From: Planctomycetia bacterium
GTDB lineage: Bacteria > Planctomycetota > Phycisphaerae > UBA1845 > UTPLA1
Direction of reading: 5' to 3'
Assembly (NCBI GenBank): GCA_015075745.1
Contig: JABTTW010000001.1
Coordinates: forward strand, 1,178,001-1,242,000
Length of the DNA: 64,000 nucleotides
The notes below the pieces were generated by a model, which was not told where the DNA came from, made no database searches, and worked only from the letters and a program-made list of their open reading frames with translations. The position numbers were made by a program, and so were the translations under genes. Shown piece by piece: positions 1 through 64,000 of this stretch (position 1 is the stretch's first letter; each line of letters begins with the position of its first letter).

Positions 1-351
1 CCGATTCGTCAGTACATAGAGCCGCGAAACCCATTCCAGCATTCCCCAGCCGATGCGCGCCGCCGCCAGCGAAAATCCGAAGTAATAAAGGTACCAACGA
101 GAAGCATGCGGCACCCATTCGGTCATCGAAAAATAAGATAGCGCGATACCCACCGCGACCCATCGAATCGAAACCAGCACCACGAACCACGGTGACGGCT
201 TCAGCGCAAAATGCACCACCTCGCCACCGTCCAGCAGGTGCGCAGGTACCACCTGACCCAGTTCCAGTCCCACCACCGGGCCAGCGCGACCCTCCGCGTG
301 GGCCACGACGCCCTGTGGACGCTTTACCGGCGGCTCCACGATTGCCGTCAC
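1..351 (-). CDS. bPH2-type membrane protein, N-terminal part (partial)
   Basis: The visible part is 117 codons from a GTG start to the window edge, so the C-terminus is missing. An N-terminal stretch of about 50 residues is followed by two hydrophobic segments (roughly residues 57-75 and 84-100). Next comes the sequence RLYVLTNR, which resembles the start of a bacterial PH-like (bPH2, DUF304/YdbT) domain, where a W/Y-x-x-TNRR motif follows paired membrane helices. The GTG overlaps the hpt stop codon as GTGA, so the two genes are probably translationally coupled. Such proteins are membrane-associated and of poorly known function. The family call rests on a short motif only. Confidence 0.5.
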   Translation of the reverse strand, partial: MTAIVEPPVKRPQGVVAHAEGRAGPVVGLELGQVVPAHLLDGGEVVHFALKPSPWFVVLVSIRWVAVGIALSYFSMTEWVPHASRWYLYYFGFSLAAARIGWGMLEWVSRLYVLTNR

Positions 352-890
352 GCGTACATCTCCGGGCGAAGCACGCCGATGTCAGGCCAGTTTCGATAAT
401 GTCCATCGTAGTCCAGTCCATAGCCCACGACGAATACGTCCTCGATGTCAAACCCAACGAAGTCCGCAAGCCGCTCTTTCGGCGCCTTCGACGGCTTCCG
501 AAGAAGGACGCAAACCTTGATGTCCGCCGGCCCACGCTCCATCAGGTGCTTGCGAACCGCCTTCAGCGTCCCGCCGCTGTCCAGAATATCGTCCACGATC
601 AGCACATGTCGACCGCGAATGTCCACGCTCAGATCCTGCACCAGCTTTGTCTCCCCCCCAACCGTGGTCTCACCCCGATAACGACTCAGCGTCATCAGCC
701 CGATCCGCATCTTAAACGGCAGGCATCGAATCAAATCGGCGAGGAAAATGATGGAGCCCGCCAGGATCGGAACGATGATCAATCCTTCGGAGTCGTCGGC
801 ATACGCCTGATCGATCTCGCGAGCCAGCTCTTTAACGCGATGAAGAATCTGATCCCGGGGAATCAGAATCCTCGCAATGTCTTGCTCCAT
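348..890 (-). CDS. hpt: Hypoxanthine/guanine phosphoribosyltransferase
   Basis: A 180-residue purine-salvage enzyme that transfers hypoxanthine or guanine to PRPP. The PRPP-binding loop VLIVDDILDSGGTL lies at about residues 98-111, with upstream LAGSIIFLADL and downstream VGFDIEDVFVVGYGLDYDG, both typical of bacterial Hpt. The length is normal for the family. The ATG at 890 is preferred over more distal in-frame starts, because homology begins just after it (MEQDIARILI). A TATAAT box ends 7 nt upstream of this ATG and no Shine-Dalgarno site is visible, which suggests a leaderless transcript. The next gene overlaps its stop codon. Confidence 0.93.
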   Translation of the reverse strand: MEQDIARILIPRDQILHRVKELAREIDQAYADDSEGLIIVPILAGSIIFLADLIRCLPFKMRIGLMTLSRYRGETTVGGETKLVQDLSVDIRGRHVLIVDDILDSGGTLKAVRKHLMERGPADIKVCVLLRKPSKAPKERLADFVGFDIEDVFVVGYGLDYDGHYRNWPDIGVLRPEMYA

Positions 891-897
891 CGACGGT

Positions 898-925
898 ATT
901 ATAGACGCGACGCCCCGCCTGTCAC
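898..925 (-). promoter_or_regulatory. Probable sigma70-type promoter of hpt
   Basis: On the minus strand GTGACA (925-920) is followed by 16 nt and a perfect TATAAT (903-898). Seven bases separate the -10 box from the ATG of hpt, so transcription would start at or beside the A of the start codon. Confidence 0.6.
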
Positions 926-1068
926 CAAAGCACCGCCGGGGCAGATCCGGCCGCCCCCCTACCCGATGAAATCCCCATTTCCCACCCACTTGCCGACGAC
1001 CCGCCAAGGCCGACCAACCGCGGCTCCGCAATTTCTGCGCTCGCGATCACCCGACGAAGTCCGGCTCC

Positions 1069-2757
1069 TTAGCTCTTCATCCGCGATCGAACCACCGACA
1101 GAATCTCCTGCTCCGTCTTCATCGACTGCGCCTCGATCTCCTCTGCTCGCGCGAGATACTTTCCGGCGACGGCCTTGTCGTCGAGCGATCCCGCGTTGAT
1201 CCGCACATTGAGGTGCGCCCCGCGAACCGCCGTCAGCGCGCACAGTGCCGCAACGCCAGCATCCGATACGCTCGCCTCCATCCCGATCTCCGCCATCTTT
1301 CCGATCACCCTCATGCTCTCGTGCGACTCGACCATGACCGCCAGCGGAGTCTCGATCGCCCCGCGCGTCGCCGACTGCACCGCCCCCTTGCGCGCCTGCT
1401 TCTCCGCATCCGTGCCGTTGGGCAAGCCAAACGCCGCCATGATCGCGTTGAACGCTGCCGTGTCCTCATCCACCAATTGCAAGAGGCGCGTCCAGTGCTT
1501 CTTGCCCTGCTCGGCGTAATTCGAAAACTCTTCCCAGCGATCGTCCCAGCCGCGCTTATGCGATGACAGATTCGCCACCATCGTCGCCAGCGCCGCGCCC
1601 AGCGATCCGCACAGCGCCGCAATGCTCCCGCCCCCTGGCGCAGGCGCTTCCGAAGCCGTCAAATCGGTAAACTGCGCAACCGTCATATCAACCAGCCGCT
1701 TCGCGCCCTTATCCGCAATCGCGTACTCGATGATCTTCTCCTCCGGCTTGAACGGATACAGGTCGTTCAGCCCCAGGCTCTTCACCGCGATCTTGATCAG
1801 TTCTGCGTCGCTCACGCCCGTCGACCGCTGCTGCTTTCGCAGAAAATATCGCCCCGCCTCGAGCATCGCCGCCAGCGGAACCAACCCGACAATCTCGCTG
1901 CCCGTCACGCGAATGCCGCGCTCCGCCGCCTTTTTCACGCACTCATCAAACGCAACATGGATCGGCGTCACCCCCAGATTCGTCAGGTTGATCGAAATCT
2001 GCGCCACCCCGAACTCGTCGATGAACCAGCCGATCGCCTTCACGCACTTCAGCGTGCCCGGCTCCCAGACTTTGCTTCCCTTCTCATCCACCACCGCCTT
2101 GCTGCCCGGCTTGCCGTCCACCGTCTTCACCCGGCCCTTCTCGCGGATGTCAAAGGCGATCGAGTTCGCCCGGCGCGTGCTCGTCGTATTGAGATTGACG
2201 TTGTACGCCACCAGAAAATCTCGCGCCCCCACCGCCGTCGCCCCCGCTCGCTCATTAAACGCCGCAGGTCCGAAGTCCGGCTTCCACTCCGGCTGCTTGA
2301 GCTTTTCGGCAAGCCCCTCGTACTCACCCGCGCGGCAATTCGCCAGATTCTTCCGCTCCGATTTCGAAGCCGCATACTCGTACAGATAAATCGGGATCCT
2401 CAATTCCTCGCCGATTCGCTTGCCGAGCTTCTTCGCATACTCGACCGTCTCCTCCATCGTGATCCCCGCAACGGGAATCAACGGGCAAACGTCCGTCGCC
2501 CCGAATCGCGGATGCTCACCCTTGTGCTTTCGCATGTCGATGATTTCCGACGCCTTGCGCACCGCCCGAAACGCCGCCTCGCAAACCGCCTCCGGCGCAC
2601 CGACCATCGTCACCACCGTCCGGTTCGTCGCCTTGCCCGGATCGACATCGAGCAATCGCACCCCCTCAACGGTCTCGATCTGATCGGTGATCTGCTTGAT
2701 AACGGCCATATCGCGCCCCTCTGAGAAATTCGGGACGCATTCAATCAGCGGCGGCAT
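1069..2757 (-). CDS. ftcD: Fused glutamate formimidoyltransferase-formimidoyl-THF cyclodeaminase
   Basis: A 562-residue bifunctional enzyme. It moves the formimino group of formiminoglutamate to tetrahydrofolate and then deaminates it to methenyl-THF. Residues 1-180 are the N-terminal transferase subdomain (ECVPNFSEGRD; His82 in KGEHPRFGATD is at the catalytic His position of the family). Residues about 182-325 are the C-terminal transferase subdomain. From about 350 onward lies the cyclodeaminase domain (LTASEAPAPGGGSIAALCGSLGAAL). The domain order matches animal FTCD. The start is supported by a strong GGAGGA site 6-8 nt upstream. hutI lies 3 kb away on the same strand, beyond the oppositely oriented kinase/lipoprotein pair, which supports a role in histidine degradation. 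hutH and hutU are not in the window. Confidence 0.93.
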   Translation of the reverse strand: MPPLIECVPNFSEGRDMAVIKQITDQIETVEGVRLLDVDPGKATNRTVVTMVGAPEAVCEAAFRAVRKASEIIDMRKHKGEHPRFGATDVCPLIPVAGITMEETVEYAKKLGKRIGEELRIPIYLYEYAASKSERKNLANCRAGEYEGLAEKLKQPEWKPDFGPAAFNERAGATAVGARDFLVAYNVNLNTTSTRRANSIAFDIREKGRVKTVDGKPGSKAVVDEKGSKVWEPGTLKCVKAIGWFIDEFGVAQISINLTNLGVTPIHVAFDECVKKAAERGIRVTGSEIVGLVPLAAMLEAGRYFLRKQQRSTGVSDAELIKIAVKSLGLNDLYPFKPEEKIIEYAIADKGAKRLVDMTVAQFTDLTASEAPAPGGGSIAALCGSLGAALATMVANLSSHKRGWDDRWEEFSNYAEQGKKHWTRLLQLVDEDTAAFNAIMAAFGLPNGTDAEKQARKGAVQSATRGAIETPLAVMVESHESMRVIGKMAEIGMEASVSDAGVAALCALTAVRGAHLNVRINAGSLDDKAVAGKYLARAEEIEAQSMKTEQEILSVVRSRMKS

Positions 2758-2875
2758 AACACTCCTCCGGGAATGCCGGGCGTCGCGCCCGACGAATGAT
2801 GATCAAGACTACTCTGGACCGGTGTCCGTGTTGACAGCACCGAAACTGTACCCTCCGTGACGCCAGGTGGGCCAA

Positions 2876-2905
2876 TTGTCCAGATTCGGTCTCTGCGATT
2901 ATAAT
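2876..2905 (+). promoter_or_regulatory. Probable sigma70-type promoter of the CHASE2 kinase gene
   Basis: TTGTCC (2876-2881), an 18-nt spacer and a perfect TATAAT (2900-2905) lie about 85 nt upstream of the kinase ATG. The rest of the 230-bp divergent spacer shows nothing else recognisable. Confidence 0.5.
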
Positions 2906-2990
2906 CAAGGGATCCAACGGGCTCACGTTTTTGCAATGAGACCGTGCGCCGCTCAAGTATCTTTCTCGTTATCGTGGGCCCGAACGAGAT

Positions 2991-5300
2991 ATGACAGACC
3001 GCGAGAAATCCAAGTCGCCGCGCACTCCGGCCAACGAAGCCGAGACGGTCGCGCTGCCGGCCGGTATGGATTCGGCGCCCATACAGGTCTATGGCTTCGA
3101 AGGATATGAAATCCTTCGCGAGCTGAGCCGCGGCGGGCAGGGCGTGGTCTATCTCGCTCATGAAAAAGCAACCAAGCGCAAAGTCGCCATCAAAGTTCTG
3201 CGCGATGGCCCTCATGCGTCGAACGAGGCGACAAAACGATTCCAGCGCGAGATCGAACTCATCGCCCGGCTCGAACATGCCGACATTGTTGCCGTTCTCC
3301 ACGCCGGCGTCACCGCGAACGGGCTGCCCTATTTTGTCATGCCCTACATTCGCGGCCGACCGCTGACCGAGTTTGTTAACGCTGAGTCGCTCACGCTGCT
3401 TGACGTCTGCCGTATCTTCGCACGCATCTGTGATGCCCTGCATCACGCCCATGGCCGCGGCGTCATCCATCGCGACCTCAAACCCAGCAACGTGCTGGTC
3501 GAAGACGAAGGACAGCCCCGCATTCTCGACTTCGGGCTGGCCAAAATCCTCGCCGGCGCGGGCGACTCGCTTGTCTCCGTCAGCCGCACGGCCTTTGGCA
3601 CGCTTGCCTACATGGCCCCCGAACAGGTTCGGGGTAACCCCGACCTGATCGACGCACGGACCGACGTCTATGCCATTGGCGTCCTGCTTTACAGCTCGCT
3701 CACCGGGCAGATGCCCTATCCGACGAACGGCCCGCCCGTCGAGACCATGCAGCACATTCTCAATACGGAGCCCGTTCCGCCCAGCCGCCTTCGCGCCGAC
3801 CTCGACCGGCAGATCGACACCATCGTCCTGAAATGCCTGGCCAAGGAGCGGGGCGATCGGTATTCCGGCGCCGACTCTGTCGCCGAAGACCTTCGGTCAT
3901 TTGTCTCCGGCGAACCAATCTCGGCGCGCCGCGACCACTTTGCCTATGTCGTGCGGAAGCTCGCTCGCAACGTGATGAGCCGGCACCCGATTGTCACCGC
4001 CGTGCTGATTGCTCTTGCAACGACGGTTCTCGGCCAGGCTGTGCTCAATCCGCTTGTCATGCGCACGACGATTCTCACGCACCTGTTCGAGCGTGCCGTC
4101 TCTCAAATCGCCGACACCACGCCCCCGGGCGCTTCGCTTCGACACGTACGCATCCTCGGTATCCAGGACGACCCACCAACGTCCGCGCTTTTTAAACGAG
4201 CCGGCCTCCCGGACGAATCAATGGACAATCCGCGCTCGTTGCGGCGCGTCCACGGAGTCCTCCTCAAGCGGCTCGCGGCGGCCAGCCCCCGCGTGGTCGT
4301 GCTGGATATCGTCTTCGGCGCCCGCAGCGATTTCGACAGGGAGTTGATCGACGGCGTTCAAACTCTGAACGACGCGGGCGTTCCAGTGATCGCCGCCGTC
4401 CAGACCTGGTGGACCAACGAACAGGGCGCGCCCGAACTTAATCCCGAGCTTGCCCCACTCACGCGCTGGGGCTGTATTCAGGGTGAATTCGAGAACAACC
4501 CATGGAGAATACTTCTCATCATGCGCCGCGGGCCCCGGCATCCGCTCCCATCCCTCGCCCTCGCGGCCGTCGCCGCCTACGCCGAGCCGCGCGGCGCGCC
4601 AACCTACGAATTCGATGACGCGAAGAATACTGTCACCATCGGGTACCAGAAGCCCGCGCCGAACGATTCCGGGACCACCGCATGGCTCCCGACCGAATCC
4701 GAACTCATTCTGTCGTATGTCCATCGCGTGGAATCCGGCACTGCGCTGGATGCGTGCGAGGGGCTCGAACCAAACGATCTCGTCGGATTCCGCGTCAGCT
4801 CCATGACCGATCAGTCCGTTCTTCACCGGGCCACGTTGGGATACGGCGACGTTCTCGCGGCGAGCCCGCATCAACTTAGGGACATTGCCGAAGGTCGCGC
4901 GGTCATAATCGGCGATTTGCGCAGCGGCGTGGATCGTCATCGCTTCGGCCAACCCACCGGGCAGCCCGGCTGCTATGCCCATGCTGTCATGATCGAGCAG
5001 CTTCTTCAGGAGTTGGCCTTCCCCGGTCGCCGTCCTGCGCCGCTCGCCTTCTCGGCGTCCGCGGCCGTCGCCATGTGTGCAGTTGCCGGCGTGGTCATCG
5101 GGTTTTGCTCATTCTGGCGGCGCGAAGTCCTGGCAGCCGTGTCAATTTTCGCGATCTGCGCGATCAGCGGGTTGGCGGCTCAGCAGGCCAAGGTCCTGTT
5201 GAACCCCATTGTTCCCATCCTGACGCTCTTGATTGCCTGCTATGCGACAGCATTGTTGAAGCTCGGCCCGGCTTGGGCCGCGAGTCGAAGGCCTGTTTGA
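2991..5300 (+). CDS. Receptor Ser/Thr protein kinase with CHASE2 sensor domain
   Basis: A 769-residue membrane kinase. The Hanks-type catalytic domain spans about residues 39-308: glycine-rich loop LSRGGQGVVY, Lys68 in VAIK, catalytic HRDLKPSN with Asp162, DFG at 180-182 and MAPEQ at 208-212. A transmembrane helix lies at about 333-351. An extracytoplasmic region of about 300 residues follows, with the sequence type of CHASE2 (ASPRVVVLDIVFGARSDFD). Three hydrophobic C-terminal segments (about 683-755) complete the usual CHASE2-3TM layout. The kinase thus sits N-terminal to the sensor, an arrangement common in planctomycetes. The lipoprotein gene starts 12 bp after its stop and is probably cotranscribed. 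The ligand and substrates cannot be predicted. Confidence 0.88.
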   Translation: MTDREKSKSPRTPANEAETVALPAGMDSAPIQVYGFEGYEILRELSRGGQGVVYLAHEKATKRKVAIKVLRDGPHASNEATKRFQREIELIARLEHADIVAVLHAGVTANGLPYFVMPYIRGRPLTEFVNAESLTLLDVCRIFARICDALHHAHGRGVIHRDLKPSNVLVEDEGQPRILDFGLAKILAGAGDSLVSVSRTAFGTLAYMAPEQVRGNPDLIDARTDVYAIGVLLYSSLTGQMPYPTNGPPVETMQHILNTEPVPPSRLRADLDRQIDTIVLKCLAKERGDRYSGADSVAEDLRSFVSGEPISARRDHFAYVVRKLARNVMSRHPIVTAVLIALATTVLGQAVLNPLVMRTTILTHLFERAVSQIADTTPPGASLRHVRILGIQDDPPTSALFKRAGLPDESMDNPRSLRRVHGVLLKRLAAASPRVVVLDIVFGARSDFDRELIDGVQTLNDAGVPVIAAVQTWWTNEQGAPELNPELAPLTRWGCIQGEFENNPWRILLIMRRGPRHPLPSLALAAVAAYAEPRGAPTYEFDDAKNTVTIGYQKPAPNDSGTTAWLPTESELILSYVHRVESGTALDACEGLEPNDLVGFRVSSMTDQSVLHRATLGYGDVLAASPHQLRDIAEGRAVIIGDLRSGVDRHRFGQPTGQPGCYAHAVMIEQLLQELAFPGRRPAPLAFSASAAVAMCAVAGVVIGFCSFWRREVLAAVSIFAICAISGLAAQQAKVLLNPIVPILTLLIACYATALLKLGPAWAASRRPV

Positions 5301-5312
5301 AAGGAGACACGA

Positions 5313-5975
5313 ATGTCCCGGCGATTATGTTTCGTACAGCTCATGATGGTGCTTGCGATGAGTGGATGTGCGATGGAGCGCGTCACAAAAACTCAGCCCG
5401 TCTATGCGATCATCGGCGTAGTCGGTAAACCGCCCGCCGCCATGGACTATTGCTTCGTCAATCTGGCTGACATCAACCTTGATAACAAGACACTTCGCCA
5501 GGAGTTCGACGCCAGGAAGTACATCACGACCCGGACGATTCTGAAGCTTGAAATCGTCGCCCTTCCGAAAACAAACGTCCTTGCTCTGTTCGGCCCCAAC
5601 TTTGGCTCCGCGGAGCTGGCCAGGGCCAAAATCGAGAACACCGATCCGATGGTCTTCATCGAATGCGGATGGGTCTACTTGACCGGACAAACCCCGCTCA
5701 TCGAGACGCCATACGGCACTGCGGGCGCGAATGGCAGCGCGATTGCAGTCCAGATCTTTGAGTCCGCCGGCGTTTCGGTGCATCGGGTTTATTTCTTGAA
5801 GGGCTCAAGCGCCCGGGTTTGGACAACAAAGATGGACAAGATCATGGGAACGATCGGTTACTTTGTCGACATGAATGCGGACGGCACCATCACCGCCCCG
5901 GCGCCGATATCCAGCAACGCGGACGCGACGGCCTTTCAGAGCAATCTACTCCTGACGATCGAGGCGGCAATCTGA
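5313..5975 (+). CDS. Putative lipoprotein encoded with the CHASE2 kinase
   Basis: A 220-residue protein of unknown function. The N-terminus has a short basic region, a hydrophobic core and a lipobox-like MSGC (Cys18), so it is probably a lipoprotein. The start is well supported: AAAGGAG lies 7-8 nt before the ATG, and the kinase stop is only 12 bp upstream. The mature part has alternating beta-type sequence and no motif I recognise. Because it is coupled to a receptor kinase, a periplasmic role in the same signalling route is plausible but unproven. Its last 30 bp overlap the 3' end of the convergent hutI. Confidence 0.7.
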   Translation: MSRRLCFVQLMMVLAMSGCAMERVTKTQPVYAIIGVVGKPPAAMDYCFVNLADINLDNKTLRQEFDARKYITTRTILKLEIVALPKTNVLALFGPNFGSAELARAKIENTDPMVFIECGWVYLTGQTPLIETPYGTAGANGSAIAVQIFESAGVSVHRVYFLKGSSARVWTTKMDKIMGTIGYFVDMNADGTITAPAPISSNADATAFQSNLLLTIEAAI

Positions 5976-7235
5976 CGATAGGAAGTTCGGCGACAATACT
6001 TCCCGGATCGGGACGACCTGGCCTTTCTTGATCACCGTCTTCACCGCGTTCACCCCCACACGATAGGGCCAGAGGTCCAGATTCGGCACATCCAGAATCA
6101 GCAGGTCCGCCTCGTGTCCCACTGCGATGGCCCCGATCCGGTCCGCTCGTCGCAGCGCCGCCGCCGCGTTCGCGGTGCACGCAACAAGACACTCCGCCGG
6201 CGTCATTCGCAGGATCGTGCACCCCATCGACATCACCAGCGGCAGCGACTCGATCATCGCCGAGCCCGGATTGCAATCCGTCGCCAGCGCCACCGGCAAC
6301 CCCGCGTCGATCAGCTTCCGCGCCGGCGCCGCCGCGGAATGCAAAAAGAACGAGCAGCCCGGCAGCAAAACAGGAATCGTCCGGCTCTTCCTCATCGCCG
6401 CGATCGTCGCATCATCGACATATTCCAGATGATCCGCCGACGCCGCATCCATCTCCACCGCCAGCCTCGTCGCCCCGCTGTTCGAAAGCTGCTCGGCATG
6501 TACCTTCGGCATCAGCCCGTGCGACTTGCACGCCGCCAGAAACCGCCGCGACTGCTCCACCGTAAACGCCCCACGCTCGCAGAAGACGTCGGCAAACTCC
6601 GCCAGCTTCTCGCGCGCGATCCGCCCTAGCAACTCGTCACTGGAAATCGCCGCGATGTACTCGTCCGGCCGCCCTTCAAACTCCGGCGGCAGCGCATGCG
6701 CACCCAGAAACGTCGGCACGATCTCAATCGGCACGCGGCTCGCCACTTCGCGGACCGCCAGCAGCATCTTCAACTCAGAATCCGCCGAAAGCCCGTAGCC
6801 GCTCTTGATCTCCAGCGTCGTCACCCCCGCCGCCATCATGCGACCGATGCGCGGCAGCGACTCGGCCACAAGCTGCTCGACGCTCGCCACGCGAACCGAC
6901 CGCATGGTGCTGCGAATCCCCCCGCCCGACTCCAGAATCTCCAGATAACTCGCCCCCCCGATCTTGCGGACGAACTCGCCCTCGCGCGACCCCGCAAACA
7001 CCGCGTGCGTGTGGCAGTCAATCAGCCCCGGAACAACCGTCCCGCCCCCGGCATCGATCTTCGCGTCAAACGCCCCGCTCGGCGCATCCGCCACCGCGCC
7101 AAACCACGCAATCTTCCCGCCCTCAATAACCAGCGCGGCCTGCTCGATGATCGGTGGATTGCTGAACGCACCCCCGCCCACCGGCCCCGGCGGAACCGCA
7201 ACAAGCTGCGAGATGTTGGAAATGATGCTTCGCAT
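5946..7235 (-). CDS. hutI: Imidazolonepropionase
   Basis: A 429-residue amidohydrolase that converts imidazolonepropionate to N-formimidoylglutamate, the substrate supplied to FtcD. The metal ligands are visible in DCHTHAVFAGSREGEF (His75, His77). Family motifs KSGYGLS, GAHALPPEF, SADHLEYVDD and ATDCNPGSA follow in order. The length is normal. The last 30 bp overlap the end of the convergent lipoprotein gene, so the C-terminal tail (about ten residues) may be an extension beyond the conserved fold. Confidence 0.94.
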   Translation of the reverse strand: MRSIISNISQLVAVPPGPVGGGAFSNPPIIEQAALVIEGGKIAWFGAVADAPSGAFDAKIDAGGGTVVPGLIDCHTHAVFAGSREGEFVRKIGGASYLEILESGGGIRSTMRSVRVASVEQLVAESLPRIGRMMAAGVTTLEIKSGYGLSADSELKMLLAVREVASRVPIEIVPTFLGAHALPPEFEGRPDEYIAAISSDELLGRIAREKLAEFADVFCERGAFTVEQSRRFLAACKSHGLMPKVHAEQLSNSGATRLAVEMDAASADHLEYVDDATIAAMRKSRTIPVLLPGCSFFLHSAAAPARKLIDAGLPVALATDCNPGSAMIESLPLVMSMGCTILRMTPAECLVACTANAAAALRRADRIGAIAVGHEADLLILDVPNLDLWPYRVGVNAVKTVIKKGQVVPIREVLSPNFLSSDCRLDRQE

Positions 7236-7285
7236 GATTGCCGCGAACTAAGGATAGCGAAGCGCGCAGGAAGAGAGAAGTCGAT

Positions 7286-7738
7286 TTACGACTCCGAAAT
7301 CTGCTTCTCAAAGATGATGAGGTTCTCAGTCCGATCCGGATCCCATCGCACACCGACGATGTCAAAGCCCATCTGGATCGCCATGTGCAGGATCGCCCGA
7401 TGCGCGTTGTGGCACTCCATGCGAATCCAGTGGTAGCCGTGCTCCACCGCCCAGCCCATCTGCGCCTCGTGAAGCTGCGTGGCGATCGCCGTTCGCCGAA
7501 AGTCCGCATGAACGCCCGTCAGCCACGAAAAGAAAACCGTCGGCTTCAACTCAAAACCCGTGGCGAATCCCACCGGCCGCTTGTCCACCTGCGCAACCAA
7601 CAGCAGCGGGTTGTAGCGACCCACCAGCCGGCGCCGGAAGAATTCCACGTCGTGCGGCGGCCGAAAAATCTCGTTGTAGAGATCGGTGATCAGCGGCAGT
7701 TCGCCCGCCCCTACAATGACCACTTCTGCATTTGCCAT
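7286..7738 (-). CDS. GNAT-family N-acetyltransferase
   Basis: About 150 residues from the ATG at 7738. The sequence follows the GNAT fold: a strand pair with PLLLVAQVDKRPVGFATGF, then the acetyl-CoA-binding region VHADFRRTAIATQLHEAQMGWA (a variant of the R/Q-x-x-G-x-G/A loop with A in place of the first G). The C-terminal pattern IRMECHNAHRAILHMAIQMGFDIVG is typical. An in-frame start at 7813 would add 25 low-complexity residues and lacks a ribosome-binding site, so I prefer the shorter form. hutI begins 50 bp downstream on the same strand. The substrate is unknown. Confidence 0.75.
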   Translation of the reverse strand: MANAEVVIVGAGELPLITDLYNEIFRPPHDVEFFRRRLVGRYNPLLLVAQVDKRPVGFATGFELKPTVFFSWLTGVHADFRRTAIATQLHEAQMGWAVEHGYHWIRMECHNAHRAILHMAIQMGFDIVGVRWDPDRTENLIIFEKQISES

Positions 7739-7849
7739 CACGCCTCGCGTCCCTTGAAGAGACGCCTCCACGCGTTCACGCCCCGCGGCATTCCGCCGCG
7801 CAGCAAAAACCATGACCCATCAACTGCCCATCTTATACTCAAGGATTAA

Positions 7850-9904
7850 TCAGCCCAAGCCCGGCTGGGGTAGTGAGCCGCCCGGCGGAAGCTGCGGCTC
7901 CGGCCTGGCCACGACCGGTCGGGCCGTCTGCTTGGGCGGCAGATTCTCATCGGCCAGGATGCCCGACAGAGTCGGTCGGTTCAGCGTTTCTCCCTGACAC
8001 AGCCGGCGCACCTCGTCTGCGTCCAGCGTCTCGTGCTTCAGAAGCGCCTGGGCCACGGCATCGACCTTCTCCCAGTTCTCGTTGATGATCCGCTCGGCAT
8101 CCCGAAATGCCTCGTCAATCATCCGCCGAACTTCCTCGTCGATAAGCCGAGCCGTGTCGTCGGAATACTCTCGCTCGCGAAACATCGACTCGCGGTTTTC
8201 GCGCGGCGAGTAGCGAACGAAGCCGAGCTTGTCGCTCATGCCCCACTCCAGCACCATCGCCCGTGCCGTGTTCGTGGCCATGTCGATATCCATGGCCGCG
8301 CCGCTGGAGATGTCGCCGCAATGCCGAAGCTCGGCAATACGACCTCCGCAAAGCACGCGCATCTGAGTGCGGAGCCACTTCTGTCCATACCCATAACGGT
8401 CCTTCTCCGGCAGCGACATCGTCGCCCCCAGAGCCCGGCCGCGCGGGATGATCGTCACCTTATGCAACGGATCGCCGTCAGGAAGCAGCAACTGGAGCAC
8501 CGCGTGGCCCGCCTCGTGATACGCCGTCGCCAGTCGCTCTTTCTCCTCGATCGTCCGGCTCTTGTTCGACCGGCCGAAGCGAATCTTGTCGCGTGCCTCT
8601 TCGAGATCGTCATTCTCGATAAGGTCCTTGTTCTGCATCGTCGCCAGAATCGCCGACTCGTTGACGATCGCCGCCAACTCAGCCCCGCTGAACATCGGCG
8701 TCCCCCGGGCCATCCGCATCAGGTCCACCCGCGGCGACATCTTCACCTTCTTGGCGTGAACCTTCAGAATCTCCAGCCGGCCCTTCACGTCCGGCAGCGG
8801 CACATAAACGCGCCGATCGAATCGCCCCGGCCGCGTCAGAGCCGGATCGAGAATGTCGTCCCGGTTCGTCGCCGCAATGACAATCACCTGATCCGACGTA
8901 TCGAATCCATCCATCTCAACGAGGATGGCGTTGAGTGTCTGTTCGCGCTCGTCGTGGCCCCCCCCGCTGTAGGCCGCGCCGCGACGTCTACCCACCGCGT
9001 CAATCTCATCCAGAAAGATGATGCACGGCGAGTTTTCCTTCGCGCTCTTGAACAAGTCGCGCACCCGGCTGGCGCCGACGCCGACAAACATCTCCACGAA
9101 ATCCGCGCCGCTGATCGAGAAGAACGGTACGTCCGCCTCGCCCGCGATCGCCTTCGCCAGAAGCGTCTTGCCGCACCCCGGTTCGCCCACCAGCAGCACG
9201 CCGCGCGGAATCCGCCCGCCCAGCCGCTGAAACTTCTTCGGGTGCTTCAGGAATTCAATCAGCTCGGCGACTTCTTCCTTTGCCTCATCAACGCCCGCCA
9301 CGTCCTTGAACGTGATGTTCGTCAGTTCCTTGTTGCTCACCCGATGGCGAGACCGCCCGAAGCTGCCCAGCATCCCCGCCCCGCCGGCCGAAGCCCGCAG
9401 ATGACGGAAGATCATGAAATACACAAACCCAAAAACCAGGATCCACGGAACGATCCCGATCAGCATGTTCATCAGCGGAGCGCTCGACGGCTGATACGTC
9501 ACCTTGGCCCCGGGCGACGTCCGGCGAATCTTCGCCTCCACTTCAGGAACCCGGCCGAGCGTGTTGTACGAAACCTTGAAGCGCCGATTGGCGACCCCCT
9601 GCGGAAGCCCCTGCGCCGTCGCCGAATAAGTCCCGGTGATCTCGTCATCCTTGACGATAATCTCATCGAACTTCCCGTTCTCCGCGTCCTTCCAGAACGC
9701 GTCGATGCTGATCTCCTTCGGAGACGTGTAACCCTGGGACACTACAAGCGCGATCATCATCGCGATCATCAGGAACCCGATCCAGCTCATCACCCCGCGC
9801 GACATCTTCATCCGCGGAGGGGGCATCCCCTTCTGCGGAGGGCGCTTGGGCCGCCCGCCTTGCGGGTCCTGCTGCTCATCTGGTTGTGGGCCATTTTCAG
9901 CCAT
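7850..9904 (-). CDS. ftsH: ATP-dependent membrane zinc metalloprotease FtsH
   Basis: A 684-residue quality-control protease of the inner membrane. Two transmembrane helices (about 38-57 and 145-166) bracket a periplasmic domain. The AAA module has Walker A GEPGCGKT (240-247), Walker B IIFLDE (295-300) and the second region of homology ([21 protein letters not shown]). The zinc site is HEAGH (463-467). The start has a GGGAG site 5-6 nt upstream. The proline- and glycine-rich N-terminal tail of about 35 residues is longer than in E. coli, as is the extended C-terminal tail ending in a Gly/Pro/Leu stretch. Confidence 0.97.
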
Positions 9905-10000
9905 GAAGCTCCCAGATCTCTTGACGGTCCTGTATCTTACGAACGCCCGACAATGGGGGATCGTGCTATCAACTATCGGATTATAGTCGGCGAGCCAACA

Positions 10001-10591
10001 TCACCAATCCGTGGTCCACAGTTCTTCGATCATCCGCTCGCTGACCCGATCCATGGCCCGCTGGCTCGCGTGATAAAAATCTTCCCCCAGGGGCGGAATG
10101 TAATCCACGGTCTGGACATAGTTTGGGCGATCTACCAGTACCTCGTTGGTGCGAAGATCCTTCCATTGAAAGCTCAAAACCACGGTCGAAGTCGTCTCCC
10201 GGGGCCGAACCGTCCGAAAATCCCGCCCGATCGTGGATTGCCGGACTTCCCGAATCTCCCCGGTCAAGATCGTGTCCGCCAGATCCTTCTTCGCCAGCTT
10301 GAACGGCGTCTCCGACTCGATCCGTTTGGCCAGCGCCTCGGTCAACTGCAATTCCAATCCCCGCCGAAATTCCTTCGACTCGAAGATATCCAGCGCCACC
10401 GTTCGAATCCGGTCGTTCCGCGAATTCTGCGTCCGAACCACCGCCGTCCGATCGGTCGAATAACCGCAACCGGTCAATTGGACCAAGGTCGCCAACACGC
10501 CGAACGCGCCCGCCGCGCGCCATCCCCTTCGCAAAGTCGTGTCGTTGTCGCCGGATGTTGATCGGGTTTGGATCGTCATGAAAAGCCGCAT
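10001..10591 (-). CDS. lptE: LptE-like LPS-assembly lipoprotein
   Basis: A 196-residue outer-membrane lipoprotein candidate. A hydrophobic signal (AFGVLATLVQ) ends in LTGC followed by GY, the usual start of mature LptE. The family pattern then appears: RTVALDIFESKEFRRGLELQLTEALAKRIE, with the RGLE...LTEAL signature, and TILTGEIREV. LptE plugs the LptD channel that inserts lipopolysaccharide. An alternative start is the ATG at 10579. The call fits the nearby heptose-type gene. LptE family members diverge strongly, so the assignment is good but not certain. Confidence 0.75.
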   Translation of the reverse strand: MRLFMTIQTRSTSGDNDTTLRRGWRAAGAFGVLATLVQLTGCGYSTDRTAVVRTQNSRNDRIRTVALDIFESKEFRRGLELQLTEALAKRIESETPFKLAKKDLADTILTGEIREVRQSTIGRDFRTVRPRETTSTVVLSFQWKDLRTNEVLVDRPNYVQTVDYIPPLGEDFYHASQRAMDRVSERMIEELWTTDW

Positions 10592-10607
10592 CGCTGGACC
10601 GGCCGGG

Positions 10608-10635
10608 ATTATATCCGCCGCTCACCCACTCGCAA
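10608..10635 (-). promoter_or_regulatory. Probable sigma70-type promoter of lptE
   Basis: On the minus strand TTGCGA (10635-10630) is followed by 16 nt and TATAAT (10613-10608). The -10 box lies 16 nt before the lptE ATG, giving an untranslated leader of only about ten bases with no clear Shine-Dalgarno site. Confidence 0.55.
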
Positions 10636-10728
10636 CGCGGCCACGTTTCTCCCGGCCGTATGCGTAAAACAGCCTTCTGGTGCAGGCCCCCGGGCTTCCA
10701 GTCCCGACCGCCCCTATCGCTGTCCCGA

Positions 10729-11226
10729 TCAATAGAAAATCGTCACAATCAGATGCTGCTCGACGTGTTTCGCCTCAAACGGACCGACCGTCGTGTTCAC
10801 CGTCTTGATGTAAATCTCCGGATGCGAGTCAATCCACTCGTTGATCTGGTCGTCCATGTGCGCCAATGCCGCCGGAGTCAGCTTGCTGTGAAAAGTTCGG
10901 ATACGCGTCGCCGCCTCCGTCGGCCCGGAGACACCACGCTTCAGTTTTGCGTCATGATGAACCCCCGCCAGCGTGCTGCCTTCCGCGAAGCTGCGGATTT
11001 TTGACGAAGGTTGTTGCTCACCCGGGTGGTCGTCTCCCTCCAGCGTCAGATTCTCTTCCGCGGCCGCCGCGGCGCGCTGCGCCTCTATCGCCTCCTTGCG
11101 CTTCTTGTCCACGCACCCCGGGCAAAGCAGCACCCCGTGAACAAGCCCCGCCTGTCGATTAACAATCTGGTCCGCGGTGATGGCCGCCCCGCATCCCTCG
11201 CAAGCCTTGGCTGCTGTCTCACTCAT
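10729..11226 (-). CDS. Conserved-looking protein with N-terminal Cys4 motif
   Basis: 165 residues of unknown function. Cys9, Cys12, Cys35 and Cys38 form two CxxC knuckles (CEGC, CPGC) that probably bind zinc. A charged, Ala/Glu-rich linker follows. The C-terminal part (about 108-165) is a compact sequence with a helix and two strands (LTPAALAHMDDQINEWIDSH; VNTTVGPFEAKHVEQHLIVT). A GGGAGGGAG site lies about 12 nt upstream of the ATG. It lies between the FHA-domain gene and lptE on the same strand. Codon use and composition look like a real gene, but I do not recognise the family. Confidence 0.65.
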   Translation of the reverse strand: MSETAAKACEGCGAAITADQIVNRQAGLVHGVLLCPGCVDKKRKEAIEAQRAAAAAEENLTLEGDDHPGEQQPSSKIRSFAEGSTLAGVHHDAKLKRGVSGPTEAATRIRTFHSKLTPAALAHMDDQINEWIDSHPEIYIKTVNTTVGPFEAKHVEQHLIVTIFY

Positions 11227-11342
11227 GCGATGTTGCTCCCTCCCGCGCGGTACGCGCGTCGACTTGTGCGCATCCGGAATCAGACGCTTAGCGAAGCAGC
11301 CCCCATTCTAGAAGATTCGTCGCGTGAGATACAACCGCCGAT

Positions 11343-12314
11343 TCACGGCGTTGAGAATGAACTGCCCGCAGTCATTGCCAGCCCCGTCACCAGAATCGTG
11401 ACCGAGCACACTCCAACCGTCGTCCCGATCAGCGCCAGTGCCCCGCCGGGAATCCGCAATATCAACACCGTCACGCACGCCGCCATCGCGAAACCCGCGA
11501 TCGCCGGCACAGGCATCGACCACGCCAGATCGAGAATCGCAAACAGCACCAGCACCGCAAGCGATCCATATTTCAGGTGCTTGTGCGCCAGCGCCACGCG
11601 ACGGCCCGACAGGAGAAAGATGCCCGCGATGCCCACGCCATACGCGATTCCCACCAGCCACGGTCGCGATGAATCCGAAGTCCGATGTATCTCAAAAAGG
11701 TGAAACAAACCCATCAAGATCGCGAACGCCGTCATGAACGATCGGGCAATCATGAACCGGTTGATGCTGAACCACCGTAGCGGATTCCGCCGGTCCTTCA
11801 CCTCGCGCATGACCGGCAGAAACGCCGACTCGTCCAGCGGCATCGCCGCGCCGGGCGCCGCCACCACCGTCGTTCCGTCAGAAGATTGGATGTCCAGCCG
11901 AAATCGAAATTCGCCCGCCCGAAACGACTGCTTCGTCCCCAGCTTCCCCCGCTCGATCCGCTGCTTATTGATCCACGTGCCCGATTCGCTCTTGGCGTCT
12001 TCCAGAATAACCGTGCCGTTTTCCCCCAAATTCAGCCGGCAGTGAATCTGCGAAAGCCCCTCGGCATCCAATGCCAGCCAGTTTCCGATCGCCTTGCCGA
12101 TGCGCAATTCGTGCCCGACCGGCATGATAAACTGCTCGCCCACCCAGAACGGCCCCTCCATCACCGTCAGAACCGCCCGGCTCGATCGGCCCGCGGAATC
12201 TTCCAGCTCCAGCGTTAACTCCTTCTTGCAAAGCGGGCAATTGACCGTCACAACAAGGTCGAGCTGGTCACAATCAAGCGGATTGCCACAAGGGCAGCAA
12301 ACGACGAGCGCCAT
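11343..12314 (-). CDS. FHA-domain membrane protein with N-terminal zinc ribbon
   Basis: 323 residues. The N-terminus has a Cys-rich ribbon (CCPCGNPLDC ... CPLC, residues 6-34). A forkhead-associated domain covers about residues 55-150: RIGKAIGNWLAL, then LSQIHCRLN and SGTWIN, the positions of the FHA phosphothreonine-binding loops. The C-terminal half holds about five hydrophobic segments (from about 195). FHA domains recognise phosphothreonine, so it could read out the Ser/Thr kinases encoded in this window. That link is an inference. An AGGAGGAG site lies 7-10 nt before the ATG, so the start is firm. Confidence 0.8.
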   Translation of the reverse strand: MALVVCCPCGNPLDCDQLDLVVTVNCPLCKKELTLELEDSAGRSSRAVLTVMEGPFWVGEQFIMPVGHELRIGKAIGNWLALDAEGLSQIHCRLNLGENGTVILEDAKSESGTWINKQRIERGKLGTKQSFRAGEFRFRLDIQSSDGTTVVAAPGAAMPLDESAFLPVMREVKDRRNPLRWFSINRFMIARSFMTAFAILMGLFHLFEIHRTSDSSRPWLVGIAYGVGIAGIFLLSGRRVALAHKHLKYGSLAVLVLFAILDLAWSMPVPAIAGFAMAACVTVLILRIPGGALALIGTTVGVCSVTILVTGLAMTAGSSFSTP

Positions 12315-12497
12315 CCCAAAAGCTCCTCCTAACTCGCTCCGGTGCCCCCATTCTCGTGTTCAACACACCGATAGGCAAGTCGATTAGCGCCCCGGTCGAG
12401 TCCGAAATCCCAAAGGCCCACCGTCTCTTAGCCGATGTCACAATGGAAGACACTGCGCGGAAGGTCCGCGCAGCGCAATACTTGCGCCTGTACAAAG

Positions 12498-13235
12498 ATG
12501 ATCTACGTCTCTGCATCGCTTTGGGTCCTCGTCATCATCCTCCTCGCCTGGGGCGTCGACAGGATTTGGAAGGGCCTCGCCAAGCCGCAGACCATTCGCG
12601 TCTTCCTCTGGCCCGCCGCGATCCTCGCCCAGATCGGCAGAGTCCTCGCCCTCCTCATCACCGGTGCAAAAGTCGTCAAAGCCCCACCCGAAAATGGTGA
12701 GCCCGGCCCCGCAGCCGACTGGGCCCCGAAGATGCCCGTCATCGGTCCCATGGTCGTGGCCCTCGTACCCATGACGATGATCACGTGCGTCCTCTATTTC
12801 GTCGGCGTTCGGCTCGGATACGCCGTCGTCGAAAAAGTTCCCGCCTCCACCGTCTCCACCGTGCCGCCACTCACCCTCGCCGCATTCTGGGATCAACTCC
12901 GCGCCCTGCTCACCCTCTCGCAAGGCACGCTCGATGCCCTGCGTAACGCCGACCTCCAGCCGTGGAAGCTCCTGCTCTTCACCTACTTGATGATCTGCTT
13001 CACCGTCCGACTCGCCCCCTCCCCCGGAAATGTCCGCGGACACTTCGGCGCCATCGTCGTCATCGGCGTCGCCGCCGGTCTCGCCGGAACCGTGCTCACC
13101 GAGCTGCCCAACCTCATTCAGGGCGCATGGCCGCTGCTCGCGCTCGCCCTCGGCTGGCTGCTCCTCATGCTCATGGGCTCGCTGATCCTCCGCGCCGCTG
13201 TCTCATCCGCGAAAGTCATCCTCAAGACCGACTAA
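12498..13235 (+). CDS. Integral membrane protein of unknown function
   Basis: About 245 residues from the ATG at 12498; an in-frame upstream start at 12435 would add a non-hydrophobic, Cys/Arg-rich stretch that looks non-coding. About five transmembrane segments are visible: 2-20, a pair near 80-108, then about 160-175, 187-205 and 212-235. No catalytic motif is recognisable. It ends 17 bp before the HldE-like gene and is probably in the same operon. I cannot assign a family. Confidence 0.65.
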   Translation: MIYVSASLWVLVIILLAWGVDRIWKGLAKPQTIRVFLWPAAILAQIGRVLALLITGAKVVKAPPENGEPGPAADWAPKMPVIGPMVVALVPMTMITCVLYFVGVRLGYAVVEKVPASTVSTVPPLTLAAFWDQLRALLTLSQGTLDALRNADLQPWKLLLFTYLMICFTVRLAPSPGNVRGHFGAIVVIGVAAGLAGTVLTELPNLIQGAWPLLALALGWLLLMLMGSLILRAAVSSAKVILKTD

Positions 13236-13252
13236 GCCGCGACGGTACCCAC

Positions 13253-15037
13253 ATGAATCACGACTCACCTTCCAGCTCGCCGCCGCCGACCACAGACTTC
13301 AGACGCAAGATCGTCTCCATCGACTTTCTCAAAGCCGCCATCGACGCAGCCAGGATGAGCCCCGCCGATCGACCGGGCGCGCCCATCTTCGTCCAGTGCC
13401 ACGGATGCTTCGACATTGTCCATCCCGGCCATATTCGCTATCTCCAGTTCGCCAAGAGTCAGGGGAGCGTCCTGATCGTCTCCATCACCGGTGACGCCGC
13501 CATCGACAAGGGCAGCGTCCGGCCCTACATCCCCCAGGAACTCCGCGCCGAAAACCTCGCCGCCCTCGAAATCGTCGACTACGTCGTCATCGATCCCAAT
13601 CCCACCGCGTCCAAGCTCCTCGCGACCGTCAAGCCCGACATCTACGTCAAGGGCGAAGAATACGCCGTCAGCCGCGACCCGCGATTCCTCGACGAGAAGA
13701 AAGTCGTCGAGTCCTACGGCGGCCGCGTCCTCTTCTCCAGCGGGCAGGTCGTCTTCAGTTCCACCCGGCTCGGCGAAGGCATGGAGCGCAGCGCCGGCGA
13801 CCGTGACGAACTGGCTGATGCCCGGCTGGGGCACATGTGCCGACGGCATCACATCTCGTCCGTCCAACTCGTGACAACGCTCGAAGCAATGCGCGGCAAG
13901 CGCGTTGTCATCCTCGGCGACCTCGCTATCGAGGAGTACGTCCTCTGCGACGCAAAGGGCCTCGCCGGTGAATCGCCGATGATGTCGCTCACCGAACTCG
14001 ACCGCCGCGAGCACCTCGGCGCCGCCGCGATCCTCGCCGCACAGTGCGCCGCCCTCGGCGCATCGCCCGTCCTCATTACCGTCCTCGGCCGAGACGAGTC
14101 ATCCACCCGCGCCGTCAAACAACTCGAAGATCGCGGCGTCACGATTCTGGCGGCGGCCCGGCGCGACGAATTGCCGCGACGCACCCGTTTCCTCGTTGAC
14201 GACCAGAAGATGCTCAAGCTCGATCGCGGCGCCCCGCGGCCCCTCGACTCCGCCGGGCAGCGGCGCGTCATCGACCTCGCACTCACCGCCGCCGGGCCCA
14301 TCGACCTCGCCCTCTACTACAACGCCGGCTACGGCCTCTTCTCCTCCGGCCTGCTGGAGCAGCTTGGCGTCCAGCTTCGCGAACGCGCTCCGATCCTCGC
14401 CGGCATGGCCGCCGAGCCCAACGGCAGTCTGCTCCACATGACCAACGCGGACCTGCTCCACGTTTCCGAGCGCCGCCTGCGGTCCGCCACCGCCGACTAT
14501 GCCGGGGGGCTCTCATCCTCCGCCTACGACCTCATGGCCGCTACCAGCGCCGCCGGGCTGATCGTCACCCTCGGCAAGCGCGGCCTCGTCACCTTTGACC
14601 GGCCGACCCACGACCGCACCGATCCTGCGTGGATCGACCGTCTGCTCAGCGAGCATTTCCCCTCGTTCGCGTCGCACGTCGTCGATCGCCTCGGCGCGGC
14701 CGAGTGCCAGCTCGCGGTCGCGGCCCTGGCTCGCGCCGGCGGTGCAACGCTCATGCAGTCGGCCTACCTCGCCCAGGCCGTCGCGGCCCTTCAGGTTGTC
14801 CGACAAGGCCCGCTCGAGGTTTCGCTCGATCAACTTGAGAACTGGCTCCGCCGCCGCCCCGAACTGGCGGACCCCGCCGCGAGCGACGCCAGGAGCGGCA
14901 CGCCGCGTGAAGACGATCACCGCGCGGCCCCCAGCGCGAATCGCCGGGTAGCCCAAGAAGCGAAGCAAAGTGGCCGTGCCCACGGAGCGAAGCGAATCAA
15001 CCCAGCGACGACCCAAGAACCCGCCCCTCTTCCGTAG
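13253..15037 (+). CDS. HldE/RfaE-like heptose nucleotidyltransferase with degenerate PfkB kinase half
   Basis: 594 residues in two domains, in the reverse order of E. coli HldE. Residues about 45-178 are the cytidylyltransferase-type domain (FVQCHGCFDIVHPGHIRYL with HPGH at 57-60, and FSSTR near 168-172), which in HldE adenylylates heptose-1-phosphate. Residues about 213-532 are a PfkB/ribokinase-type domain that begins KRVVILGDLAIEEYV. The catalytic DxxGAGD signature reads DRLGAAE (478-484), with Glu for the base Asp, and the usual SDYGKG is replaced by YNAGYG. The kinase half may therefore be inactive or altered. The last ~45 residues are low-complexity and seem to derive from a repeat. The upstream membrane gene ends 17 bp before. 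Confidence 0.78.
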   Translation: MNHDSPSSSPPPTTDFRRKIVSIDFLKAAIDAARMSPADRPGAPIFVQCHGCFDIVHPGHIRYLQFAKSQGSVLIVSITGDAAIDKGSVRPYIPQELRAENLAALEIVDYVVIDPNPTASKLLATVKPDIYVKGEEYAVSRDPRFLDEKKVVESYGGRVLFSSGQVVFSSTRLGEGMERSAGDRDELADARLGHMCRRHHISSVQLVTTLEAMRGKRVVILGDLAIEEYVLCDAKGLAGESPMMSLTELDRREHLGAAAILAAQCAALGASPVLITVLGRDESSTRAVKQLEDRGVTILAAARRDELPRRTRFLVDDQKMLKLDRGAPRPLDSAGQRRVIDLALTAAGPIDLALYYNAGYGLFSSGLLEQLGVQLRERAPILAGMAAEPNGSLLHMTNADLLHVSERRLRSATADYAGGLSSSAYDLMAATSAAGLIVTLGKRGLVTFDRPTHDRTDPAWIDRLLSEHFPSFASHVVDRLGAAECQLAVAALARAGGATLMQSAYLAQAVAALQVVRQGPLEVSLDQLENWLRRRPELADPAASDARSGTPREDDHRAAPSANRRVAQEAKQSGRAHGAKRINPATTQEPAPLP

Positions 15038-15332
15038 CGCCACCCCAAATGGCCACCGTTTTTGCTCCCCCACTGTAGCGCCACCCCTTGTGGGTGGCGA
15101 CGTCGTAGTTCGCGTCAACATTCCAAACTCGATCATCGAACTCCCACAGATAAGCCCCGCATTTCGATGAGCCCCGGACTTCAGTCCGGGCGGTTCTCCA
15201 TCCACCAGTCGCTCCCATTCGCGCACAAAACGCGTCCAAAACCAAGGTGACAATAGGCGAAAAAAGGGGCCAAGGGATCGAGGGGTCAAGGTGTCGAGGG
15301 TGAATACAATCGCGCGAATCGCGCGCAAGTCT

Positions 15333-15432
15333 CGCAGAATCGAAGGTGACATATAGTGACACACGCGATTTTTTTCGTTTGCAACTCTTGTGGCGGTCAT
15401 GCGTTGGGGCGGTTCGCGTTTGGGGTGAAAAA
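15333..15432 (+). repeat. Diverged ~100-bp repeat, copy A
   Basis: Shares GCAGAATCGAAGGTGAC, then CTTGTGGCGGTCATG followed by GTTGGGGCG, with the reverse complement of 17390-17498. The middle part (15346-15371) instead matches the reverse complement of 17671-17695. The copies therefore form a diverged inverted pair around the PEP-CTERM gene. Confidence 0.6.
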
Positions 15433-15786
15433 CGGTGAAGAGAGGCGGCAATGCGGGAAAGTGAAACAAGACCGGTGTATGCCCGAACAGGCACGGAAAA
15501 TCTCGGGAAAGTTCGTTTGTAAGTCCTTGAAAAACGCGATGAGAAGGTGACACAAAGTGGCCAAGCATGATGCAAGGGCAGCGACACTCGGCGGCGCGGA
15601 TGGGCTCTGGCCATGCGCCGCGCCGCTCGGAGCGTAGCCCAGTATTGGAGTGGAAAAGTGGATGACATCGCATAGGAGACTCTTGCTCCATGTGCGCGCC
15701 TGCGGCATCTGATCCTGATGCTCCTTCAATCCGCACTCCGCGCCTGAATGCGCTTTTGCAGTTAAGTCTCGTTGAATGTCGAGTTC

Positions 15787-15861
15787 AGCCCCCGAAGGGG
15801 GCGCTGGAATGTAGCCACGGGTGAAGCGAAGGCGGCGCATGCCGCCGAGCGCAACCCGTGG
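15787..15861 (+). repeat. Cruciform repeat unit
   Basis: CCACGGGT (15815-15822) pairs with ACCCGTGG (15854-15861). An inner GGCGGC-GCAT-GCCGCC hairpin lies within. The flank GGGGCGCTGG..TGTAGCCACGGGTG is present again in reverse complement at 16041-16076. Confidence 0.65.
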
Positions 15862-16040
15862 ACCAGATCGCGCAGCGCGACCCGCCCCGGCTGGGGCGGA
15901 GGAAGTCTTCGGCCGTGCACAACGCATCAATCATACACACCCTCTGGTAAAAAAGATCTCCAACGCCCCTCCGGGGCTCCTCATCCTCGCCGAATCTTTC
16001 CACGGGTTCCGCATCATTCGGCTGGCGCCTCAGTGATGCT

Positions 16041-16076
16041 CCACCCGTGGCTACACCCCAGCGCCCCGTTGGGGCT
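16041..16076 (-). repeat. Inverted second copy of the cruciform flank
   Basis: The reverse complement of this stretch reads nearly the same as 15787-15822, differing at only a few positions. It ends shortly before the PEP-CTERM gene. Confidence 0.6.
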
Positions 16077-16234
16077 TACCATCGCACGCCCTACCGGGCG
16101 AGGTCCTAGCATCGATGGATGTCCGAAAATCGAGGCACCGCAGCACATTCTCTACGCCCCCCGGTGAATTCCCATCTCGCTGCCGGTACAATCAATGGCG
16201 GGCCGCAAGCCATCCGCCCCGGGGGCCGCACAGC

Positions 16235-16987
16235 ATGAATCACCTGCCGACAATCCTGACCACTGCCGCCATCCTGGCATCGGCAGCCTCCGCGCGAGTT
16301 AAGGCGGACCTCGTTGTGGACTCATGGAGTCTCCTGACGCTTGTCAATGACTTCACGCCTCCCGCCAGCGAGTCGGATGCTTCTTATTTTAAGGATGCCC
16401 AAACTCCATTCAGTGCGTCCCACACCGCATCGCTTCCCGCTGGTTCCTATTCAACTGCCTCCTACGACATCGGCTGGCTCCTGGACGATGCCCATTTCGA
16501 CATCACCACGTCGCATCACCTGGCGCAGCTCGATGGACAGACCGGGACCTCCGGCCGCATCTACCTTACCCCGTCCGTCGACTCCCTCGTCACGTTCTCC
16601 GGCAACTGGCAGTACGCCTGGCCGGGCTCGGTGATCGGCGCCACCACGTTCGGAGCCGGCGTTTACGACTACGAAACGCAGGAGGAACTTGTCACCTTTG
16701 TCGGTCAGGGCGGTAATGTTGGACTGGACCCTCCCTTCGGCGCATTCAATTTATCAGCAAGCACTAATCTCACCGCGGGCCGCGAATACCTGCTTATCTA
16801 TCGGGCACAGGTCTTTCACTTCGACCCCACGCCGCCCGGAACCTTCGGCGAAGGCTCTGGGGAGTTTCACTTCACCATCACGCCCATCCCAGAGCCCGCC
16901 TCCGCGTTGCTGCTCGCGCTACCCATCCTCGCCAAGCGCTCCCGCCGCCGGCGATCGGTCGGTTCCCGACGGTGCGGCCTGCATTAG
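16235..16987 (+). CDS. Secreted PEP-CTERM sorting-signal protein
   Basis: 250 residues from the ATG at 16235, which begins a signal peptide (LPTILTTAAILASAASARVKA). The mature region is rich in Ser, Thr, Gly and aromatic residues, with beta-type sequence and no catalytic motif. The C-terminus carries a canonical PEP-CTERM tripartite signal: IPEPAS, a hydrophobic helix (ALLLALPILA) and an Arg cluster (KRSRRRRS). Such proteins are exported, processed by an exosortase and anchored or released into an extracellular matrix. It is the only gene in a 2.6-kb repeat-rich island. No exosortase gene is in the window. Confidence 0.8.
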   Translation: MNHLPTILTTAAILASAASARVKADLVVDSWSLLTLVNDFTPPASESDASYFKDAQTPFSASHTASLPAGSYSTASYDIGWLLDDAHFDITTSHHLAQLDGQTGTSGRIYLTPSVDSLVTFSGNWQYAWPGSVIGATTFGAGVYDYETQEELVTFVGQGGNVGLDPPFGAFNLSASTNLTAGREYLLIYRAQVFHFDPTPPGTFGEGSGEFHFTITPIPEPASALLLALPILAKRSRRRRSVGSRRCGLH

Positions 16988-17389
16988 GTCGGCTTTAGCC
17001 GATCGGCGTTTGCCACCAGCTTGAGCTGGTGGGAGCGGACCCCAACACACCCATTCTCCTATTCCTGTCTTTCAGCCGGCTTCAGCCGGGCTTGGGATTG
17101 CCCGATGCGCCCAGTCGCGAGCGCACGCCGAAACAAGTCCGGCTAAAGCCCGGCTGAAGTGAGACAGGAAGCAAAACAATAAGACTGGCCCGTCCACCCC
17201 CGGTTGAAACCGGCGGCAAACACCGGCCGGCTGAAGCCCGGCCGTGAGTAACGCATGTCAAAACCGCGCGCACGCGGAGCAAGATTGGATACATGGAGAT
17301 CAATCCAACCATTGCCCCGCGAGGTAGCGCGCGATGTCACCGATGCCGGCTTTCCAAACCTCAAACCCCAGGCCGCAAGCCTCAGGGCT

Positions 17390-17498
17390 TTTTCACCAAA
17401 AACCACCCAAAATGCGATGCGCCCCAACACATGACCGCCACAAGACTTGCCAGCGTCCGCCAAAACTTTTTTCGCCTATTGTCACCTTCGATTCTGCA
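17390..17498 (-). repeat. Diverged ~100-bp repeat, copy B1 (inverted)
   Basis: The reverse complement starts GCAGAATCGAAGGTGAC and continues AATAGGCGAAAAAAG, which also occurs at 15250-15268. It then reads TCTTGTGGCGGTCATG-GTTGGGGCG, as in copy A at 15386-15411. Confidence 0.6.
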
Positions 17499-17670
17499 CG
17501 ACTAACTCGCATCCCGCGCCCTGCCGGACGCACGATTCAGGATCGCTCTCGAATGAAAACTCGCAGACTCGCCGCTGCTCAAAGTTTTGACTTTTTGAAT
17601 TGTTGCCGTTTTGACGTTTCCACCCGCAATTCCAACACGCGCCCGCTACGCGAGTTGCCGTCGGCTGCAA

Positions 17671-17695
17671 ATCGCTGTGTCACCGTATGTCACTT
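17671..17695 (-). repeat. Short repeat copy B2 abutting sdhA
   Basis: Its reverse complement, AGTGACATACGGTGACACAG followed by CGAT, matches 15346-15371 at most positions. Confidence 0.5.
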
Positions 17696-17702
17696 TGGCC
17701 GT

Positions 17703-19667
17703 CTACACGGCGGCGGGTTCTTTGGCGGGCTTGCCGGAGAATTCGGTCTTCCAGATGCGCTCGATTTCCTCGGCCCCCTTGAGCCCGTATGTGCGAGGCC
17801 GGGGATGAACGAGAGACGTGTCCACGGCCTCGTAGGAGAGCTTGGGGCCGTCCTTGCCATGCTCGGCGACGGTCGTCTTGAGCCACTTGTCGTTGCGCGT
17901 CTTGAAGATCTCGCACCACTTGCGGGCCTGGTCGGCGAGGTTTCCGGCGTCGGGATCGAGGCCGGCGATCTCGAAGTCGGGCTTGTAGTGGGCCCCGCGG
18001 CACTCGTCGCGCTGCAGCGCCCCTTGGGCGATCACCTTTGCCAGGATCAGCATGTCGCCGAGGGCCCGGGTAAAGGAGAGATTCTGATTGGTCCACATGC
18101 CGGTGTCGGCGAGCGGGGCCTTCTGGTAGCGGGCCGAAAGCTCGTCGATGCGGGCGAGGGTCTCTTTGATCTTGTCGTTGTGCCGGACGACGGTGACGTT
18201 CTGCGTCATGGTGCGGCCGAGCTCTTCGTGCAGCTTGTAGGCGTTCTCATTGCCGGTGCGGGCGACGAGGGCGTCGAAGCGATCCTTGTGCTTGCGCACG
18301 GCGGCATCGAAAAGCGAGGCGGGCTGATCGGCGGCGGTCGACTTGACCGACTTGAAGTAGCTGGTGATCGACGGAGCCGTGATGAGCCCCGCGAAGATGC
18401 ACGAGAGCAGCGAATTGGCGCCGAGGCGATTGGCCCCGTGGTACTGATAGTCGGCCTCGCCGATGGCGAAGACGCCGGGAACATTGGTCTGCTGATTGCG
18501 CGGGTCGCCCAGGATCAGGCCGCCGCTCTTGGCGTCTTTCGCGAAATCGACCCACAGGCCGCCCATTGAATAGTGGACGGCGGGGAAGATTTTCATCGGC
18601 GTGACGCGAGGGTCCGCGCCGGCGAATTTCTCGTAGATGGCGAGAATGCCCTCGAGCTTGTGATGCGTCGTGCCCGGCAGATGGGTCAGGTCGAGATAGA
18701 CGCAGAAGTCGTTCTTCTCGACGCTGAGGCCCTCGTTGGCGCAGACGTGGAAGATTTCCCGGGTGGCGATGTCGCGCGGGACGAGGTTGCCGTATGTCGG
18801 ATAGCGCTCTTCGAGGAAGTAATAGCGCTCGGCCTCGGGAATTGAACGGGGATCGCGCCTGTCCTGCGGCGTGCGCGGAACCCAGACGCGGCCGCCCTCA
18901 CCGCGGGCGCTCTCGCTCATCAGGCGAAGCTTGTCCGCGCCGGGCACGGCGGTGGGGTGGACCTGGATGAATTCGCCGTTGGCGTATTTGACGCCTTCCT
19001 GAAAGACGCGGCTGTTCGCCCCGCCGGTGCAGATCATCGACATGGTGCTCTTGCCGTAGATCAGCCCGCAGCCGCCGGTGGCCATGACGACGGCATCGGC
19101 GCGGAGGGCGACGATGTCCATGGTGAACATGTTCTGGACGATGCAACCGCGACAGACGCCGGCATCATCGAGGACGAGACCGAGAAACTCGTAGAACTCC
19201 CAGTTCTTGATGAGGCCCTCGGACCCGTAGCGGCGCACCTGCTCGTCGAGCGCGTAGAGAAGCTGCTGGCCGGTGGTCGCTCCGGCGAATGCGGTGCGCT
19301 TGTAGAGTGTCCCGCCGAATCGCCGCCGGTCGAGGTGACCTTCGCCGGTGCGGTTGAAGGGGACGCCGAGACGATCGAGGAGGTCGATGACCTTGGGACC
19401 CCAATCGGTCATCTCCTTGACCGGGGGCTGGTGATTCAGAAAGTCGCCGCCATAGACGGTGTCGTCGAGGTGCTTCCACTCGCTGTCGCCCTGGGCGCGG
19501 GTGGTGTCGTTGACGCTGTTGATGCCGCCCTGTGCGCAGACGCTGTGCGAGCGCTTGACGGGAACCATGCTCACGAGATCGACGGCAAAGCCGTCCTCTG
19601 CGAGCTTCATCGCGCCGGCGAGGCCGGCCAGCCCGCCACCGATCATTGCGACACGTTGCTTAGCCAT
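17703..19667 (-). CDS. sdhA: Succinate dehydrogenase/fumarate reductase flavoprotein subunit
   Basis: 654 residues; oxidises succinate at the cytoplasmic face of complex II. The FAD dinucleotide-binding start is MIGGGLAGLAGAMKLAEDG. The covalent-FAD site is SHSVCAQGGINS (His of the HS pair). The substrate region HPTAVPG and the capping-domain sequence HYSMGGLWVDF, followed by GEADYQYHGANRLGANSLLSC, are typical. It lies downstream of sdhC in the B. subtilis-like C-A order. The sdhB gene that normally follows is missing here; repeats begin within ten bases of the stop. The protein looks intact to its end. Confidence 0.95.
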   Translation of the reverse strand: MAKQRVAMIGGGLAGLAGAMKLAEDGFAVDLVSMVPVKRSHSVCAQGGINSVNDTTRAQGDSEWKHLDDTVYGGDFLNHQPPVKEMTDWGPKVIDLLDRLGVPFNRTGEGHLDRRRFGGTLYKRTAFAGATTGQQLLYALDEQVRRYGSEGLIKNWEFYEFLGLVLDDAGVCRGCIVQNMFTMDIVALRADAVVMATGGCGLIYGKSTMSMICTGGANSRVFQEGVKYANGEFIQVHPTAVPGADKLRLMSESARGEGGRVWVPRTPQDRRDPRSIPEAERYYFLEERYPTYGNLVPRDIATREIFHVCANEGLSVEKNDFCVYLDLTHLPGTTHHKLEGILAIYEKFAGADPRVTPMKIFPAVHYSMGGLWVDFAKDAKSGGLILGDPRNQQTNVPGVFAIGEADYQYHGANRLGANSLLSCIFAGLITAPSITSYFKSVKSTAADQPASLFDAAVRKHKDRFDALVARTGNENAYKLHEELGRTMTQNVTVVRHNDKIKETLARIDELSARYQKAPLADTGMWTNQNLSFTRALGDMLILAKVIAQGALQRDECRGAHYKPDFEIAGLDPDAGNLADQARKWCEIFKTRNDKWLKTTVAEHGKDGPKLSYEAVDTSLVHPRPRTYGLKGAEEIERIWKTEFSGKPAKEPAAV

Positions 19668-19720
19668 GAGTGCTTAACCTTCGTCAGGAATCGAACGTAC
19701 TGTGTGCAGACCAGACAAAC

Positions 19721-20494
19721 TCAGTGTGATTCGGCGGAGATCACCGCGGCCTGCTTTTCTTCCTGGCCCGGGGCTTTGGCGGTACCCAGGGCGTACAAAC
19801 TGCCGAGACCCCAGATGAACAGGAGCGCCGCGACACCCATGCCGACGAGACGGACGCGGTCCTGTGCCTTCTGTCCGACGGTAATTCCCCAACTAATGCA
19901 GAAACTCCAAATGCCGTTGCCGAAGTGGAAACAGGCGGCCCAGAGTCCGACGATGTACATGGTCATCGTCACCCACACTGGAACGATGAAGCCCTTAATA
20001 GGTTGCCAGGCCTGCATGCCATTTCGCGTGACCTCGAACGGGTCCTCGCTGCCGATGAACTCGGGCCCCCAGCCGACCCAGTGGGCGAAGCGGAACTTGA
20101 GCAGATGGACAATGAGAAAGAGAAAAGCGATGTAGCCGGTGACGCGTTGAAGCGTGAACCGGCGGTTGTCCATATAGGGATAGGAGCGGGTGTTGAACTC
20201 GGCGGTCATGGCGATGCGAATGCCGTAAAGGGCGTGGAAAGCGAGGGGCAGGAATATGAAACCTATTTCCAACGCAAGGAGATACGGCAGATTGTGGATC
20301 CAGTGAACTTCCTCGTTGAAGACTTCGCGACCTCCTTTGAAAAGGCCAAACCAGTCGAAGGCCCGCGAGTTGGTCAGGAGGTGCTCAATGAGGAAGGCGC
20401 CGATCGGGACGATGCCGCTGAGAGAATGGAGTTTTCGGAGCAGAAAATGATGCTTCTGCTCAAAGGTTAGTGCGTCGGAAGTAGGAGTGGCCAA
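19721..20494 (-). CDS. sdhC: Succinate dehydrogenase cytochrome b558 subunit
   Basis: 257 residues, the membrane anchor that binds two hemes and quinone in type-B complex II. Five hydrophobic segments are visible, starting with HSLSGIVPIGAFLIEHLLTNS, which carries conserved His residues. Others follow at FLPLAFHALYGIRIA, TGYIAFLFLIVHLLKF, YIVGLWAACFHFGNGIW and VALLFIWGLGSLYALG. The frame opens at a TTG with an AGGAA site upstream. sdhA starts 53 bp downstream. Confidence 0.9.
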   Translation of the reverse strand: MATPTSDALTFEQKHHFLLRKLHSLSGIVPIGAFLIEHLLTNSRAFDWFGLFKGGREVFNEEVHWIHNLPYLLALEIGFIFLPLAFHALYGIRIAMTAEFNTRSYPYMDNRRFTLQRVTGYIAFLFLIVHLLKFRFAHWVGWGPEFIGSEDPFEVTRNGMQAWQPIKGFIVPVWVTMTMYIVGLWAACFHFGNGIWSFCISWGITVGQKAQDRVRLVGMGVAALLFIWGLGSLYALGTAKAPGQEEKQAAVISAESH

Positions 20495-20680
20495 GGCAGG
20501 AATTCCTGTTGAATGCGTCGATAATCCGGGCGATCACCACGGATGGACGAAGCGTATGACACCCCCATCGGATCGTCAACCCCGCTTGGGCATGGGAAAG
20601 GGATCGGCGTTTCATGTATGATGGAGTCAGATCGCGGGGCGGACCGCCCCGTACTTAAAACACGTAAGGAGTGGGACACC

Positions 20681-22984
20681 GTGCACAAAGTCACTTCGCT
20701 CGTACTTGTCGCCTTTCTGAGCTTATCGATTCCCGAATCGCTCTTCGCGGCAGACCTGACCATCAAGCCGGGCGACCGGGTTGTTCGGGTGGATGTCCAG
20801 AGTGACGAGCAACTCAAGCAGTTGATCGACATGGACCTGGATGTGTGGTCTCACGAGATGGGCGTCGGACCGATCGACGTTCACGTCTCGGCTCAGGAAT
20901 GCAAGGTGCTCGACAACCTGGGAATGACCTATACGGTGTCGATTGATGACTTGAATGCGCTATATCAGGCTGAGCAGGCCTCGCATCTGGTCCGAGGCGC
21001 GGGGCCGTTTGATAACTACATGCAATTGTCGGAGATGGTCACTTTCATCAATGACATGGCGACGGCTCGGCCCGACCTGTGCGAGGTCATGAGCATCGGC
21101 ACATCGCTGGAAGGCCGGCCGATCTGGGTGCTGCATATCACCGGCGCGGGCGCGGGGCCGAAGCCGGGCGTGTTCTATCACGGATTGCAGCATTGCCGGG
21201 AGTGGATCACGGGGCCGACGGTTCTCTACCTCGCCGACTATCTGGTGAGTAACTACGACACAGACTCGTGCACTCGGGCACTGGTGGATCAGACCGACTT
21301 CTATCTTGCGCCGTGCGTGAACCCTGACGGGTATGAGTACACGTGGACGGCGGGCAATCGACTGTGGCGGAAGAATCGGCGCGATAACGGAAACGGCACA
21401 TTCGGCGTCGATCTGAACCGTAACTGGGGATACCAGTGGGGATATGACAACGGCGGATCGAGTCCGACGACCAGCTCGGAGACTTATCGGGGACCGTCGG
21501 CGTTCAGTGAGCCGGAGACACAGGTGCTGCGCGACTTCGTGCTGGCCCATCCCAATGTCCGCGCGTATATGGACTACCACAGCTATTCGCAGCTTATCCT
21601 GTGGCCTTATGGATATGACAATGTGCTTGCACCGTTGCCGGATCGGACGACGTTCGATCTGATCGGCGGCAAGATGCAGTCGCTCATTCAGGGCGTACAC
21701 GGCCGCTTCTACGACGCCGGGCCGATCTGGTCGACGATCTATCCGGCGAACGGCGGTTCGGCGGACTGGGTGTACGGCAGTGCGGGGCGATTTGGATTCA
21801 GCATTGAGTGTCGCGACACGGGCGAGTTCGGCTTTCTGTTACCGGTGGATCAGATCATTCCCAACTGCGAGGAGAACCTGCCCGCGATCCTTCATCTGTC
21901 GCGCTGGGCTTCGTCCGGCATCCTGCTGGAACTGGAATCGACTCCGCCGGAAACGATTCTAGCGGATCAAAACACCGTCATGAATGTGCGGATCACTGAT
22001 TCGCAGCAGATTTATGCGGCGGGGTCGGGGCAGTGTCACTATCGTTTCGACGCGAGTGATCCGTTTTCGACGGCGCCGCTAGCGGCGGTGGGTGGTGGGC
22101 TTTATACGGCGACCATTCCCCCGACGCCTTGTGGGGCGATTGTTGAGTATTACTTCACGGCGACGGGGAGCGAAGGATATCTGGCGAAGAGTCCCTGCGA
22201 CGCGCCGAATAGTGCGTACTCTGCGCGGGCCATCGAAACGGAAATCGACTTCGCCGATGATATTGAGGCGAATCTCGGCTGGACGGTCGGGGACACCGGC
22301 GATAACGCCACGACCGGCATCTGGAACCGCATGAATCCGCAAGCAACCGCGGCGCAACCGGAGGACGATCACACGCCCGGCGCAGGGACGATCTGCTGGG
22401 TCACTGACGGAAACGCGGGTTCATCCGTGGGGTCGTTTGACGTGGACGGAGGCAAGACGACGTTGAAGTCGCCGACGCTGGACCTCAGTGTGCCTGCCGA
22501 TCCAAGCATCAGCTATTGGCGGTGGTATTCCAACAGCGCGGGCAGCGCGCCGAATGCCGACGTATTCACGGTCGACATCTCCAACAACGGCGGGGGAAGC
22601 TGGGTCAACGTGGAGACGGTCGGCCCGACGGGGGTCGGCACGGGCGGTGGATGGTTCCAGCACGAGTTTCGCGTGGCGGATTTTGTGGCTCCGACGAGTA
22701 CCGTACTACTTCGATTTATTGCGTCGGACCTGGGCAGCGGATCGATTGTTGAAGCGGCGATCGACGACCTGGTGGTCGGAGAGACCAAGTGTCCCTGCGC
22801 GATACCCGGGGACCTCAATTCGAGTGGAACAGTTGACGGACTAGACGTGCAGTTGTTCGTACAGGCGATGACGGAAGCTCCGTACTACGCGGCGTGCGCA
22901 GACGTGGCGTTGCCGCAGAATAGCTTCGTGATCGATGCGTATGATCTGTCGGGGTTTGTTGATCTGATTTTGGGAATCCCCTGA
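20681..22984 (+). CDS. Secreted M14 zinc carboxypeptidase with dockerin-like tail
   Basis: 767 residues from the GTG at 20681, chosen because TAAGGAG lies 9-12 nt upstream and it opens a clean signal peptide (VTSLVLVAFLSLSIPESLFA). The peptidase domain has the zinc motif HCREW, then NPDGYEYTW, RKNRRDN, DLNRNWGYQW and the catalytic-Glu region IECRDTGEFGF, as in carboxypeptidase A/T. About 300 residues of beta-type accessory domains follow. The C-terminus, GDLNSSGTVDGLDVQLFVQA plus a second ALPQNSFVIDAYDLSGFVDLI, resembles paired calcium-binding dockerin repeats. Probably an extracellular protein-degrading enzyme. Confidence 0.88.
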   Translation: MHKVTSLVLVAFLSLSIPESLFAADLTIKPGDRVVRVDVQSDEQLKQLIDMDLDVWSHEMGVGPIDVHVSAQECKVLDNLGMTYTVSIDDLNALYQAEQASHLVRGAGPFDNYMQLSEMVTFINDMATARPDLCEVMSIGTSLEGRPIWVLHITGAGAGPKPGVFYHGLQHCREWITGPTVLYLADYLVSNYDTDSCTRALVDQTDFYLAPCVNPDGYEYTWTAGNRLWRKNRRDNGNGTFGVDLNRNWGYQWGYDNGGSSPTTSSETYRGPSAFSEPETQVLRDFVLAHPNVRAYMDYHSYSQLILWPYGYDNVLAPLPDRTTFDLIGGKMQSLIQGVHGRFYDAGPIWSTIYPANGGSADWVYGSAGRFGFSIECRDTGEFGFLLPVDQIIPNCEENLPAILHLSRWASSGILLELESTPPETILADQNTVMNVRITDSQQIYAAGSGQCHYRFDASDPFSTAPLAAVGGGLYTATIPPTPCGAIVEYYFTATGSEGYLAKSPCDAPNSAYSARAIETEIDFADDIEANLGWTVGDTGDNATTGIWNRMNPQATAAQPEDDHTPGAGTICWVTDGNAGSSVGSFDVDGGKTTLKSPTLDLSVPADPSISYWRWYSNSAGSAPNADVFTVDISNNGGGSWVNVETVGPTGVGTGGGWFQHEFRVADFVAPTSTVLLRFIASDLGSGSIVEAAIDDLVVGETKCPCAIPGDLNSSGTVDGLDVQLFVQAMTEAPYYAACADVALPQNSFVIDAYDLSGFVDLILGIP

Positions 22985-23112
22985 AGTCCGAATCTACGAG
23001 TGGGATGGGCGGATGCCCGAGTGAGCGATCGCTTCGGGTCGGCCATGACAAATCGTTGGAGGAATGCAGCACCGGCTGGAGGGATATGGAAAAAATACGA
23101 ATCGGCGGGCGA

Positions 23113-23355
23113 TCAGAGCTTGAGATGTTCCACCAGTTCGTCGCGCGTCATGCTGTGGTGTTCGGCAACCTGCTTGAGAACCTGAGCGAGCGTGCCCGGC
23201 TTGATCGGCCGATGCTCAGGGACAACCACGTGGTGCTCGCCGTACCGATCCGTTACGAGGTGGACATGGCTGCCCCGCTGCCGGACTTGTCGATAGCCGA
23301 ACCTGACAAGGGCGGCGACAAGAGCGTTACCAGACACGTTGCGCGGCAACTTCAC
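23113..23355 (-). CDS. hicA: HicA-type mRNA interferase toxin
   Basis: 80 residues, the typical size of the YcfA/HicA family. The double-stranded RNA-binding-like fold is recognisable: LVRFGYRQVRQRGSHVHLVTD, with the catalytic His in GSHVHL, then HHVVVPEHRPIKPGTLAQVLKQV. It cleaves mRNA when released from HicB. The GTG start overlaps the hicB stop as GTGA, so the pair is translationally coupled in antitoxin-first order. Confidence 0.9.
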   Translation of the reverse strand: MKLPRNVSGNALVAALVRFGYRQVRQRGSHVHLVTDRYGEHHVVVPEHRPIKPGTLAQVLKQVAEHHSMTRDELVEHLKL

Positions 23356-23570
23356 GCGGCGATGACCTCGTCGCGAACAAAGTGGAGGCGTATCTGTCGC
23401 GGTTTGACCGATTCATCGGCGAAACGACACTCGACAGCCTCGGTTACGTTGGCGCGGAGATCGTCGAGGTTGTCGCCCTGCGTGAACACGCCGTATCGGT
23501 GGCAGACCGCGCTGTAACCGCCGGCTTCCTCTTCTTCCTGTACAATGAAGACAATCTCGTCGATTTCCAT
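23352..23570 (-). CDS. hicB: HicB-type antitoxin
   Basis: 72 residues from the ATG at 23570, with AGGAG eight bases upstream. The partly degraded RNase-H-like HicB fold is visible: EIVFIVQEEEEAGGYSAVCHRYGVFTQGDNLDDLRANVTEAVECRF. There is no separate C-terminal DNA-binding domain, so autoregulation may need the complex or be absent. It sits directly before hicA. Confidence 0.88.
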   Translation of the reverse strand: MEIDEIVFIVQEEEEAGGYSAVCHRYGVFTQGDNLDDLRANVTEAVECRFADESVKPRQIRLHFVRDEVIAA

Positions 23571-23705
23571 GACGCTACTCCTGAAAGAACTACGCACTAT
23601 GAGCATATCGCGAGCATCGGTCGAAGATCAATAGAATCCCGTGTTGGTCCGAAACACTCGGTCCGCAGGGCATCGGATGACAACGACTAACTGGTGTGGA
23701 TGCCG

Positions 23706-25547
<1,842 letters not shown>

Positions 25548-25592
25548 CGCACGATTCTAGCAGATGCGTTTTTTTTAGATAGCGCTTGGGGG

Positions 25593-26156
25593 TTAGAACT
25601 GCTCAGAGTCGTCCGGGTAGTCGGCCTGACCGATCTCGGAGGTGCTGACGACCTTATGGGCGAGGCGCTGGTACGCCTGAACGAGGTCGCGGCAGATCAG
25701 ATCGACTCGCTGTCGAAGTTCCCGCCGGTCCTTAATGAGGCGACTGGAAACGCGGCGCAGGCGAACGTTTCGACTAACGGTCCGCTTTCGGCGTCGGCTG
25801 TCGGCCACGAAGTGGCGAATCCGATCGGTGAGGACTTTGGCGTCGGCGCTGGGATCAATAACGTCGACAAACCCGGCACGGAATGAATCCAGGAGATGGC
25901 CGACTTCGGAGATCCGGTCCAGCAGCATCATGGGCGTGGCGCACTCGGAGACAAGTCCCGCTGAGGGACCGTCGGAAAGCACCGGCGCCGCGAGCACGAT
26001 GTCAAAGGCGTCGCTCTTCATCAACTCGGCGGCTTCGCGGACTGTGTCCACGATGGTGAGGTTTGCGTCGAGGCGCGCGACAATCTCGGCCGCCAGGACG
26101 GCGATGGTCTTCGAGTCGTCTGCAACAATGAGTAACTGCATATCCTTCCGCTTCAT
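25593..26156 (-). CDS. Receiver-like protein lacking the phospho-acceptor Asp
   Basis: 187 residues from the ATG at 26156, with AAGGAAG six to eight bases upstream. The N-terminal ~115 residues follow the response-regulator receiver fold: LLIVADDSKTIAVLAAEI keeps the acidic pair (Asp13, Asp14). The strand that normally ends in the acceptor Asp reads FDIVLAAPVL, with Ala57 at that position. The Lys before the conserved Pro reads Asp (IDPS). The remaining 70 residues are basic, helical and probably coiled-coil. It lies downstream of the HDOD histidine kinase on the same strand. It may act as a phosphorylation-independent partner. Confidence 0.65.
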   Translation of the reverse strand: MKRKDMQLLIVADDSKTIAVLAAEIVARLDANLTIVDTVREAAELMKSDAFDIVLAAPVLSDGPSAGLVSECATPMMLLDRISEVGHLLDSFRAGFVDVIDPSADAKVLTDRIRHFVADSRRRKRTVSRNVRLRRVSSRLIKDRRELRQRVDLICRDLVQAYQRLAHKVVSTSEIGQADYPDDSEQF

Positions 26157-26244
26157 GGTGGCTTCCTTCACCCTGTCCGGCAGCTGCCTTGCTTCTTTCC
26201 CTGAACTTACTCGCCGAGGATTTTCGGAGTCCTCAGGCATCAAC

Positions 26245-26319
26245 AAAAAAGGCCGGCGGGACGCTTCAGCCGTGAGAGCGAGGGGAGGAGGGAGAGAGGC
26301 CTACACGACCCGCCCGGCC
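26245..26319 (-). terminator. Possible intrinsic terminator after the histidine kinase gene
   Basis: On the minus strand, GGCCGGGCGGG (26319-26309) can pair with CCCGCCGGCC (26260-26251), followed by TTTTTT. The loop is large (about 48 nt), so the call is weak. It would separate the kinase from the receiver-like gene. Confidence 0.35.
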
Positions 26320-26409
26320 CGGATTCCGGCGGCATAATTTTTTCGCACTAAGAGAACAACCCCCCAAGGTTGTGCTTTGGGCCCCCGCGCCCAATCAGCA
26401 GATCTCAAT

Positions 26410-28698
26410 TCAGCCCGCGTTCGACGCATCGGACACTTGTGTCCGACGAATCGGAAGGCGGAGCTGGGCCTCAGTCCCGATGCCCGGGCGGCTCTCCAAG
26501 CGGATCGATCCACCACCCGCTTCGAGCAGGCGATGAACGCGCGAGAGGCCGACTCCTCTGCCGCGACCCGCAGGCCGGTGCGAAAAGAAAGGATCCATCG
26601 CACGGGCCAGAACATCGGGTGTCATTCCCCGGCCGTTGTCGGCACAGGTCACAACAAGGTTTTCTTCGGTCAGATCGGTCGCGGCCTTGATCGACAAACG
26701 ACGCCCTTTGGGCTGCGTCGCTTCGAGCGCATTATCGATCAGTTCCCGGAACACTACGCTCAAAGCCTCGGGATCAAACCAGATAACCGGGCACGCGGGA
26801 GGCAGGTCCAAGGACATGGCAGTGGCATCCAATAATCCCTCGGACGCCATGTCAGAAATGATTGAATTCAGGAGGGCCGCGATATCGACGGACTCGGGCC
26901 GGACGATGGCCGGTTGGGTGAAGGACAGCAGGTCCTTCAGGATTTCGCTGCACAACCCGGCCTGGGCGGCGATGGTTTCAAGGTCCCTTTTGGTCTCGTC
27001 ATTATCGACCCCTGTGGCGAGGAGCTGTGCCCGACCGGAGATGACGGCAAGCGGATTGTTCAGTTCGTGGGCGGCCCCGGTGACGATGGCGGCGACGGAT
27101 TCGAGGGAGCGAGCGCGAAGGAGGTCAGGTTGAATGGCGGCGAGTCTTCGATTGGCGGCGGCGAGATGCTCGGCGAGGGAAGCGGCCGCGGATTGCGCCT
27201 GAGCCTGAGCGATTGCGAGGCCGAGGGCGGCGCCCATCGCGGCGATCTCGGCGGATTCGTCGCGAAACGAAGTGACGGAATCGGCCTGGGCAACGAATAA
27301 AACGCCCGCTATCGGTTGGTTTCTTGAGAGAATGGGAAGCAGCCAAACGGTGCCTGCGCCGAGGTCCGGGCGGCACCGATCGATCAGGCTATCCAGCGAT
27401 CGATCCGGCGGAAGTATCCAGGCTCCGCCGCGAGCTAGCTCGGCGGCGTTCTTGAGGGCCACTCGAAAGTCGGCCACCTGCTCGTTGAACTGTTCCAATC
27501 GGAAACGAGTCGTTCCATCGGAGATGCCGAGCTCCAGCCAGGACCCGGAGGGCGATGGAACGAACACAACGGCGCTACGAAGTTCCAGAATCGCCTGCAT
27601 GGCGCCGGCGCCTATTGCGGCGGTCTGGCGCAAGGAGAGTCCGGGCGTCACTTGTCGATTGAGTTCATCAATGGCGGCCAAGTAGCGTGCGCTTCTTTGA
27701 AGGCGACGATTCTGCTCGGCCAGTCGCGTGTTGACCGAGGTAAGCTGTTCGCTGGTCTTGAGCAGTGCGCGGAGATAGACCTCGCGGCCGCCGGACTGGT
27801 CCTGTCCGATCCATGTAGAGCGGGATTGAAGTTCATCCGCAATGGATTCGATGATGCCGACCCGAGCGGCTTCCGTCAGACCGAGCAGGGCCGACAGTTT
27901 GGGCGAGGCGAGGGTGGAGCCGAGATTGCCGGAAAAGCCGATGTTGTGCTCTCGGGCCATGGCGTCGGCAAGCTGTACGACTTTGATGTAGCGCGCGGCG
28001 GCAAGGTCTTCGGGAAGGGCCTCGGGCGGATGATGGTGCAGCCAGATGACATCGATGATGGCCTGAGGCAGGCCCCAGCGCTCGGCGAGGCGGCGTCCGA
28101 CGACCGTGTGGTCGACGCCGAGAACTGCTCTCTCGACGTCGGTGAATTCGGCGCGCGTTTCCTCTGAGCGCTTCAGGACACGCGCAAAGCTCTTCGGCAG
28201 GGCGCAGTCCAGGGCGATCTTTCCCAGATCGTGAAGGAGACCAAGAACAAAGGCCTCTTCGGGATTCACGCCGGGGGCGAGGGCCTGTGCGATGCGGCGA
28301 GAGGCGCAGGCCACAGCGAGACAATGACGCCAGAACTCGGCGCGATCGAGGCCGCCGACTTCCGCGGGGTCCTGCGGCAGGGAGAATACTTCGAGGATTT
28401 TCTGGGCGAGGGTCAGGTGACGAATTGTCTCGAAACCGAGCATCGCCACGGCCTTGTCGATGGTCATCGATTCCGGCCTGGCGGCGACGGCGGCCTTGGA
28501 GCAGGCCGATAGAACGCGCGCCGCGAGAGATGGATCGCTGGAGACGAGTTCGGTGAGGCGGCGGATGCTGCCCTTGTCATCCTGGGTCAGCGCGAGAATG
28601 TGAGTGGCTACGGGTGCGAGCGGCGGCAATTCGTCGAGCCGGGAGAGCAGTAGCTCGACATGCTCGGGGTTTGCGACGGTTGTATTTGCGGCGGTCAT
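26410..28698 (-). CDS. HDOD-GAF sensor histidine kinase
   Basis: 762 residues with no transmembrane helix, so cytoplasmic. An HDOD domain covers about residues 15-215; it retains an intact HDLGK (156-160), which is often degenerate in HDOD proteins. A GAF-like domain lies at about 340-495. Two helices then lead to the HisKA motif AHELNNPL with His544. The ATPase domain shows ELIDNALEAT, ADNGRGM and GRGVGLSRVHRLLEAGGGSI (N, G1 and G2 boxes). An HTH-receiver gene lies 107 bp upstream and a receiver-like gene downstream, all on one strand. HDOD domains occur in proteins controlling stress and second-messenger responses; the signal here is unknown. Confidence 0.88.
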   Translation of the reverse strand: MTAANTTVANPEHVELLLSRLDELPPLAPVATHILALTQDDKGSIRRLTELVSSDPSLAARVLSACSKAAVAARPESMTIDKAVAMLGFETIRHLTLAQKILEVFSLPQDPAEVGGLDRAEFWRHCLAVACASRRIAQALAPGVNPEEAFVLGLLHDLGKIALDCALPKSFARVLKRSEETRAEFTDVERAVLGVDHTVVGRRLAERWGLPQAIIDVIWLHHHPPEALPEDLAAARYIKVVQLADAMAREHNIGFSGNLGSTLASPKLSALLGLTEAARVGIIESIADELQSRSTWIGQDQSGGREVYLRALLKTSEQLTSVNTRLAEQNRRLQRSARYLAAIDELNRQVTPGLSLRQTAAIGAGAMQAILELRSAVVFVPSPSGSWLELGISDGTTRFRLEQFNEQVADFRVALKNAAELARGGAWILPPDRSLDSLIDRCRPDLGAGTVWLLPILSRNQPIAGVLFVAQADSVTSFRDESAEIAAMGAALGLAIAQAQAQSAAASLAEHLAAANRRLAAIQPDLLRARSLESVAAIVTGAAHELNNPLAVISGRAQLLATGVDNDETKRDLETIAAQAGLCSEILKDLLSFTQPAIVRPESVDIAALLNSIISDMASEGLLDATAMSLDLPPACPVIWFDPEALSVVFRELIDNALEATQPKGRRLSIKAATDLTEENLVVTCADNGRGMTPDVLARAMDPFFSHRPAGRGRGVGLSRVHRLLEAGGGSIRLESRPGIGTEAQLRLPIRRTQVSDASNAG

Positions 28699-28805
28699 GG
28701 CGGCGATCCTCGCCGGCCCCCCCAGATTCGTCCGCTTGCGGCCTGATACGAGTTTATGGACTCGACCTGCCGCGGCGGTCGGCGAAGGCGCCTCAGAAAT
28801 AACAA

Positions 28806-29444
28806 TTACGCCGCGACAAGATCGGCAATCGATTCGATGAGCCGGGCGATGTCAAACGGCTTCTGGATGAACTCGTCCGCTCCGGCCGCCTTGAGCGTAT
28901 CGATCTCCGCCGGCGCTACGGCACCGGATACGATGATGATTTTTGTATGGGCCAGTTCGGGATCGCTCTTGATGCGCTGGCAGACGACGTTGCCGTTGAT
29001 GTCGGGGAGCATGAAGTCGAGCAGAACCACGTCGGGCCGAAACTCCTTGGTCAAAGCGCCGGCGTCAAAGCCGTTGGAGGCGGCCTTTACCTCGAAACGA
29101 CCGTCGCGGCCGATGATGTCCACCAGCATGTCCACGATGGCGGGATCGTCGTCGACAATGAGCACACGGCGCTTGCCCGAGTCGAGGTTCTCGATCGGGA
29201 TCTCGTTGGTCTTCATGAACCGAATCAGCTCGGCTCGGGGAACTCGGCGAAACTTCGAACCGGGTACGCGAAAGCCTTTGAGACGACCGCTGTCGAAGCA
29301 GCGGATGACCGTCTGCTGACTGATCTTGCAGATCTCGGCGACTTCGCCAGTTGTGAAAACAGATTTCACACGCCACTCCGGTCCTTCGGCAGCCAGGGCT
29401 TCGGCCACGGCCTGTCGCTCGTCCAACGGTTTTCGCGGGTACAT
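28806..29444 (-). CDS. HTH (excisionase/MerR-like) response regulator
   Basis: 212 residues from the ATG at 29444; a GGGGG site lies about a dozen bases upstream, and the longer in-frame reading has no domain content. Residues about 28-80 are a winged-helix HTH_17-type domain (FTTGEVAEICKISQQTVIRC, then RVPRAELIRFM). Residues 92-212 are a complete receiver: VLIVDDDPAIV, acceptor Asp143 in VVLLDFMLPD, and Lys195 in QKPF. The DNA-binding domain precedes the receiver, the reverse of OmpR-type proteins. It is the likely output of the adjacent HDOD histidine kinase. Confidence 0.82.
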   Translation of the reverse strand: MYPRKPLDERQAVAEALAAEGPEWRVKSVFTTGEVAEICKISQQTVIRCFDSGRLKGFRVPGSKFRRVPRAELIRFMKTNEIPIENLDSGKRRVLIVDDDPAIVDMLVDIIGRDGRFEVKAASNGFDAGALTKEFRPDVVLLDFMLPDINGNVVCQRIKSDPELAHTKIIIVSGAVAPAEIDTLKAAGADEFIQKPFDIARLIESIADLVAA

Positions 29445-29874
29445 GTTACCTAGTCCCCCTAAATTAACAAGTGCCTCCTCGTTATCGAGCAGTCGAGCCT
29501 GCCACTTCATACGGAGCAGTCCGAATGGAGTATTTGGTCGAATTATGCCCGGAGCCCTACCACGGATCTCGCTGCATGCCCCATAAGACAACGAAGTCGA
29601 GTTGGCTAAGAATGGCAAAATGAGAAGCGTTACCGGAACCTCACCCGTGGAGAATTCGCTGTCTCGGTGACGCCAAGGGCGCGGTAGATGAGGGAAATCG
29701 CGGCCAGAAGTCAATGAAGGCTGATTCGCTTGACAGTTTTTGGCCCGGGGATGAGACTCCAACTTGAGTACAGCGTGTTCCTCGGCGAATATTCGCCGCG
29801 GGACAGGACAATCCGTCTGGATGATGCGGCAATCGGCAAGGGTTCGCCTGCCGCGACTAGGATAGGAGCTTGAA
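29445..29874. other. 430-bp intergenic region
   Basis: Lies between the response-regulator gene and the small membrane-peptide gene, which are divergent. A TTGACA occurs at 29730-29735 but no -10 box stands at the right distance. The palindrome GGCGAATATTCGCC at 29784-29797 is a possible operator. No gene is supported. Confidence 0.4.
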
Positions 29875-30006
29875 ATGGCCGGTCAATTACTGCTTCTCGG
29901 GGAAGGCATTTCTGACTTCCTCCCGTGGTACACCTGGGTCTCCATGGCTGCCCTCGTAGCGATCATCGTCGGCTACAAGATGTATCAGAAAAAGATGATG
30001 AGCTGA
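29875..30006 (+). CDS. 43-residue single-span membrane peptide
   Basis: A small ORF preceded by AGGAGCT five or six bases before its ATG. The peptide has a short N-terminal segment (MAGQLLLLGEGISDF), one transmembrane helix (about residues 21-33, VSMAALVAIIVGY) and a basic tail (KMYQKKMMS). The strong ribosome-binding site, hydrophobic-then-basic layout and clean stop support a real gene. It stands alone, upstream of the tRNA-Arg gene on the other strand. Function unknown. Confidence 0.6.
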   Translation: MAGQLLLLGEGISDFLPWYTWVSMAALVAIIVGYKMYQKKMMS

Positions 30007-30215
30007 GATCGAACAGTCGGTCCGGACTCGTTCAGTAGAAACCGATTGCCGTCAATCTCCTTCTCGGCTGCGATCCGGCCTGTACCCGTCTTGATCCACG
30101 CGCCTCAGGTTGCGCCTTCCGAGTGCGCTGTGGGGGATCGCCAAGCGGACGCGGTCGACTGGTTCTTCTCATGGTCGCATGGATGAGAAAACCGAATTGA
30201 CTCAGTCAAATTCAA

Positions 30216-30289
<74 letters not shown>

Positions 30290-30366
30290 TCTTACTTAGC
30301 CTTATCAGTATTTCCGCGATGACCGGCAAGTTCAAGCTTGCCGCCATTTCCACATTGCCGAGAGCT

Positions 30367-30963
30367 TCAGAACTTCACCACCCAGGGGGGCTGGGTCTCA
30401 CCCATGCGCTTGGCCAAGAGTCCGGGATAGCTGGTCTGGATGGACCTTGCCGCATCCAGACCCAATGCTTCGAGACACCTGCGAATCTCATGATCGTCCG
30501 GGCCTTCCACCTCGACGAAGCGACCGAGGAGCGGCAGTTCATCGAGTTCGATTGCGCATTCATCAAGCTGCCATGATTCGCGGTTTTTCTCAAACGTCAG
30601 CCACTCGGCAAAGCCGATTGCGTGCAGGAGCCGTAACATTCCCTCGCCGGCCCTGGCCCCGTTTTCGGGAGAAGCCGGGTTGCGATCGGGCAGATCGATC
30701 TGGATTTCCTCGCGGCACTTGAAGGCGGATTCCTGAACCGGTCCCTTGAAGGCCAGGCTGGAAGGCGGTCCCGTGCCGTCGAGCACTTCAATTGTTCTGA
30801 CGCGGAGTCCGCAACCGCGATGAACGAGCGCACGATCGGGCGTGTCCAGCAGCCGATTCGTCTCGCGCACGCGACCGATGCGATTGGCGCCGGCTGCGCG
30901 CAGCAGCTCGACGAGCCGATCGTGCGAAGGCACGGCGATCTTGCATTCGAGCTCCTGAGCCAT
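30367..30963 (-). CDS. CYTH-domain (CyaB/triphosphatase-like) protein
   Basis: 198 residues. The N-terminal ExExK signature is ELECK (residues 4-8). The other tunnel-fold strands show RETNRLLDTPDRALVHRGCGLRVRT, SLAFKGPV, CREEIQIDL, TFEKNRESW and ALDELPLLGRFVEVEG, with the alternating charged residues of the CYTH superfamily. Members hydrolyse inorganic or thiamine triphosphate or act as class IV adenylate cyclases; the activity cannot be chosen from sequence alone. It is divergently transcribed from pepA. Confidence 0.85.
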   Translation of the reverse strand: MAQELECKIAVPSHDRLVELLRAAGANRIGRVRETNRLLDTPDRALVHRGCGLRVRTIEVLDGTGPPSSLAFKGPVQESAFKCREEIQIDLPDRNPASPENGARAGEGMLRLLHAIGFAEWLTFEKNRESWQLDECAIELDELPLLGRFVEVEGPDDHEIRRCLEALGLDAARSIQTSYPGLLAKRMGETQPPWVVKF

Positions 30964-31206
30964 GGCGACGAATCCTTTGTGGGGCGATTAGCCACCCCCT
31001 CGCGCGACCGACGAAATCCAAGCCTCGAAGACCAGGGGCGCACCCTGCTATTGAACACTTGGATGACTCACTGCGAGTCTCCGGCGGAGGTCCCGTGATT
31101 CTATCTTCATTGGAGAGGCGAGGAAACATTGACGGACGGCGCGGGCGGCGATTTGTTGCGGCCCGGGCCGCAGGCTTCTAACATCGACGGTCCGAGAGGA
31201 GCGTGT

Positions 31207-32733
31207 ATGGCTGTTCGTAAGACTCAGAAGGGATTATCCATTCAATTTGCGCGACTTGGCGGCACGATCCGTGCGGGCGTGCTTTTTGTTCCAGTTACGA
31301 TCAAGGACGGGAAGGCCGTCCTCGGTCGGAAGTTGAGCCTGCCTGCGGAATTGTCATCGCAGGCTAAATTGCTCGCCGCTCGCCACCACGGCGCCAAGCA
31401 GGCAGGGGCCATCGATGACTTGATTCTCCCGTCGAAGTCTCGCATTGGGCGGATGGCACTGGTCGGACTTGGTGAGGAAAAGTCCATCAAGGCGGCCGAC
31501 GTGAGAAACGCAGCGGCCATTTCCATGGAATGGGCCTCTCGTCATCGGGCGGATTCTGTCGTTGTGGCGCTCGACGCACTGCAGGAGATCGCCGGGGCGG
31601 ATGCAGTTACGACGTGGGTCGAGGGTTGTGTTCTGGGCAGCTTCCGCTTTCTGGAACATCGCTCGCAACTTCCGGATGAGGCGCGAAAGCCGGTCACGCG
31701 ACTTGTCTTTGTATCGAAGTCGCCCGTGAGCAGATCAATACGCGACAAGGCCGAGGCATCACGACGCCTGGCGGAGTGCGTGAATCTGACCCGGTCGATC
31801 AGTCACCAGCCTCCGAACGTGATCAATCCCGTGACGCTGGCGCGAGAAGCGCAGGCGCTTGCACGGAAGCATGGACTTCGATGTCGGGTGATCGACGATC
31901 GGCAGATGAAGGCGAAAAAGATGGGGGCGATTCTTGCGGTGGGCGGCGGCTCCCGATCGGCGCCGCGGATCATCGTGCTGGAACACCGGCCGTCGCGGGC
32001 GAAGGGCAAGCCGATCGTAATTGTCGGCAAGGCGGTCACGCATGACACCGGCGGGTATTCGATCAAGCCGACTGCCTCAATGGTGGAGATGAAGTACGAC
32101 AAGTGCGGCGGGATGACGGTGCTGGGGACGCTTGTCGCCGCTGCGCGACTGAAGATTCCACGGCATGTCGTCGGTGTGATCGGCGCGGCGGAGAACATGA
32201 TTTCCGGGACGGCCTATCGACCGAGCGACATTCTTCGGGCATCGAACGGCAAGACGATCGAGGTTCTCGATACAGACGCCGAGGGCCGACTCGTATTGGC
32301 GGATTGTTTGCACTATGCGGAGAAGACGTTTTCACCTGCGGCGATGATCGACCTTGCTACGCTGACCGGCGCGTGCACGGTTGCCTTGGGGGATGCCTGC
32401 GCGGGACTGCTGACGACGCATGACGCGCTGGCCGAGTCGCTGATTGCATCGGGCGAGCGAACCAACGAGAGACTCTGGCGGCTTCCGCTGTGGCCGGTAT
32501 ATCGGGAACAAATCGCGGGGACCGACGCGGACTTGAAGAACGTCGGCGGTCGTCTCGCCGGCACGATCACCGCCGCGATGTTTCTCAAGGAATTTGTCAC
32601 CGACAAGACGCCCTGGGCTCATCTGGACATCGCCGGAGTTGCCAATTCGTCGAAGCCTTCACCGATCTGCCCGGTCGGCGCGACCGGGTTCGGGGTGCGG
32701 TTGCTGGTGGACTATCTGCTCGGAGGAAAGTAA
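31207..32733 (+). CDS. pepA: Leucyl aminopeptidase (M17)
   Basis: 508 residues from the ATG at 31207, with GAGAGGAG about seven bases upstream; a longer reading from 31129 has no homology. The metal- and active-site motifs of family M17 are present: VGKAVTHDTGGYSIKP, EMKYDKCGGMTVLG and the signature DTDAEGRLVLAD. The catalytic bicarbonate-binding Arg lies in the last of these. Cytosolic, removes N-terminal residues from peptides. Its TAA stop overlaps the ATG of the next gene (TAATG). Confidence 0.94.
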   Translation: MAVRKTQKGLSIQFARLGGTIRAGVLFVPVTIKDGKAVLGRKLSLPAELSSQAKLLAARHHGAKQAGAIDDLILPSKSRIGRMALVGLGEEKSIKAADVRNAAAISMEWASRHRADSVVVALDALQEIAGADAVTTWVEGCVLGSFRFLEHRSQLPDEARKPVTRLVFVSKSPVSRSIRDKAEASRRLAECVNLTRSISHQPPNVINPVTLAREAQALARKHGLRCRVIDDRQMKAKKMGAILAVGGGSRSAPRIIVLEHRPSRAKGKPIVIVGKAVTHDTGGYSIKPTASMVEMKYDKCGGMTVLGTLVAAARLKIPRHVVGVIGAAENMISGTAYRPSDILRASNGKTIEVLDTDAEGRLVLADCLHYAEKTFSPAAMIDLATLTGACTVALGDACAGLLTTHDALAESLIASGERTNERLWRLPLWPVYREQIAGTDADLKNVGGRLAGTITAAMFLKEFVTDKTPWAHLDIAGVANSSKPSPICPVGATGFGVRLLVDYLLGGK

Positions 32734-33542
32734 TGCTGCCGACGTTTTTGGCACAGCTTGCGGCAGGCTCGGCGCTGGCGGTGGGGGTCAGCGAGATGCG
32801 GAAGGTCGACTGGCGTTACCTTCGCCTGATGGCGATTGTATCGCTGGCGATTGTGCTTATCTCGCTGCTGCTTGTGGTTCGCGAATCGTGGGTCGAAGGG
32901 TCCGCCCGACAACAACCGGCGATTGCGGCGCTGATCGCCGCGTGCGTCATCGGCGTTATTTGGCTCTTCGTCAACGCTGCGCAGGGCGAGACGGTCCGTG
33001 CGATGCAGCGGCTGTGGACATTCCTATTCGGCGCGGCCGCGATGGCGGGGGCGGTTTTGCTGGCGACCGGGCCGGACGTTGTGCTGGCTGAAGGCGAGTC
33101 GATCGGCGGCCTTAATCGGGCCTTGGCGGCGATGACCATCGTCCTGGGTTCGGGCCTTCTTGGGACGGCAACGGCCGCGATGCTGCTTGGCCACCGATAT
33201 CTGACCGACACGGGGATGTCGATCAGCCCGCTCAAGCGGATGACACAACTATATCTGGGAATCCTGGCGGTACGCGGCGTCTGGATCGTCGCGGCGAGCT
33301 ATCCATTATGGGCCGGGGCGTTTGTTCCGCGCGGCGGGTACATGTGGTTCTGGTTGATGATCAGCGTGCGATTCGGGAGCGGGCTTGTCGTCACGGGCGT
33401 TTTCGCCTGGATGATTCGGGACTGTGTCAATCGGCGGGCGACCCAATCGGCGACGGCCATCTTCTATCTCTCGATGATTTTCATTTTTCTCGGCGAATTG
33501 TCCGGCCAGTATCTGCTGCGCACTGAGTCACTCGCGATGTAG
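32733..33542 (+). CDS. Polytopic membrane protein coupled to pepA
   Basis: 269 residues from an ATG that overlaps the pepA stop. Eight or nine hydrophobic helices are visible, starting at about residues 29-48 and 63-82. A conserved-looking loop, LLGHRYLTDTGMSISPLKRM, follows the fifth. No catalytic motif. The GGAGG near the end of pepA serves as its ribosome-binding site. Function unknown. Confidence 0.7.
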   Translation: MLPTFLAQLAAGSALAVGVSEMRKVDWRYLRLMAIVSLAIVLISLLLVVRESWVEGSARQQPAIAALIAACVIGVIWLFVNAAQGETVRAMQRLWTFLFGAAAMAGAVLLATGPDVVLAEGESIGGLNRALAAMTIVLGSGLLGTATAAMLLGHRYLTDTGMSISPLKRMTQLYLGILAVRGVWIVAASYPLWAGAFVPRGGYMWFWLMISVRFGSGLVVTGVFAWMIRDCVNRRATQSATAIFYLSMIFIFLGELSGQYLLRTESLAM

Positions 33543-34144
33543 CCGCGCCGCCGGGATGGTATTGGCCGTGATGTTGCTGGACATCGTTCCCTCGGCGACG
33601 TTTCTTGGGATCGACGGGGCACTCCGCAACAGCCCGGCGCGGGACGTCACGTAGTTGTCCGCCGTGATCCTTCGGATGGTGAACTTAGAGGGATTCGTGC
33701 CGCCATTCTGTCGGGCGATCAGCTCTCGATTGATCCGATGCCGACTTCGGGGCAACGATATGCCGTCCGCCATCGTGAAGCGGTGGCACGTCGATCGCTG
33801 CCCGGGCCTCAATCGCGAAGTGGTCAGCCTCGCCTCAGATACCGCAGAGTGGCATGGAATCCACTTTCTCGTGCTGGCGACGCTGAACATTGCTACACTC
33901 TTAACATGCTGCAAGACAGCGAGGTTGGATTGAATCGTCCTTTTTCCCGACGGAATCCATGAAGACCTTGTTCAGGCGGGTTCGGCGTGGCTGGGGCCCG
34001 CATTGGTCCGCCGGTCGCGCTCAGGCGGCGAATTTCTCAGGTGCGAATTGACCCTTCGTCACCTGTTGCTGTAAGATAACTTTTAGCATGTTCGCCCGCA
34101 TCTGAACCGGGGGACGGACGATTGCACAGGAATCCATTCAAACT
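33543..34144. other. 600-bp intergenic region
   Basis: Open frames exist on both strands (33528-33914 minus and 33655-33933 plus). They overlap each other, lack ribosome-binding sites and show no domain. I see no RNA gene or clear promoter. Confidence 0.4.
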
Positions 34145-35467
34145 TTGAAACAAGACAGACGCATAGAGACCGGCGTACAGGCAGAGCGAGCCGTGCTTGT
34201 GGGGTTGCTCGCGCGCGGACCACACGAAGGCGGCACGAAGTACGATCCGCTCGCGGAGCTCGCCGCGCTGTCTGAGGCGGCCGGGGCGGTTGTCGTCGGG
34301 CGCACGCTGCAGAAGAGATCGCGTCCATGTCCCGGCACCTATATCGGGAGCGGCAAGGTTCTCGAACTCGCCGAATACGTCAAGGAAAAGGACGCGGACA
34401 TTGTCATCTTTGACAATGAGCTGACGCCCTCGCAGATCCGCGAGATCGAGAGAATCTGTGAACGTCGCGTGATTGACCGGACGGAACTCATCCTCGATAT
34501 TTTCGCGAGCCGGGCACGCACGCATCAGGCCCGACTACAGGTCGAACTTGCCCAGCTTGAATACACGGCTCCTCGACTTCGGGGCATGTGGACCCACCTG
34601 GAGCGCATCGCCGGAGCGGGCGGCGGTACGGCGGCCGGCGCGGTCGGCGGCATCGGCACGCGCGGACCGGGCGAGCGACAGATCGAAATCGACCGTCGGA
34701 TCGTGCAGAAGCGCGTCAGCTTTCTTCGGGATCAGATCGCCCATATCGATCGGCGGCGTGTGCGCGAAGTAAAATCGCGCGGCGACTACTTCACCGTGAG
34801 TCTGGTCGGCTACACCAATGCCGGCAAGAGCACGCTGATGAACGCGCTCACCGATGCGCGAACGGTGGTCGCCGACAAGCTCTTCGCGACGCTGGATACC
34901 AAGACGCGGCGGTGGGACCTGGGCGGCGGGCAGGTTGCCCTATTGTCTGACACGGTGGGGTTCGTGCGCGATCTGCCGCACAAGCTTGTCGCATCGTTTC
35001 GAGCGACGCTGGAGGAGGCGATTCACTCGGATCTGCTGCTGCACGTCGTAGACGCCGCCAGCCACGATGCGGAGAGTCAGATCGCGGCTGTCGAGTCGGT
35101 CCTCACCGAGCTGGGTTGCCAGGACATCCCCAGAATTAACGTGCTCAATAAGATCGATCTTGCCGGCGAGGAGTCCGCCCTGCATCTTCTGCGGCTGAGG
35201 CTGGAATCGGCAGTTGAGATTTCGGCCCACACGGGCGCCGGTCTCGATCGCCTCGGCGAGCGGATTCTGACCATGATGCGGCATCGATATGTGCGTGTCA
35301 CCGTTGAGACCGAGGCTGCCAACGGCCGTCTGATCGCCTACATCAGCAAGCAGGGTCACATTCTCGGACGAGAGTATGACAGCGATCTCCTGAGGCTCGA
35401 CTGCCGCCTGCCTATTCCCGAGCTTCCCCGCGTGGTTCAATTGGGCGGTCAGGTCGTCTCAGAATAG
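34145..35467 (+). CDS. hflX: Ribosome-associated GTPase HflX
   Basis: 440 residues. The N-terminal HflX domain (ERAVLVGLLARG; YIGSGKVLELAEYVKE; FDNELTPSQIREIER) is followed by the glycine-rich linker GGGTAAGAVGGIGTRGPGERQIE. The G domain has VGYTNAGKST, DTVGFVRDLPHKLVASFRAT and NKIDL. HflX splits stalled ribosomes. The frame opens at a TTG with an AGGA about 14 bases upstream, so the exact start is uncertain by a few codons. Confidence 0.94.
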   Translation: MKQDRRIETGVQAERAVLVGLLARGPHEGGTKYDPLAELAALSEAAGAVVVGRTLQKRSRPCPGTYIGSGKVLELAEYVKEKDADIVIFDNELTPSQIREIERICERRVIDRTELILDIFASRARTHQARLQVELAQLEYTAPRLRGMWTHLERIAGAGGGTAAGAVGGIGTRGPGERQIEIDRRIVQKRVSFLRDQIAHIDRRRVREVKSRGDYFTVSLVGYTNAGKSTLMNALTDARTVVADKLFATLDTKTRRWDLGGGQVALLSDTVGFVRDLPHKLVASFRATLEEAIHSDLLLHVVDAASHDAESQIAAVESVLTELGCQDIPRINVLNKIDLAGEESALHLLRLRLESAVEISAHTGAGLDRLGERILTMMRHRYVRVTVETEAANGRLIAYISKQGHILGREYDSDLLRLDCRLPIPELPRVVQLGGQVVSE

Positions 35468-35712
35468 CGCCCCGTCGAACTTGCAAACCACGTTCCCAGC
35501 CGCGACCTTCCCGGGCTAATCAGTAGAAGATCAAGTGGGCGGCGGTATGGGCCGAGTAATGATCGCCGCCATCTCTCCCCTTCAGTCAATAGAGACTGCT
35601 TTCCGGCGGCAATGAACATCCGTTCGTTGGCCTTATCTCTACGGGCTAAAGAGATGTCGGCACGGGCGGACAATTGATCTTGGGCAGGCCCGACATACAG
35701 GGGATCAGTCAG

Positions 35713-36414
35713 ATGAAGGCGAAAATTGTGCTGGATTACGATGCGTCCTTTCGGATCGTTGAAACAGCGATACGTACCCAGGCACAGCTCGTCCTGAGCT
35801 TTGCAGAATACCCAGAGCACACGCTTAATGGGTTTCTCATTTCGGGAGACCAAAGCGCCCTGCTGATGGAGCTGACCGGCCGGCCGACCCTGAATCTCAA
35901 TGACCTGGTCAACTTGCCGTGTCAGGTGCGGCTTTACAGCGATCAGCGATATCAATTCGCATCCGAGGTGACGGGGGCGCCGCAGTGGGGCGAAACGCGG
36001 TCGGTATCACTGGTCCGACCGATGGCGCTGTCGGTCATGGATCGTCGGCGGTTTCTGCGTGCGGAGCTTGCCCCGTCGGCCGAAGTATCCGTCGAGTGGA
36101 CCGATGGCAATGGAACTCACCGCCAGTCGGCGACTCTGCTCAACGTCAGCGCGGACGGAATGGCCGTCAAGATGGACAACAGCGGCTCGCAACAGCTTCA
36201 TCCGGAGACCCGACTGATCACGGTCTTTTCCTTGCCGGGTCAAAGCAGGCCGTTTCATATGCAGGGGACGCTGGCCAATAAGACGCCTGCCACAGACGAC
36301 TGTTCGATCGTCGGAATTCAGTTTTCGCGGACACCCAATCAGACTCCGCAACTCGATGCATTGAGACAATTGCTCAGCCGACAACCGGGGCCGGATGTGG
36401 AAGTGCATGCATGA
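35713..36414 (+). CDS. PilZ-domain protein
   Basis: 233 residues from the ATG at 35713, with AGGGG about eight bases upstream. Residues 1-105 form a beta-rich N-terminal domain of the YcgR flagellar-brake type. Residues about 110-210 are PilZ: the RxxxR motif in RRRFLRAE and the N-x-S-x-x-G motif in NVSADGMAV, which together bind cyclic di-GMP. The next gene overlaps its stop by four bases. Probable cytoplasmic effector of c-di-GMP. Confidence 0.8.
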   Translation: MKAKIVLDYDASFRIVETAIRTQAQLVLSFAEYPEHTLNGFLISGDQSALLMELTGRPTLNLNDLVNLPCQVRLYSDQRYQFASEVTGAPQWGETRSVSLVRPMALSVMDRRRFLRAELAPSAEVSVEWTDGNGTHRQSATLLNVSADGMAVKMDNSGSQQLHPETRLITVFSLPGQSRPFHMQGTLANKTPATDDCSIVGIQFSRTPNQTPQLDALRQLLSRQPGPDVEVHA

Positions 36415-37193
36415 GCGACGGGACGATCCTTGATGCGCCATCGGTCATGGCGTCGCTGACCTGGGCGGCGCAGCGGCAGTCCCCGGTCAGCGTTTCGCTG
36501 ATGACCGAGGGAGGCTGGCATAGCCTTCGATCCAACCTGCTTCGATACGATCCGCAGCAGGGCATTTTGCAAATCATCTATCCCATTGCGCTCACGACGA
36601 TGGCTCCGCCCGAGATGAATGTCGGCCAGGAGCTGGGTATTTCCCTTCGTCGCGGTCATAAGAAGTGTGTCTTTGTGTGTCGCATCGTCCTTCGGCGTCT
36701 CGACAGGACCGACGATGACAAGCCGGTGGACACGCTGCTGCTTCGCGCGCCGGAGGAGGTCCGCGAGCTTCAGCGCCGCGTCTATCAACGCGTCATCATT
36801 CCGCGGGAGCGCGTGATTCCCTGCAAGCTGTGGCAAAACGGGCTGCCCAATCGCGAGGCGATGGCCTGGCCTTTGTGCACCGGCCACCTTGCAAATGTTT
36901 CGCTTGGGGGCGTCCTGCTGGACATCGCCGGCGATCAGAACCCTCGGCTTAGCGTCGGCGATCTGGTCGGCGTGGAAATCAAGCCTCAATCAGAGGCTAA
37001 GACTCTTCAAGTCGAGGCGATGTATCGGCATTGCCTTGTCTCCGGGCCCATGCGGATCGGTCTGGGTTTGCAGTTCATCGGTCTGGAGCATGATCGCCCC
37101 GGGCGATCGAGCATCAGCGAGCTCGCGGACTTTGTGAAGTGGGCAAGGCGGCTGAGCAACCCGGACCATTCGCCTCGATTGGACGACGAATAG
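36411..37193 (+). CDS. Second PilZ/YcgR-like protein
   Basis: 260 residues, overlapping the preceding PilZ gene as ATGA. It has the same two-part layout: an N-terminal beta-rich half ending in VDTLLLRAPEEVRELQ, then RRVYQRVIIP (an RxxxR-like site) and ANVSLGGVLLDI (N-x-S-x-x-G). The closing strand IGLGLQFIGLEHD is typical. The sequences are only distantly similar to each other, so the two may form a heteromer or sense c-di-GMP with different affinity. Confidence 0.72.
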   Translation: MSDGTILDAPSVMASLTWAAQRQSPVSVSLMTEGGWHSLRSNLLRYDPQQGILQIIYPIALTTMAPPEMNVGQELGISLRRGHKKCVFVCRIVLRRLDRTDDDKPVDTLLLRAPEEVRELQRRVYQRVIIPRERVIPCKLWQNGLPNREAMAWPLCTGHLANVSLGGVLLDIAGDQNPRLSVGDLVGVEIKPQSEAKTLQVEAMYRHCLVSGPMRIGLGLQFIGLEHDRPGRSSISELADFVKWARRLSNPDHSPRLDDE

Positions 37194-37292
37194 TACGCCC
37201 ATCGCGCAAGGTCTGCCGACGTATCGGTGCAATCTGCCGAACCCCCATCGCATCGCGGCGCGAATACAAAGAATGACTCTTGAAATGCGCGC

Positions 37293-37372
37293 AAAAAAAG
37301 AGGATCCGAGCTCGCCGTTACTCGGATCCTCCAAGCCAGGCTGTCCCGCCTAACAGCGGAAGACCCACAGCC
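37293..37372 (-). ncRNA. Candidate 80-nt small RNA with intrinsic terminator
   Basis: On the minus strand a TATAGA box (37384-37379) is followed six bases later by a G that opens a hairpin: GGCTGT (37372-37367) pairs with ACAGCC (37344-37339), with an inner GCGG/CCGC pair. A second perfect 11-bp hairpin, GAGGATCCGAG/CTCGGATCCTC (37331-37321 with 37310-37300), runs straight into seven T residues (37299-37293). No minus-strand gene ends just upstream, so the terminator needs another explanation than mRNA termination. No Rfam family is recognised. Confidence 0.5.
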
Positions 37373-37507
37373 TCGCGTTCTATATCGGCACCGGTCCGAG
37401 TGCGCTTGAACGGTCCCGAAAACTTCTCGACATTGTGTAATGCAATTGTGTTTTACCGCACTGAATCCGACTTGCAGCGTACGAAGGGGTCCGATAGCTT
37501 GCGCAGC

Positions 37508-38146
37508 ATGCGCGAATCCTGCGTAGAATCGGCGCGTGTTGCGACTCTGTCGCCCTGTGCGCGTATCAACAAGCCGTCGTCCGTGTTCGCGATTATTCGG
37601 ATGACGTGCTGCTTGTGGATCATCACCCAGCACTGTGCGTGTGAGGACGACCTTCCCGCCGTGCCGGAGGAAGCACCGCCGGCCCCCATCTCGCTGGACG
37701 TCGAGCACATGGGAGTTTTCAAGGCGGACCGGGAGATTGCCTTTACGAACATGGTGCTGGTGTGGCAACCGGACCCGGCGCAATCGGGACGCTCGGCGAT
37801 CTCACTGACGAGCGAGCGGCCGATGCCGGACCGATCGCGCGTTTTGTTCGGTAGCTTTGTCGCTGCGTCGTCGTTGGAACGCTTGAAAGAAGAGAGCGCG
37901 GACTTTGTCGGCGGCTCGCGGTTGAATCTGCACGGCAACGGCGTCTTCTCGCCGCTGGCCGCATATCAACCGCGTTTGGCTCGATTGGAAATAAAGCGAA
38001 TCGAATCGGGGAACATCAGCGGGACCATTCACGGCGAGTTTCAATGTTTTCGATTGATGCAGCCATCCACGAAGCCGACCACGGTTGAGGGGGTGTTCGA
38101 ATTCTCCGCGAAGCTTCTTGACCGAACGGCGCCGGCCCGGCCTTAA
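37508..38146 (+). CDS. Putative secreted or lipid-anchored protein of unknown function
   Basis: 212 residues from the ATG at 37508; 181 if the ATG at 37601 is used. The stretch around residues 24-46 (VFAIIRMTCCLWIITQHCAC) resembles a signal sequence ending at a Cys, perhaps a lipoprotein. A Pro-rich linker (VPEEAPPAPIS) and about 150 residues of beta-type sequence follow, with no known motif. The start is uncertain because no good ribosome-binding site is visible. It faces the kinase gene tail to tail with 29 bp between stops. Confidence 0.5.
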   Translation: MRESCVESARVATLSPCARINKPSSVFAIIRMTCCLWIITQHCACEDDLPAVPEEAPPAPISLDVEHMGVFKADREIAFTNMVLVWQPDPAQSGRSAISLTSERPMPDRSRVLFGSFVAASSLERLKEESADFVGGSRLNLHGNGVFSPLAAYQPRLARLEIKRIESGNISGTIHGEFQCFRLMQPSTKPTTVEGVFEFSAKLLDRTAPARP

Positions 38147-38175
38147 GCCAGACGCGGTAAGCCAGCCAAAAACGA

Positions 38176-40971
38176 CTAAGGCGCGGGGTCAGACGCCTTG
38201 GAGAGGGTAAGCGCCTCTTCGCATTTGGCATTGTCCCTGGCGAGTTCGTCAAATACGGACAACTCCGACTCGGCGAGAAAGCCCAACTTCTTGCATTCCT
38301 CAAATGCCGTAATGCTTTTTCGCAGATGATCGGCGGTCTGCTGCCAATATCTCCGACTCTCTGCGGGCGTATGCGACTCATTCTCGGCCAAGATGGCCGA
38401 GGCCTTCGCGATCCCCTGAAAATTGATCGCCCGATTGCGGACGATGATGGCATCGACATTGTCTGAGCCGAGTAATTCCTCGTCGTGTTCGAGCGCTTCG
38501 CGATAGAGCTCGATGGCGTCATGCGGACGATCGGTCTCCAGCATCAGGGTCGCGTAGTTGGTCAGCACGACGGCGAGATCGCCGCGCGCCAGGCCGCTCG
38601 CCGGATCCTGTCGGTGGAGTCGGCGTGCAATGTCGATGGCTTTCTTGAAGTCCGCATCCGCCTCTTCGTTGCGCTTCATCTCGGATTCGACGACGGCCAG
38701 GGCCGCGGCCCCGACGTACACGTCGCGCAGGGCCTGGGCATCGACCTTATCCGCCGCCGCCAGCTCTTCCGACAGGACGAGCGACTTACGCATGTAATCG
38801 AGGGCCTCGTCCATTCGGCCCATGTTCTTCAAGGTGCGCGCGATGCCGTCATAGGCGACGGCGATACCGCGAGTTGTGCGGATGTTGTCCGGTTCGGCGG
38901 CCGCAAGCGATTCGCAAACCGACAGAATCTCCTTGAAATACCCGAGCGCCTCTTCATCGCGACCCAGCCGCGAATGCAGACGCGCCAGCTTGCTCAGGCT
39001 GACCGGCACGTCGAAGGGATATTTCTTTCGCCCTTCCTCTGTAGCCACGATGGCCCGGGCTTGTTTCAGCGATTTCTCCAGAAAGGGAAATGCCTTTTCC
39101 GGATGGGCCTGCTGAGAGAGCGCCTCGCCCAGTCGTCCGTAGGCAAATGAGACGTCGCGCCGGGCTTGTATTTCGTCGGGGCGATCCTTGAGCAGATCTT
39201 CTGATCGCTTCAGCGCCTCCCGATAAGTCTCGGTGGCCAACTGAATGTCGCCTTTGACCGAGTATGCATCCGCTATGCGGTTCATGGCGATGACGGCGTT
39301 TCGGCGATCGACGACCGAATCGGCGCCGCTTGCCCGGGCGGCGTCGTCATAAAGCGATTGCGCCTTCCTATAGCTGGCGAGCGCGCCGTCGATGTCGCCA
39401 AGATGAGCGCCGCCTGATCCTCCCTGAATGTCTCCAAGGGTCAAATATGCGACGCCCAACTCCCTCAGCAGGCCGGGTTCCTGTCCGGCGGAGCGGTGCA
39501 GTCCGTCGAGGTACTTCAGTGCGGTGGTCACGAGGAGCTGTCGGGCCGGCGTCGCCCCGGGGAGGTCCGCAATTTTGTCGTGGATGTCAAAGATAAACGC
39601 ATGGGCCAATCCGCGGAGATCATCGAATCGCTCCCGAGCCAGCGCCTCAGCCGCAACCGCCTTGTCACGCTGCTCCTGTGCGATCTGAGCCTCGGCCCGG
39701 GCATGTTCCCACAACCGATTGACGTTGCCATACATGAACAGCAAGGCAATTGTGGACCCGCTGACCAGAATCATGAACGCCGCGACCACGCCAATCGCCA
39801 GCCGATGTCTGCGCATGGTCTTGCGCAAAACATACCACCCGCTGTCGCGCTTGGCGTCGATCGGCTCCCCTGCGAGGTAGTGCCGAACGTCGCGCGCCAG
39901 TTCGCCGGCGCTTTGATAGCGGCGGTCTCGATCCTTGGCCAGCGCTTTGAGGACGATCGTCTCGACCTCCTGATCTATCGGGCAACCCCCGCGGCCGGAC
40001 CGATCCGCGAGAACGCCGGTGTCCGCTGTCCAGGCGCGGTTGGGTGGCTTGGGGTCCGTCCGCGTGATGTGATGCAGCACATCCACCATCTCACCGACGA
40101 CCGGGTATGGGTAAGTGCCGGTCAGCATTTCATAAAGCACGACTCCGAGGGCATACACGTCCGTTCGAACGTCCACCTCTTCCGTTTTGCCGCGCGTTTG
40201 TTCCGGCGACATATAGGGAAGGGTGCCGAGGACCTGTCCGGACATGGAGACGGCATGATCGACGCCTCCGGCCACGGCCTTGGCGAGGCCGAAGTCGAGA
40301 ATCTTTGGATTGTCCTCGGCGTCGACGACGATATTTAGCGGCTTGATGTCGCGGTGGATGACTCCCTTTTGGTGGGCGAAGCTGACGGCCTCCGCAATGC
40401 GTGCGAACAGGTCCAGCGACTCCCTTAGCGAGGGCCTTTTTGCGCTGACATATTCCTGCAGGCGGTAGCCGGAAACGTAATCCATCACGTAATACTGGCG
40501 TTGATCCGAGGTAAGACCCGAATCGAAGATCGCCACAATGCTGGGATGCTTGAGACTGGCGACCAACTCAACCTCGCGATCAAACCTCCGCCGAGAGGCC
40601 TGCGATGCGTAGGGGCCCTCCAGCAGAACCTTGATGGCCACGCGCCGCTTGGTGGATTGCTGCACTGCCTGATAAACGATGCCCTGCCCGCCGTGGTGTA
40701 TCTCTCGAATAATCTGATAGCCTGGAATCAAATCTTTCGGGAGCGGTCCTGGAATGGGCTGATCGTTACCCGATCGGGCGTAGTCTCCCGGTGTGAAGTT
40801 CAGCTCGCGAACGCGATCGGCCAGCTTGTCATATTTCTCCCGGAGCGCTTGCACGCGCCCGGCACATGCTTCGCAACCTGCCAGGTGTGCCTCCAGTATG
40901 CGTTCCTGCTCGGCGTCGAGATCGCCTCCGTGGTACAGGTTCAGCGCGCTGTCAGTGGGACAACTGCTCAT
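38176..40971 (-). CDS. Ser/Thr protein kinase with N-terminal zinc finger and TPR sensor region
   Basis: 931 residues. Residues 29-36 carry HLAGCEAC, the HxxxCxxC of anti-sigma zinc fingers. The kinase domain (about 85-375) has a glycine-rich loop IHHGGQGIVY, Lys114, HRDIKPLN with Asp208, DFG at 226-228 and MSPEQ. One transmembrane helix lies at about 397-418. The remaining 500 residues are tetratricopeptide-type helical repeats. Its ATG overlaps the stop of the ECF sigma gene. In planctomycetes such coupled pairs are thought to form signalling units in which the kinase, with its ZAS-like finger, controls the sigma factor. That is inferred here from the context. Confidence 0.9.
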   Translation of the reverse strand: MSSCPTDSALNLYHGGDLDAEQERILEAHLAGCEACAGRVQALREKYDKLADRVRELNFTPGDYARSGNDQPIPGPLPKDLIPGYQIIREIHHGGQGIVYQAVQQSTKRRVAIKVLLEGPYASQASRRRFDREVELVASLKHPSIVAIFDSGLTSDQRQYYVMDYVSGYRLQEYVSAKRPSLRESLDLFARIAEAVSFAHQKGVIHRDIKPLNIVVDAEDNPKILDFGLAKAVAGGVDHAVSMSGQVLGTLPYMSPEQTRGKTEEVDVRTDVYALGVVLYEMLTGTYPYPVVGEMVDVLHHITRTDPKPPNRAWTADTGVLADRSGRGGCPIDQEVETIVLKALAKDRDRRYQSAGELARDVRHYLAGEPIDAKRDSGWYVLRKTMRRHRLAIGVVAAFMILVSGSTIALLFMYGNVNRLWEHARAEAQIAQEQRDKAVAAEALARERFDDLRGLAHAFIFDIHDKIADLPGATPARQLLVTTALKYLDGLHRSAGQEPGLLRELGVAYLTLGDIQGGSGGAHLGDIDGALASYRKAQSLYDDAARASGADSVVDRRNAVIAMNRIADAYSVKGDIQLATETYREALKRSEDLLKDRPDEIQARRDVSFAYGRLGEALSQQAHPEKAFPFLEKSLKQARAIVATEEGRKKYPFDVPVSLSKLARLHSRLGRDEEALGYFKEILSVCESLAAAEPDNIRTTRGIAVAYDGIARTLKNMGRMDEALDYMRKSLVLSEELAAADKVDAQALRDVYVGAAALAVVESEMKRNEEADADFKKAIDIARRLHRQDPASGLARGDLAVVLTNYATLMLETDRPHDAIELYREALEHDEELLGSDNVDAIIVRNRAINFQGIAKASAILAENESHTPAESRRYWQQTADHLRKSITAFEECKKLGFLAESELSVFDELARDNAKCEEALTLSKASDPAP

Positions 40972-41552
40972 CTCGCCTCTTCGGCCCCGTCGGTGAGCTC
41001 GGCCATTCGCTCGGCGAGCCGCTTGGTAATTCGGTACTTGGCCTTGTGAACCTGGTTGGCATTTACGCCGAGTTCTTTGCAGACATCTTCGACATCCCGC
41101 TCCTCGATCACATAGAGATGGAATGCCCGAAAGGTCGCTTCCTCGACCTCGGTCCGCACCATACGGAGGGCGTGCTTGAGATGCTCATCCATCCACACCT
41201 GATCGAACAACTCTTCGGGATTTGCGTCTTTTGCCTCGGCCACGCGGAAGACCTGGCTCTCGGCAGGGCGCTCATGACAATCTCGCAGCAGGTTGCGAAC
41301 GCGATTGTTCACGAGGGTCCGCAGCCAACCTTTGAAGCGGCCCTTCTTGGGGTCGTACTCGAAGCCCTCAATGTGCTGGCCGATTGCGGTCATGCAGTGC
41401 TGGACCACGTCCTCTGCCTGGCTGTGGTCGAGTCCGCGCATCAGGGCGAACCGGTAGAGCATCGGTCGATAGATGTGGTCGAACTCCTCCCAGGCCGACT
41501 GGTCGCGGCGATCACGAATTCGAAGGAGCAGACTGGCACGTGTCGTGTTCAT
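40968..41552 (-). CDS. ECF-family RNA polymerase sigma factor
   Basis: 194 residues. Region 2 reads WEEFDHIYRPMLYRFALMRGLDHSQAEDVVQHCMTAI, and the following KGRFKGWLRTLVNNRVRNLLRD is typical of planctomycete ECF groups. Region 4 (TFRAFHLYVIEERDVEDVCKELGVNANQVHKAKYRITKRL) contains the -35-binding HTH. It is cotranscribed with the overlapping kinase gene. Confidence 0.92.
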   Translation of the reverse strand: MNTTRASLLLRIRDRRDQSAWEEFDHIYRPMLYRFALMRGLDHSQAEDVVQHCMTAIGQHIEGFEYDPKKGRFKGWLRTLVNNRVRNLLRDCHERPAESQVFRVAEAKDANPEELFDQVWMDEHLKHALRMVRTEVEEATFRAFHLYVIEERDVEDVCKELGVNANQVHKAKYRITKRLAERMAELTDGAEEAR

Positions 41553-41746
41553 GATGGGCCCATGCCTGGCTCACATTCTATCGCACAGAGCTCTGCAGAT
41601 CACGGTCTCAATAGAACTAATGGCGCGCAATAAAGAAAAAAGTGATTTGCGAGGCAGAATCCCGGCCGTGCCGGGTACCTGAATTAACCGGCCCGGAGCG
41701 ATCCGGGTGGAACGAAGTAAACAATCCTCGCAGGGAGTCGATAGTC

Positions 41747-42031
41747 ATGAATGCTCGAAAGAATGGCAAGAATCTGGTTGTCCGCATCGCCAAGTCGTGT
41801 TTGTCCGTCGTGCTCGGCGGTGCAGTCATGGTCGGCAGCGTCGGCTGCGATGAGAAACAATTGATGGACCTGGCCCGCGATCTGATCAGCGGCAGCCTGC
41901 AAGGTGGTGAAGGCGGTCAGCCGCCCTCGCTCACACCGCCGGGGGACGATCCGACAGACTCGGGATTTCCCGGAACCGGATGGGAGGACGACTGGGGATC
42001 CGGTGATTCGTACGATTGCGGATGTTTCTGA
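41747..42031 (+). CDS. Small putative lipoprotein
   Basis: 94 residues from the ATG at 41747, with GGGAG about a dozen bases upstream. A basic start (NARKNGKNLVVRIAK), a hydrophobic core and SVGC (Cys34) make a lipoprotein signal. The mature part is short, acidic and rich in Gly, Pro and Asp, ending DSYDCGCF. It has its own terminator and is divergent from the sigma/kinase operon 190 bp away. It could be a target or sensor of that system; no homology is recognised. Confidence 0.65.
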   Translation: MNARKNGKNLVVRIAKSCLSVVLGGAVMVGSVGCDEKQLMDLARDLISGSLQGGEGGQPPSLTPPGDDPTDSGFPGTGWEDDWGSGDSYDCGCF

Positions 42032-42059
42032 GAATGAATTAACGCAAAAAGACGCGGAG

Positions 42060-42097
42060 GCCCCGGTCAGGATCAGCCGGGGCTTTCGCTTTTTTTT
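42060..42097 (+). terminator. Intrinsic terminator of the small lipoprotein gene
   Basis: GCCCCGG (42060-42066) pairs with CCGGGGC (42077-42083); TTTCGC and eight T residues follow (42090-42097). Confidence 0.85.
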
Positions 42098-42139
42098 AGG
42101 GCAAGCTGAGGATTGACCAAGATCTTCTGCGAACTATGA

Positions 42140-42907
42140 CTATTCGCTGTCGGCCGGTTGGCCAGCGCTGATGGAGGCCAAGTACGCGGCAATGACCTCT
42201 TTGGGCGGACCGTCCATGGCGGCATGTCCGTCACGAATCCAGATGGCGCGGTTGCAGAATTGCTCAATGAGCTCCATCGAGTGCGAGACCATGATGACGA
42301 TCTTGGTGCGCTCAATGAGCGATCGCATTCGGGCGAGGGCCTTTTCCTGAAAGCCGGCGTCGCCGCCGTTGAAGACTTCGTCGAGCAGGAGGATGTCTGG
42401 AGAAACCTCGGTCGCGGTGGTGAAGGCCAGGCGCATGGCCATGCCGGTCGAATAATACTTGACGGGTGAATCCGCGAATTTCTGCAACTCGGCAAAATCG
42501 AGAATGCTCTCGACACGGCGCGTCATTTCCTTGCGGTCGATGCCGAGAATGGCACCCGCCTGAAGGATATTTTCCCGGCCGGTGAGTTCGCCGTTGAAGC
42601 CGAAGCCAACGGTGAAGAGCGGAATCAGGAATCCCTCCTGCTCGACTCGGCCGCTGGTCGGTCGATAGATGCCGGAAAGTACGCGGAGAAGCGTGCTCTT
42701 ACCGGCGCCGTTGCGGCCCACAATGCCGACTCGGTCGCCGGGCGAGAAGTTGAGCGAGACATCCTTGAGCGCCCAGAACTCAGTGACACCGTTGTCCTGG
42801 GACTTTCCGCGCAGCCAATGGATGACCGTTTCCTTGATATTCGGATGACGGTTCCGATAGAGCCGGAAACGAAGGCTGATGTTGTCGGCGCGGATGTATG
42901 GATTCAT
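42140..42907 (-). CDS. Polysaccharide export ABC transporter ATP-binding protein
   Basis: 255 residues of the Wzt/RfbE/TagH type. Walker A is GRNGAGKST, the signature region is YSTGMAMRLAF (in place of LSGGQ, as usual in this subfamily) and Walker B is ILLLDEVF. The N-terminal LRGKSQDNGVTEFWALKDVSL is typical. There is no C-terminal carbohydrate-binding domain, so export probably does not need recognition of a capped chain end. Its permease gene lies 19 bp upstream. Confidence 0.9.
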   Translation of the reverse strand: MNPYIRADNISLRFRLYRNRHPNIKETVIHWLRGKSQDNGVTEFWALKDVSLNFSPGDRVGIVGRNGAGKSTLLRVLSGIYRPTSGRVEQEGFLIPLFTVGFGFNGELTGRENILQAGAILGIDRKEMTRRVESILDFAELQKFADSPVKYYSTGMAMRLAFTTATEVSPDILLLDEVFNGGDAGFQEKALARMRSLIERTKIVIMVSHSMELIEQFCNRAIWIRDGHAAMDGPPKEVIAAYLASISAGQPADSE

Positions 42908-42926
42908 TCGAGATGGGGCCTGCCGG

Positions 42927-43709
42927 TTATAGGCGGAAAATCACATCGTCCTCGACTCGGAAAAACACGGACAGTCCGACGACAAAGCTCGCCGTGGCAA
43001 CGACGGTGGCAGTGAGCAAGACAGTCGAAGATGGCCAGACGCCCCGCGCAATCGGGGCGTCGAAAAGTTCCAGCATGTGATACATGGGATTTAGCGCGAA
43101 GTACTTCTGGTACTTGTCGGGAATGGCTTCAAAGGGGATCAGGATCGGCGTCAGATAGAACCATGCTCGCATGAACACCGCTATGAGGTGCTCGGCGTCG
43201 CGGAAATAGACCACGGCAACCGAAGCCATCGCGCCGAGACCCACCAGCATGATCAGAAGTAGCAGGATCGCATAAGGAAGGAGGGCCAACGGCGGTCCAG
43301 GCTTCATGCCGAGAAACAGAGCGATCGGCAATAAAGCAACAAGGGCCAGGAGCAACTCAACAAAAGCGAACAGGATGGTCCGCATTGGGAAAATGAGCTT
43401 GGGAAAGCGGTACTGGCGAATGTAGTTCTCGGATTGCAGGATCGAACGACACCCGCCCTCGATCGAGAGCGAGACACAGGTCCACGGCAGCAGCGTCGCA
43501 AGGAGATGCAGGGTGTACTGGCCCTTGGTGCCGGCGAAGAGGGTCGCAAAAGCGGCGGATATGACCACGAGCATGAGGAGCGGGTTGAGCAGCGACCAGA
43601 GGAAACCGAGGACGGAGCGGCGGTACTTCACCTTGATATCTTCAAGGAGAAAGTTCTTGACGATGGTCCTGGCGCGAATGATTTCGTGAAGTCGACCCGC
43701 AAGGGTCAT
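42927..43709 (-). CDS. Polysaccharide export ABC-2 permease
   Basis: 260 residues with six hydrophobic segments. The N-terminal LLEDIKVKYRRSVLGFLWSLLNPLLM is the hallmark of Wzm/TagG/KpsM-type permeases, and ALNPMYHMLELF occurs in the fifth loop. It forms the membrane channel for the adjacent ATPase and exports an O-antigen-, capsule- or teichoic-type glycan. The substrate cannot be read from sequence. Confidence 0.9.
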   Translation of the reverse strand: MTLAGRLHEIIRARTIVKNFLLEDIKVKYRRSVLGFLWSLLNPLLMLVVISAAFATLFAGTKGQYTLHLLATLLPWTCVSLSIEGGCRSILQSENYIRQYRFPKLIFPMRTILFAFVELLLALVALLPIALFLGMKPGPPLALLPYAILLLLIMLVGLGAMASVAVVYFRDAEHLIAVFMRAWFYLTPILIPFEAIPDKYQKYFALNPMYHMLELFDAPIARGVWPSSTVLLTATVVATASFVVGLSVFFRVEDDVIFRL

Positions 43710-43800
43710 GGTCCATGCTCCTCGCGGCTGACATCTTCGCCGCGAAACGCATGATTCGCCAGGGGCGAGAGAGTGTCAAGCCACGCAACGCGCAAGGGCG

Positions 43801-46218
43801 TCAGGCGGCCGAGCGTCGGGCGCCGCGAATCAGATCTCGGCAACTGATGGCACCCCACGCCACGAGCAGGAAGAATCCACCGGCGTATGTGGCCCAGCAG
43901 CCGATGGCCAACGAGCGCGGCGCGTATTCGATCATGACCTCGTGCGCCCCGGGCGAAATGGGAATCGCCTGGAATGCAAAGTTCGCGCGACTGATGGGTT
44001 CGACGACGCCGTCAATTGTTGCCCGCCATCCGGGCCAGTAGGCGTTGGAGATGAAAAGCCATCGCGGCTTGTCCGTGGCGACGGAGAGCTTGATGCGGTC
44101 GCCCTTGTAGTCGTTGATGCTCACGACACGCGTGCCGTCGAACGGCGCGGCCCCTGCAGCAGGCGCGGACGTGGTTTGAGGCTCGACCGAGTCGAAAAAG
44201 TGCACGACCTTGGAGGGATCGAAGTCTTCGGCGATGACGGCGCGGAGGACGTCGCCCTCGCGCTCGTGCGTCACCGCTTTATCAACGAGAAACGCGCGGG
44301 GAAGGGGGTCGGGGAGTTCGTAGTAAATGGCTTCGCCGATACTCCTCGTCGAGACGGGCCGCGGCGCACCGGGTAGCGTGAACTGTTCCCACGAACGGTT
44401 ATCTATAACGTATCGCACGCCGAACAGTTTGTATGCCGGGAGATCGAAGCGCCTGCGCAGCGCCGCGGCGGATCCAGCGTTGTGAAACCGCGGATAATCG
44501 CCGGGCCGGATGTGACGAAGGCTAAACAGCTTCTCGAACTGGGGGGCAAAGTTGCTGGCGAGTCCCTGAAGGACGTAAGCGTTTTGGGGGACCATGTCGC
44601 CTGAATCCCAGCCCCATAACCCCTCAGCGGTTTCACTGTAAAGCGAAAGAAATCCCGCGAGCGGGTGGCCGCCGAGCTTGGGTGAGTAGAGATCGTAGCG
44701 GTAGGGTCCGCCGGCGCTCATCGGCTCGGTAGACTTAACGGCAAGTGCTCGCCGCCGCGTCGCATCAAGGCTGCGGCTGTCGGTGTTAACGCCCGGGATG
44801 TTGGAGTTGGTCGTGGCAAGTTCGATGAAGAAAACCAGGAGCAAGAGAATGCCTGCAAACTTTCGACGGATGCTGCCGACCCGATGCGCGGCGGCCAGCG
44901 CGCCGACGGCGAACGCCGCGAGGAGGAATGCGGCGGCAAGCGTGGACTGCGTGCGAATCAATGCGACTGCCTGCTCGGTTCCGAAGGCTGCCTGTAAGAC
45001 GACGAGGATACCGAGCAGCGCCGCGACGATGATCGCGTGCCGACGCCAGCGAGCGGGCAGGTCAGGCTCCGTCGATTGCAGGATGCGACCGACTCCCAGA
45101 GCGACCAGCGGCAGCAGCGCGAGCTGTGTCACGCCCCAGGCATTCATCACACCGCGAATCAGCTTGTAGCCGGGCAGGGTGCGCGAAGCCCAACGGCCGA
45201 TGAAAGTCGATGACTGAAACCCGAGGACGAAGAAAATCGCAGCAACGCAGATGAGCACGATGGGCCATGCCCGATAGCGACCGCGAACAGCGAATGTGGC
45301 AAGGAGAAGCGGTACGACGCCGATGAACATGGTCTGGTCGAGCGTGGGATCGCCGAGGTAGCCCATTTGCGGGAAGAGAATCTGTCCGACGCCGCGAAGG
45401 TCGAGGGGATAGAACCACTCATCGTAGCTGCCGCGAATGTATTGGCCGCCTGCTTCCAGGGCCGGGAGAATGACTGCGGCGGAGATGATGACGTAGCCTG
45501 CGCCGAGGATCGCTATGCGGGCTAAAGTTTGCCCGAGAATCATTCGCCAGTTGCCGCGAGAAAGCAGTGCTCGCAGGACGATGAGCGTTGAGGTGCCGAT
45601 GACGGCGAAGTAAACGATGTATGAACCGGCGAGACCGCAAACGCCCAGCAAAATTCCCGCAGCAAGGGTGTGCCGCAACCAGTCTCGGCGATAGCTACGG
45701 ATGAGGCTCGTAAAGATCCACGGAAACCATGCGAACTGAAACACAATCGTCGAGTGCTGCAGATGGCCGCAGAGATAGCCGCAGCCGAAGAAGAAGACGC
45801 CTCCGAAGACGGACGAGAAGCGGTCGCAGCCAAATGAGCGAGCCAGTCGGTATGCGCCGATGGCGCCGAATAGGATGTGGGCCAGCGTGTACCAGACGAA
45901 TCGCTTGATGGAAAATGCGTCGCCGCCGACGTAGAGCAATTTGTGAAACGGATAATAGAGTCCGGTCTCGGGGATGGCGCAGTGGCTCATGCCTCCCCAG
46001 AACTGCGGCAGCCAGAGTGGGGTTTCGCCGTTCGCATTGAAGAGTGCATTGCGGGAAAGCATGGCATAGTGCGGGCCCTGAAAGTCGTAGGGAAAGGCCC
46101 GGGCGGCGATCATGTAGGGTGAGTAGAAGCTCACAAACAGGAGCAGCAGGACGAGCATGGGCCAGACATGTCGCCACGGCCCGCGATTCGAAGCAGAAAA
46201 CGCGGCAGGCCCGGTCAC
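43801..46218 (-). CDS. YfhO-like large polytopic membrane protein
   Basis: 805 residues. At least eleven hydrophobic helices fill the first ~480 residues, starting WPMLVLLLLFVSFYSP. A periplasmic domain follows, then YWPGWRATIDG near the C-terminus, characteristic of the YfhO family, and a final helix. Related GT-C-type proteins glycosylate lipids or teichoic acids. The GTG start overlaps the stop of the aminotransferase remnant upstream. Located beside the glycan exporter, it probably serves envelope glycan assembly. Confidence 0.8.
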   Translation of the reverse strand: MTGPAAFSASNRGPWRHVWPMLVLLLLFVSFYSPYMIAARAFPYDFQGPHYAMLSRNALFNANGETPLWLPQFWGGMSHCAIPETGLYYPFHKLLYVGGDAFSIKRFVWYTLAHILFGAIGAYRLARSFGCDRFSSVFGGVFFFGCGYLCGHLQHSTIVFQFAWFPWIFTSLIRSYRRDWLRHTLAAGILLGVCGLAGSYIVYFAVIGTSTLIVLRALLSRGNWRMILGQTLARIAILGAGYVIISAAVILPALEAGGQYIRGSYDEWFYPLDLRGVGQILFPQMGYLGDPTLDQTMFIGVVPLLLATFAVRGRYRAWPIVLICVAAIFFVLGFQSSTFIGRWASRTLPGYKLIRGVMNAWGVTQLALLPLVALGVGRILQSTEPDLPARWRRHAIIVAALLGILVVLQAAFGTEQAVALIRTQSTLAAAFLLAAFAVGALAAAHRVGSIRRKFAGILLLLVFFIELATTNSNIPGVNTDSRSLDATRRRALAVKSTEPMSAGGPYRYDLYSPKLGGHPLAGFLSLYSETAEGLWGWDSGDMVPQNAYVLQGLASNFAPQFEKLFSLRHIRPGDYPRFHNAGSAAALRRRFDLPAYKLFGVRYVIDNRSWEQFTLPGAPRPVSTRSIGEAIYYELPDPLPRAFLVDKAVTHEREGDVLRAVIAEDFDPSKVVHFFDSVEPQTTSAPAAGAAPFDGTRVVSINDYKGDRIKLSVATDKPRWLFISNAYWPGWRATIDGVVEPISRANFAFQAIPISPGAHEVMIEYAPRSLAIGCWATYAGGFFLLVAWGAISCRDLIRGARRSAA

Positions 46219-46475
46219 GATTGACGTCCTCCTGTCATCAGGACCTGTCGGGTATCACTGATGACGAACTCGACTTCTTCATCCGTCATCTCAGGAAACA
46301 TGGGAAGACTGATACAGCGATCGGCCATGCGCTCGCTGATGGGGAAGTCGGCGTCGGGTTTTGATTCGCGATGGGGCATGGGACCGGTAATGGCGGGCGA
46401 GGTGCGATCGAGCGTTGGCGATATCGCCTCGGGACTCACGGAAAGTAGTTTGCGGGCAGGGCCGCCCGGCCGCAA
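46215..46475 (-). pseudogene. 3' remnant of a DegT/DnrJ/StrS-type aminotransferase gene
   Basis: The last ~45 codons encode DADFPISERMADRCISLP, then MFPEMTDEEVEFVIS, which closely resembles the C-terminal end of sugar aminotransferases of the DegT family. The N-terminal ~90% (cofactor Lys, PLP loop) is absent; the upstream sequence is unrelated. The stop overlaps the start of the YfhO-like gene, as expected for an operon neighbour before truncation. Confidence 0.55.
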
Positions 46476-46512
46476 GTGATCCCAGCGGAGCGAGGCAACC
46501 GCAGTCGTTTTC

Positions 46513-46541
46513 TTGACCCCTGCGTGACGAATGACTACGAT
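46513..46541 (+). promoter_or_regulatory. Sigma70-type promoter of the cys-hem operon
   Basis: TTGACC (46513-46518), exactly 17 nt, then TACGAT (46536-46541). The expected start site (about 46548-46550) lies at or next to the ATG of the Cys-rich leader ORF. Confidence 0.7.
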
Positions 46542-46550
46542 AGGTCGATC

Positions 46551-46670
46551 ATGAATGCACGGCTATCGCCTATGAATGTTTGCGGTCAATCTGACTCAGC
46601 CGTGCCGATGATCTGCGCCCGTTGCTGCTGCTGTTGTTGTTGTATTAAGTGTCTGGGAGGAGCCTCCTGA
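46551..46670 (+). CDS. Cysteine-rich leader peptide (attenuator uORF)
   Basis: 39 residues from the ATG at 46551, or 32 from the in-frame ATG at 46572. Seven consecutive Cys codons (three TGC, four TGT; 46623-46643) are flanked by further Cys codons at 46581, 46614 and 46650: ten Cys in all. The promoter places the transcript start at the first ATG, so it is probably translated leaderless. A strong intrinsic terminator stands 46 nt after the stop, and sulfate-assimilation genes follow. This is the layout of an amino-acid attenuator in which ribosomes stall when Cys-tRNA is scarce. The function is inferred from layout. Confidence 0.8.
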   Translation: MNARLSPMNVCGQSDSAVPMICARCCCCCCCIKCLGGAS

Positions 46671-46715
46671 CGGCAGCAGTGCACCGCTGAATTGACAAGC
46701 GATTCGCAATGACTG

Positions 46716-46755
46716 ACGGCCCTCAGGATAGTTCCTGAAAGGGCCGTTTTTATTT
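46716..46755 (+). terminator. Attenuator terminator upstream of cysH
   Basis: ACGGCCCTCAGGA (46716-46728) pairs with TCCTGAAAGGGCCGT (46733-46747), with two extra A in the right arm and a TAGT loop. TTTTTATTT runs to 46755. TCCTGA at the end of the leader ORF (46665-46670) is complementary to TCAGGA in the left arm, a possible antiterminator contact. Confidence 0.88.
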
Positions 46756-46781
46756 GGCTCAAGCAGGCGGGAGTTTGCACC

Positions 46782-47498
46782 GTGGGATTACCAGTGCTAC
46801 CGAATGATGGCAAGCCGGCGCGGCTCGGTGAAGCGAGCGGTCCGCAGGAGCTTGTCGCCTGGAGCCTTCGCCATTTCGCGGGCAGACGGATGGAAATGAG
46901 CACCAGCTTCGGCATGGAGGGCTGCGTGCTGATCGACATGTATGCCCGAAGCGGGCAGCCGCTGACAGTTTTTTATCTCGACACGATGTTCTTTTTCCCG
47001 GAGACCTATCAACTGCGCGATCGGATGATTGAGCGATATCCGAACCTGACTTTCGTGAATCGCGGAACGACACTGACGCCGGAGGAGCAGGAAAAAAAGC
47101 ACGGCCCGGAATTGTGGAAGACTCAGCCCGATCTCTGCTGCAAGATTCGCAAGGTCGATCCGATGCACGGCGCCTTGGACGGGGTGGACGTTTGGATCAC
47201 GGCGCTGCGACGGAGTCAATCCGAGACCCGGGCGAACATTCGCGTGCTGGAATGGGACTGGAAGTATCAGGTGCTCAAGTTGAGCCCGCTGGCGGCATGG
47301 AGTCGCAAGGATGTCTGGAACTACATCAGGGAGAACGGCGTTCCGTACAACGAGCTTAACGAAAAGGGGTACCCGACGGTGGGGTGTACACACTGTACGA
47401 TCCCGGTCGAGAATCTGATGATCGGAGATTACAGCCGCGACGGTCGTTGGGCGGGTTCGGCGAAGAAGGAGTGCGGGCTGCACGGTGAAGGCATCTGA
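46782..47498 (+). CDS. cysH: Assimilatory adenylylsulfate (APS) reductase
   Basis: 238 residues; reduces APS to sulfite. The iron-sulfur cysteines CC (119-120) and CxxC (202-205, GCTHC) identify the [4Fe-4S] APS-type enzyme rather than the PAPS type, which lacks them. The catalytic Cys231 sits in KKECGLHGEGI. TSFGMEG and YLDTMFFFPETY are typical of the family. The GTG start has a GGGAG site nine bases upstream. It is the first structural gene after the attenuator, and cysI begins 20 bp later. There is no fused thioredoxin domain. Confidence 0.94.
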   Translation: MGLPVLPNDGKPARLGEASGPQELVAWSLRHFAGRRMEMSTSFGMEGCVLIDMYARSGQPLTVFYLDTMFFFPETYQLRDRMIERYPNLTFVNRGTTLTPEEQEKKHGPELWKTQPDLCCKIRKVDPMHGALDGVDVWITALRRSQSETRANIRVLEWDWKYQVLKLSPLAAWSRKDVWNYIRENGVPYNELNEKGYPTVGCTHCTIPVENLMIGDYSRDGRWAGSAKKECGLHGEGI

Positions 47499-47518
47499 CG
47501 ACGGATGGAGAGAGTCTC

Positions 47519-49252
47519 ATGGCTGAAGAAGGCGCCAAGAAGGAATCGAGGGTCGAAGGTTATAAACGCGACAGCCGCCGTCTGCGCGGAACAATCAAGG
47601 AAACGCTTGCCGGGCCGGCGACGCACTTCGAAGACGCCGACGCCAATCTGCTGAAGTTCCACGGGTCCTATCAGCAGGATGATCGGGATGCACGGCGGAG
47701 CCTGCGCGACAGCGGTCAGGGCAAGGCCTACATGTTCATGGTGCGCCTGGCGATACCGGGCGGGGTCGTTTCCCCTGACCAGTATTTGAAGCTGGATGAG
47801 CTGGCGGACGTCTGCGGCAACGGCTCGTTGCGCGTCACCTCACGTCAGGGTTTCCAGTTTCACGGCGTGTTGAAGGAAAAGCTCAAGGAGACGATTGCCG
47901 GAGTTAATCGCATTCTTCTGACGACGATCTCTGCGTGCGGAGACGTAGAGCGAAACGTGATGGCGTGTCCCGCGCCATTGGCGGACCAGCCGCACGCCCT
48001 GTTGCGACAGACGGCGCGCGATATCGCCGTGCAACTGCGACCGGCCAGCCGGGCGTATTACGAAATCTGGCTGGACGAGGACGAACTCGTCAACACGCAG
48101 GAAGATGAGCCTTTTTACGGCGACGCCTACCTGCCTCGGAAATTCAAGACGGCGATCTCGCTGGACACGGACAATTGCGTGGATATCTACAACAACGACT
48201 GCGGACTCATCGCCATCGTCGAGAACGACAGCATCGCGGGATTCAATCTCGTCGCCGGCGGCGGCATGGGCATGACGCACGGCAAGGCGGATACGATCGC
48301 TCGACTGGCCGAGCCGATCGGCTTCGTTGAGCCGGCGAATTCCGTTGAGGCGGTGAAAACAGTTGCGGCGATCTTTCGTGACTCGGGTAATCGAGCGGAT
48401 CGACGACATGCACGCCTGAAGTATCTGCTGCAGGATCGCGGCGTCGATTGGTTCATGGAGGAATTTCGTAGGCGAGTATCGTTTCAACTGGCGCCGTCCC
48501 GGGCACTTCCGCCGCCCAGCTATCACGACCATCTGGGAAAGCACGCACAAGGCGACGGCAAGTTCTTCTACGGACTGTTTATTGAGAACGGGCGGATTGC
48601 GGACCGCGACACCGAGCGTATGCGCTCGGCGCTGCGAGCGATCGTGCGTAACTATCGCCCGGGCCTTCGGCTCACGGCGAGTCAGAACGTCCTGCTGACA
48701 GATCTCAGTGAGCAGGCAATCGCGGGAGTTGAAAAGACGCTCCGAGATCATGGGGTGCGACTCGTTGAGGAGTTGTCCGCGGCACGGCGATACTCCCTGG
48801 CCTGTCCGGCGCTTCCCACGTGCGGCCTGGCCGTGTCCGAGTCGGAGCGGCTCATGCCGACGCTTATCGATCGCTTCGAGGCGGAACTGGCGTCGCTTGG
48901 CCTGCGCGACGAGCCGCTCACGCTTCGCATGACGGGCTGCCCCAACGGCTGCGCGCGGCCCTACACGGCGGATATCTCGTTCGTGGGTCACCGGCCGGAT
49001 GTGTATAACGTGTTCGTCGGTGGAGGGATGCCGGGAGACCGCGTGGCGGATCTCTTCGCCGAGGATGTCGCAACGGGAGATCTCTTATCCACGTTGCGGC
49101 CGCTACTTACGCGATGGTCAAAAGAGCGGCAGCCAAACGAAAGCCTAAGCGATTTCTACCAACGGCTAGCCGGTGTCACATCCCGTCGACAATTCATTAC
49201 CGGCAGAGAGACGCCGACAGCGGGCGGATTGTCTCTGACGGTGCTGCCATGA
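47519..49252 (+). CDS. cysI: Sulfite (or nitrite) reductase, siroheme type
   Basis: 577 residues; six-electron reduction of sulfite to sulfide with a siroheme-[4Fe-4S] centre. The cluster ligands are in ACPALPTCGLAVSESER and TGCPNGCARPYTADI. The two half-repeats typical of the family are present (VTSRQGFQFHGVLK; LTASQNVLLTDL). Position after cysH makes sulfite the likely substrate. Its stop overlaps the hemA start (ATGA), linking it directly to tetrapyrrole synthesis. Confidence 0.92.
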   Translation: MAEEGAKKESRVEGYKRDSRRLRGTIKETLAGPATHFEDADANLLKFHGSYQQDDRDARRSLRDSGQGKAYMFMVRLAIPGGVVSPDQYLKLDELADVCGNGSLRVTSRQGFQFHGVLKEKLKETIAGVNRILLTTISACGDVERNVMACPAPLADQPHALLRQTARDIAVQLRPASRAYYEIWLDEDELVNTQEDEPFYGDAYLPRKFKTAISLDTDNCVDIYNNDCGLIAIVENDSIAGFNLVAGGGMGMTHGKADTIARLAEPIGFVEPANSVEAVKTVAAIFRDSGNRADRRHARLKYLLQDRGVDWFMEEFRRRVSFQLAPSRALPPPSYHDHLGKHAQGDGKFFYGLFIENGRIADRDTERMRSALRAIVRNYRPGLRLTASQNVLLTDLSEQAIAGVEKTLRDHGVRLVEELSAARRYSLACPALPTCGLAVSESERLMPTLIDRFEAELASLGLRDEPLTLRMTGCPNGCARPYTADISFVGHRPDVYNVFVGGGMPGDRVADLFAEDVATGDLLSTLRPLLTRWSKERQPNESLSDFYQRLAGVTSRRQFITGRETPTAGGLSLTVLP

Positions 49253-50379
49253 TTGAACGATTGCTCTACCTCGGTGCGACGCACAAGACGGCGGCGCTGG
49301 CCGTGCGTGAGCGACTGGCACCGGGGCTGGATCGCATCCCCCTGCTGCTTGCCGGCGTGCGGCGACACGTCGATGAGGCCGTGATCGTTAATACTTGCGG
49401 TCGCTTCGAGTTGTACGCGGTTGCTGGTGATCGTGCGCGGCACGAATGGCTAAGTTGGCTTGCTAGTGCAATGGATCAACCCTCCACGTCATTGGCGACT
49501 ACGTTACATGCTCGCACGGGAATGGACGCGGCGGCACATGTCCTTCGCGTCGCGGCGGGATTTGAGTCTCGCATCACGGGAGAGGATCAGATCCTCGGTC
49601 AGGTGCGTTCGGCATTCGTGACCGCGACGCAAGCGGGCTCGATTGGGCCGATGCTGTCCGCCCTGTTTCGGGCGGCGATTCATGCAGGCCGGCGCGTGCG
49701 ATTCGAAACTGGCTTGGGCGGCGGCGCACGGTCTTTTGCGGGACTCGCGGTTGAGACCTTGTCGGCTCACTTTCGCGACCCGGCATCGATCAAAGTGCTG
49801 GTGATCGGCAGCGGAAGTCTGGCGCACGATGTGGCCGAGAGATGCCGCCGAGCGGGGGTTCGAGAGTTTCACTTCGTGAGTCGTCACATTGATCGAGCGC
49901 GGCTGATGGCGGCAGAGTATGGCGGAATCGCCCTTTCGCTTGACCGACTTGCGGAATCGGATATCGCGGTCGATTCGGTGATAGCGTGCGCAGGCGCGCG
50001 ACAGGCGTTGGTCAGGACGAATCTGGCCGAAAGGCTTGCCGCCGGGCGACGGGATAAGGAGCATCCGCTCTTGATGATCGACCTCGGCGTGCCGCGCAAT
50101 ATCGACGAACATGCAGGCGCGATCTCGGGCATCTTGCTGCGCGATCTGGACATGCTGGGCGGGGTGACGAGTGCACACGCGGAAGAAGTCGCGCAGGCTG
50201 AGGCGATTCTCGTTGAGGAACTGCGGCGCTTTCGATACTGGCTCGCCGGCCGCAGCGCCGCGCCGAGAATCGTCCGTATGCTCGCCAGCGCGGAAGGACT
50301 TGCGGCGGATGCCGCACGGCAACTACGTCGCGATCTACACGGTCCGATCATTCGTTTGAAGGAGGAGGCCGCGGCGTGA
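49249..50379 (+). CDS. hemA: Glutamyl-tRNA reductase
   Basis: 376 residues; makes glutamate-1-semialdehyde from Glu-tRNA, the first step of the C5 pathway. The catalytic Cys50 is in VNTCGRFELYAV (Asn replaced by Gly after the Cys). GEDQILGQVRSAF and the NADPH-binding region VLVIGSGSLAHDVAERC follow. The start overlaps the cysI stop, so the long in-frame extension upstream is not used. The final GGAGGAGG precedes the next gene. Confidence 0.93.
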   Translation: MIERLLYLGATHKTAALAVRERLAPGLDRIPLLLAGVRRHVDEAVIVNTCGRFELYAVAGDRARHEWLSWLASAMDQPSTSLATTLHARTGMDAAAHVLRVAAGFESRITGEDQILGQVRSAFVTATQAGSIGPMLSALFRAAIHAGRRVRFETGLGGGARSFAGLAVETLSAHFRDPASIKVLVIGSGSLAHDVAERCRRAGVREFHFVSRHIDRARLMAAEYGGIALSLDRLAESDIAVDSVIACAGARQALVRTNLAERLAAGRRDKEHPLLMIDLGVPRNIDEHAGAISGILLRDLDMLGGVTSAHAEEVAQAEAILVEELRRFRYWLAGRSAAPRIVRMLASAEGLAADAARQLRRDLHGPIIRLKEEAAA

Positions 50380-52043
50380 AGCGACGGGCGCTGATTCTGG
50401 CCGCACACGGCAGTCGGCACGAGCCGGCTGCGAACGCAATGCTGCGCGCGTGGGCGGAGGAGATCAGGCGCCGAGGGGGATTTGACGATGTCATCGCGGC
50501 GTTTCATCAAGGAGAGCCCCGATTTTGCGAAGTGCTTGATACGATTGAGTCGGACGAAGTTGTCGTCGTGCCGGTGTTGACCAGCCAGGGTTTTTACTGT
50601 GACGAGTTTTTGCCGAAGGAGTTGAGTAAGAACGCGCGTTACGCCGGCTTGCGATTGACGATCACGCCGCCCGTCGGCGTACATCCGGATAGCCAGGCGC
50701 TCGTTGCCAGACGGCTGGATGAACTCGCGAGGCGGTTCGATGCTGATCCAGCGAACTCATCCGTCGCGATTGTGGGGCATGGGACGAAGCGAAATCCGAA
50801 GAGCAGGGTCGCCACGGAGGAGCTTGTCGAGGCGATTCGGCGCACCAGCCAATTCGCCGACGTCGCCGCCTTCTTCCTCGACGAGGAGCCGGGCATTGAG
50901 CAAATCCCGACTCGGCTGAGACATCAGTCGATTCTCGTCGAGCCCTTCCTGATCAGCGGCGGGCATCATGCAAATCGAGACATTCCCGAGAGGCTGGGGA
51001 TCGAGCCGGCGGGCAAACTTCCGTGCGCGGCGCGCCTCGCCGATCGCACGATTGTTGTCGATTCATCCGTGGGAACAGATATTCGCCTAATTGAAGTGAT
51101 TGAGTCACTGGCGCGTCAAGCAATTCAATCGCCCCCGCTTCGACTGGGGACACGCGGCAGCCGGCTGGCACGCTGGCAGGCGCAGTGCGTGGCTGATCTG
51201 CTTCGCGCGCGCGGGACGCAGGTGGAGATTGTCGATATCTCCACGCTGGGAGACCGCATACAGGATCGGCCGATCGACGAACTGGGCTGCGATGACCCGT
51301 TCTCGGCTGACATCGAGGCGGCACTCGATGCTGGTGAAATCGATTTCGCGGTTCATAGCATGAAAGACCTTCCGGTGGATCGTGCGATCGACGAATTCGG
51401 GCGGTTGGGCGTTGCCGCGGTTCTGCCGCGCGGGGAAGTGACGGAGTCGCTCGTTTCAGGTGATCGCAGGACGCTGCGCGAATTGCCGTCTGGCGCGGTC
51501 ATCGGAACAAGCAGTCCGCGGCGGGCGGCGCAGCTCTTGGCACAGAGGCCCGACCTGGTGGTCAAACCGATTCGCGGGGCAGTGGATGACCGGGTCCGGC
51601 AGGTGATGGCCGGGCGGTTTGACGCGGCGATCCTGGCAACGGCGGGACTGGCGCGGCTTGGGCTGCTCAGCGATGCCTGCGAGGAATTCTCACTTGAGAC
51701 GTTCGTGCCCGCTCCGGCGCAAGGGGCGATGGCGATTCAAGCGCGCCGCGACGATGCCGAAGCCTGGCGGCTGTGCGCGGCATTGGACGACGCGGCAACG
51801 AGAATGGCGGTGACGGCGGAACTGACATTTCTTCGGCCTTATGAACATGATGGCGAATGGGTTGCAGCCGCCCACGCAACTATTGAAGCCGAGTGCGTGA
51901 CACTTCGGGCGAGGCTATTGTCGCACGATGGGCAGCGAGTTGAGGATGTGCGCGTGAATGCTATTGATCCGCTTGAGGCCGCCGCAGAGGCGCTGCGACT
52001 ATTGGCGCTGAGAGTCACCCAGCCGGAGGAGTTGCTGCGATGA
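50376..52043 (+). CDS. Fusion of CbiX/SirB-type chelatase and hydroxymethylbilane synthase (HemC)
   Basis: 555 residues. Residues 1-250 are a CbiX/SirB-like ferrochelatase (active-site His11 in AAHGSRHEPAAN; His197/198 in LISGGHHANRD), which inserts iron into sirohydrochlorin. Residues 254-555 are HemC: LRLGTRGSRLARWQA, VHSMKDLPVD (substrate Asp), TSSPRRAAQL, IRGAVDDR and PAPAQGAMAI. Where HemC has GGC, with the Cys that holds the dipyrromethane cofactor, this protein reads HDG (491-493), so that Cys is Gly. The GTG overlaps the hemA stop and has a GGAGGAGG site. Confidence 0.88.
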   Translation: MKRRALILAAHGSRHEPAANAMLRAWAEEIRRRGGFDDVIAAFHQGEPRFCEVLDTIESDEVVVVPVLTSQGFYCDEFLPKELSKNARYAGLRLTITPPVGVHPDSQALVARRLDELARRFDADPANSSVAIVGHGTKRNPKSRVATEELVEAIRRTSQFADVAAFFLDEEPGIEQIPTRLRHQSILVEPFLISGGHHANRDIPERLGIEPAGKLPCAARLADRTIVVDSSVGTDIRLIEVIESLARQAIQSPPLRLGTRGSRLARWQAQCVADLLRARGTQVEIVDISTLGDRIQDRPIDELGCDDPFSADIEAALDAGEIDFAVHSMKDLPVDRAIDEFGRLGVAAVLPRGEVTESLVSGDRRTLRELPSGAVIGTSSPRRAAQLLAQRPDLVVKPIRGAVDDRVRQVMAGRFDAAILATAGLARLGLLSDACEEFSLETFVPAPAQGAMAIQARRDDAEAWRLCAALDDAATRMAVTAELTFLRPYEHDGEWVAAAHATIEAECVTLRARLLSHDGQRVEDVRVNAIDPLEAAAEALRLLALRVTQPEELLR

Positions 52044-53578
52044 GCACCGCTCGCGGCATGGTGTATCTCGTCGGCGCTGGTCCGGGTGACCCCGGGCTCA
52101 TTACCGCGCACGGCTTGGCGCTGCTTCGCCGGGCGGATGTCATCATTCATGACAGACTCATTCCGCATGAACTCTTGGTCGAAGCCCGCGCCGACGCCAT
52201 TGTCATCGACGCGGGAAAGGCGCCGGGCAATCACAAATTGACGCAGGACGAGATCAATCAACTGATCGTCGAACATGCCGAGTCCGGCAAGAGTGTTGTC
52301 CGGCTCAAGGGCGGCGACCCGTTGGTATTCGGCAGGGGATACGAGGAGTATCTCGCGTGCCGCCAGGCGGGGATCGAGAGCGAGATCGTGCCGGGCGTTT
52401 CAAGTGCGATTGCAGCGCCGGCAGCGGTGGGCATCCCGATCACATTTCGCGGCCTGGCCCGGAACTTCATCGTGGTGACAGCACAGACGGGGACATCGGA
52501 CGGCGAGGAGAGTCTAGATTACGACGCCATGGCGAAGATGGACACGATTGTCGTGCTGATGGGTCGGTCGATGATCCGAAACCTTGTCAGCGGGCTGATT
52601 GCCGCGGGCAAGAGTCCGGCAACGCCGGCGGCCTGCATTCAGGAGGCCACAACGCCGCGACAGCTCGTTGTTTCCGGCACGCTGGCCGACATTTGTGATC
52701 GCGCGGACGCCGTGGGAATTGCCGCGCCGATGGTCATGGTTGTCGGGCAGGTTGCGCAATATGCCGTTATGCAGGGCGGATTCGAATCGTTCGGCATTGG
52801 TGAGCGTAGCGAAGCATTGCCGCTTGCGGGCCTTCGTGTCGTCGTAACCGGCTCGCAGTCGTTGAATAGGCGACTGGCGAGCATGCTATCAAGCCGGGGG
52901 GCATCGGTGATCGACTGCCCGTTGATTCGCATTCGATATACCTGCGACGCGGTGCAGCGGGATCGCTGCTTTGGAATGCTGCCGGAGTTTGATTGGGTCG
53001 TCTTTGCATCGGTTCATGGCGTGCGAGGGTTTGTGCGCGCCATGCGCCTCAGCGGGCGAGATCTTCGGCTGCTGGGGCGCGCGAAGATTGCCGCCGTCGG
53101 CAACGCGACGGCGAGGGCCTTGCGACGGGCAGGCCTGAATCCGGATCGCGTGCCGACGGAGCAGACCGCGTCACGGCTCGTATCCGAGCTTCGTGATGAC
53201 GTAAGAGGCCGGCGCGTGCTTTTGCCGTGTGGCAATGTATCGCGGGATGAACTGCCAGTCGGCCTTTCAAATGCCGGGGCGATTATCGATCGACTCGTGG
53301 TCTACGAAAACACGCACGTCGTGACGCCCAAGGCACGCATTGAAAGACTGCGAGAGGGCTTTGACTCCATCATCTTCGGCAGTCCATCGTCCGTCGAGCG
53401 ATTTGCAGCGTTGAAGATTGAGCTCGACCGCGCCGTTGTTGCGTGCATTGGGCCGACGACGGCTGAGGCCCTGCAATCCATCGGTCGAACACCTGATATC
53501 GTGCCGCGAGACTACTCCGTCGAAGGAGTGATCGAGGCCATGACTGAATACTTCCAGCTACAGAAGGTGGTGTCGTGA
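52040..53578 (+). CDS. cobA-hemD: Fusion of uroporphyrinogen-III methyltransferase and uroporphyrinogen-III synthase
   Basis: 512 residues. Residues 1-240 are SUMT (CobA): LVGAGPGDPGLITAHGL, DRLIPHELL and the proline-rich GDPLVFGRG of the SAM-binding methyltransferases. It makes precorrin-2. Residues about 255-512 are HemD: VVVTGSQSLNRRLASML, FASVHGVRGF, RVLLPCGNVSRDELPVGL and FGSPSSVERF. It closes hydroxymethylbilane to uroporphyrinogen III. The fusion hands uroporphyrinogen III directly to the siroheme branch. Overlaps both neighbours by four bases. Confidence 0.94.
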   Translation: MSTARGMVYLVGAGPGDPGLITAHGLALLRRADVIIHDRLIPHELLVEARADAIVIDAGKAPGNHKLTQDEINQLIVEHAESGKSVVRLKGGDPLVFGRGYEEYLACRQAGIESEIVPGVSSAIAAPAAVGIPITFRGLARNFIVVTAQTGTSDGEESLDYDAMAKMDTIVVLMGRSMIRNLVSGLIAAGKSPATPAACIQEATTPRQLVVSGTLADICDRADAVGIAAPMVMVVGQVAQYAVMQGGFESFGIGERSEALPLAGLRVVVTGSQSLNRRLASMLSSRGASVIDCPLIRIRYTCDAVQRDRCFGMLPEFDWVVFASVHGVRGFVRAMRLSGRDLRLLGRAKIAAVGNATARALRRAGLNPDRVPTEQTASRLVSELRDDVRGRRVLLPCGNVSRDELPVGLSNAGAIIDRLVVYENTHVVTPKARIERLREGFDSIIFGSPSSVERFAALKIELDRAVVACIGPTTAEALQSIGRTPDIVPRDYSVEGVIEAMTEYFQLQKVVS

Positions 53579-54558
53579 GCGATCAGCCAATTCACCGATT
53601 TCGTCGTTTGCGTAATAAGCCTGCGATGCGGGACATGATGCGTGAGACGACGCTGTCCATGAACGATTTCGTTTATCCCCTGTTTATCGCCGAGCGATCG
53701 CAGGATGTCGGGCCGGTCACCTCGATGCCGGGCGTCGTCAGGCACTCGCTGGATGGCCTCGATCGGGAAATCGAGCAGATCGCATCGCGACAGATACGAT
53801 CCGTGCTGCTCTTCGGCATTCCAGCGAACAAGGATGATCGCGGCAGCGGTGCATATTGGCAGGACGGCATCATTCCGCGCGCGGTCGATCGAATTAAGAG
53901 GTTACGGGAAGACCTGATCGTCATCGCTGATGTGTGCCTCTGTGAATACACCGACCACGGACATTGCGGCATTGTTCACGGTGAGCAGATCGAAAATGAC
54001 GAGACTTTAGAATTGTTAGCCTCGGCGGCGATTGTTTACGCCGAAGCCGGCGCGGATGTGGTCGCGCCCAGCGCCATGATGGATGGACAGGTGTCCGCCA
54101 TTCGCGCGGCACTCGACAGGTCGGGCCATGATGATACCGCGATACTGTCGTACGCCGTGAAATACGCGTCGGCGCTCTACGGACCCTTTCGCGACGCGGC
54201 GGCGTGCGCGCCGAAGTTCGGCGACCGGCGGAGCCATCAGATGGACCCGGCCAACATGCGCGAGGCGCTGGCGGAAGCGGAAGCAGACGCGGTCGAGGGC
54301 GCGGACATGCTCATGGTCAAACCGGCCGGGGCCTACCTCGACGTGATTGCCGCGGTCAAGGAAAGACTGCCCCGCTTGCCGCTGGCGGCGTATCAGGTGA
54401 GCGGCGAGTACAGCATGATCAAGGCGGCGGCGGCCAATGGCTGGATTGACGAACGCCGAGTCGTGCTCGAAACGCTGACCGCCATCAAGCGGGCCGGCGC
54501 GGACATTGTCATCAGCTACTTCGCCAAAGACGTCGCGGACTATCTTGCGGATCGTTAG
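53575..54558 (+). CDS. hemB: Porphobilinogen synthase (ALA dehydratase)
   Basis: 327 residues. The two catalytic lysines are in YAVKYASALYGPFRDAA and MLMVKPAGAYLDVI. The zinc-type active-site cysteines appear in DVCLCEYTDHGHCGI. Family ends RRLRNKPAMRDM and YPLFI are intact. The GTG start overlaps the previous stop. Confidence 0.97.
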   Translation: MSDQPIHRFRRLRNKPAMRDMMRETTLSMNDFVYPLFIAERSQDVGPVTSMPGVVRHSLDGLDREIEQIASRQIRSVLLFGIPANKDDRGSGAYWQDGIIPRAVDRIKRLREDLIVIADVCLCEYTDHGHCGIVHGEQIENDETLELLASAAIVYAEAGADVVAPSAMMDGQVSAIRAALDRSGHDDTAILSYAVKYASALYGPFRDAAACAPKFGDRRSHQMDPANMREALAEAEADAVEGADMLMVKPAGAYLDVIAAVKERLPRLPLAAYQVSGEYSMIKAAAANGWIDERRVVLETLTAIKRAGADIVISYFAKDVADYLADR

Positions 54559-54598
54559 CCGCTCGCGTCGCAGACCCAGGCCCATTACCCTCTTGCGA

Positions 54599-55882
54599 AT
54601 GTCTCATTCCGAAGAACTATTCCGTCGCGCAGTTGGGCTCATGCCCGGAGGAGTCAACTCCCCGGTTCGTGCGTTCAAGAGTGTCGGCGGGACGCCCCGA
54701 TTCATCGTCTCCGCGCGCGGCTGCCGACTGACGGACGTCGATGGTCGGCAATACATCGACTACATCGGTTCCTGGGGGCCGATGATCCTCGGGCACGCTC
54801 ATCCGGAGGTGACGGAGGCGCTCGCTCAGTGCCTGGCAAATGGCACCAGTTATGGCGCACCGTGCCCGGCGGAGGTGGAATTGGCCGAGGAGATATGCCG
54901 GCGCATGCCGTCGATCGAGCGCATCCGGTTCGTGAACTCGGGCACCGAAGCGGTCATGAGCGCCATTCGCCTGGCTCGGGCGGCGACGGGTCGCACGCAC
55001 ATCGTGAAGTTCGAGGGGTGCTATCACGGTCATGCGGACTCACTACTCGTCAAGGCGGGCTCCGGCGTGGCGACATTCGCTTTGCCGGATTCACCGGGCG
55101 TTACGAGTGCCTGCGCCGAGACGACATTGATTGCGCCGTTTAATGATCTGGCCGCCGTTGAAGAACTCTTCGAGACATTCCCCGAGAAAATCGCCGCGGT
55201 CATCGTTGAGCCGATCGCCGGCAACATGGGTGTCGTGCCGCCGGCATCGGGCTTTCTCGACGGACTGGGAAAAATTACAAGCTCCGACGGGGCGCTGCTC
55301 ATTTTCGACGAGGTGATGACGGGGTTTCGCGTTGCGGCAGGTGGGGCTCAGAGCATTTACGAAGTCAGACCGGACCTCACGACTATGGGCAAGATCATCG
55401 GCGGCGGCCTGCCGGTTGGGGCGTACGGTGGACGTGCGGATTTGATGGACATGATCGCACCGGCTGGACCGGTTTATCAGGCGGGCACGCTTTCTGGCAA
55501 TCCCCTGGCGATGACCGCGGGACTGACGACACTGCGGCAACTCGATCAGGCCGCATACGCGACACTCGATGCGAGGTCAGCAGAACTTCAGCAGGGACTT
55601 GAATCCCTGTTGCAGGAGCACAGTGTGCCCGGCGTCGTGCAGCGTGCGGGCTCGATGCTGACGTTGTTCTTTTCCGATCAACCGGTTCGTAACTTCCACG
55701 ATGCGAAGTCGTGTGAACACCGCCGCTTCGCTGCATTCTTCCACGAAATGCTGGAGCGGGGCGTACACTTGCCGCCCAGCGGCTATGAGGCATGGTTCGT
55801 GTCGTTGGCGCACGACTCGGCGGCCATTGCCGAGACGCTTTCCGCCGCGCGCGAGGGATTGCGCAAAATTGCGGCGGGATAG
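54599..55882 (+). CDS. hemL: Glutamate-1-semialdehyde 2,1-aminomutase
   Basis: 427 residues; converts the hemA product to 5-aminolevulinate. Family start LMPGGVNSPVRAFKSVGG, FVNSGTEAVMSAIRLARA, FDEVMTGFRVA and the PLP-Lys motif GKIIGGGLPVGAYGG are present. It begins 40 bp after hemB, so an in-frame start inside hemB is less likely. The last 100 bp overlap the antisense 3' end of the next gene. Confidence 0.96.
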   Translation: MSHSEELFRRAVGLMPGGVNSPVRAFKSVGGTPRFIVSARGCRLTDVDGRQYIDYIGSWGPMILGHAHPEVTEALAQCLANGTSYGAPCPAEVELAEEICRRMPSIERIRFVNSGTEAVMSAIRLARAATGRTHIVKFEGCYHGHADSLLVKAGSGVATFALPDSPGVTSACAETTLIAPFNDLAAVEELFETFPEKIAAVIVEPIAGNMGVVPPASGFLDGLGKITSSDGALLIFDEVMTGFRVAAGGAQSIYEVRPDLTTMGKIIGGGLPVGAYGGRADLMDMIAPAGPVYQAGTLSGNPLAMTAGLTTLRQLDQAAYATLDARSAELQQGLESLLQEHSVPGVVQRAGSMLTLFFSDQPVRNFHDAKSCEHRRFAAFFHEMLERGVHLPPSGYEAWFVSLAHDSAAIAETLSAAREGLRKIAAG

Positions 55883-57399
55883 GCGGCTTTCATTTCCCTC
55901 TCGAGTACCGTTCCCCGGCGGATGAAGACATATCGCGCGGCAACATTCGCACCGCTTCGCCATGTTGGCTCATCCAACCAGGCGTACTCGAGCTGGAACT
56001 GACCGTCCGGCAACACGTCCCGCCAGCCGCTCAATACGTTGGTCATGAGGAAGTCGGGTCGATGTGACAGGACATATTTCATGTCCCATTTGCCGAAGGT
56101 CGGCTTCGACTCACCATTTCGGGCGATGTAGGCGTCGGTGAGGCCAGCCATATCGATGATGCGCACGGCCGGAGCGTAGTAACCCAACCTGCCGAGTACG
56201 TCAGTGGCGGCGAGCAGGTCCGGCTGCCGCGAACATTCAAGAAGTTTCGCCAATTCGAAGTCCGGTCGCACCGACGGCACGGGAAGGTTTCGCTGATATG
56301 AAAACAGTGGAGTCGTCAACACCAGTCCGACGACAGTCGCGGTGACGATGGTTGACCTCATCGGCGGCAAGGACGTGCTGGCCCGTTTGACGGCGAGCAC
56401 CGCGCCCCAGCAGGCGAGGATGACAAGGATCGGTAAATACGGCGTAAGGAGCCGGTAGGACGCCATCCAGTCGCCAAAGTTGTAAACCGCTACGGCGCAA
56501 CCCTGCAATGAAACGAGGGTCAAGAGCATCGCCGCCGATCGGCGTGATCGGGCGAGCAGAAGCGGCAGGATGCAAAGCAGGGTTGCCAAACCCAGGGTTG
56601 ATGCGAAAAATCCGGCCACGTAAGCCATTCCCGATTTGTTCAGCACCAGCCCCGGCATCTCAATGATCGACGCGCTCCTGAGCTGCGCGAACATCGCACT
56701 CTTGGCCAGGACGCTGTTCGGCGTCCACGCGCCGTAGTAGCAAAGGCGAAATGTCAGTAATCCCATCAGTGCCAAAAGCGCCGGCGTTATCAGTCGGACC
56801 CAGACAGCCGGCCGCGACCTGTCACGTCGACTCCGCGACAGGGCCAGGCAGACAGCAGCGACAAACATAAGCGCGAATCCCTCGGGTCGTGTCATGCCTG
56901 CAACGGCGATTACCAGCGACGCGGAAAGATAGCGACGACCGATGAAGAGCGCCGCCGCCGCGGTGAGACAGAGACTGAATAGACCGGTCTCAAGCCCCGA
57001 AAGCGCCGAGCTGCAAAATGCCGTGGCTGTCGAAAGAAGGAGCCCGGCCGCCGCGCAGGCAGCCCATGACTTGGTAAGGCGCCAGGTCTGCCACGCAGTT
57101 AGAATGACACATCCCAGACATGCCGTCGCGCCAAGTGAGCGCGTCCATGCGACGGGGTCGGCCCGAAGGAGCATGCCAAGGGCGGTCAGCCAGACCCAAA
57201 GCGGGTTCGAATAGCCCTCCACATGCTCGCCGACATTAAAAACGAGGCCGTTGCCGCTAATCCACTGGAGCGCGTAGCGATACGAGATGAATGCGTCATC
57301 GACCACGATTCTCGGCAGACGGAGAATGTGCAGCGCCGACAGCAGACACATGCCGACCAGCGCAAAACCCAGGAATCGACCGCGATGTGTGCGCATCAT
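55783..57399 (-). CDS. GT-C-type glycosyltransferase-like membrane protein
   Basis: 538 residues. About eleven hydrophobic helices fill the first 400 residues. The first periplasmic loop, VVDDAFISYRYALQW followed by EGYSNPLWVWL, has the acidic pair and layout of arabinosyl/mannosyl-transferase-like GT-C enzymes. The soluble C-terminal tail (about 410-538) includes RIIDMAGLTDAYIARNG. The last ~33 codons run antisense into hemL, so the extreme C-terminus may be a recent extension. Likely builds a cell-surface glycan from a lipid-linked sugar. Confidence 0.75.
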   Translation of the reverse strand: MMRTHRGRFLGFALVGMCLLSALHILRLPRIVVDDAFISYRYALQWISGNGLVFNVGEHVEGYSNPLWVWLTALGMLLRADPVAWTRSLGATACLGCVILTAWQTWRLTKSWAACAAAGLLLSTATAFCSSALSGLETGLFSLCLTAAAALFIGRRYLSASLVIAVAGMTRPEGFALMFVAAVCLALSRSRRDRSRPAVWVRLITPALLALMGLLTFRLCYYGAWTPNSVLAKSAMFAQLRSASIIEMPGLVLNKSGMAYVAGFFASTLGLATLLCILPLLLARSRRSAAMLLTLVSLQGCAVAVYNFGDWMASYRLLTPYLPILVILACWGAVLAVKRASTSLPPMRSTIVTATVVGLVLTTPLFSYQRNLPVPSVRPDFELAKLLECSRQPDLLAATDVLGRLGYYAPAVRIIDMAGLTDAYIARNGESKPTFGKWDMKYVLSHRPDFLMTNVLSGWRDVLPDGQFQLEYAWLDEPTWRSGANVAARYVFIRRGTVLEREMKAAYPAAILRNPSRAAESVSAMAAESCANDTNHAS

Positions 57400-57518
57400 C
57401 TTTTTTATTCGGATACCGGCGCGGCGGACCTAAGCCTTGAACCCGTCTGGATTAGCGGACCGGCGCCGGGCCGTGAGGGACGTTGGACAGCCCGCGATCG
57501 TCGTGGAAGAATGCGGGC

Positions 57519-59252
57519 GTGTCGAAGAAGTCCGAAAAACGTCGATCGCCGGAAGCACCAAAGAGGGCCCGTAATACGCTGCGGGGGGGTGATCCGATTT
57601 CGCTGCCTCCGATCAGAACAACGGCCTTCCGGCAGTTCAGCGTTTCGCTGCTCATCGCGGCGGCGGCCGTCATCTGCTATTGGAACACGCGCGAGTACGA
57701 ATTCGTCCGGTGGGATGACACCGGTTACGTGATCGGTAACCCCCTGGTGACCGGTGACGGTGGACTCAAGTCCATCTGGCTCGATGTTTTCAGAGACAAG
57801 CCGGTCAAGCTGTACTACCCGCTTGTGTGGACGTCGTACTGGATCGAGTATCAGTTCTTCCGGGATTCACCGGCCGGCTATCACATCGTGCAAATGGTAT
57901 TGCACGCACTTGCATCCGTCGCCGTTTTTCTGGCGATTGTCTCGCTGGGGGCGCCGCTCCTGGCTGCGGCGACCGCCGGGCTCCTATTCGCCGTCCACCC
58001 GATCAACGTTGCGTCCGTCGCATGGATAGCCGAGAGAAAAAACACGCTCTCCGCGATTTTCTTCTGGGGCTCGCTGCTCGCTTATGTTCAATTTCGGCGT
58101 AGCGGGGGAATCTGGCGATACATCGCGGCGATTTTGGCGTTCCAGTTCTCGTTGTTCGCCAAGACGGCCTGCGTTGTGCTTGCGCCGATCCTTCTCGTGA
58201 CCGACCGGCTGCTTGATGGGAAGTGGACGGCAAGGGCAATCGCCAGAACCGCGCCATTCTTCGGCCTGGCACTGACGATGGGACTGCTGACCGCGAGCGC
58301 TGAATCGCAAAACCGAAAGAGCGGAGAGCCGTTGGAGTGGTTGCTGCGCCCTTTCGTCGCCGCCGCGTCGCTGGTTCATTACATCGTTAAGACGATCGTC
58401 CCACTCGACCTGGTACCCGTTTATCAACGATGGCCCGCTTCGCTTTCCGAGCCCAGGTATTGGATCACCTCTGCAGGCGTTGCCGTGGCATGCGGGCTCG
58501 TCTGGAAGTTCAGGCGAAGACTCGCGCCGCTTGCATGGTGGAGCATCGCCGTCTTTCTTCTGGCCCTAGGGCCGGCATTGGGGCTGATTCAATTCAACTT
58601 CCTGCAGTTCTCATTTGTCTCCGATCACTTCGTTTACTTCGGCCTACCCGGCCTGTTGCTCATCGCGGGACTCTTGCTTGAGTACGCTGCGGGCACGACC
58701 GCCTCGCCCGGAACCGACTCGTCTCACCCGACTTGGCTTCAAAGTCCCGGAATTCGGCGCCGCGCGGCATGGATGATGCTCTTTACGATCGCAGCCATAC
58801 TCGGCTGGCTCACAATCCGACAGAATCGCATCTGGAAAGACCCTGAGTCGTTCTGGACTTACACGCTCGATCATAACCCCGACTGCGTCGCCGGCGCCTT
58901 TAACCTCGGGAACCACTATTACCAGAAGAATGACTACGAGGCGGCGATGCCGCGCTACGCCCAGGCCGCCAAGATCGATCCCGAAATGATCATTTATCAA
59001 CGAGCATGCGCGCGGTGCAGCCGGCAACTCGGTCGGGTGGATGAGGCGATCACTTACTATGCGAGGACCATCGAGAACCACACCAAAAAAAACTCGCGCG
59101 GCATTAACGACCGAATCGAGTTTGCCAATTACCTGCTCGCGCTGAACAGGGTTGCCGATGCACAGCGAGAGTTTGAGGCCGTGCTCAGGATTCAGCCGAA
59201 CAATCAGGCCGCAGCGCAAGGGCTGGACCAGGCAAGGTCGCGGCAACGATAG
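57519..59252 (+). CDS. Polytopic membrane protein with C-terminal TPR (TMTC-like)
   Basis: 577 residues from the GTG at 57519, with GGAAGA about ten bases upstream; a TTG at 57483 would add 12 residues. About ten hydrophobic helices are visible. The first loop, EYEFVRWDDTGYVIGNPLV, and HPINVASVAWIAERKNTLSA resemble TMTC-type O-mannosyltransferase-like proteins common in planctomycetes. At least two tetratricopeptide repeats close the protein (FNLGNHYYQKNDYEAAMPRY; ACARCSRQLGRVDEAITYYA). Divergent from the GT-C gene. Confidence 0.78.
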   Translation: MSKKSEKRRSPEAPKRARNTLRGGDPISLPPIRTTAFRQFSVSLLIAAAAVICYWNTREYEFVRWDDTGYVIGNPLVTGDGGLKSIWLDVFRDKPVKLYYPLVWTSYWIEYQFFRDSPAGYHIVQMVLHALASVAVFLAIVSLGAPLLAAATAGLLFAVHPINVASVAWIAERKNTLSAIFFWGSLLAYVQFRRSGGIWRYIAAILAFQFSLFAKTACVVLAPILLVTDRLLDGKWTARAIARTAPFFGLALTMGLLTASAESQNRKSGEPLEWLLRPFVAAASLVHYIVKTIVPLDLVPVYQRWPASLSEPRYWITSAGVAVACGLVWKFRRRLAPLAWWSIAVFLLALGPALGLIQFNFLQFSFVSDHFVYFGLPGLLLIAGLLLEYAAGTTASPGTDSSHPTWLQSPGIRRRAAWMMLFTIAAILGWLTIRQNRIWKDPESFWTYTLDHNPDCVAGAFNLGNHYYQKNDYEAAMPRYAQAAKIDPEMIIYQRACARCSRQLGRVDEAITYYARTIENHTKKNSRGINDRIEFANYLLALNRVADAQREFEAVLRIQPNNQAAAQGLDQARSRQR

Positions 59253-59296
59253 TGCCCCTCGCGCCTGATTCACTCGCCCCCTGTTTCCCGCGTAAT

Positions 59297-59320
59297 TGCC
59301 GCCTTGGCATTCTTTTTTTT
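59297..59320 (+). terminator. Weak intrinsic terminator after the TMTC-like gene
   Basis: A short TGCC-GCCTT-GGCA hairpin is followed by TTC and eight T residues. The stem has only four or five base pairs. Confidence 0.4.
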
Positions 59321-59329
59321 GATGCCGCG

Positions 59330-59359
59330 TTAGCCGAAGCTTCCTGGTTCAGATATAAT
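59330..59359 (+). promoter_or_regulatory. Promoter of the secreted-protein gene at 59.4 kb
   Basis: A perfect TATAAT at 59354-59359, about 44 nt before the ATG. The -35 match (TTAGCC, 18-nt spacer) is poor. Confidence 0.5.
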
Positions 59360-59402
59360 GCGTGGCGGGCAAGCCGAATCCGCATTCCGACAGAGGTCGA
59401 CC

Positions 59403-60446
59403 ATGTTTAATCGCGCGCGCCCTGCGACCCTCATAGTGCTCTTAGCCGCCGCGCTCGTAGCGGTTACTCAAGCCGTCACGAATGGCGACGATTCGGCGGG
59501 CCTGCGGACCCGCTCGGGGCGCCGCCCCATTTTTCTTTGGCCACCGGAGAAAAGTACAGAACAAAAAACCGAGCTTGGGGTCCCGATCACCCTCGGCAAC
59601 TGGACCTATCGCGCTTTTCGCGCGGGAACGGCCCGTGACGGCGTGCCGTGGGAACTGATCGTCACCCCCGCTGGAAGTGGCGAAAGCGAGTGGAAAAAGG
59701 GCCAGGCCCTTGCACCATTGCCCGGCCTGTCCGCCGAGCGAAGCGGAGCCGACAAGCCGCTTAAGGACGAAAATGCGATTCCCGTGATCGAAATGCCCGA
59801 CATCCTCTGGAAGAAATGGATGTCACGTGAGTTGCACGATGTCGTTGGCATCCATTTTCACGAACTTGTCACCGACGACCATGCCCGCATTCTCTTTACT
59901 TTGCACAAGGTTCCGCCCGATCTGCCGGACGGCACGGCGCCTGAGTCGGAGATATACGGTACGCGCATCGAGGCCACCCTGCTGGCGCCGGTTCAATTCA
60001 ATCTCGATCAGACCGTCGTTGCCCGAGCCGATCCCCTCGACAAGAACCGTGTCGTGAGTCGCGGTGAACATGAACTCGGTCATGCTCAGCTGTCGCAGTC
60101 GGTGATCGTTGCCGTCATCAGCGGTCCACAGGACTGGGACCCCACGCGCTGCATCGGCCGACGATCGCGCATCGAGTATTACTGGAAGCGCGAGCAGATC
60201 GGTCGCTCGTGGAGCGGGTATCGCGACAGAACGAGGAAGATTCTGGCGCTACGCACGTCGATCGTTCTGGTGCCGCCAACCCGCTGGTCGATGATGCTGC
60301 CGATTCCACCGGAGCGGGTCACGCAGAAGCACATTCAGTCGTTCAACGACAGTATCGTTTCGGTGGCCCGGCAATTCGCCGAAGCCGATCGCCTGGCCCA
60401 GGAGAGATTCCACGCCGAGCACGGGGCGTTCGAAGCGGCCCCGTAA
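59403..60446 (+). CDS. Secreted protein of unknown function
   Basis: 347 residues from the ATG at 59403, which opens a signal peptide (ARPATLIVLLAAALVAVTQA). GAGG lies about ten bases upstream. The mature protein is mixed charged sequence with no motif I know: IFLWPPEKSTEQKTELGVPI near the N-terminus and LVPPTRWSMMLPIPPERVTQ near the C-terminus. It has its own promoter. The glucoamylase-like gene follows 146 bp later behind a separate promoter. Confidence 0.65.
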   Translation: MFNRARPATLIVLLAAALVAVTQAVTNGDDSAGLRTRSGRRPIFLWPPEKSTEQKTELGVPITLGNWTYRAFRAGTARDGVPWELIVTPAGSGESEWKKGQALAPLPGLSAERSGADKPLKDENAIPVIEMPDILWKKWMSRELHDVVGIHFHELVTDDHARILFTLHKVPPDLPDGTAPESEIYGTRIEATLLAPVQFNLDQTVVARADPLDKNRVVSRGEHELGHAQLSQSVIVAVISGPQDWDPTRCIGRRSRIEYYWKREQIGRSWSGYRDRTRKILALRTSIVLVPPTRWSMMLPIPPERVTQKHIQSFNDSIVSVARQFAEADRLAQERFHAEHGAFEAAP

Positions 60447-60481
60447 AGAGTTAGATACTTTTCAATACGGGTTTTCTGAGT

Positions 60482-60510
60482 TTGGGAATGGGCCGAATTC
60501 CCGCTACAAT
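60482..60510 (+). promoter_or_regulatory. Promoter of the glucoamylase-like gene
   Basis: TTGGGA (60482-60487), 17 nt, then TACAAT (60505-60510), about 82 nt upstream of the ATG at 60593. Confidence 0.55.
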
Positions 60511-60592
60511 GGGTCAATAAATCGTTTTTCCTACGCAAACCGGGGGGCGGCTTGGTAACCAGCCGATGAGCCGATTGTTGAGGGGCCCTGCC

Positions 60593-63500
60593 ATGACCCG
60601 AGCGAGTATCAAGTTCGCAGTTTTCCTAGTTGTCGCCCTGGCCTTCGGCTTCGTCGAAGCACCGTTGGGGGCCGCACCGACGGCCGTCGAGCATACGCCC
60701 GGCGCTCAGGCGTTTTCCCAAGCGCCGGACGTTACGCAGCGCGAGCCGGAAACGCCCCGTGAGGCCGACGCGGTTGATGTCTATTTTCGAGTCTCGTTTC
60801 AATTCGCCTACGACCGCGTGGCGATCTACTGGACCAACGACGGCAGCGAACCGGGCGGCAGCTTCGGCGTGGGCACGGTCGGCACTCTGGTTCTCAGCAA
60901 CACAGGCGGTCAGGTCACCTTCGTCACCAATGAGAGCACGATGGAAGGTACGCGCGACTGGTGGAAGGCGACATTGCCGATGTCCGCGCGCGAGTATGCG
61001 CAGAATATCAAATATCGCATCAGCGCCTGGGACACCGGCGGCGGCGGTGAGGTCTTCGCCAATGGCGGCGCAAGCTACTCATACGTCAACAAGCTTGCAT
61101 GGCCCGGCGCGGGGGCAGGCTCGCCAAACCCCGGCCTAGGGTATCCACCGGTCTACTTCTGGAAGGAAGAGGCCATGGTCGGCAACAACTACATCAACCT
61201 GATGCTCGACCAGAACGGCACGATCTTCGACATCTTCTATCCCGGCGCGGGGGCATGGCTCGGCGTGGCGACTAAGAACGAGGGCTATGCCGGCGGCAAC
61301 GACACCTTCCCACCGTTCACCAGCGGCCGCGGGCAGATGCACGTCAATCAGGTGATGTGTGGTATCCGTGTGGATGGTCTGACGTACTGGATGAGCAACG
61401 AGAGCGGCCTCGGCTACGACAATGTCGCACAGGCATACAACCCTGACTCAAACACGGTGATCTCGTCCTCTCGGCTTCACGGCGGGGGCAACAACATCGC
61501 CGTTCAGCAGTACGACTTCTGTCCCAAGGGCATCACCTTTCCGAACGATCTCGACGGCAATCCAAATCGCGGGTTGTATGTGAAGCGGATGATTCTGACC
61601 AACAACGGCCCCTCGACGAAGGTGATTAACTTATACGCCTATGGCGACTTCGCGATCAACGGCGGCGACGGCTCGGACGCGATGTATCAGGACGGGGGCG
61701 CGGCGCATGGCGCGATGGTCGCATTTGACAACGCAGGCGGCTCGGCGATCAGTCGCGGAGAATACAATCCGCGCTTTGCACCGGACGACTACCCGAAAAA
61801 TGTCTCAGTCTTCCTCGGCACGGCCCTGAAGAAGTGCGCCGGCGTTGGCGATTCCGCCGGCACCCCGGCGACCGATTCGTGGCGCGACACAAGCGCCGAC
61901 AACGGCCAGGGCTGGATCGGCATGCAGCTCACGCTGGACCCTGGGGTTCCTGTCGAAGTCGATATGTGCATCGCGGGCGGCTTCAAGCAAGGGCTGTTCG
62001 CGGACGTTGGCGATCGACAGATTCGCCCTGCGCTGGATTGGTTCTTTGCGAACTCGATGTCGAGCGTGATGGGTGACACCGACGCCTATTGGCAAAGCTG
62101 GCTTAACGAAGGCGTGCTACTGGATACGCCGGACACGACTTATGACGAACTATTCAAGCGCGGGCTCCTGGCAACAGCGCTGCACCTCGACGGTGTGAGC
62201 GGCGCTGTGGCGGCGGGCTATCACAACGGTGCGTATCCATTCTGCTGGCCGCGCGACGCGGTCTACGCGGCGGTCTGTCTGGCCCGTGTGGGACATCTGC
62301 CCGAGGCGGACAAGGTTTATCAGTGGATGCGTGACGTGGCCTATCGCGACAACGAATCGTGGGGCAAGGGATTCTGGAAGCAGAAATACACCATGGACGG
62401 CCATGTCGTCTGGCCCTCGCCGCAGATCGACGAAACGGCGGTCTTTCCATGGGGTGTTTATTACCAGTACTTGATCACCGGCGATCTGGCGTTTCTGAGC
62501 AGTCACTATGACGAAGTGCGCGACGCCGCGTTTACATGCAGCACGAGTCCGGGAGATGCGGGTCTGCATGCATTGCTGAATTACAACGCGACGGAGCGGC
62601 TGATGTGGAGCAACAACGTCTGGGAGGATCAATACGGGTTCTTTATCTACTCGAATGCCAACGTGGTGCGCGGCTTACTGGATGCGGCAGCCATTGCCGG
62701 AGCGTTGGGGAACAATGCCGACTCGCTGGATTTCGGCAATCGCGCGGACACGATCCGTAGCGGACTGACCGACAAGCTCAACGCCAATGCCGAGGTGACC
62801 GACATTTCGCAACTGGGCATCGTCTATCCGTTCAATATCTTCGGGGCGACCTCGTCACAGGCCGCCAATTACATCGACCGCGTGAACGGCGTGGCGAATG
62901 ACACAACCGGCAACAGCCACCCGCTCGTCAATTTCAATGACGACTACGGCTGGTTGAATCTCATCAATCGCTATTGGGGAGATTCATATTGGGGCGACGG
63001 GAGCCCTGCGTCACCGTGGGGAGCCGGCCCGTGGTTCCTGAGTACGCTGTGGTACGGACTCTACTACGCGGAGCGCGCCGACCATACCGGCGACAAGGCC
63101 GACATCGACAATCACAAGTTCCGCATCGATCTGTGCATTGACGAGCTGGGCCCGATCGGCTTCGGCGCGGAGCAGATGGCGCCGGCGTGCAACCCGTGCA
63201 CCTGCCCGAACTGCGGAAGTCTCCTGTATCCGGGGCAGACGGATTTCGTATTGCAGACGGCATGGCCAAACGCCTGGGAGTCGATGTCGACGTTTGTCGA
63301 TGCGTTGATGGCCTTTCTGGACTACAAGCCGATGGCGCCGACGGACAGCTTCATCATCGAGCCGAACCTGCCGACCGGCTGGAACACAATGACGTTTAGC
63401 GGGCTGCGACTGAAGGACAAGCGATTTAACGTACGATGTGACGAGGAGCAGGGGCTCAACACGCACACGCTGACCAATGTAACCGGCGGTACGCTTCACT

Positions 63501-63841
63501 ATACGACGCAGCTTCGCGTGCCGACGTCGGCCAACGTCTTTGCAGTAACGGCCGATTGCCAGTACGTCGCCGCGGTTCTTCATCCAGCCAGCGGACGATT
63601 GCAGATCAGCGGCACGATGAACGCCGGGCCGGGCAGCGACACCGTCATTCGGGCTTACTATGGGCTGCGCGGCGATTTTGATCTGAACGCGGCGGTGGAC
63701 ATGGCCGACCTGCCAGTATTTGTGAATGTGCTGCTGGGGCTCGACCCGGACTGCGCGAACAATCCCATCGCGGACATGGACGGGGATTTTCTCAACGACG
63801 GAGGCGATATTCAGCCGTTCATCGACGCCCTTCTGCCATAG
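60593..63841 (+). CDS. Secreted GH15-like glucoamylase with dockerin-like C-terminus
   Basis: 1082 residues from the ATG at 60593, chosen for its GAGGGG site and clean signal peptide (IKFAVFLVVALAFGFVEAPLGA). The N-terminal ~450 residues are beta-rich (a super-sandwich-type domain as in bacterial glucoamylases). The (alpha/alpha)6 catalytic barrel follows: YPFCWPRDAVYAAVCL, WGKGFWKQKYTMDGHVVWPS and PQIDETAVFPWGVYYQY hold the usual acid residues. The C-terminal GDFDLNAAVDMADLPVFVNV and IADMDGDFLNDGGDIQPFID resemble paired dockerin repeats. Probably releases glucose from an extracellular alpha-glucan. Confidence 0.85.
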   Translation: MTRASIKFAVFLVVALAFGFVEAPLGAAPTAVEHTPGAQAFSQAPDVTQREPETPREADAVDVYFRVSFQFAYDRVAIYWTNDGSEPGGSFGVGTVGTLVLSNTGGQVTFVTNESTMEGTRDWWKATLPMSAREYAQNIKYRISAWDTGGGGEVFANGGASYSYVNKLAWPGAGAGSPNPGLGYPPVYFWKEEAMVGNNYINLMLDQNGTIFDIFYPGAGAWLGVATKNEGYAGGNDTFPPFTSGRGQMHVNQVMCGIRVDGLTYWMSNESGLGYDNVAQAYNPDSNTVISSSRLHGGGNNIAVQQYDFCPKGITFPNDLDGNPNRGLYVKRMILTNNGPSTKVINLYAYGDFAINGGDGSDAMYQDGGAAHGAMVAFDNAGGSAISRGEYNPRFAPDDYPKNVSVFLGTALKKCAGVGDSAGTPATDSWRDTSADNGQGWIGMQLTLDPGVPVEVDMCIAGGFKQGLFADVGDRQIRPALDWFFANSMSSVMGDTDAYWQSWLNEGVLLDTPDTTYDELFKRGLLATALHLDGVSGAVAAGYHNGAYPFCWPRDAVYAAVCLARVGHLPEADKVYQWMRDVAYRDNESWGKGFWKQKYTMDGHVVWPSPQIDETAVFPWGVYYQYLITGDLAFLSSHYDEVRDAAFTCSTSPGDAGLHALLNYNATERLMWSNNVWEDQYGFFIYSNANVVRGLLDAAAIAGALGNNADSLDFGNRADTIRSGLTDKLNANAEVTDISQLGIVYPFNIFGATSSQAANYIDRVNGVANDTTGNSHPLVNFNDDYGWLNLINRYWGDSYWGDGSPASPWGAGPWFLSTLWYGLYYAERADHTGDKADIDNHKFRIDLCIDELGPIGFGAEQMAPACNPCTCPNCGSLLYPGQTDFVLQTAWPNAWESMSTFVDALMAFLDYKPMAPTDSFIIEPNLPTGWNTMTFSGLRLKDKRFNVRCDEEQGLNTHTLTNVTGGTLHYTTQLRVPTSANVFAVTADCQYVAAVLHPASGRLQISGTMNAGPGSDTVIRAYYGLRGDFDLNAAVDMADLPVFVNVLLGLDPDCANNPIADMDGDFLNDGGDIQPFIDALLP

Positions 63842-64000
63842 CGGCGAACGGTGCAAAGCGGGATAACCGCCATCGCGCAGATGGGAAGCAGGAATCCCTG
63901 GCCGCAGAGGTTTGCCTGCGCATCCGGCAAGACAGCCGTGTGCAGTGTTTGAGGTTGCGGCGACGGGGCGGATGAGTCCGGTTCGATGCCGCGCCAAGTC

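Follow-up and report, generated by a model that had tools for sequence, protein, structure and literature searches.

A leader that is very probably a cysteine-responsive, ribosome-mediated transcription attenuator precedes the cysH operon in a 64,000-nucleotide stretch of planctomycete DNA, called the window here. Judging from sequence, a group of uncultured planctomycetes most likely senses a shortage of cysteine through this leader peptide and an RNA switch, and turns on the genes for sulfate reduction only then. The parts of the element, their conservation, the covariation of the leader end with the terminator, the alternative folds and the position of the leaderless start were computed here, on evidence that is comparative and thermodynamic throughout. 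Coordinates are collected in Table 1.

The leader ORF, whose product is MNARLSPMNVCGQSDSAVPMICARCCCCCCCIKCLGGAS followed by the stop codon, contains consecutive codons for cysteine, the end product of the operon, just as the leaders of trp-type attenuators contain codons for theirs. The original prediction had called for a promoter, a 39-codon ORF with seven Cys codons in succession and ten Cys in total, and a start of this ORF close to the expected start of the transcript, all of which are present in the sequence. The spacer between the two promoter hexamers is 17 nt, and the ATG at 46551 lies nine bases past the −10 hexamer. The transcript start predicted from the promoter position (~46547–46549) is 2–4 nt 5′ of this ATG, and the leader AUG is thus predicted to stand at the start of a leaderless mRNA or a few bases from it. 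This is the sole promoter-like site with a match of at least 9/12 between 45000 and 50000, where 1.3 would be expected, so that taken alone the promoter is weak evidence. The leaderless character that had been proposed gains support from comparison: a promoter matching at least 9/12 with an ATG 5–9 nt past the −10 hexamer was found at 22 of 36 loci, against a mean of 0.03 in mononucleotide shuffles.

Elsewhere in the same genome there are just three runs of at least five Cys codons, and a control with the reversed pattern gives as many; two that were inspected are out of frame within longer ORFs. TGT and TGC alternate within the Cys runs, and the run is kept as codons. Over 36 loci the runs contain 139 TGT and 41 TGC codons, the reverse of cysH itself (34 and 123; Fisher p 2e-25, a value that overstates independence because near relatives were counted separately). 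This strong preference of the group's leader runs for TGT (46623–46643 in the window) might adjust the stalling, or keep GCTGCTGC from pairing.

Table 1. Features of the cysH leader and operon in the window.
Feature	Coordinates	Strand	Remarks
Sigma70-like promoter TTGACC-N17-TACGAT, predicted	46513–46541	+	−35 TTGACC 46513–46518; −10 TACGAT 46536–46541
Leader peptide ORF, 39 codons, 10 Cys, predicted leaderless	46551–46670	+	ATG 46551; stop 46668–46670
Seven consecutive Cys codons, putative stall codons	46623–46643	+	Additional Cys at 46650–46652
Antiterminator 5′ strand AGGAGC-C-TCCTGA	46658–46670	+	Leader's last codons and stop; covaries with terminator
Intrinsic terminator, predicted	46715–46755	+	Stem 46715–46748, U-tract 46747–46755; folding, hairpin covariation
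Antiterminator 3′ strand TCAGGA-TA-GTTCCT	46723–46736	+	Folds, pair counts
cysH, phospho/adenylylsulfate reductase, presumed regulated gene	46782–47498	+	GTG start 46782; Pfam PAPS_reduct E 1.3e-46
cysI-like sulfite reductase	47519–49252	+	Pfam NIR_SIR and NIR_SIR_ferr
hemA, glutamyl-tRNA reductase	49249–50379	+	ATGA: hemA start overlaps cysI stop; GlutR_N match
Sirohydrochlorin chelatase (CbiX)/hemC fusion	50376–52043	+	Overlaps hemA by 4 nt
Uroporphyrinogen methyltransferase (cobA)/hemD fusion	52040–53578	+	Pfam TP_methylase and HEM4
hemB	53575–54558	+	Pfam ALAD E 7e-144
hemL-like aminotransferase	54599–55882	+	Pfam Aminotran_3

The genes expected downstream, cysH and then cysI, are borne out by their Pfam matches, and the operon extends farther than this pair, through tetrapyrrole genes to hemL. 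The order is cysH-cysI-hemA-cbiX/hemC-cobA/hemD-hemB-hemL, and most junctions are 4-nt overlaps. The genes from cysH through hemL are presumably co-transcribed, hemL probably being the last of the operon. In this genome, which is 97% complete, hemA is the one match to GlutR_N. The sole hemA is found in a tightly overlapped operon (49249–55882) behind a predicted cysteine attenuator; either an internal promoter is present or the supply of tetrapyrroles tracks cysteine status.

As in trp-type attenuators, an intrinsic terminator is predicted between the leader ORF and the first structural gene; among the loci compared it is weakest in L037. Such a terminator had been placed 46 nt past the leader stop; the hairpin is there, and the gap to its stem is 44 nt. 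Downstream of the stem is TTTTTATTT. Together with its 5′ flank (46683–46755) the terminator folds at −31.4 kcal/mol (z −6.2 vs. shuffles), and covariation within the hairpin amounts to 31 cells changed on both sides.

The 5′ strand of the antiterminator is a near-palindrome that resembles the top of the terminator, and the 3′ strand overlaps the terminator in its loop and in the top of both its arms. A six-base contact, TCCTGA (46665–46670) with TCAGGA (46723–46728), was part of the original prediction. It exists, but its extent was understated: AGGAGC (46658–46663) pairs with GTTCCT (46731–46736), and the two nested contacts make one helix of 12 bp. As first described, CTGACGGC occurs as a direct repeat, at 46667 and again at 46713.

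Folding with and without a ribosome, the check originally suggested, gave the alternation that the proposal requires. When the leader end was left free to simulate stalling in the Cys run, the antiterminator was both the minimum-energy and the centroid structure until ~46744 (−35.2 kcal/mol). With a ribosome simulated at the stop, the terminator was the sole structure left; it also formed when the RNA was folded without a ribosome. In the complete RNA of the window, the terminator (−37.5 kcal/mol) is slightly more stable than the antiterminator (−35.2 kcal/mol), and the switch would therefore rely on kinetics, the order of folding being important. Five or more leader-terminator pairs at mid-arm were found in 34 of 36 loci, compared to a mean of 17.6 and a maximum of 21 with shuffled leader ends; the antiterminator is weak or shifted in a few (L017, L029, L030, L037, L005). 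In the window RNA a trp-type pause (1:2) hairpin is predicted between the Cys codons and the post-stop GGCAGCAG; no own-pair covariation was seen for it (z −0.5). In a scan at gathering score no Rfam family matched the locus.

Leader ends were compared with their own terminators and with those of other species. The end of the leader, from its final codons through the stop, has the consensus GGAGC-N-TCC-TGA-CGGC. Duplexes between leader end and terminator are stronger within loci than across species (z −6.7 for 30 loci and −4.3 for 20 representatives, the permutation tests preserving composition and treating related loci as separate, and the reduced set offsetting kinship only in part). When 15-nt windows were moved along the leader and the duplex energies of own and cross-species pairs compared, a single main peak of own-pair signal coincided with the last five codons of the leader; there was no such signal in the Cys run or just past the stop. 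The covariation score of the antiterminator pairs was 0.286 vs. 0.207 when shuffled, and none of 500 shuffles was as high. By pair counting in 24 sequences 77% were standard pairs, which again none of 500 shuffles reached, and sliding the partner lowered this to 30–50%. A loop pair (columns 50–135) occurs as six standard types, AU, GC, GU, CG, UA and UG, with both sides changed in 10 of 24, and is not explicable by the terminator itself. A mutually exclusive antiterminator backed by covariation is a further trait of trp-type attenuators, and on these comparative grounds the pairing of leader end and terminator is an antiterminator. The end of the element is 24–33 nt past the last Cys codon in most loci. 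At four loci (L098, L101, L135 and L140) the RNA element is kept although the ORF stops short of it or ends in a different frame, and hence the constraint acts on the RNA.

A cysH orthologue (E ≤ 1e-55, identity at least 48%) is present in 52 of 114 genomes of the order. One (G477) was left out of the count, its upstream DNA being masked with N. As the original prediction would have it, a Cys-rich uORF and a terminator-like hairpin were found before cysH at all 51 readable loci: 46 were identified next to cysH by covariance model R1 (E ≤ 0.01), one lies on the end of an abutting contig (G063) and four were recognized by inspection, which is weaker evidence (G023, G043, G016 and G038, the last, L037, being the poorest). 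Many of these loci are from metagenome-assembled genomes (MAGs) and their hosts are uncultured; named relatives are MAGs of Planctomycetota/Phycisphaerae, e.g., PLA2, PLA6 and UBA1845. In a maximum-likelihood tree of cysH all 43 sampled leader-bearing genes form one clade (100/100). Two MAGs labelled Acidobacteria (L100, L101) also have this leader and attenuator before cysH, and their cysH genes fall inside the planctomycete clade, as a result of either horizontal transfer or misbinning; the operon of L101 is cysH-cbiX-cobA-cysK. Near the cysH locus of one relative (L014, 345–529, minus strand) there is a cobalamin riboswitch (Rfam RF00174, 116.7 bits).

Distant cysH homologues (31–49% identity) in other families generally do not have the leader. 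It was absent from all nine cysH genes of one other family of the same order whose upstream regions were long enough to judge, and among 29 distant cysH loci elsewhere in the phylum a poly-Cys uORF was seen in L071 only, without a terminator. All strong matches of R1 adjoin cysH on its 5′ side, and a search of 392 genomes of the phylum gave nothing convincing outside the order; the matches there, L154 and L155, are gene-end hairpins with no Cys leader. Within the order, the matches inspected away from cysH (L143, L144, L146–L148, L151–L153) are generic terminators or GC-rich stretches, none with a Cys leader ahead of a sulfur gene. A phylum-wide pattern search for longer Cys-codon runs mostly picked up long trinucleotide repeats, which probably belong to genes with glutamine repeats on the opposite strand.

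Several other cysH loci have features of their own. In a sister family, belonging to another order of the class, the Cys-rich uORFs HLCACCCCCGTCC and MELDQMFTDSTAKSCCSICCGVCM, each ending in a stop codon, precede cysH (L071 and L193) with no obvious intrinsic terminator in between; they are possibly a terminator-less form like that of mycobacteria, or of independent origin. Upstream of cysH in a distant planctomycete family (L067) a uORF has four Cys in nine codons (PCRGCRCVSCLGG), and the GC-rich hairpin behind it has no clear U-tract; this uORF may be a remote or independent form. L070 and L191 share, in place of a Cys leader, a GC-rich, hairpin-forming block, CATCTGGACCCTTGGGCCGCA, upstream of cysH that has no match in Rfam.

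The proposed mechanism is as follows. The transcript would begin at or just 5′ of the leader AUG, so that the ribosome would start at the 5′ end of the RNA. When Cys-tRNA(Cys) is short, the ribosome is expected to stall at the Cys codons, before it reaches the end of the leader, leaving 46658–46670 free to pair with 46723–46736 as transcription proceeds. The antiterminator would then block the terminator until RNA polymerase has cleared the U-tract, and cysH to hemL would be read. When Cys-tRNA is plentiful, a ribosome at the stop codon would cover 46658–46670, the terminator would form and transcription would end before cysH. Without translation the RNA should also fold into the terminator. 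That a stalled ribosome prevents termination, as was first suggested, is supported by the covariation of the antiterminator and by the predicted folds. From these we infer stalling at low Cys-tRNA, actual termination and read-through, and the response to cysteine. Counting against this reading are the slightly greater stability of the full-length terminator, the weak or shifted antiterminators of a few loci, the lack of covariation in the pause hairpin, and the mere 3–4 Cys per seven codons at several loci.

The Cys run might instead govern how ribosomes reach cysH or whether its ribosome-binding site is exposed, as reported for mycobacteria, the hairpin being incidental. The leaderless poly-Cys sORFs of mycobacteria are reported, in work cited in PMC9031893 and PMC13236596, to act on translation, and the two sister-family genes (L071, L193) have Cys-rich uORFs with no obvious terminator. 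Such translational attenuation is nevertheless improbable here: a GC-rich hairpin and U-tract are found between uORF and cysH at every readable locus of the order and covary, the antiterminator pairs with the terminator hairpin, and in the window this hairpin ends well 5′ of the cysH start and leaves out the purine-rich ribosome-binding region.

It is marginally less probable still that the uORF makes a functional Cys-rich peptide, binding metals or thiols, or that the nascent chain senses metal or redox state rather than counting codons. Cys-rich peptides are common metal ligands, and CxC and CCC patterns could bind metals. What is kept, however, is just the number and place of the Cys codons. 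Their patterns differ by locus (CCCCCCC, CCCDCCC, CMCCC, CSCTCSC), and the remainder of the peptide is unrelated among loci. The C-terminus follows the RNA pairing, which is retained where the stop has moved, and the runs use TGT, the codon that cysH avoids. A chance Cys-rich ORF next to the terminator of something else is hardly credible, even though consensus promoters and terminators are frequent by chance. The gene upstream of the leader (43801–46218) is on the opposite, minus strand, and the terminator before cysH is therefore not the end of another transcript; the recurrence of uORF and hairpin at all 51 readable orthologous loci refutes this explanation.

If transcription attenuation is the correct reading, classical leader-peptide control extends to a phylum for which no prior description was found in the literature searched, and cysteine joins the amino acids whose biosynthesis has a well-supported terminator/antiterminator switch. 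Initiation at a leaderless AUG would then be coupled to transcription closely enough for attenuation in planctomycetes, bacteria whose cell organization is much debated. Since the sole hemA of the window genome is within the operon, cysteine status would also be linked to the supply of siroheme and heme, unless an internal promoter exists. The compensatory pairs of the antiterminator are directly testable. More tentatively, and with somewhat less than an even chance of being right, these leaders may make up a class of cysteine attenuator in its own right, leaderless and terminator-based, that goes back to the ancestor of one planctomycete order. Cys-tRNA would then gate the formation and reduction of sulfite together with the sole 5-aminolevulinate/tetrapyrrole operon. 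The switch would be an exchange of two near-palindromic hairpins, of which the first consists of the final leader codons with the stop and the second is the top of the terminator.

The kind of regulation is already known, because amino-acid attenuators, mycobacterial Cys leaders and terminator-type attenuation for cysS precede it. Leaders with Cys runs were predicted in Actinobacteria in 2005, without conserved terminator hairpins (Seliverstov et al., PMC1262725). Leaderless poly-Cys uORFs were then seen in mycobacteria (Shell et al., 2015, PMC4633059) and later reported to be cysteine-responsive translational attenuators (Canestrari et al., 2020, Mol Microbiol 114:93, as cited in PMC9031893 and PMC13236596). 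The planctomycete element shares with these a leaderless uORF, as judged only by promoter position, with contiguous Cys codons near its end, a place upstream of sulfur/cysteine genes and cysteine availability as the proposed signal. It differs in phylum and gene set, and in having an intrinsic terminator and a covarying antiterminator, whereas the mycobacterial type has no conserved terminator hairpin and is described as acting on translation.

A literature search, with most subscription journals outside its scope, gave no description in planctomycetes, as had been surmised, nor any for cysH with a terminator; terminator-type attenuation by Cys-tRNA has, however, been proposed for the uORFC-8-2 motif upstream of cysS in Rhodobacterales (PMC8632094). 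Both systems combine tandem Cys codons in a uORF with an intrinsic terminator, and for both a ribosome-mediated attenuation of transcription is proposed. That motif has two Cys codons (positions 14–15), UGC being dominant, in a two-stem structure before cysS of Alphaproteobacteria; here there are longer runs, mainly of UGU, before a cysH operon, and, going by its description, the cysS motif differs in Cys run, gene and layout. A covarying antiterminator helix is not described for it in the passages of PMC8632094 consulted. Like the trp, his, leu and phe attenuators, the leader has a peptide with regulatory codons, a terminator and an antiterminator as alternative folds, and the position of the ribosome as sensor. 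Unlike them it has cysteine as the amino acid, a leaderless start, and a near-palindromic 5′ antiterminator strand, resembling the terminator top, that is formed by the final codons and stop of the leader, and a conserved pause hairpin is unsupported. New here appear to be the planctomycete host, the cysH/tetrapyrrole target, the combination of a leaderless start with an intrinsic terminator, and the nested antiterminator.
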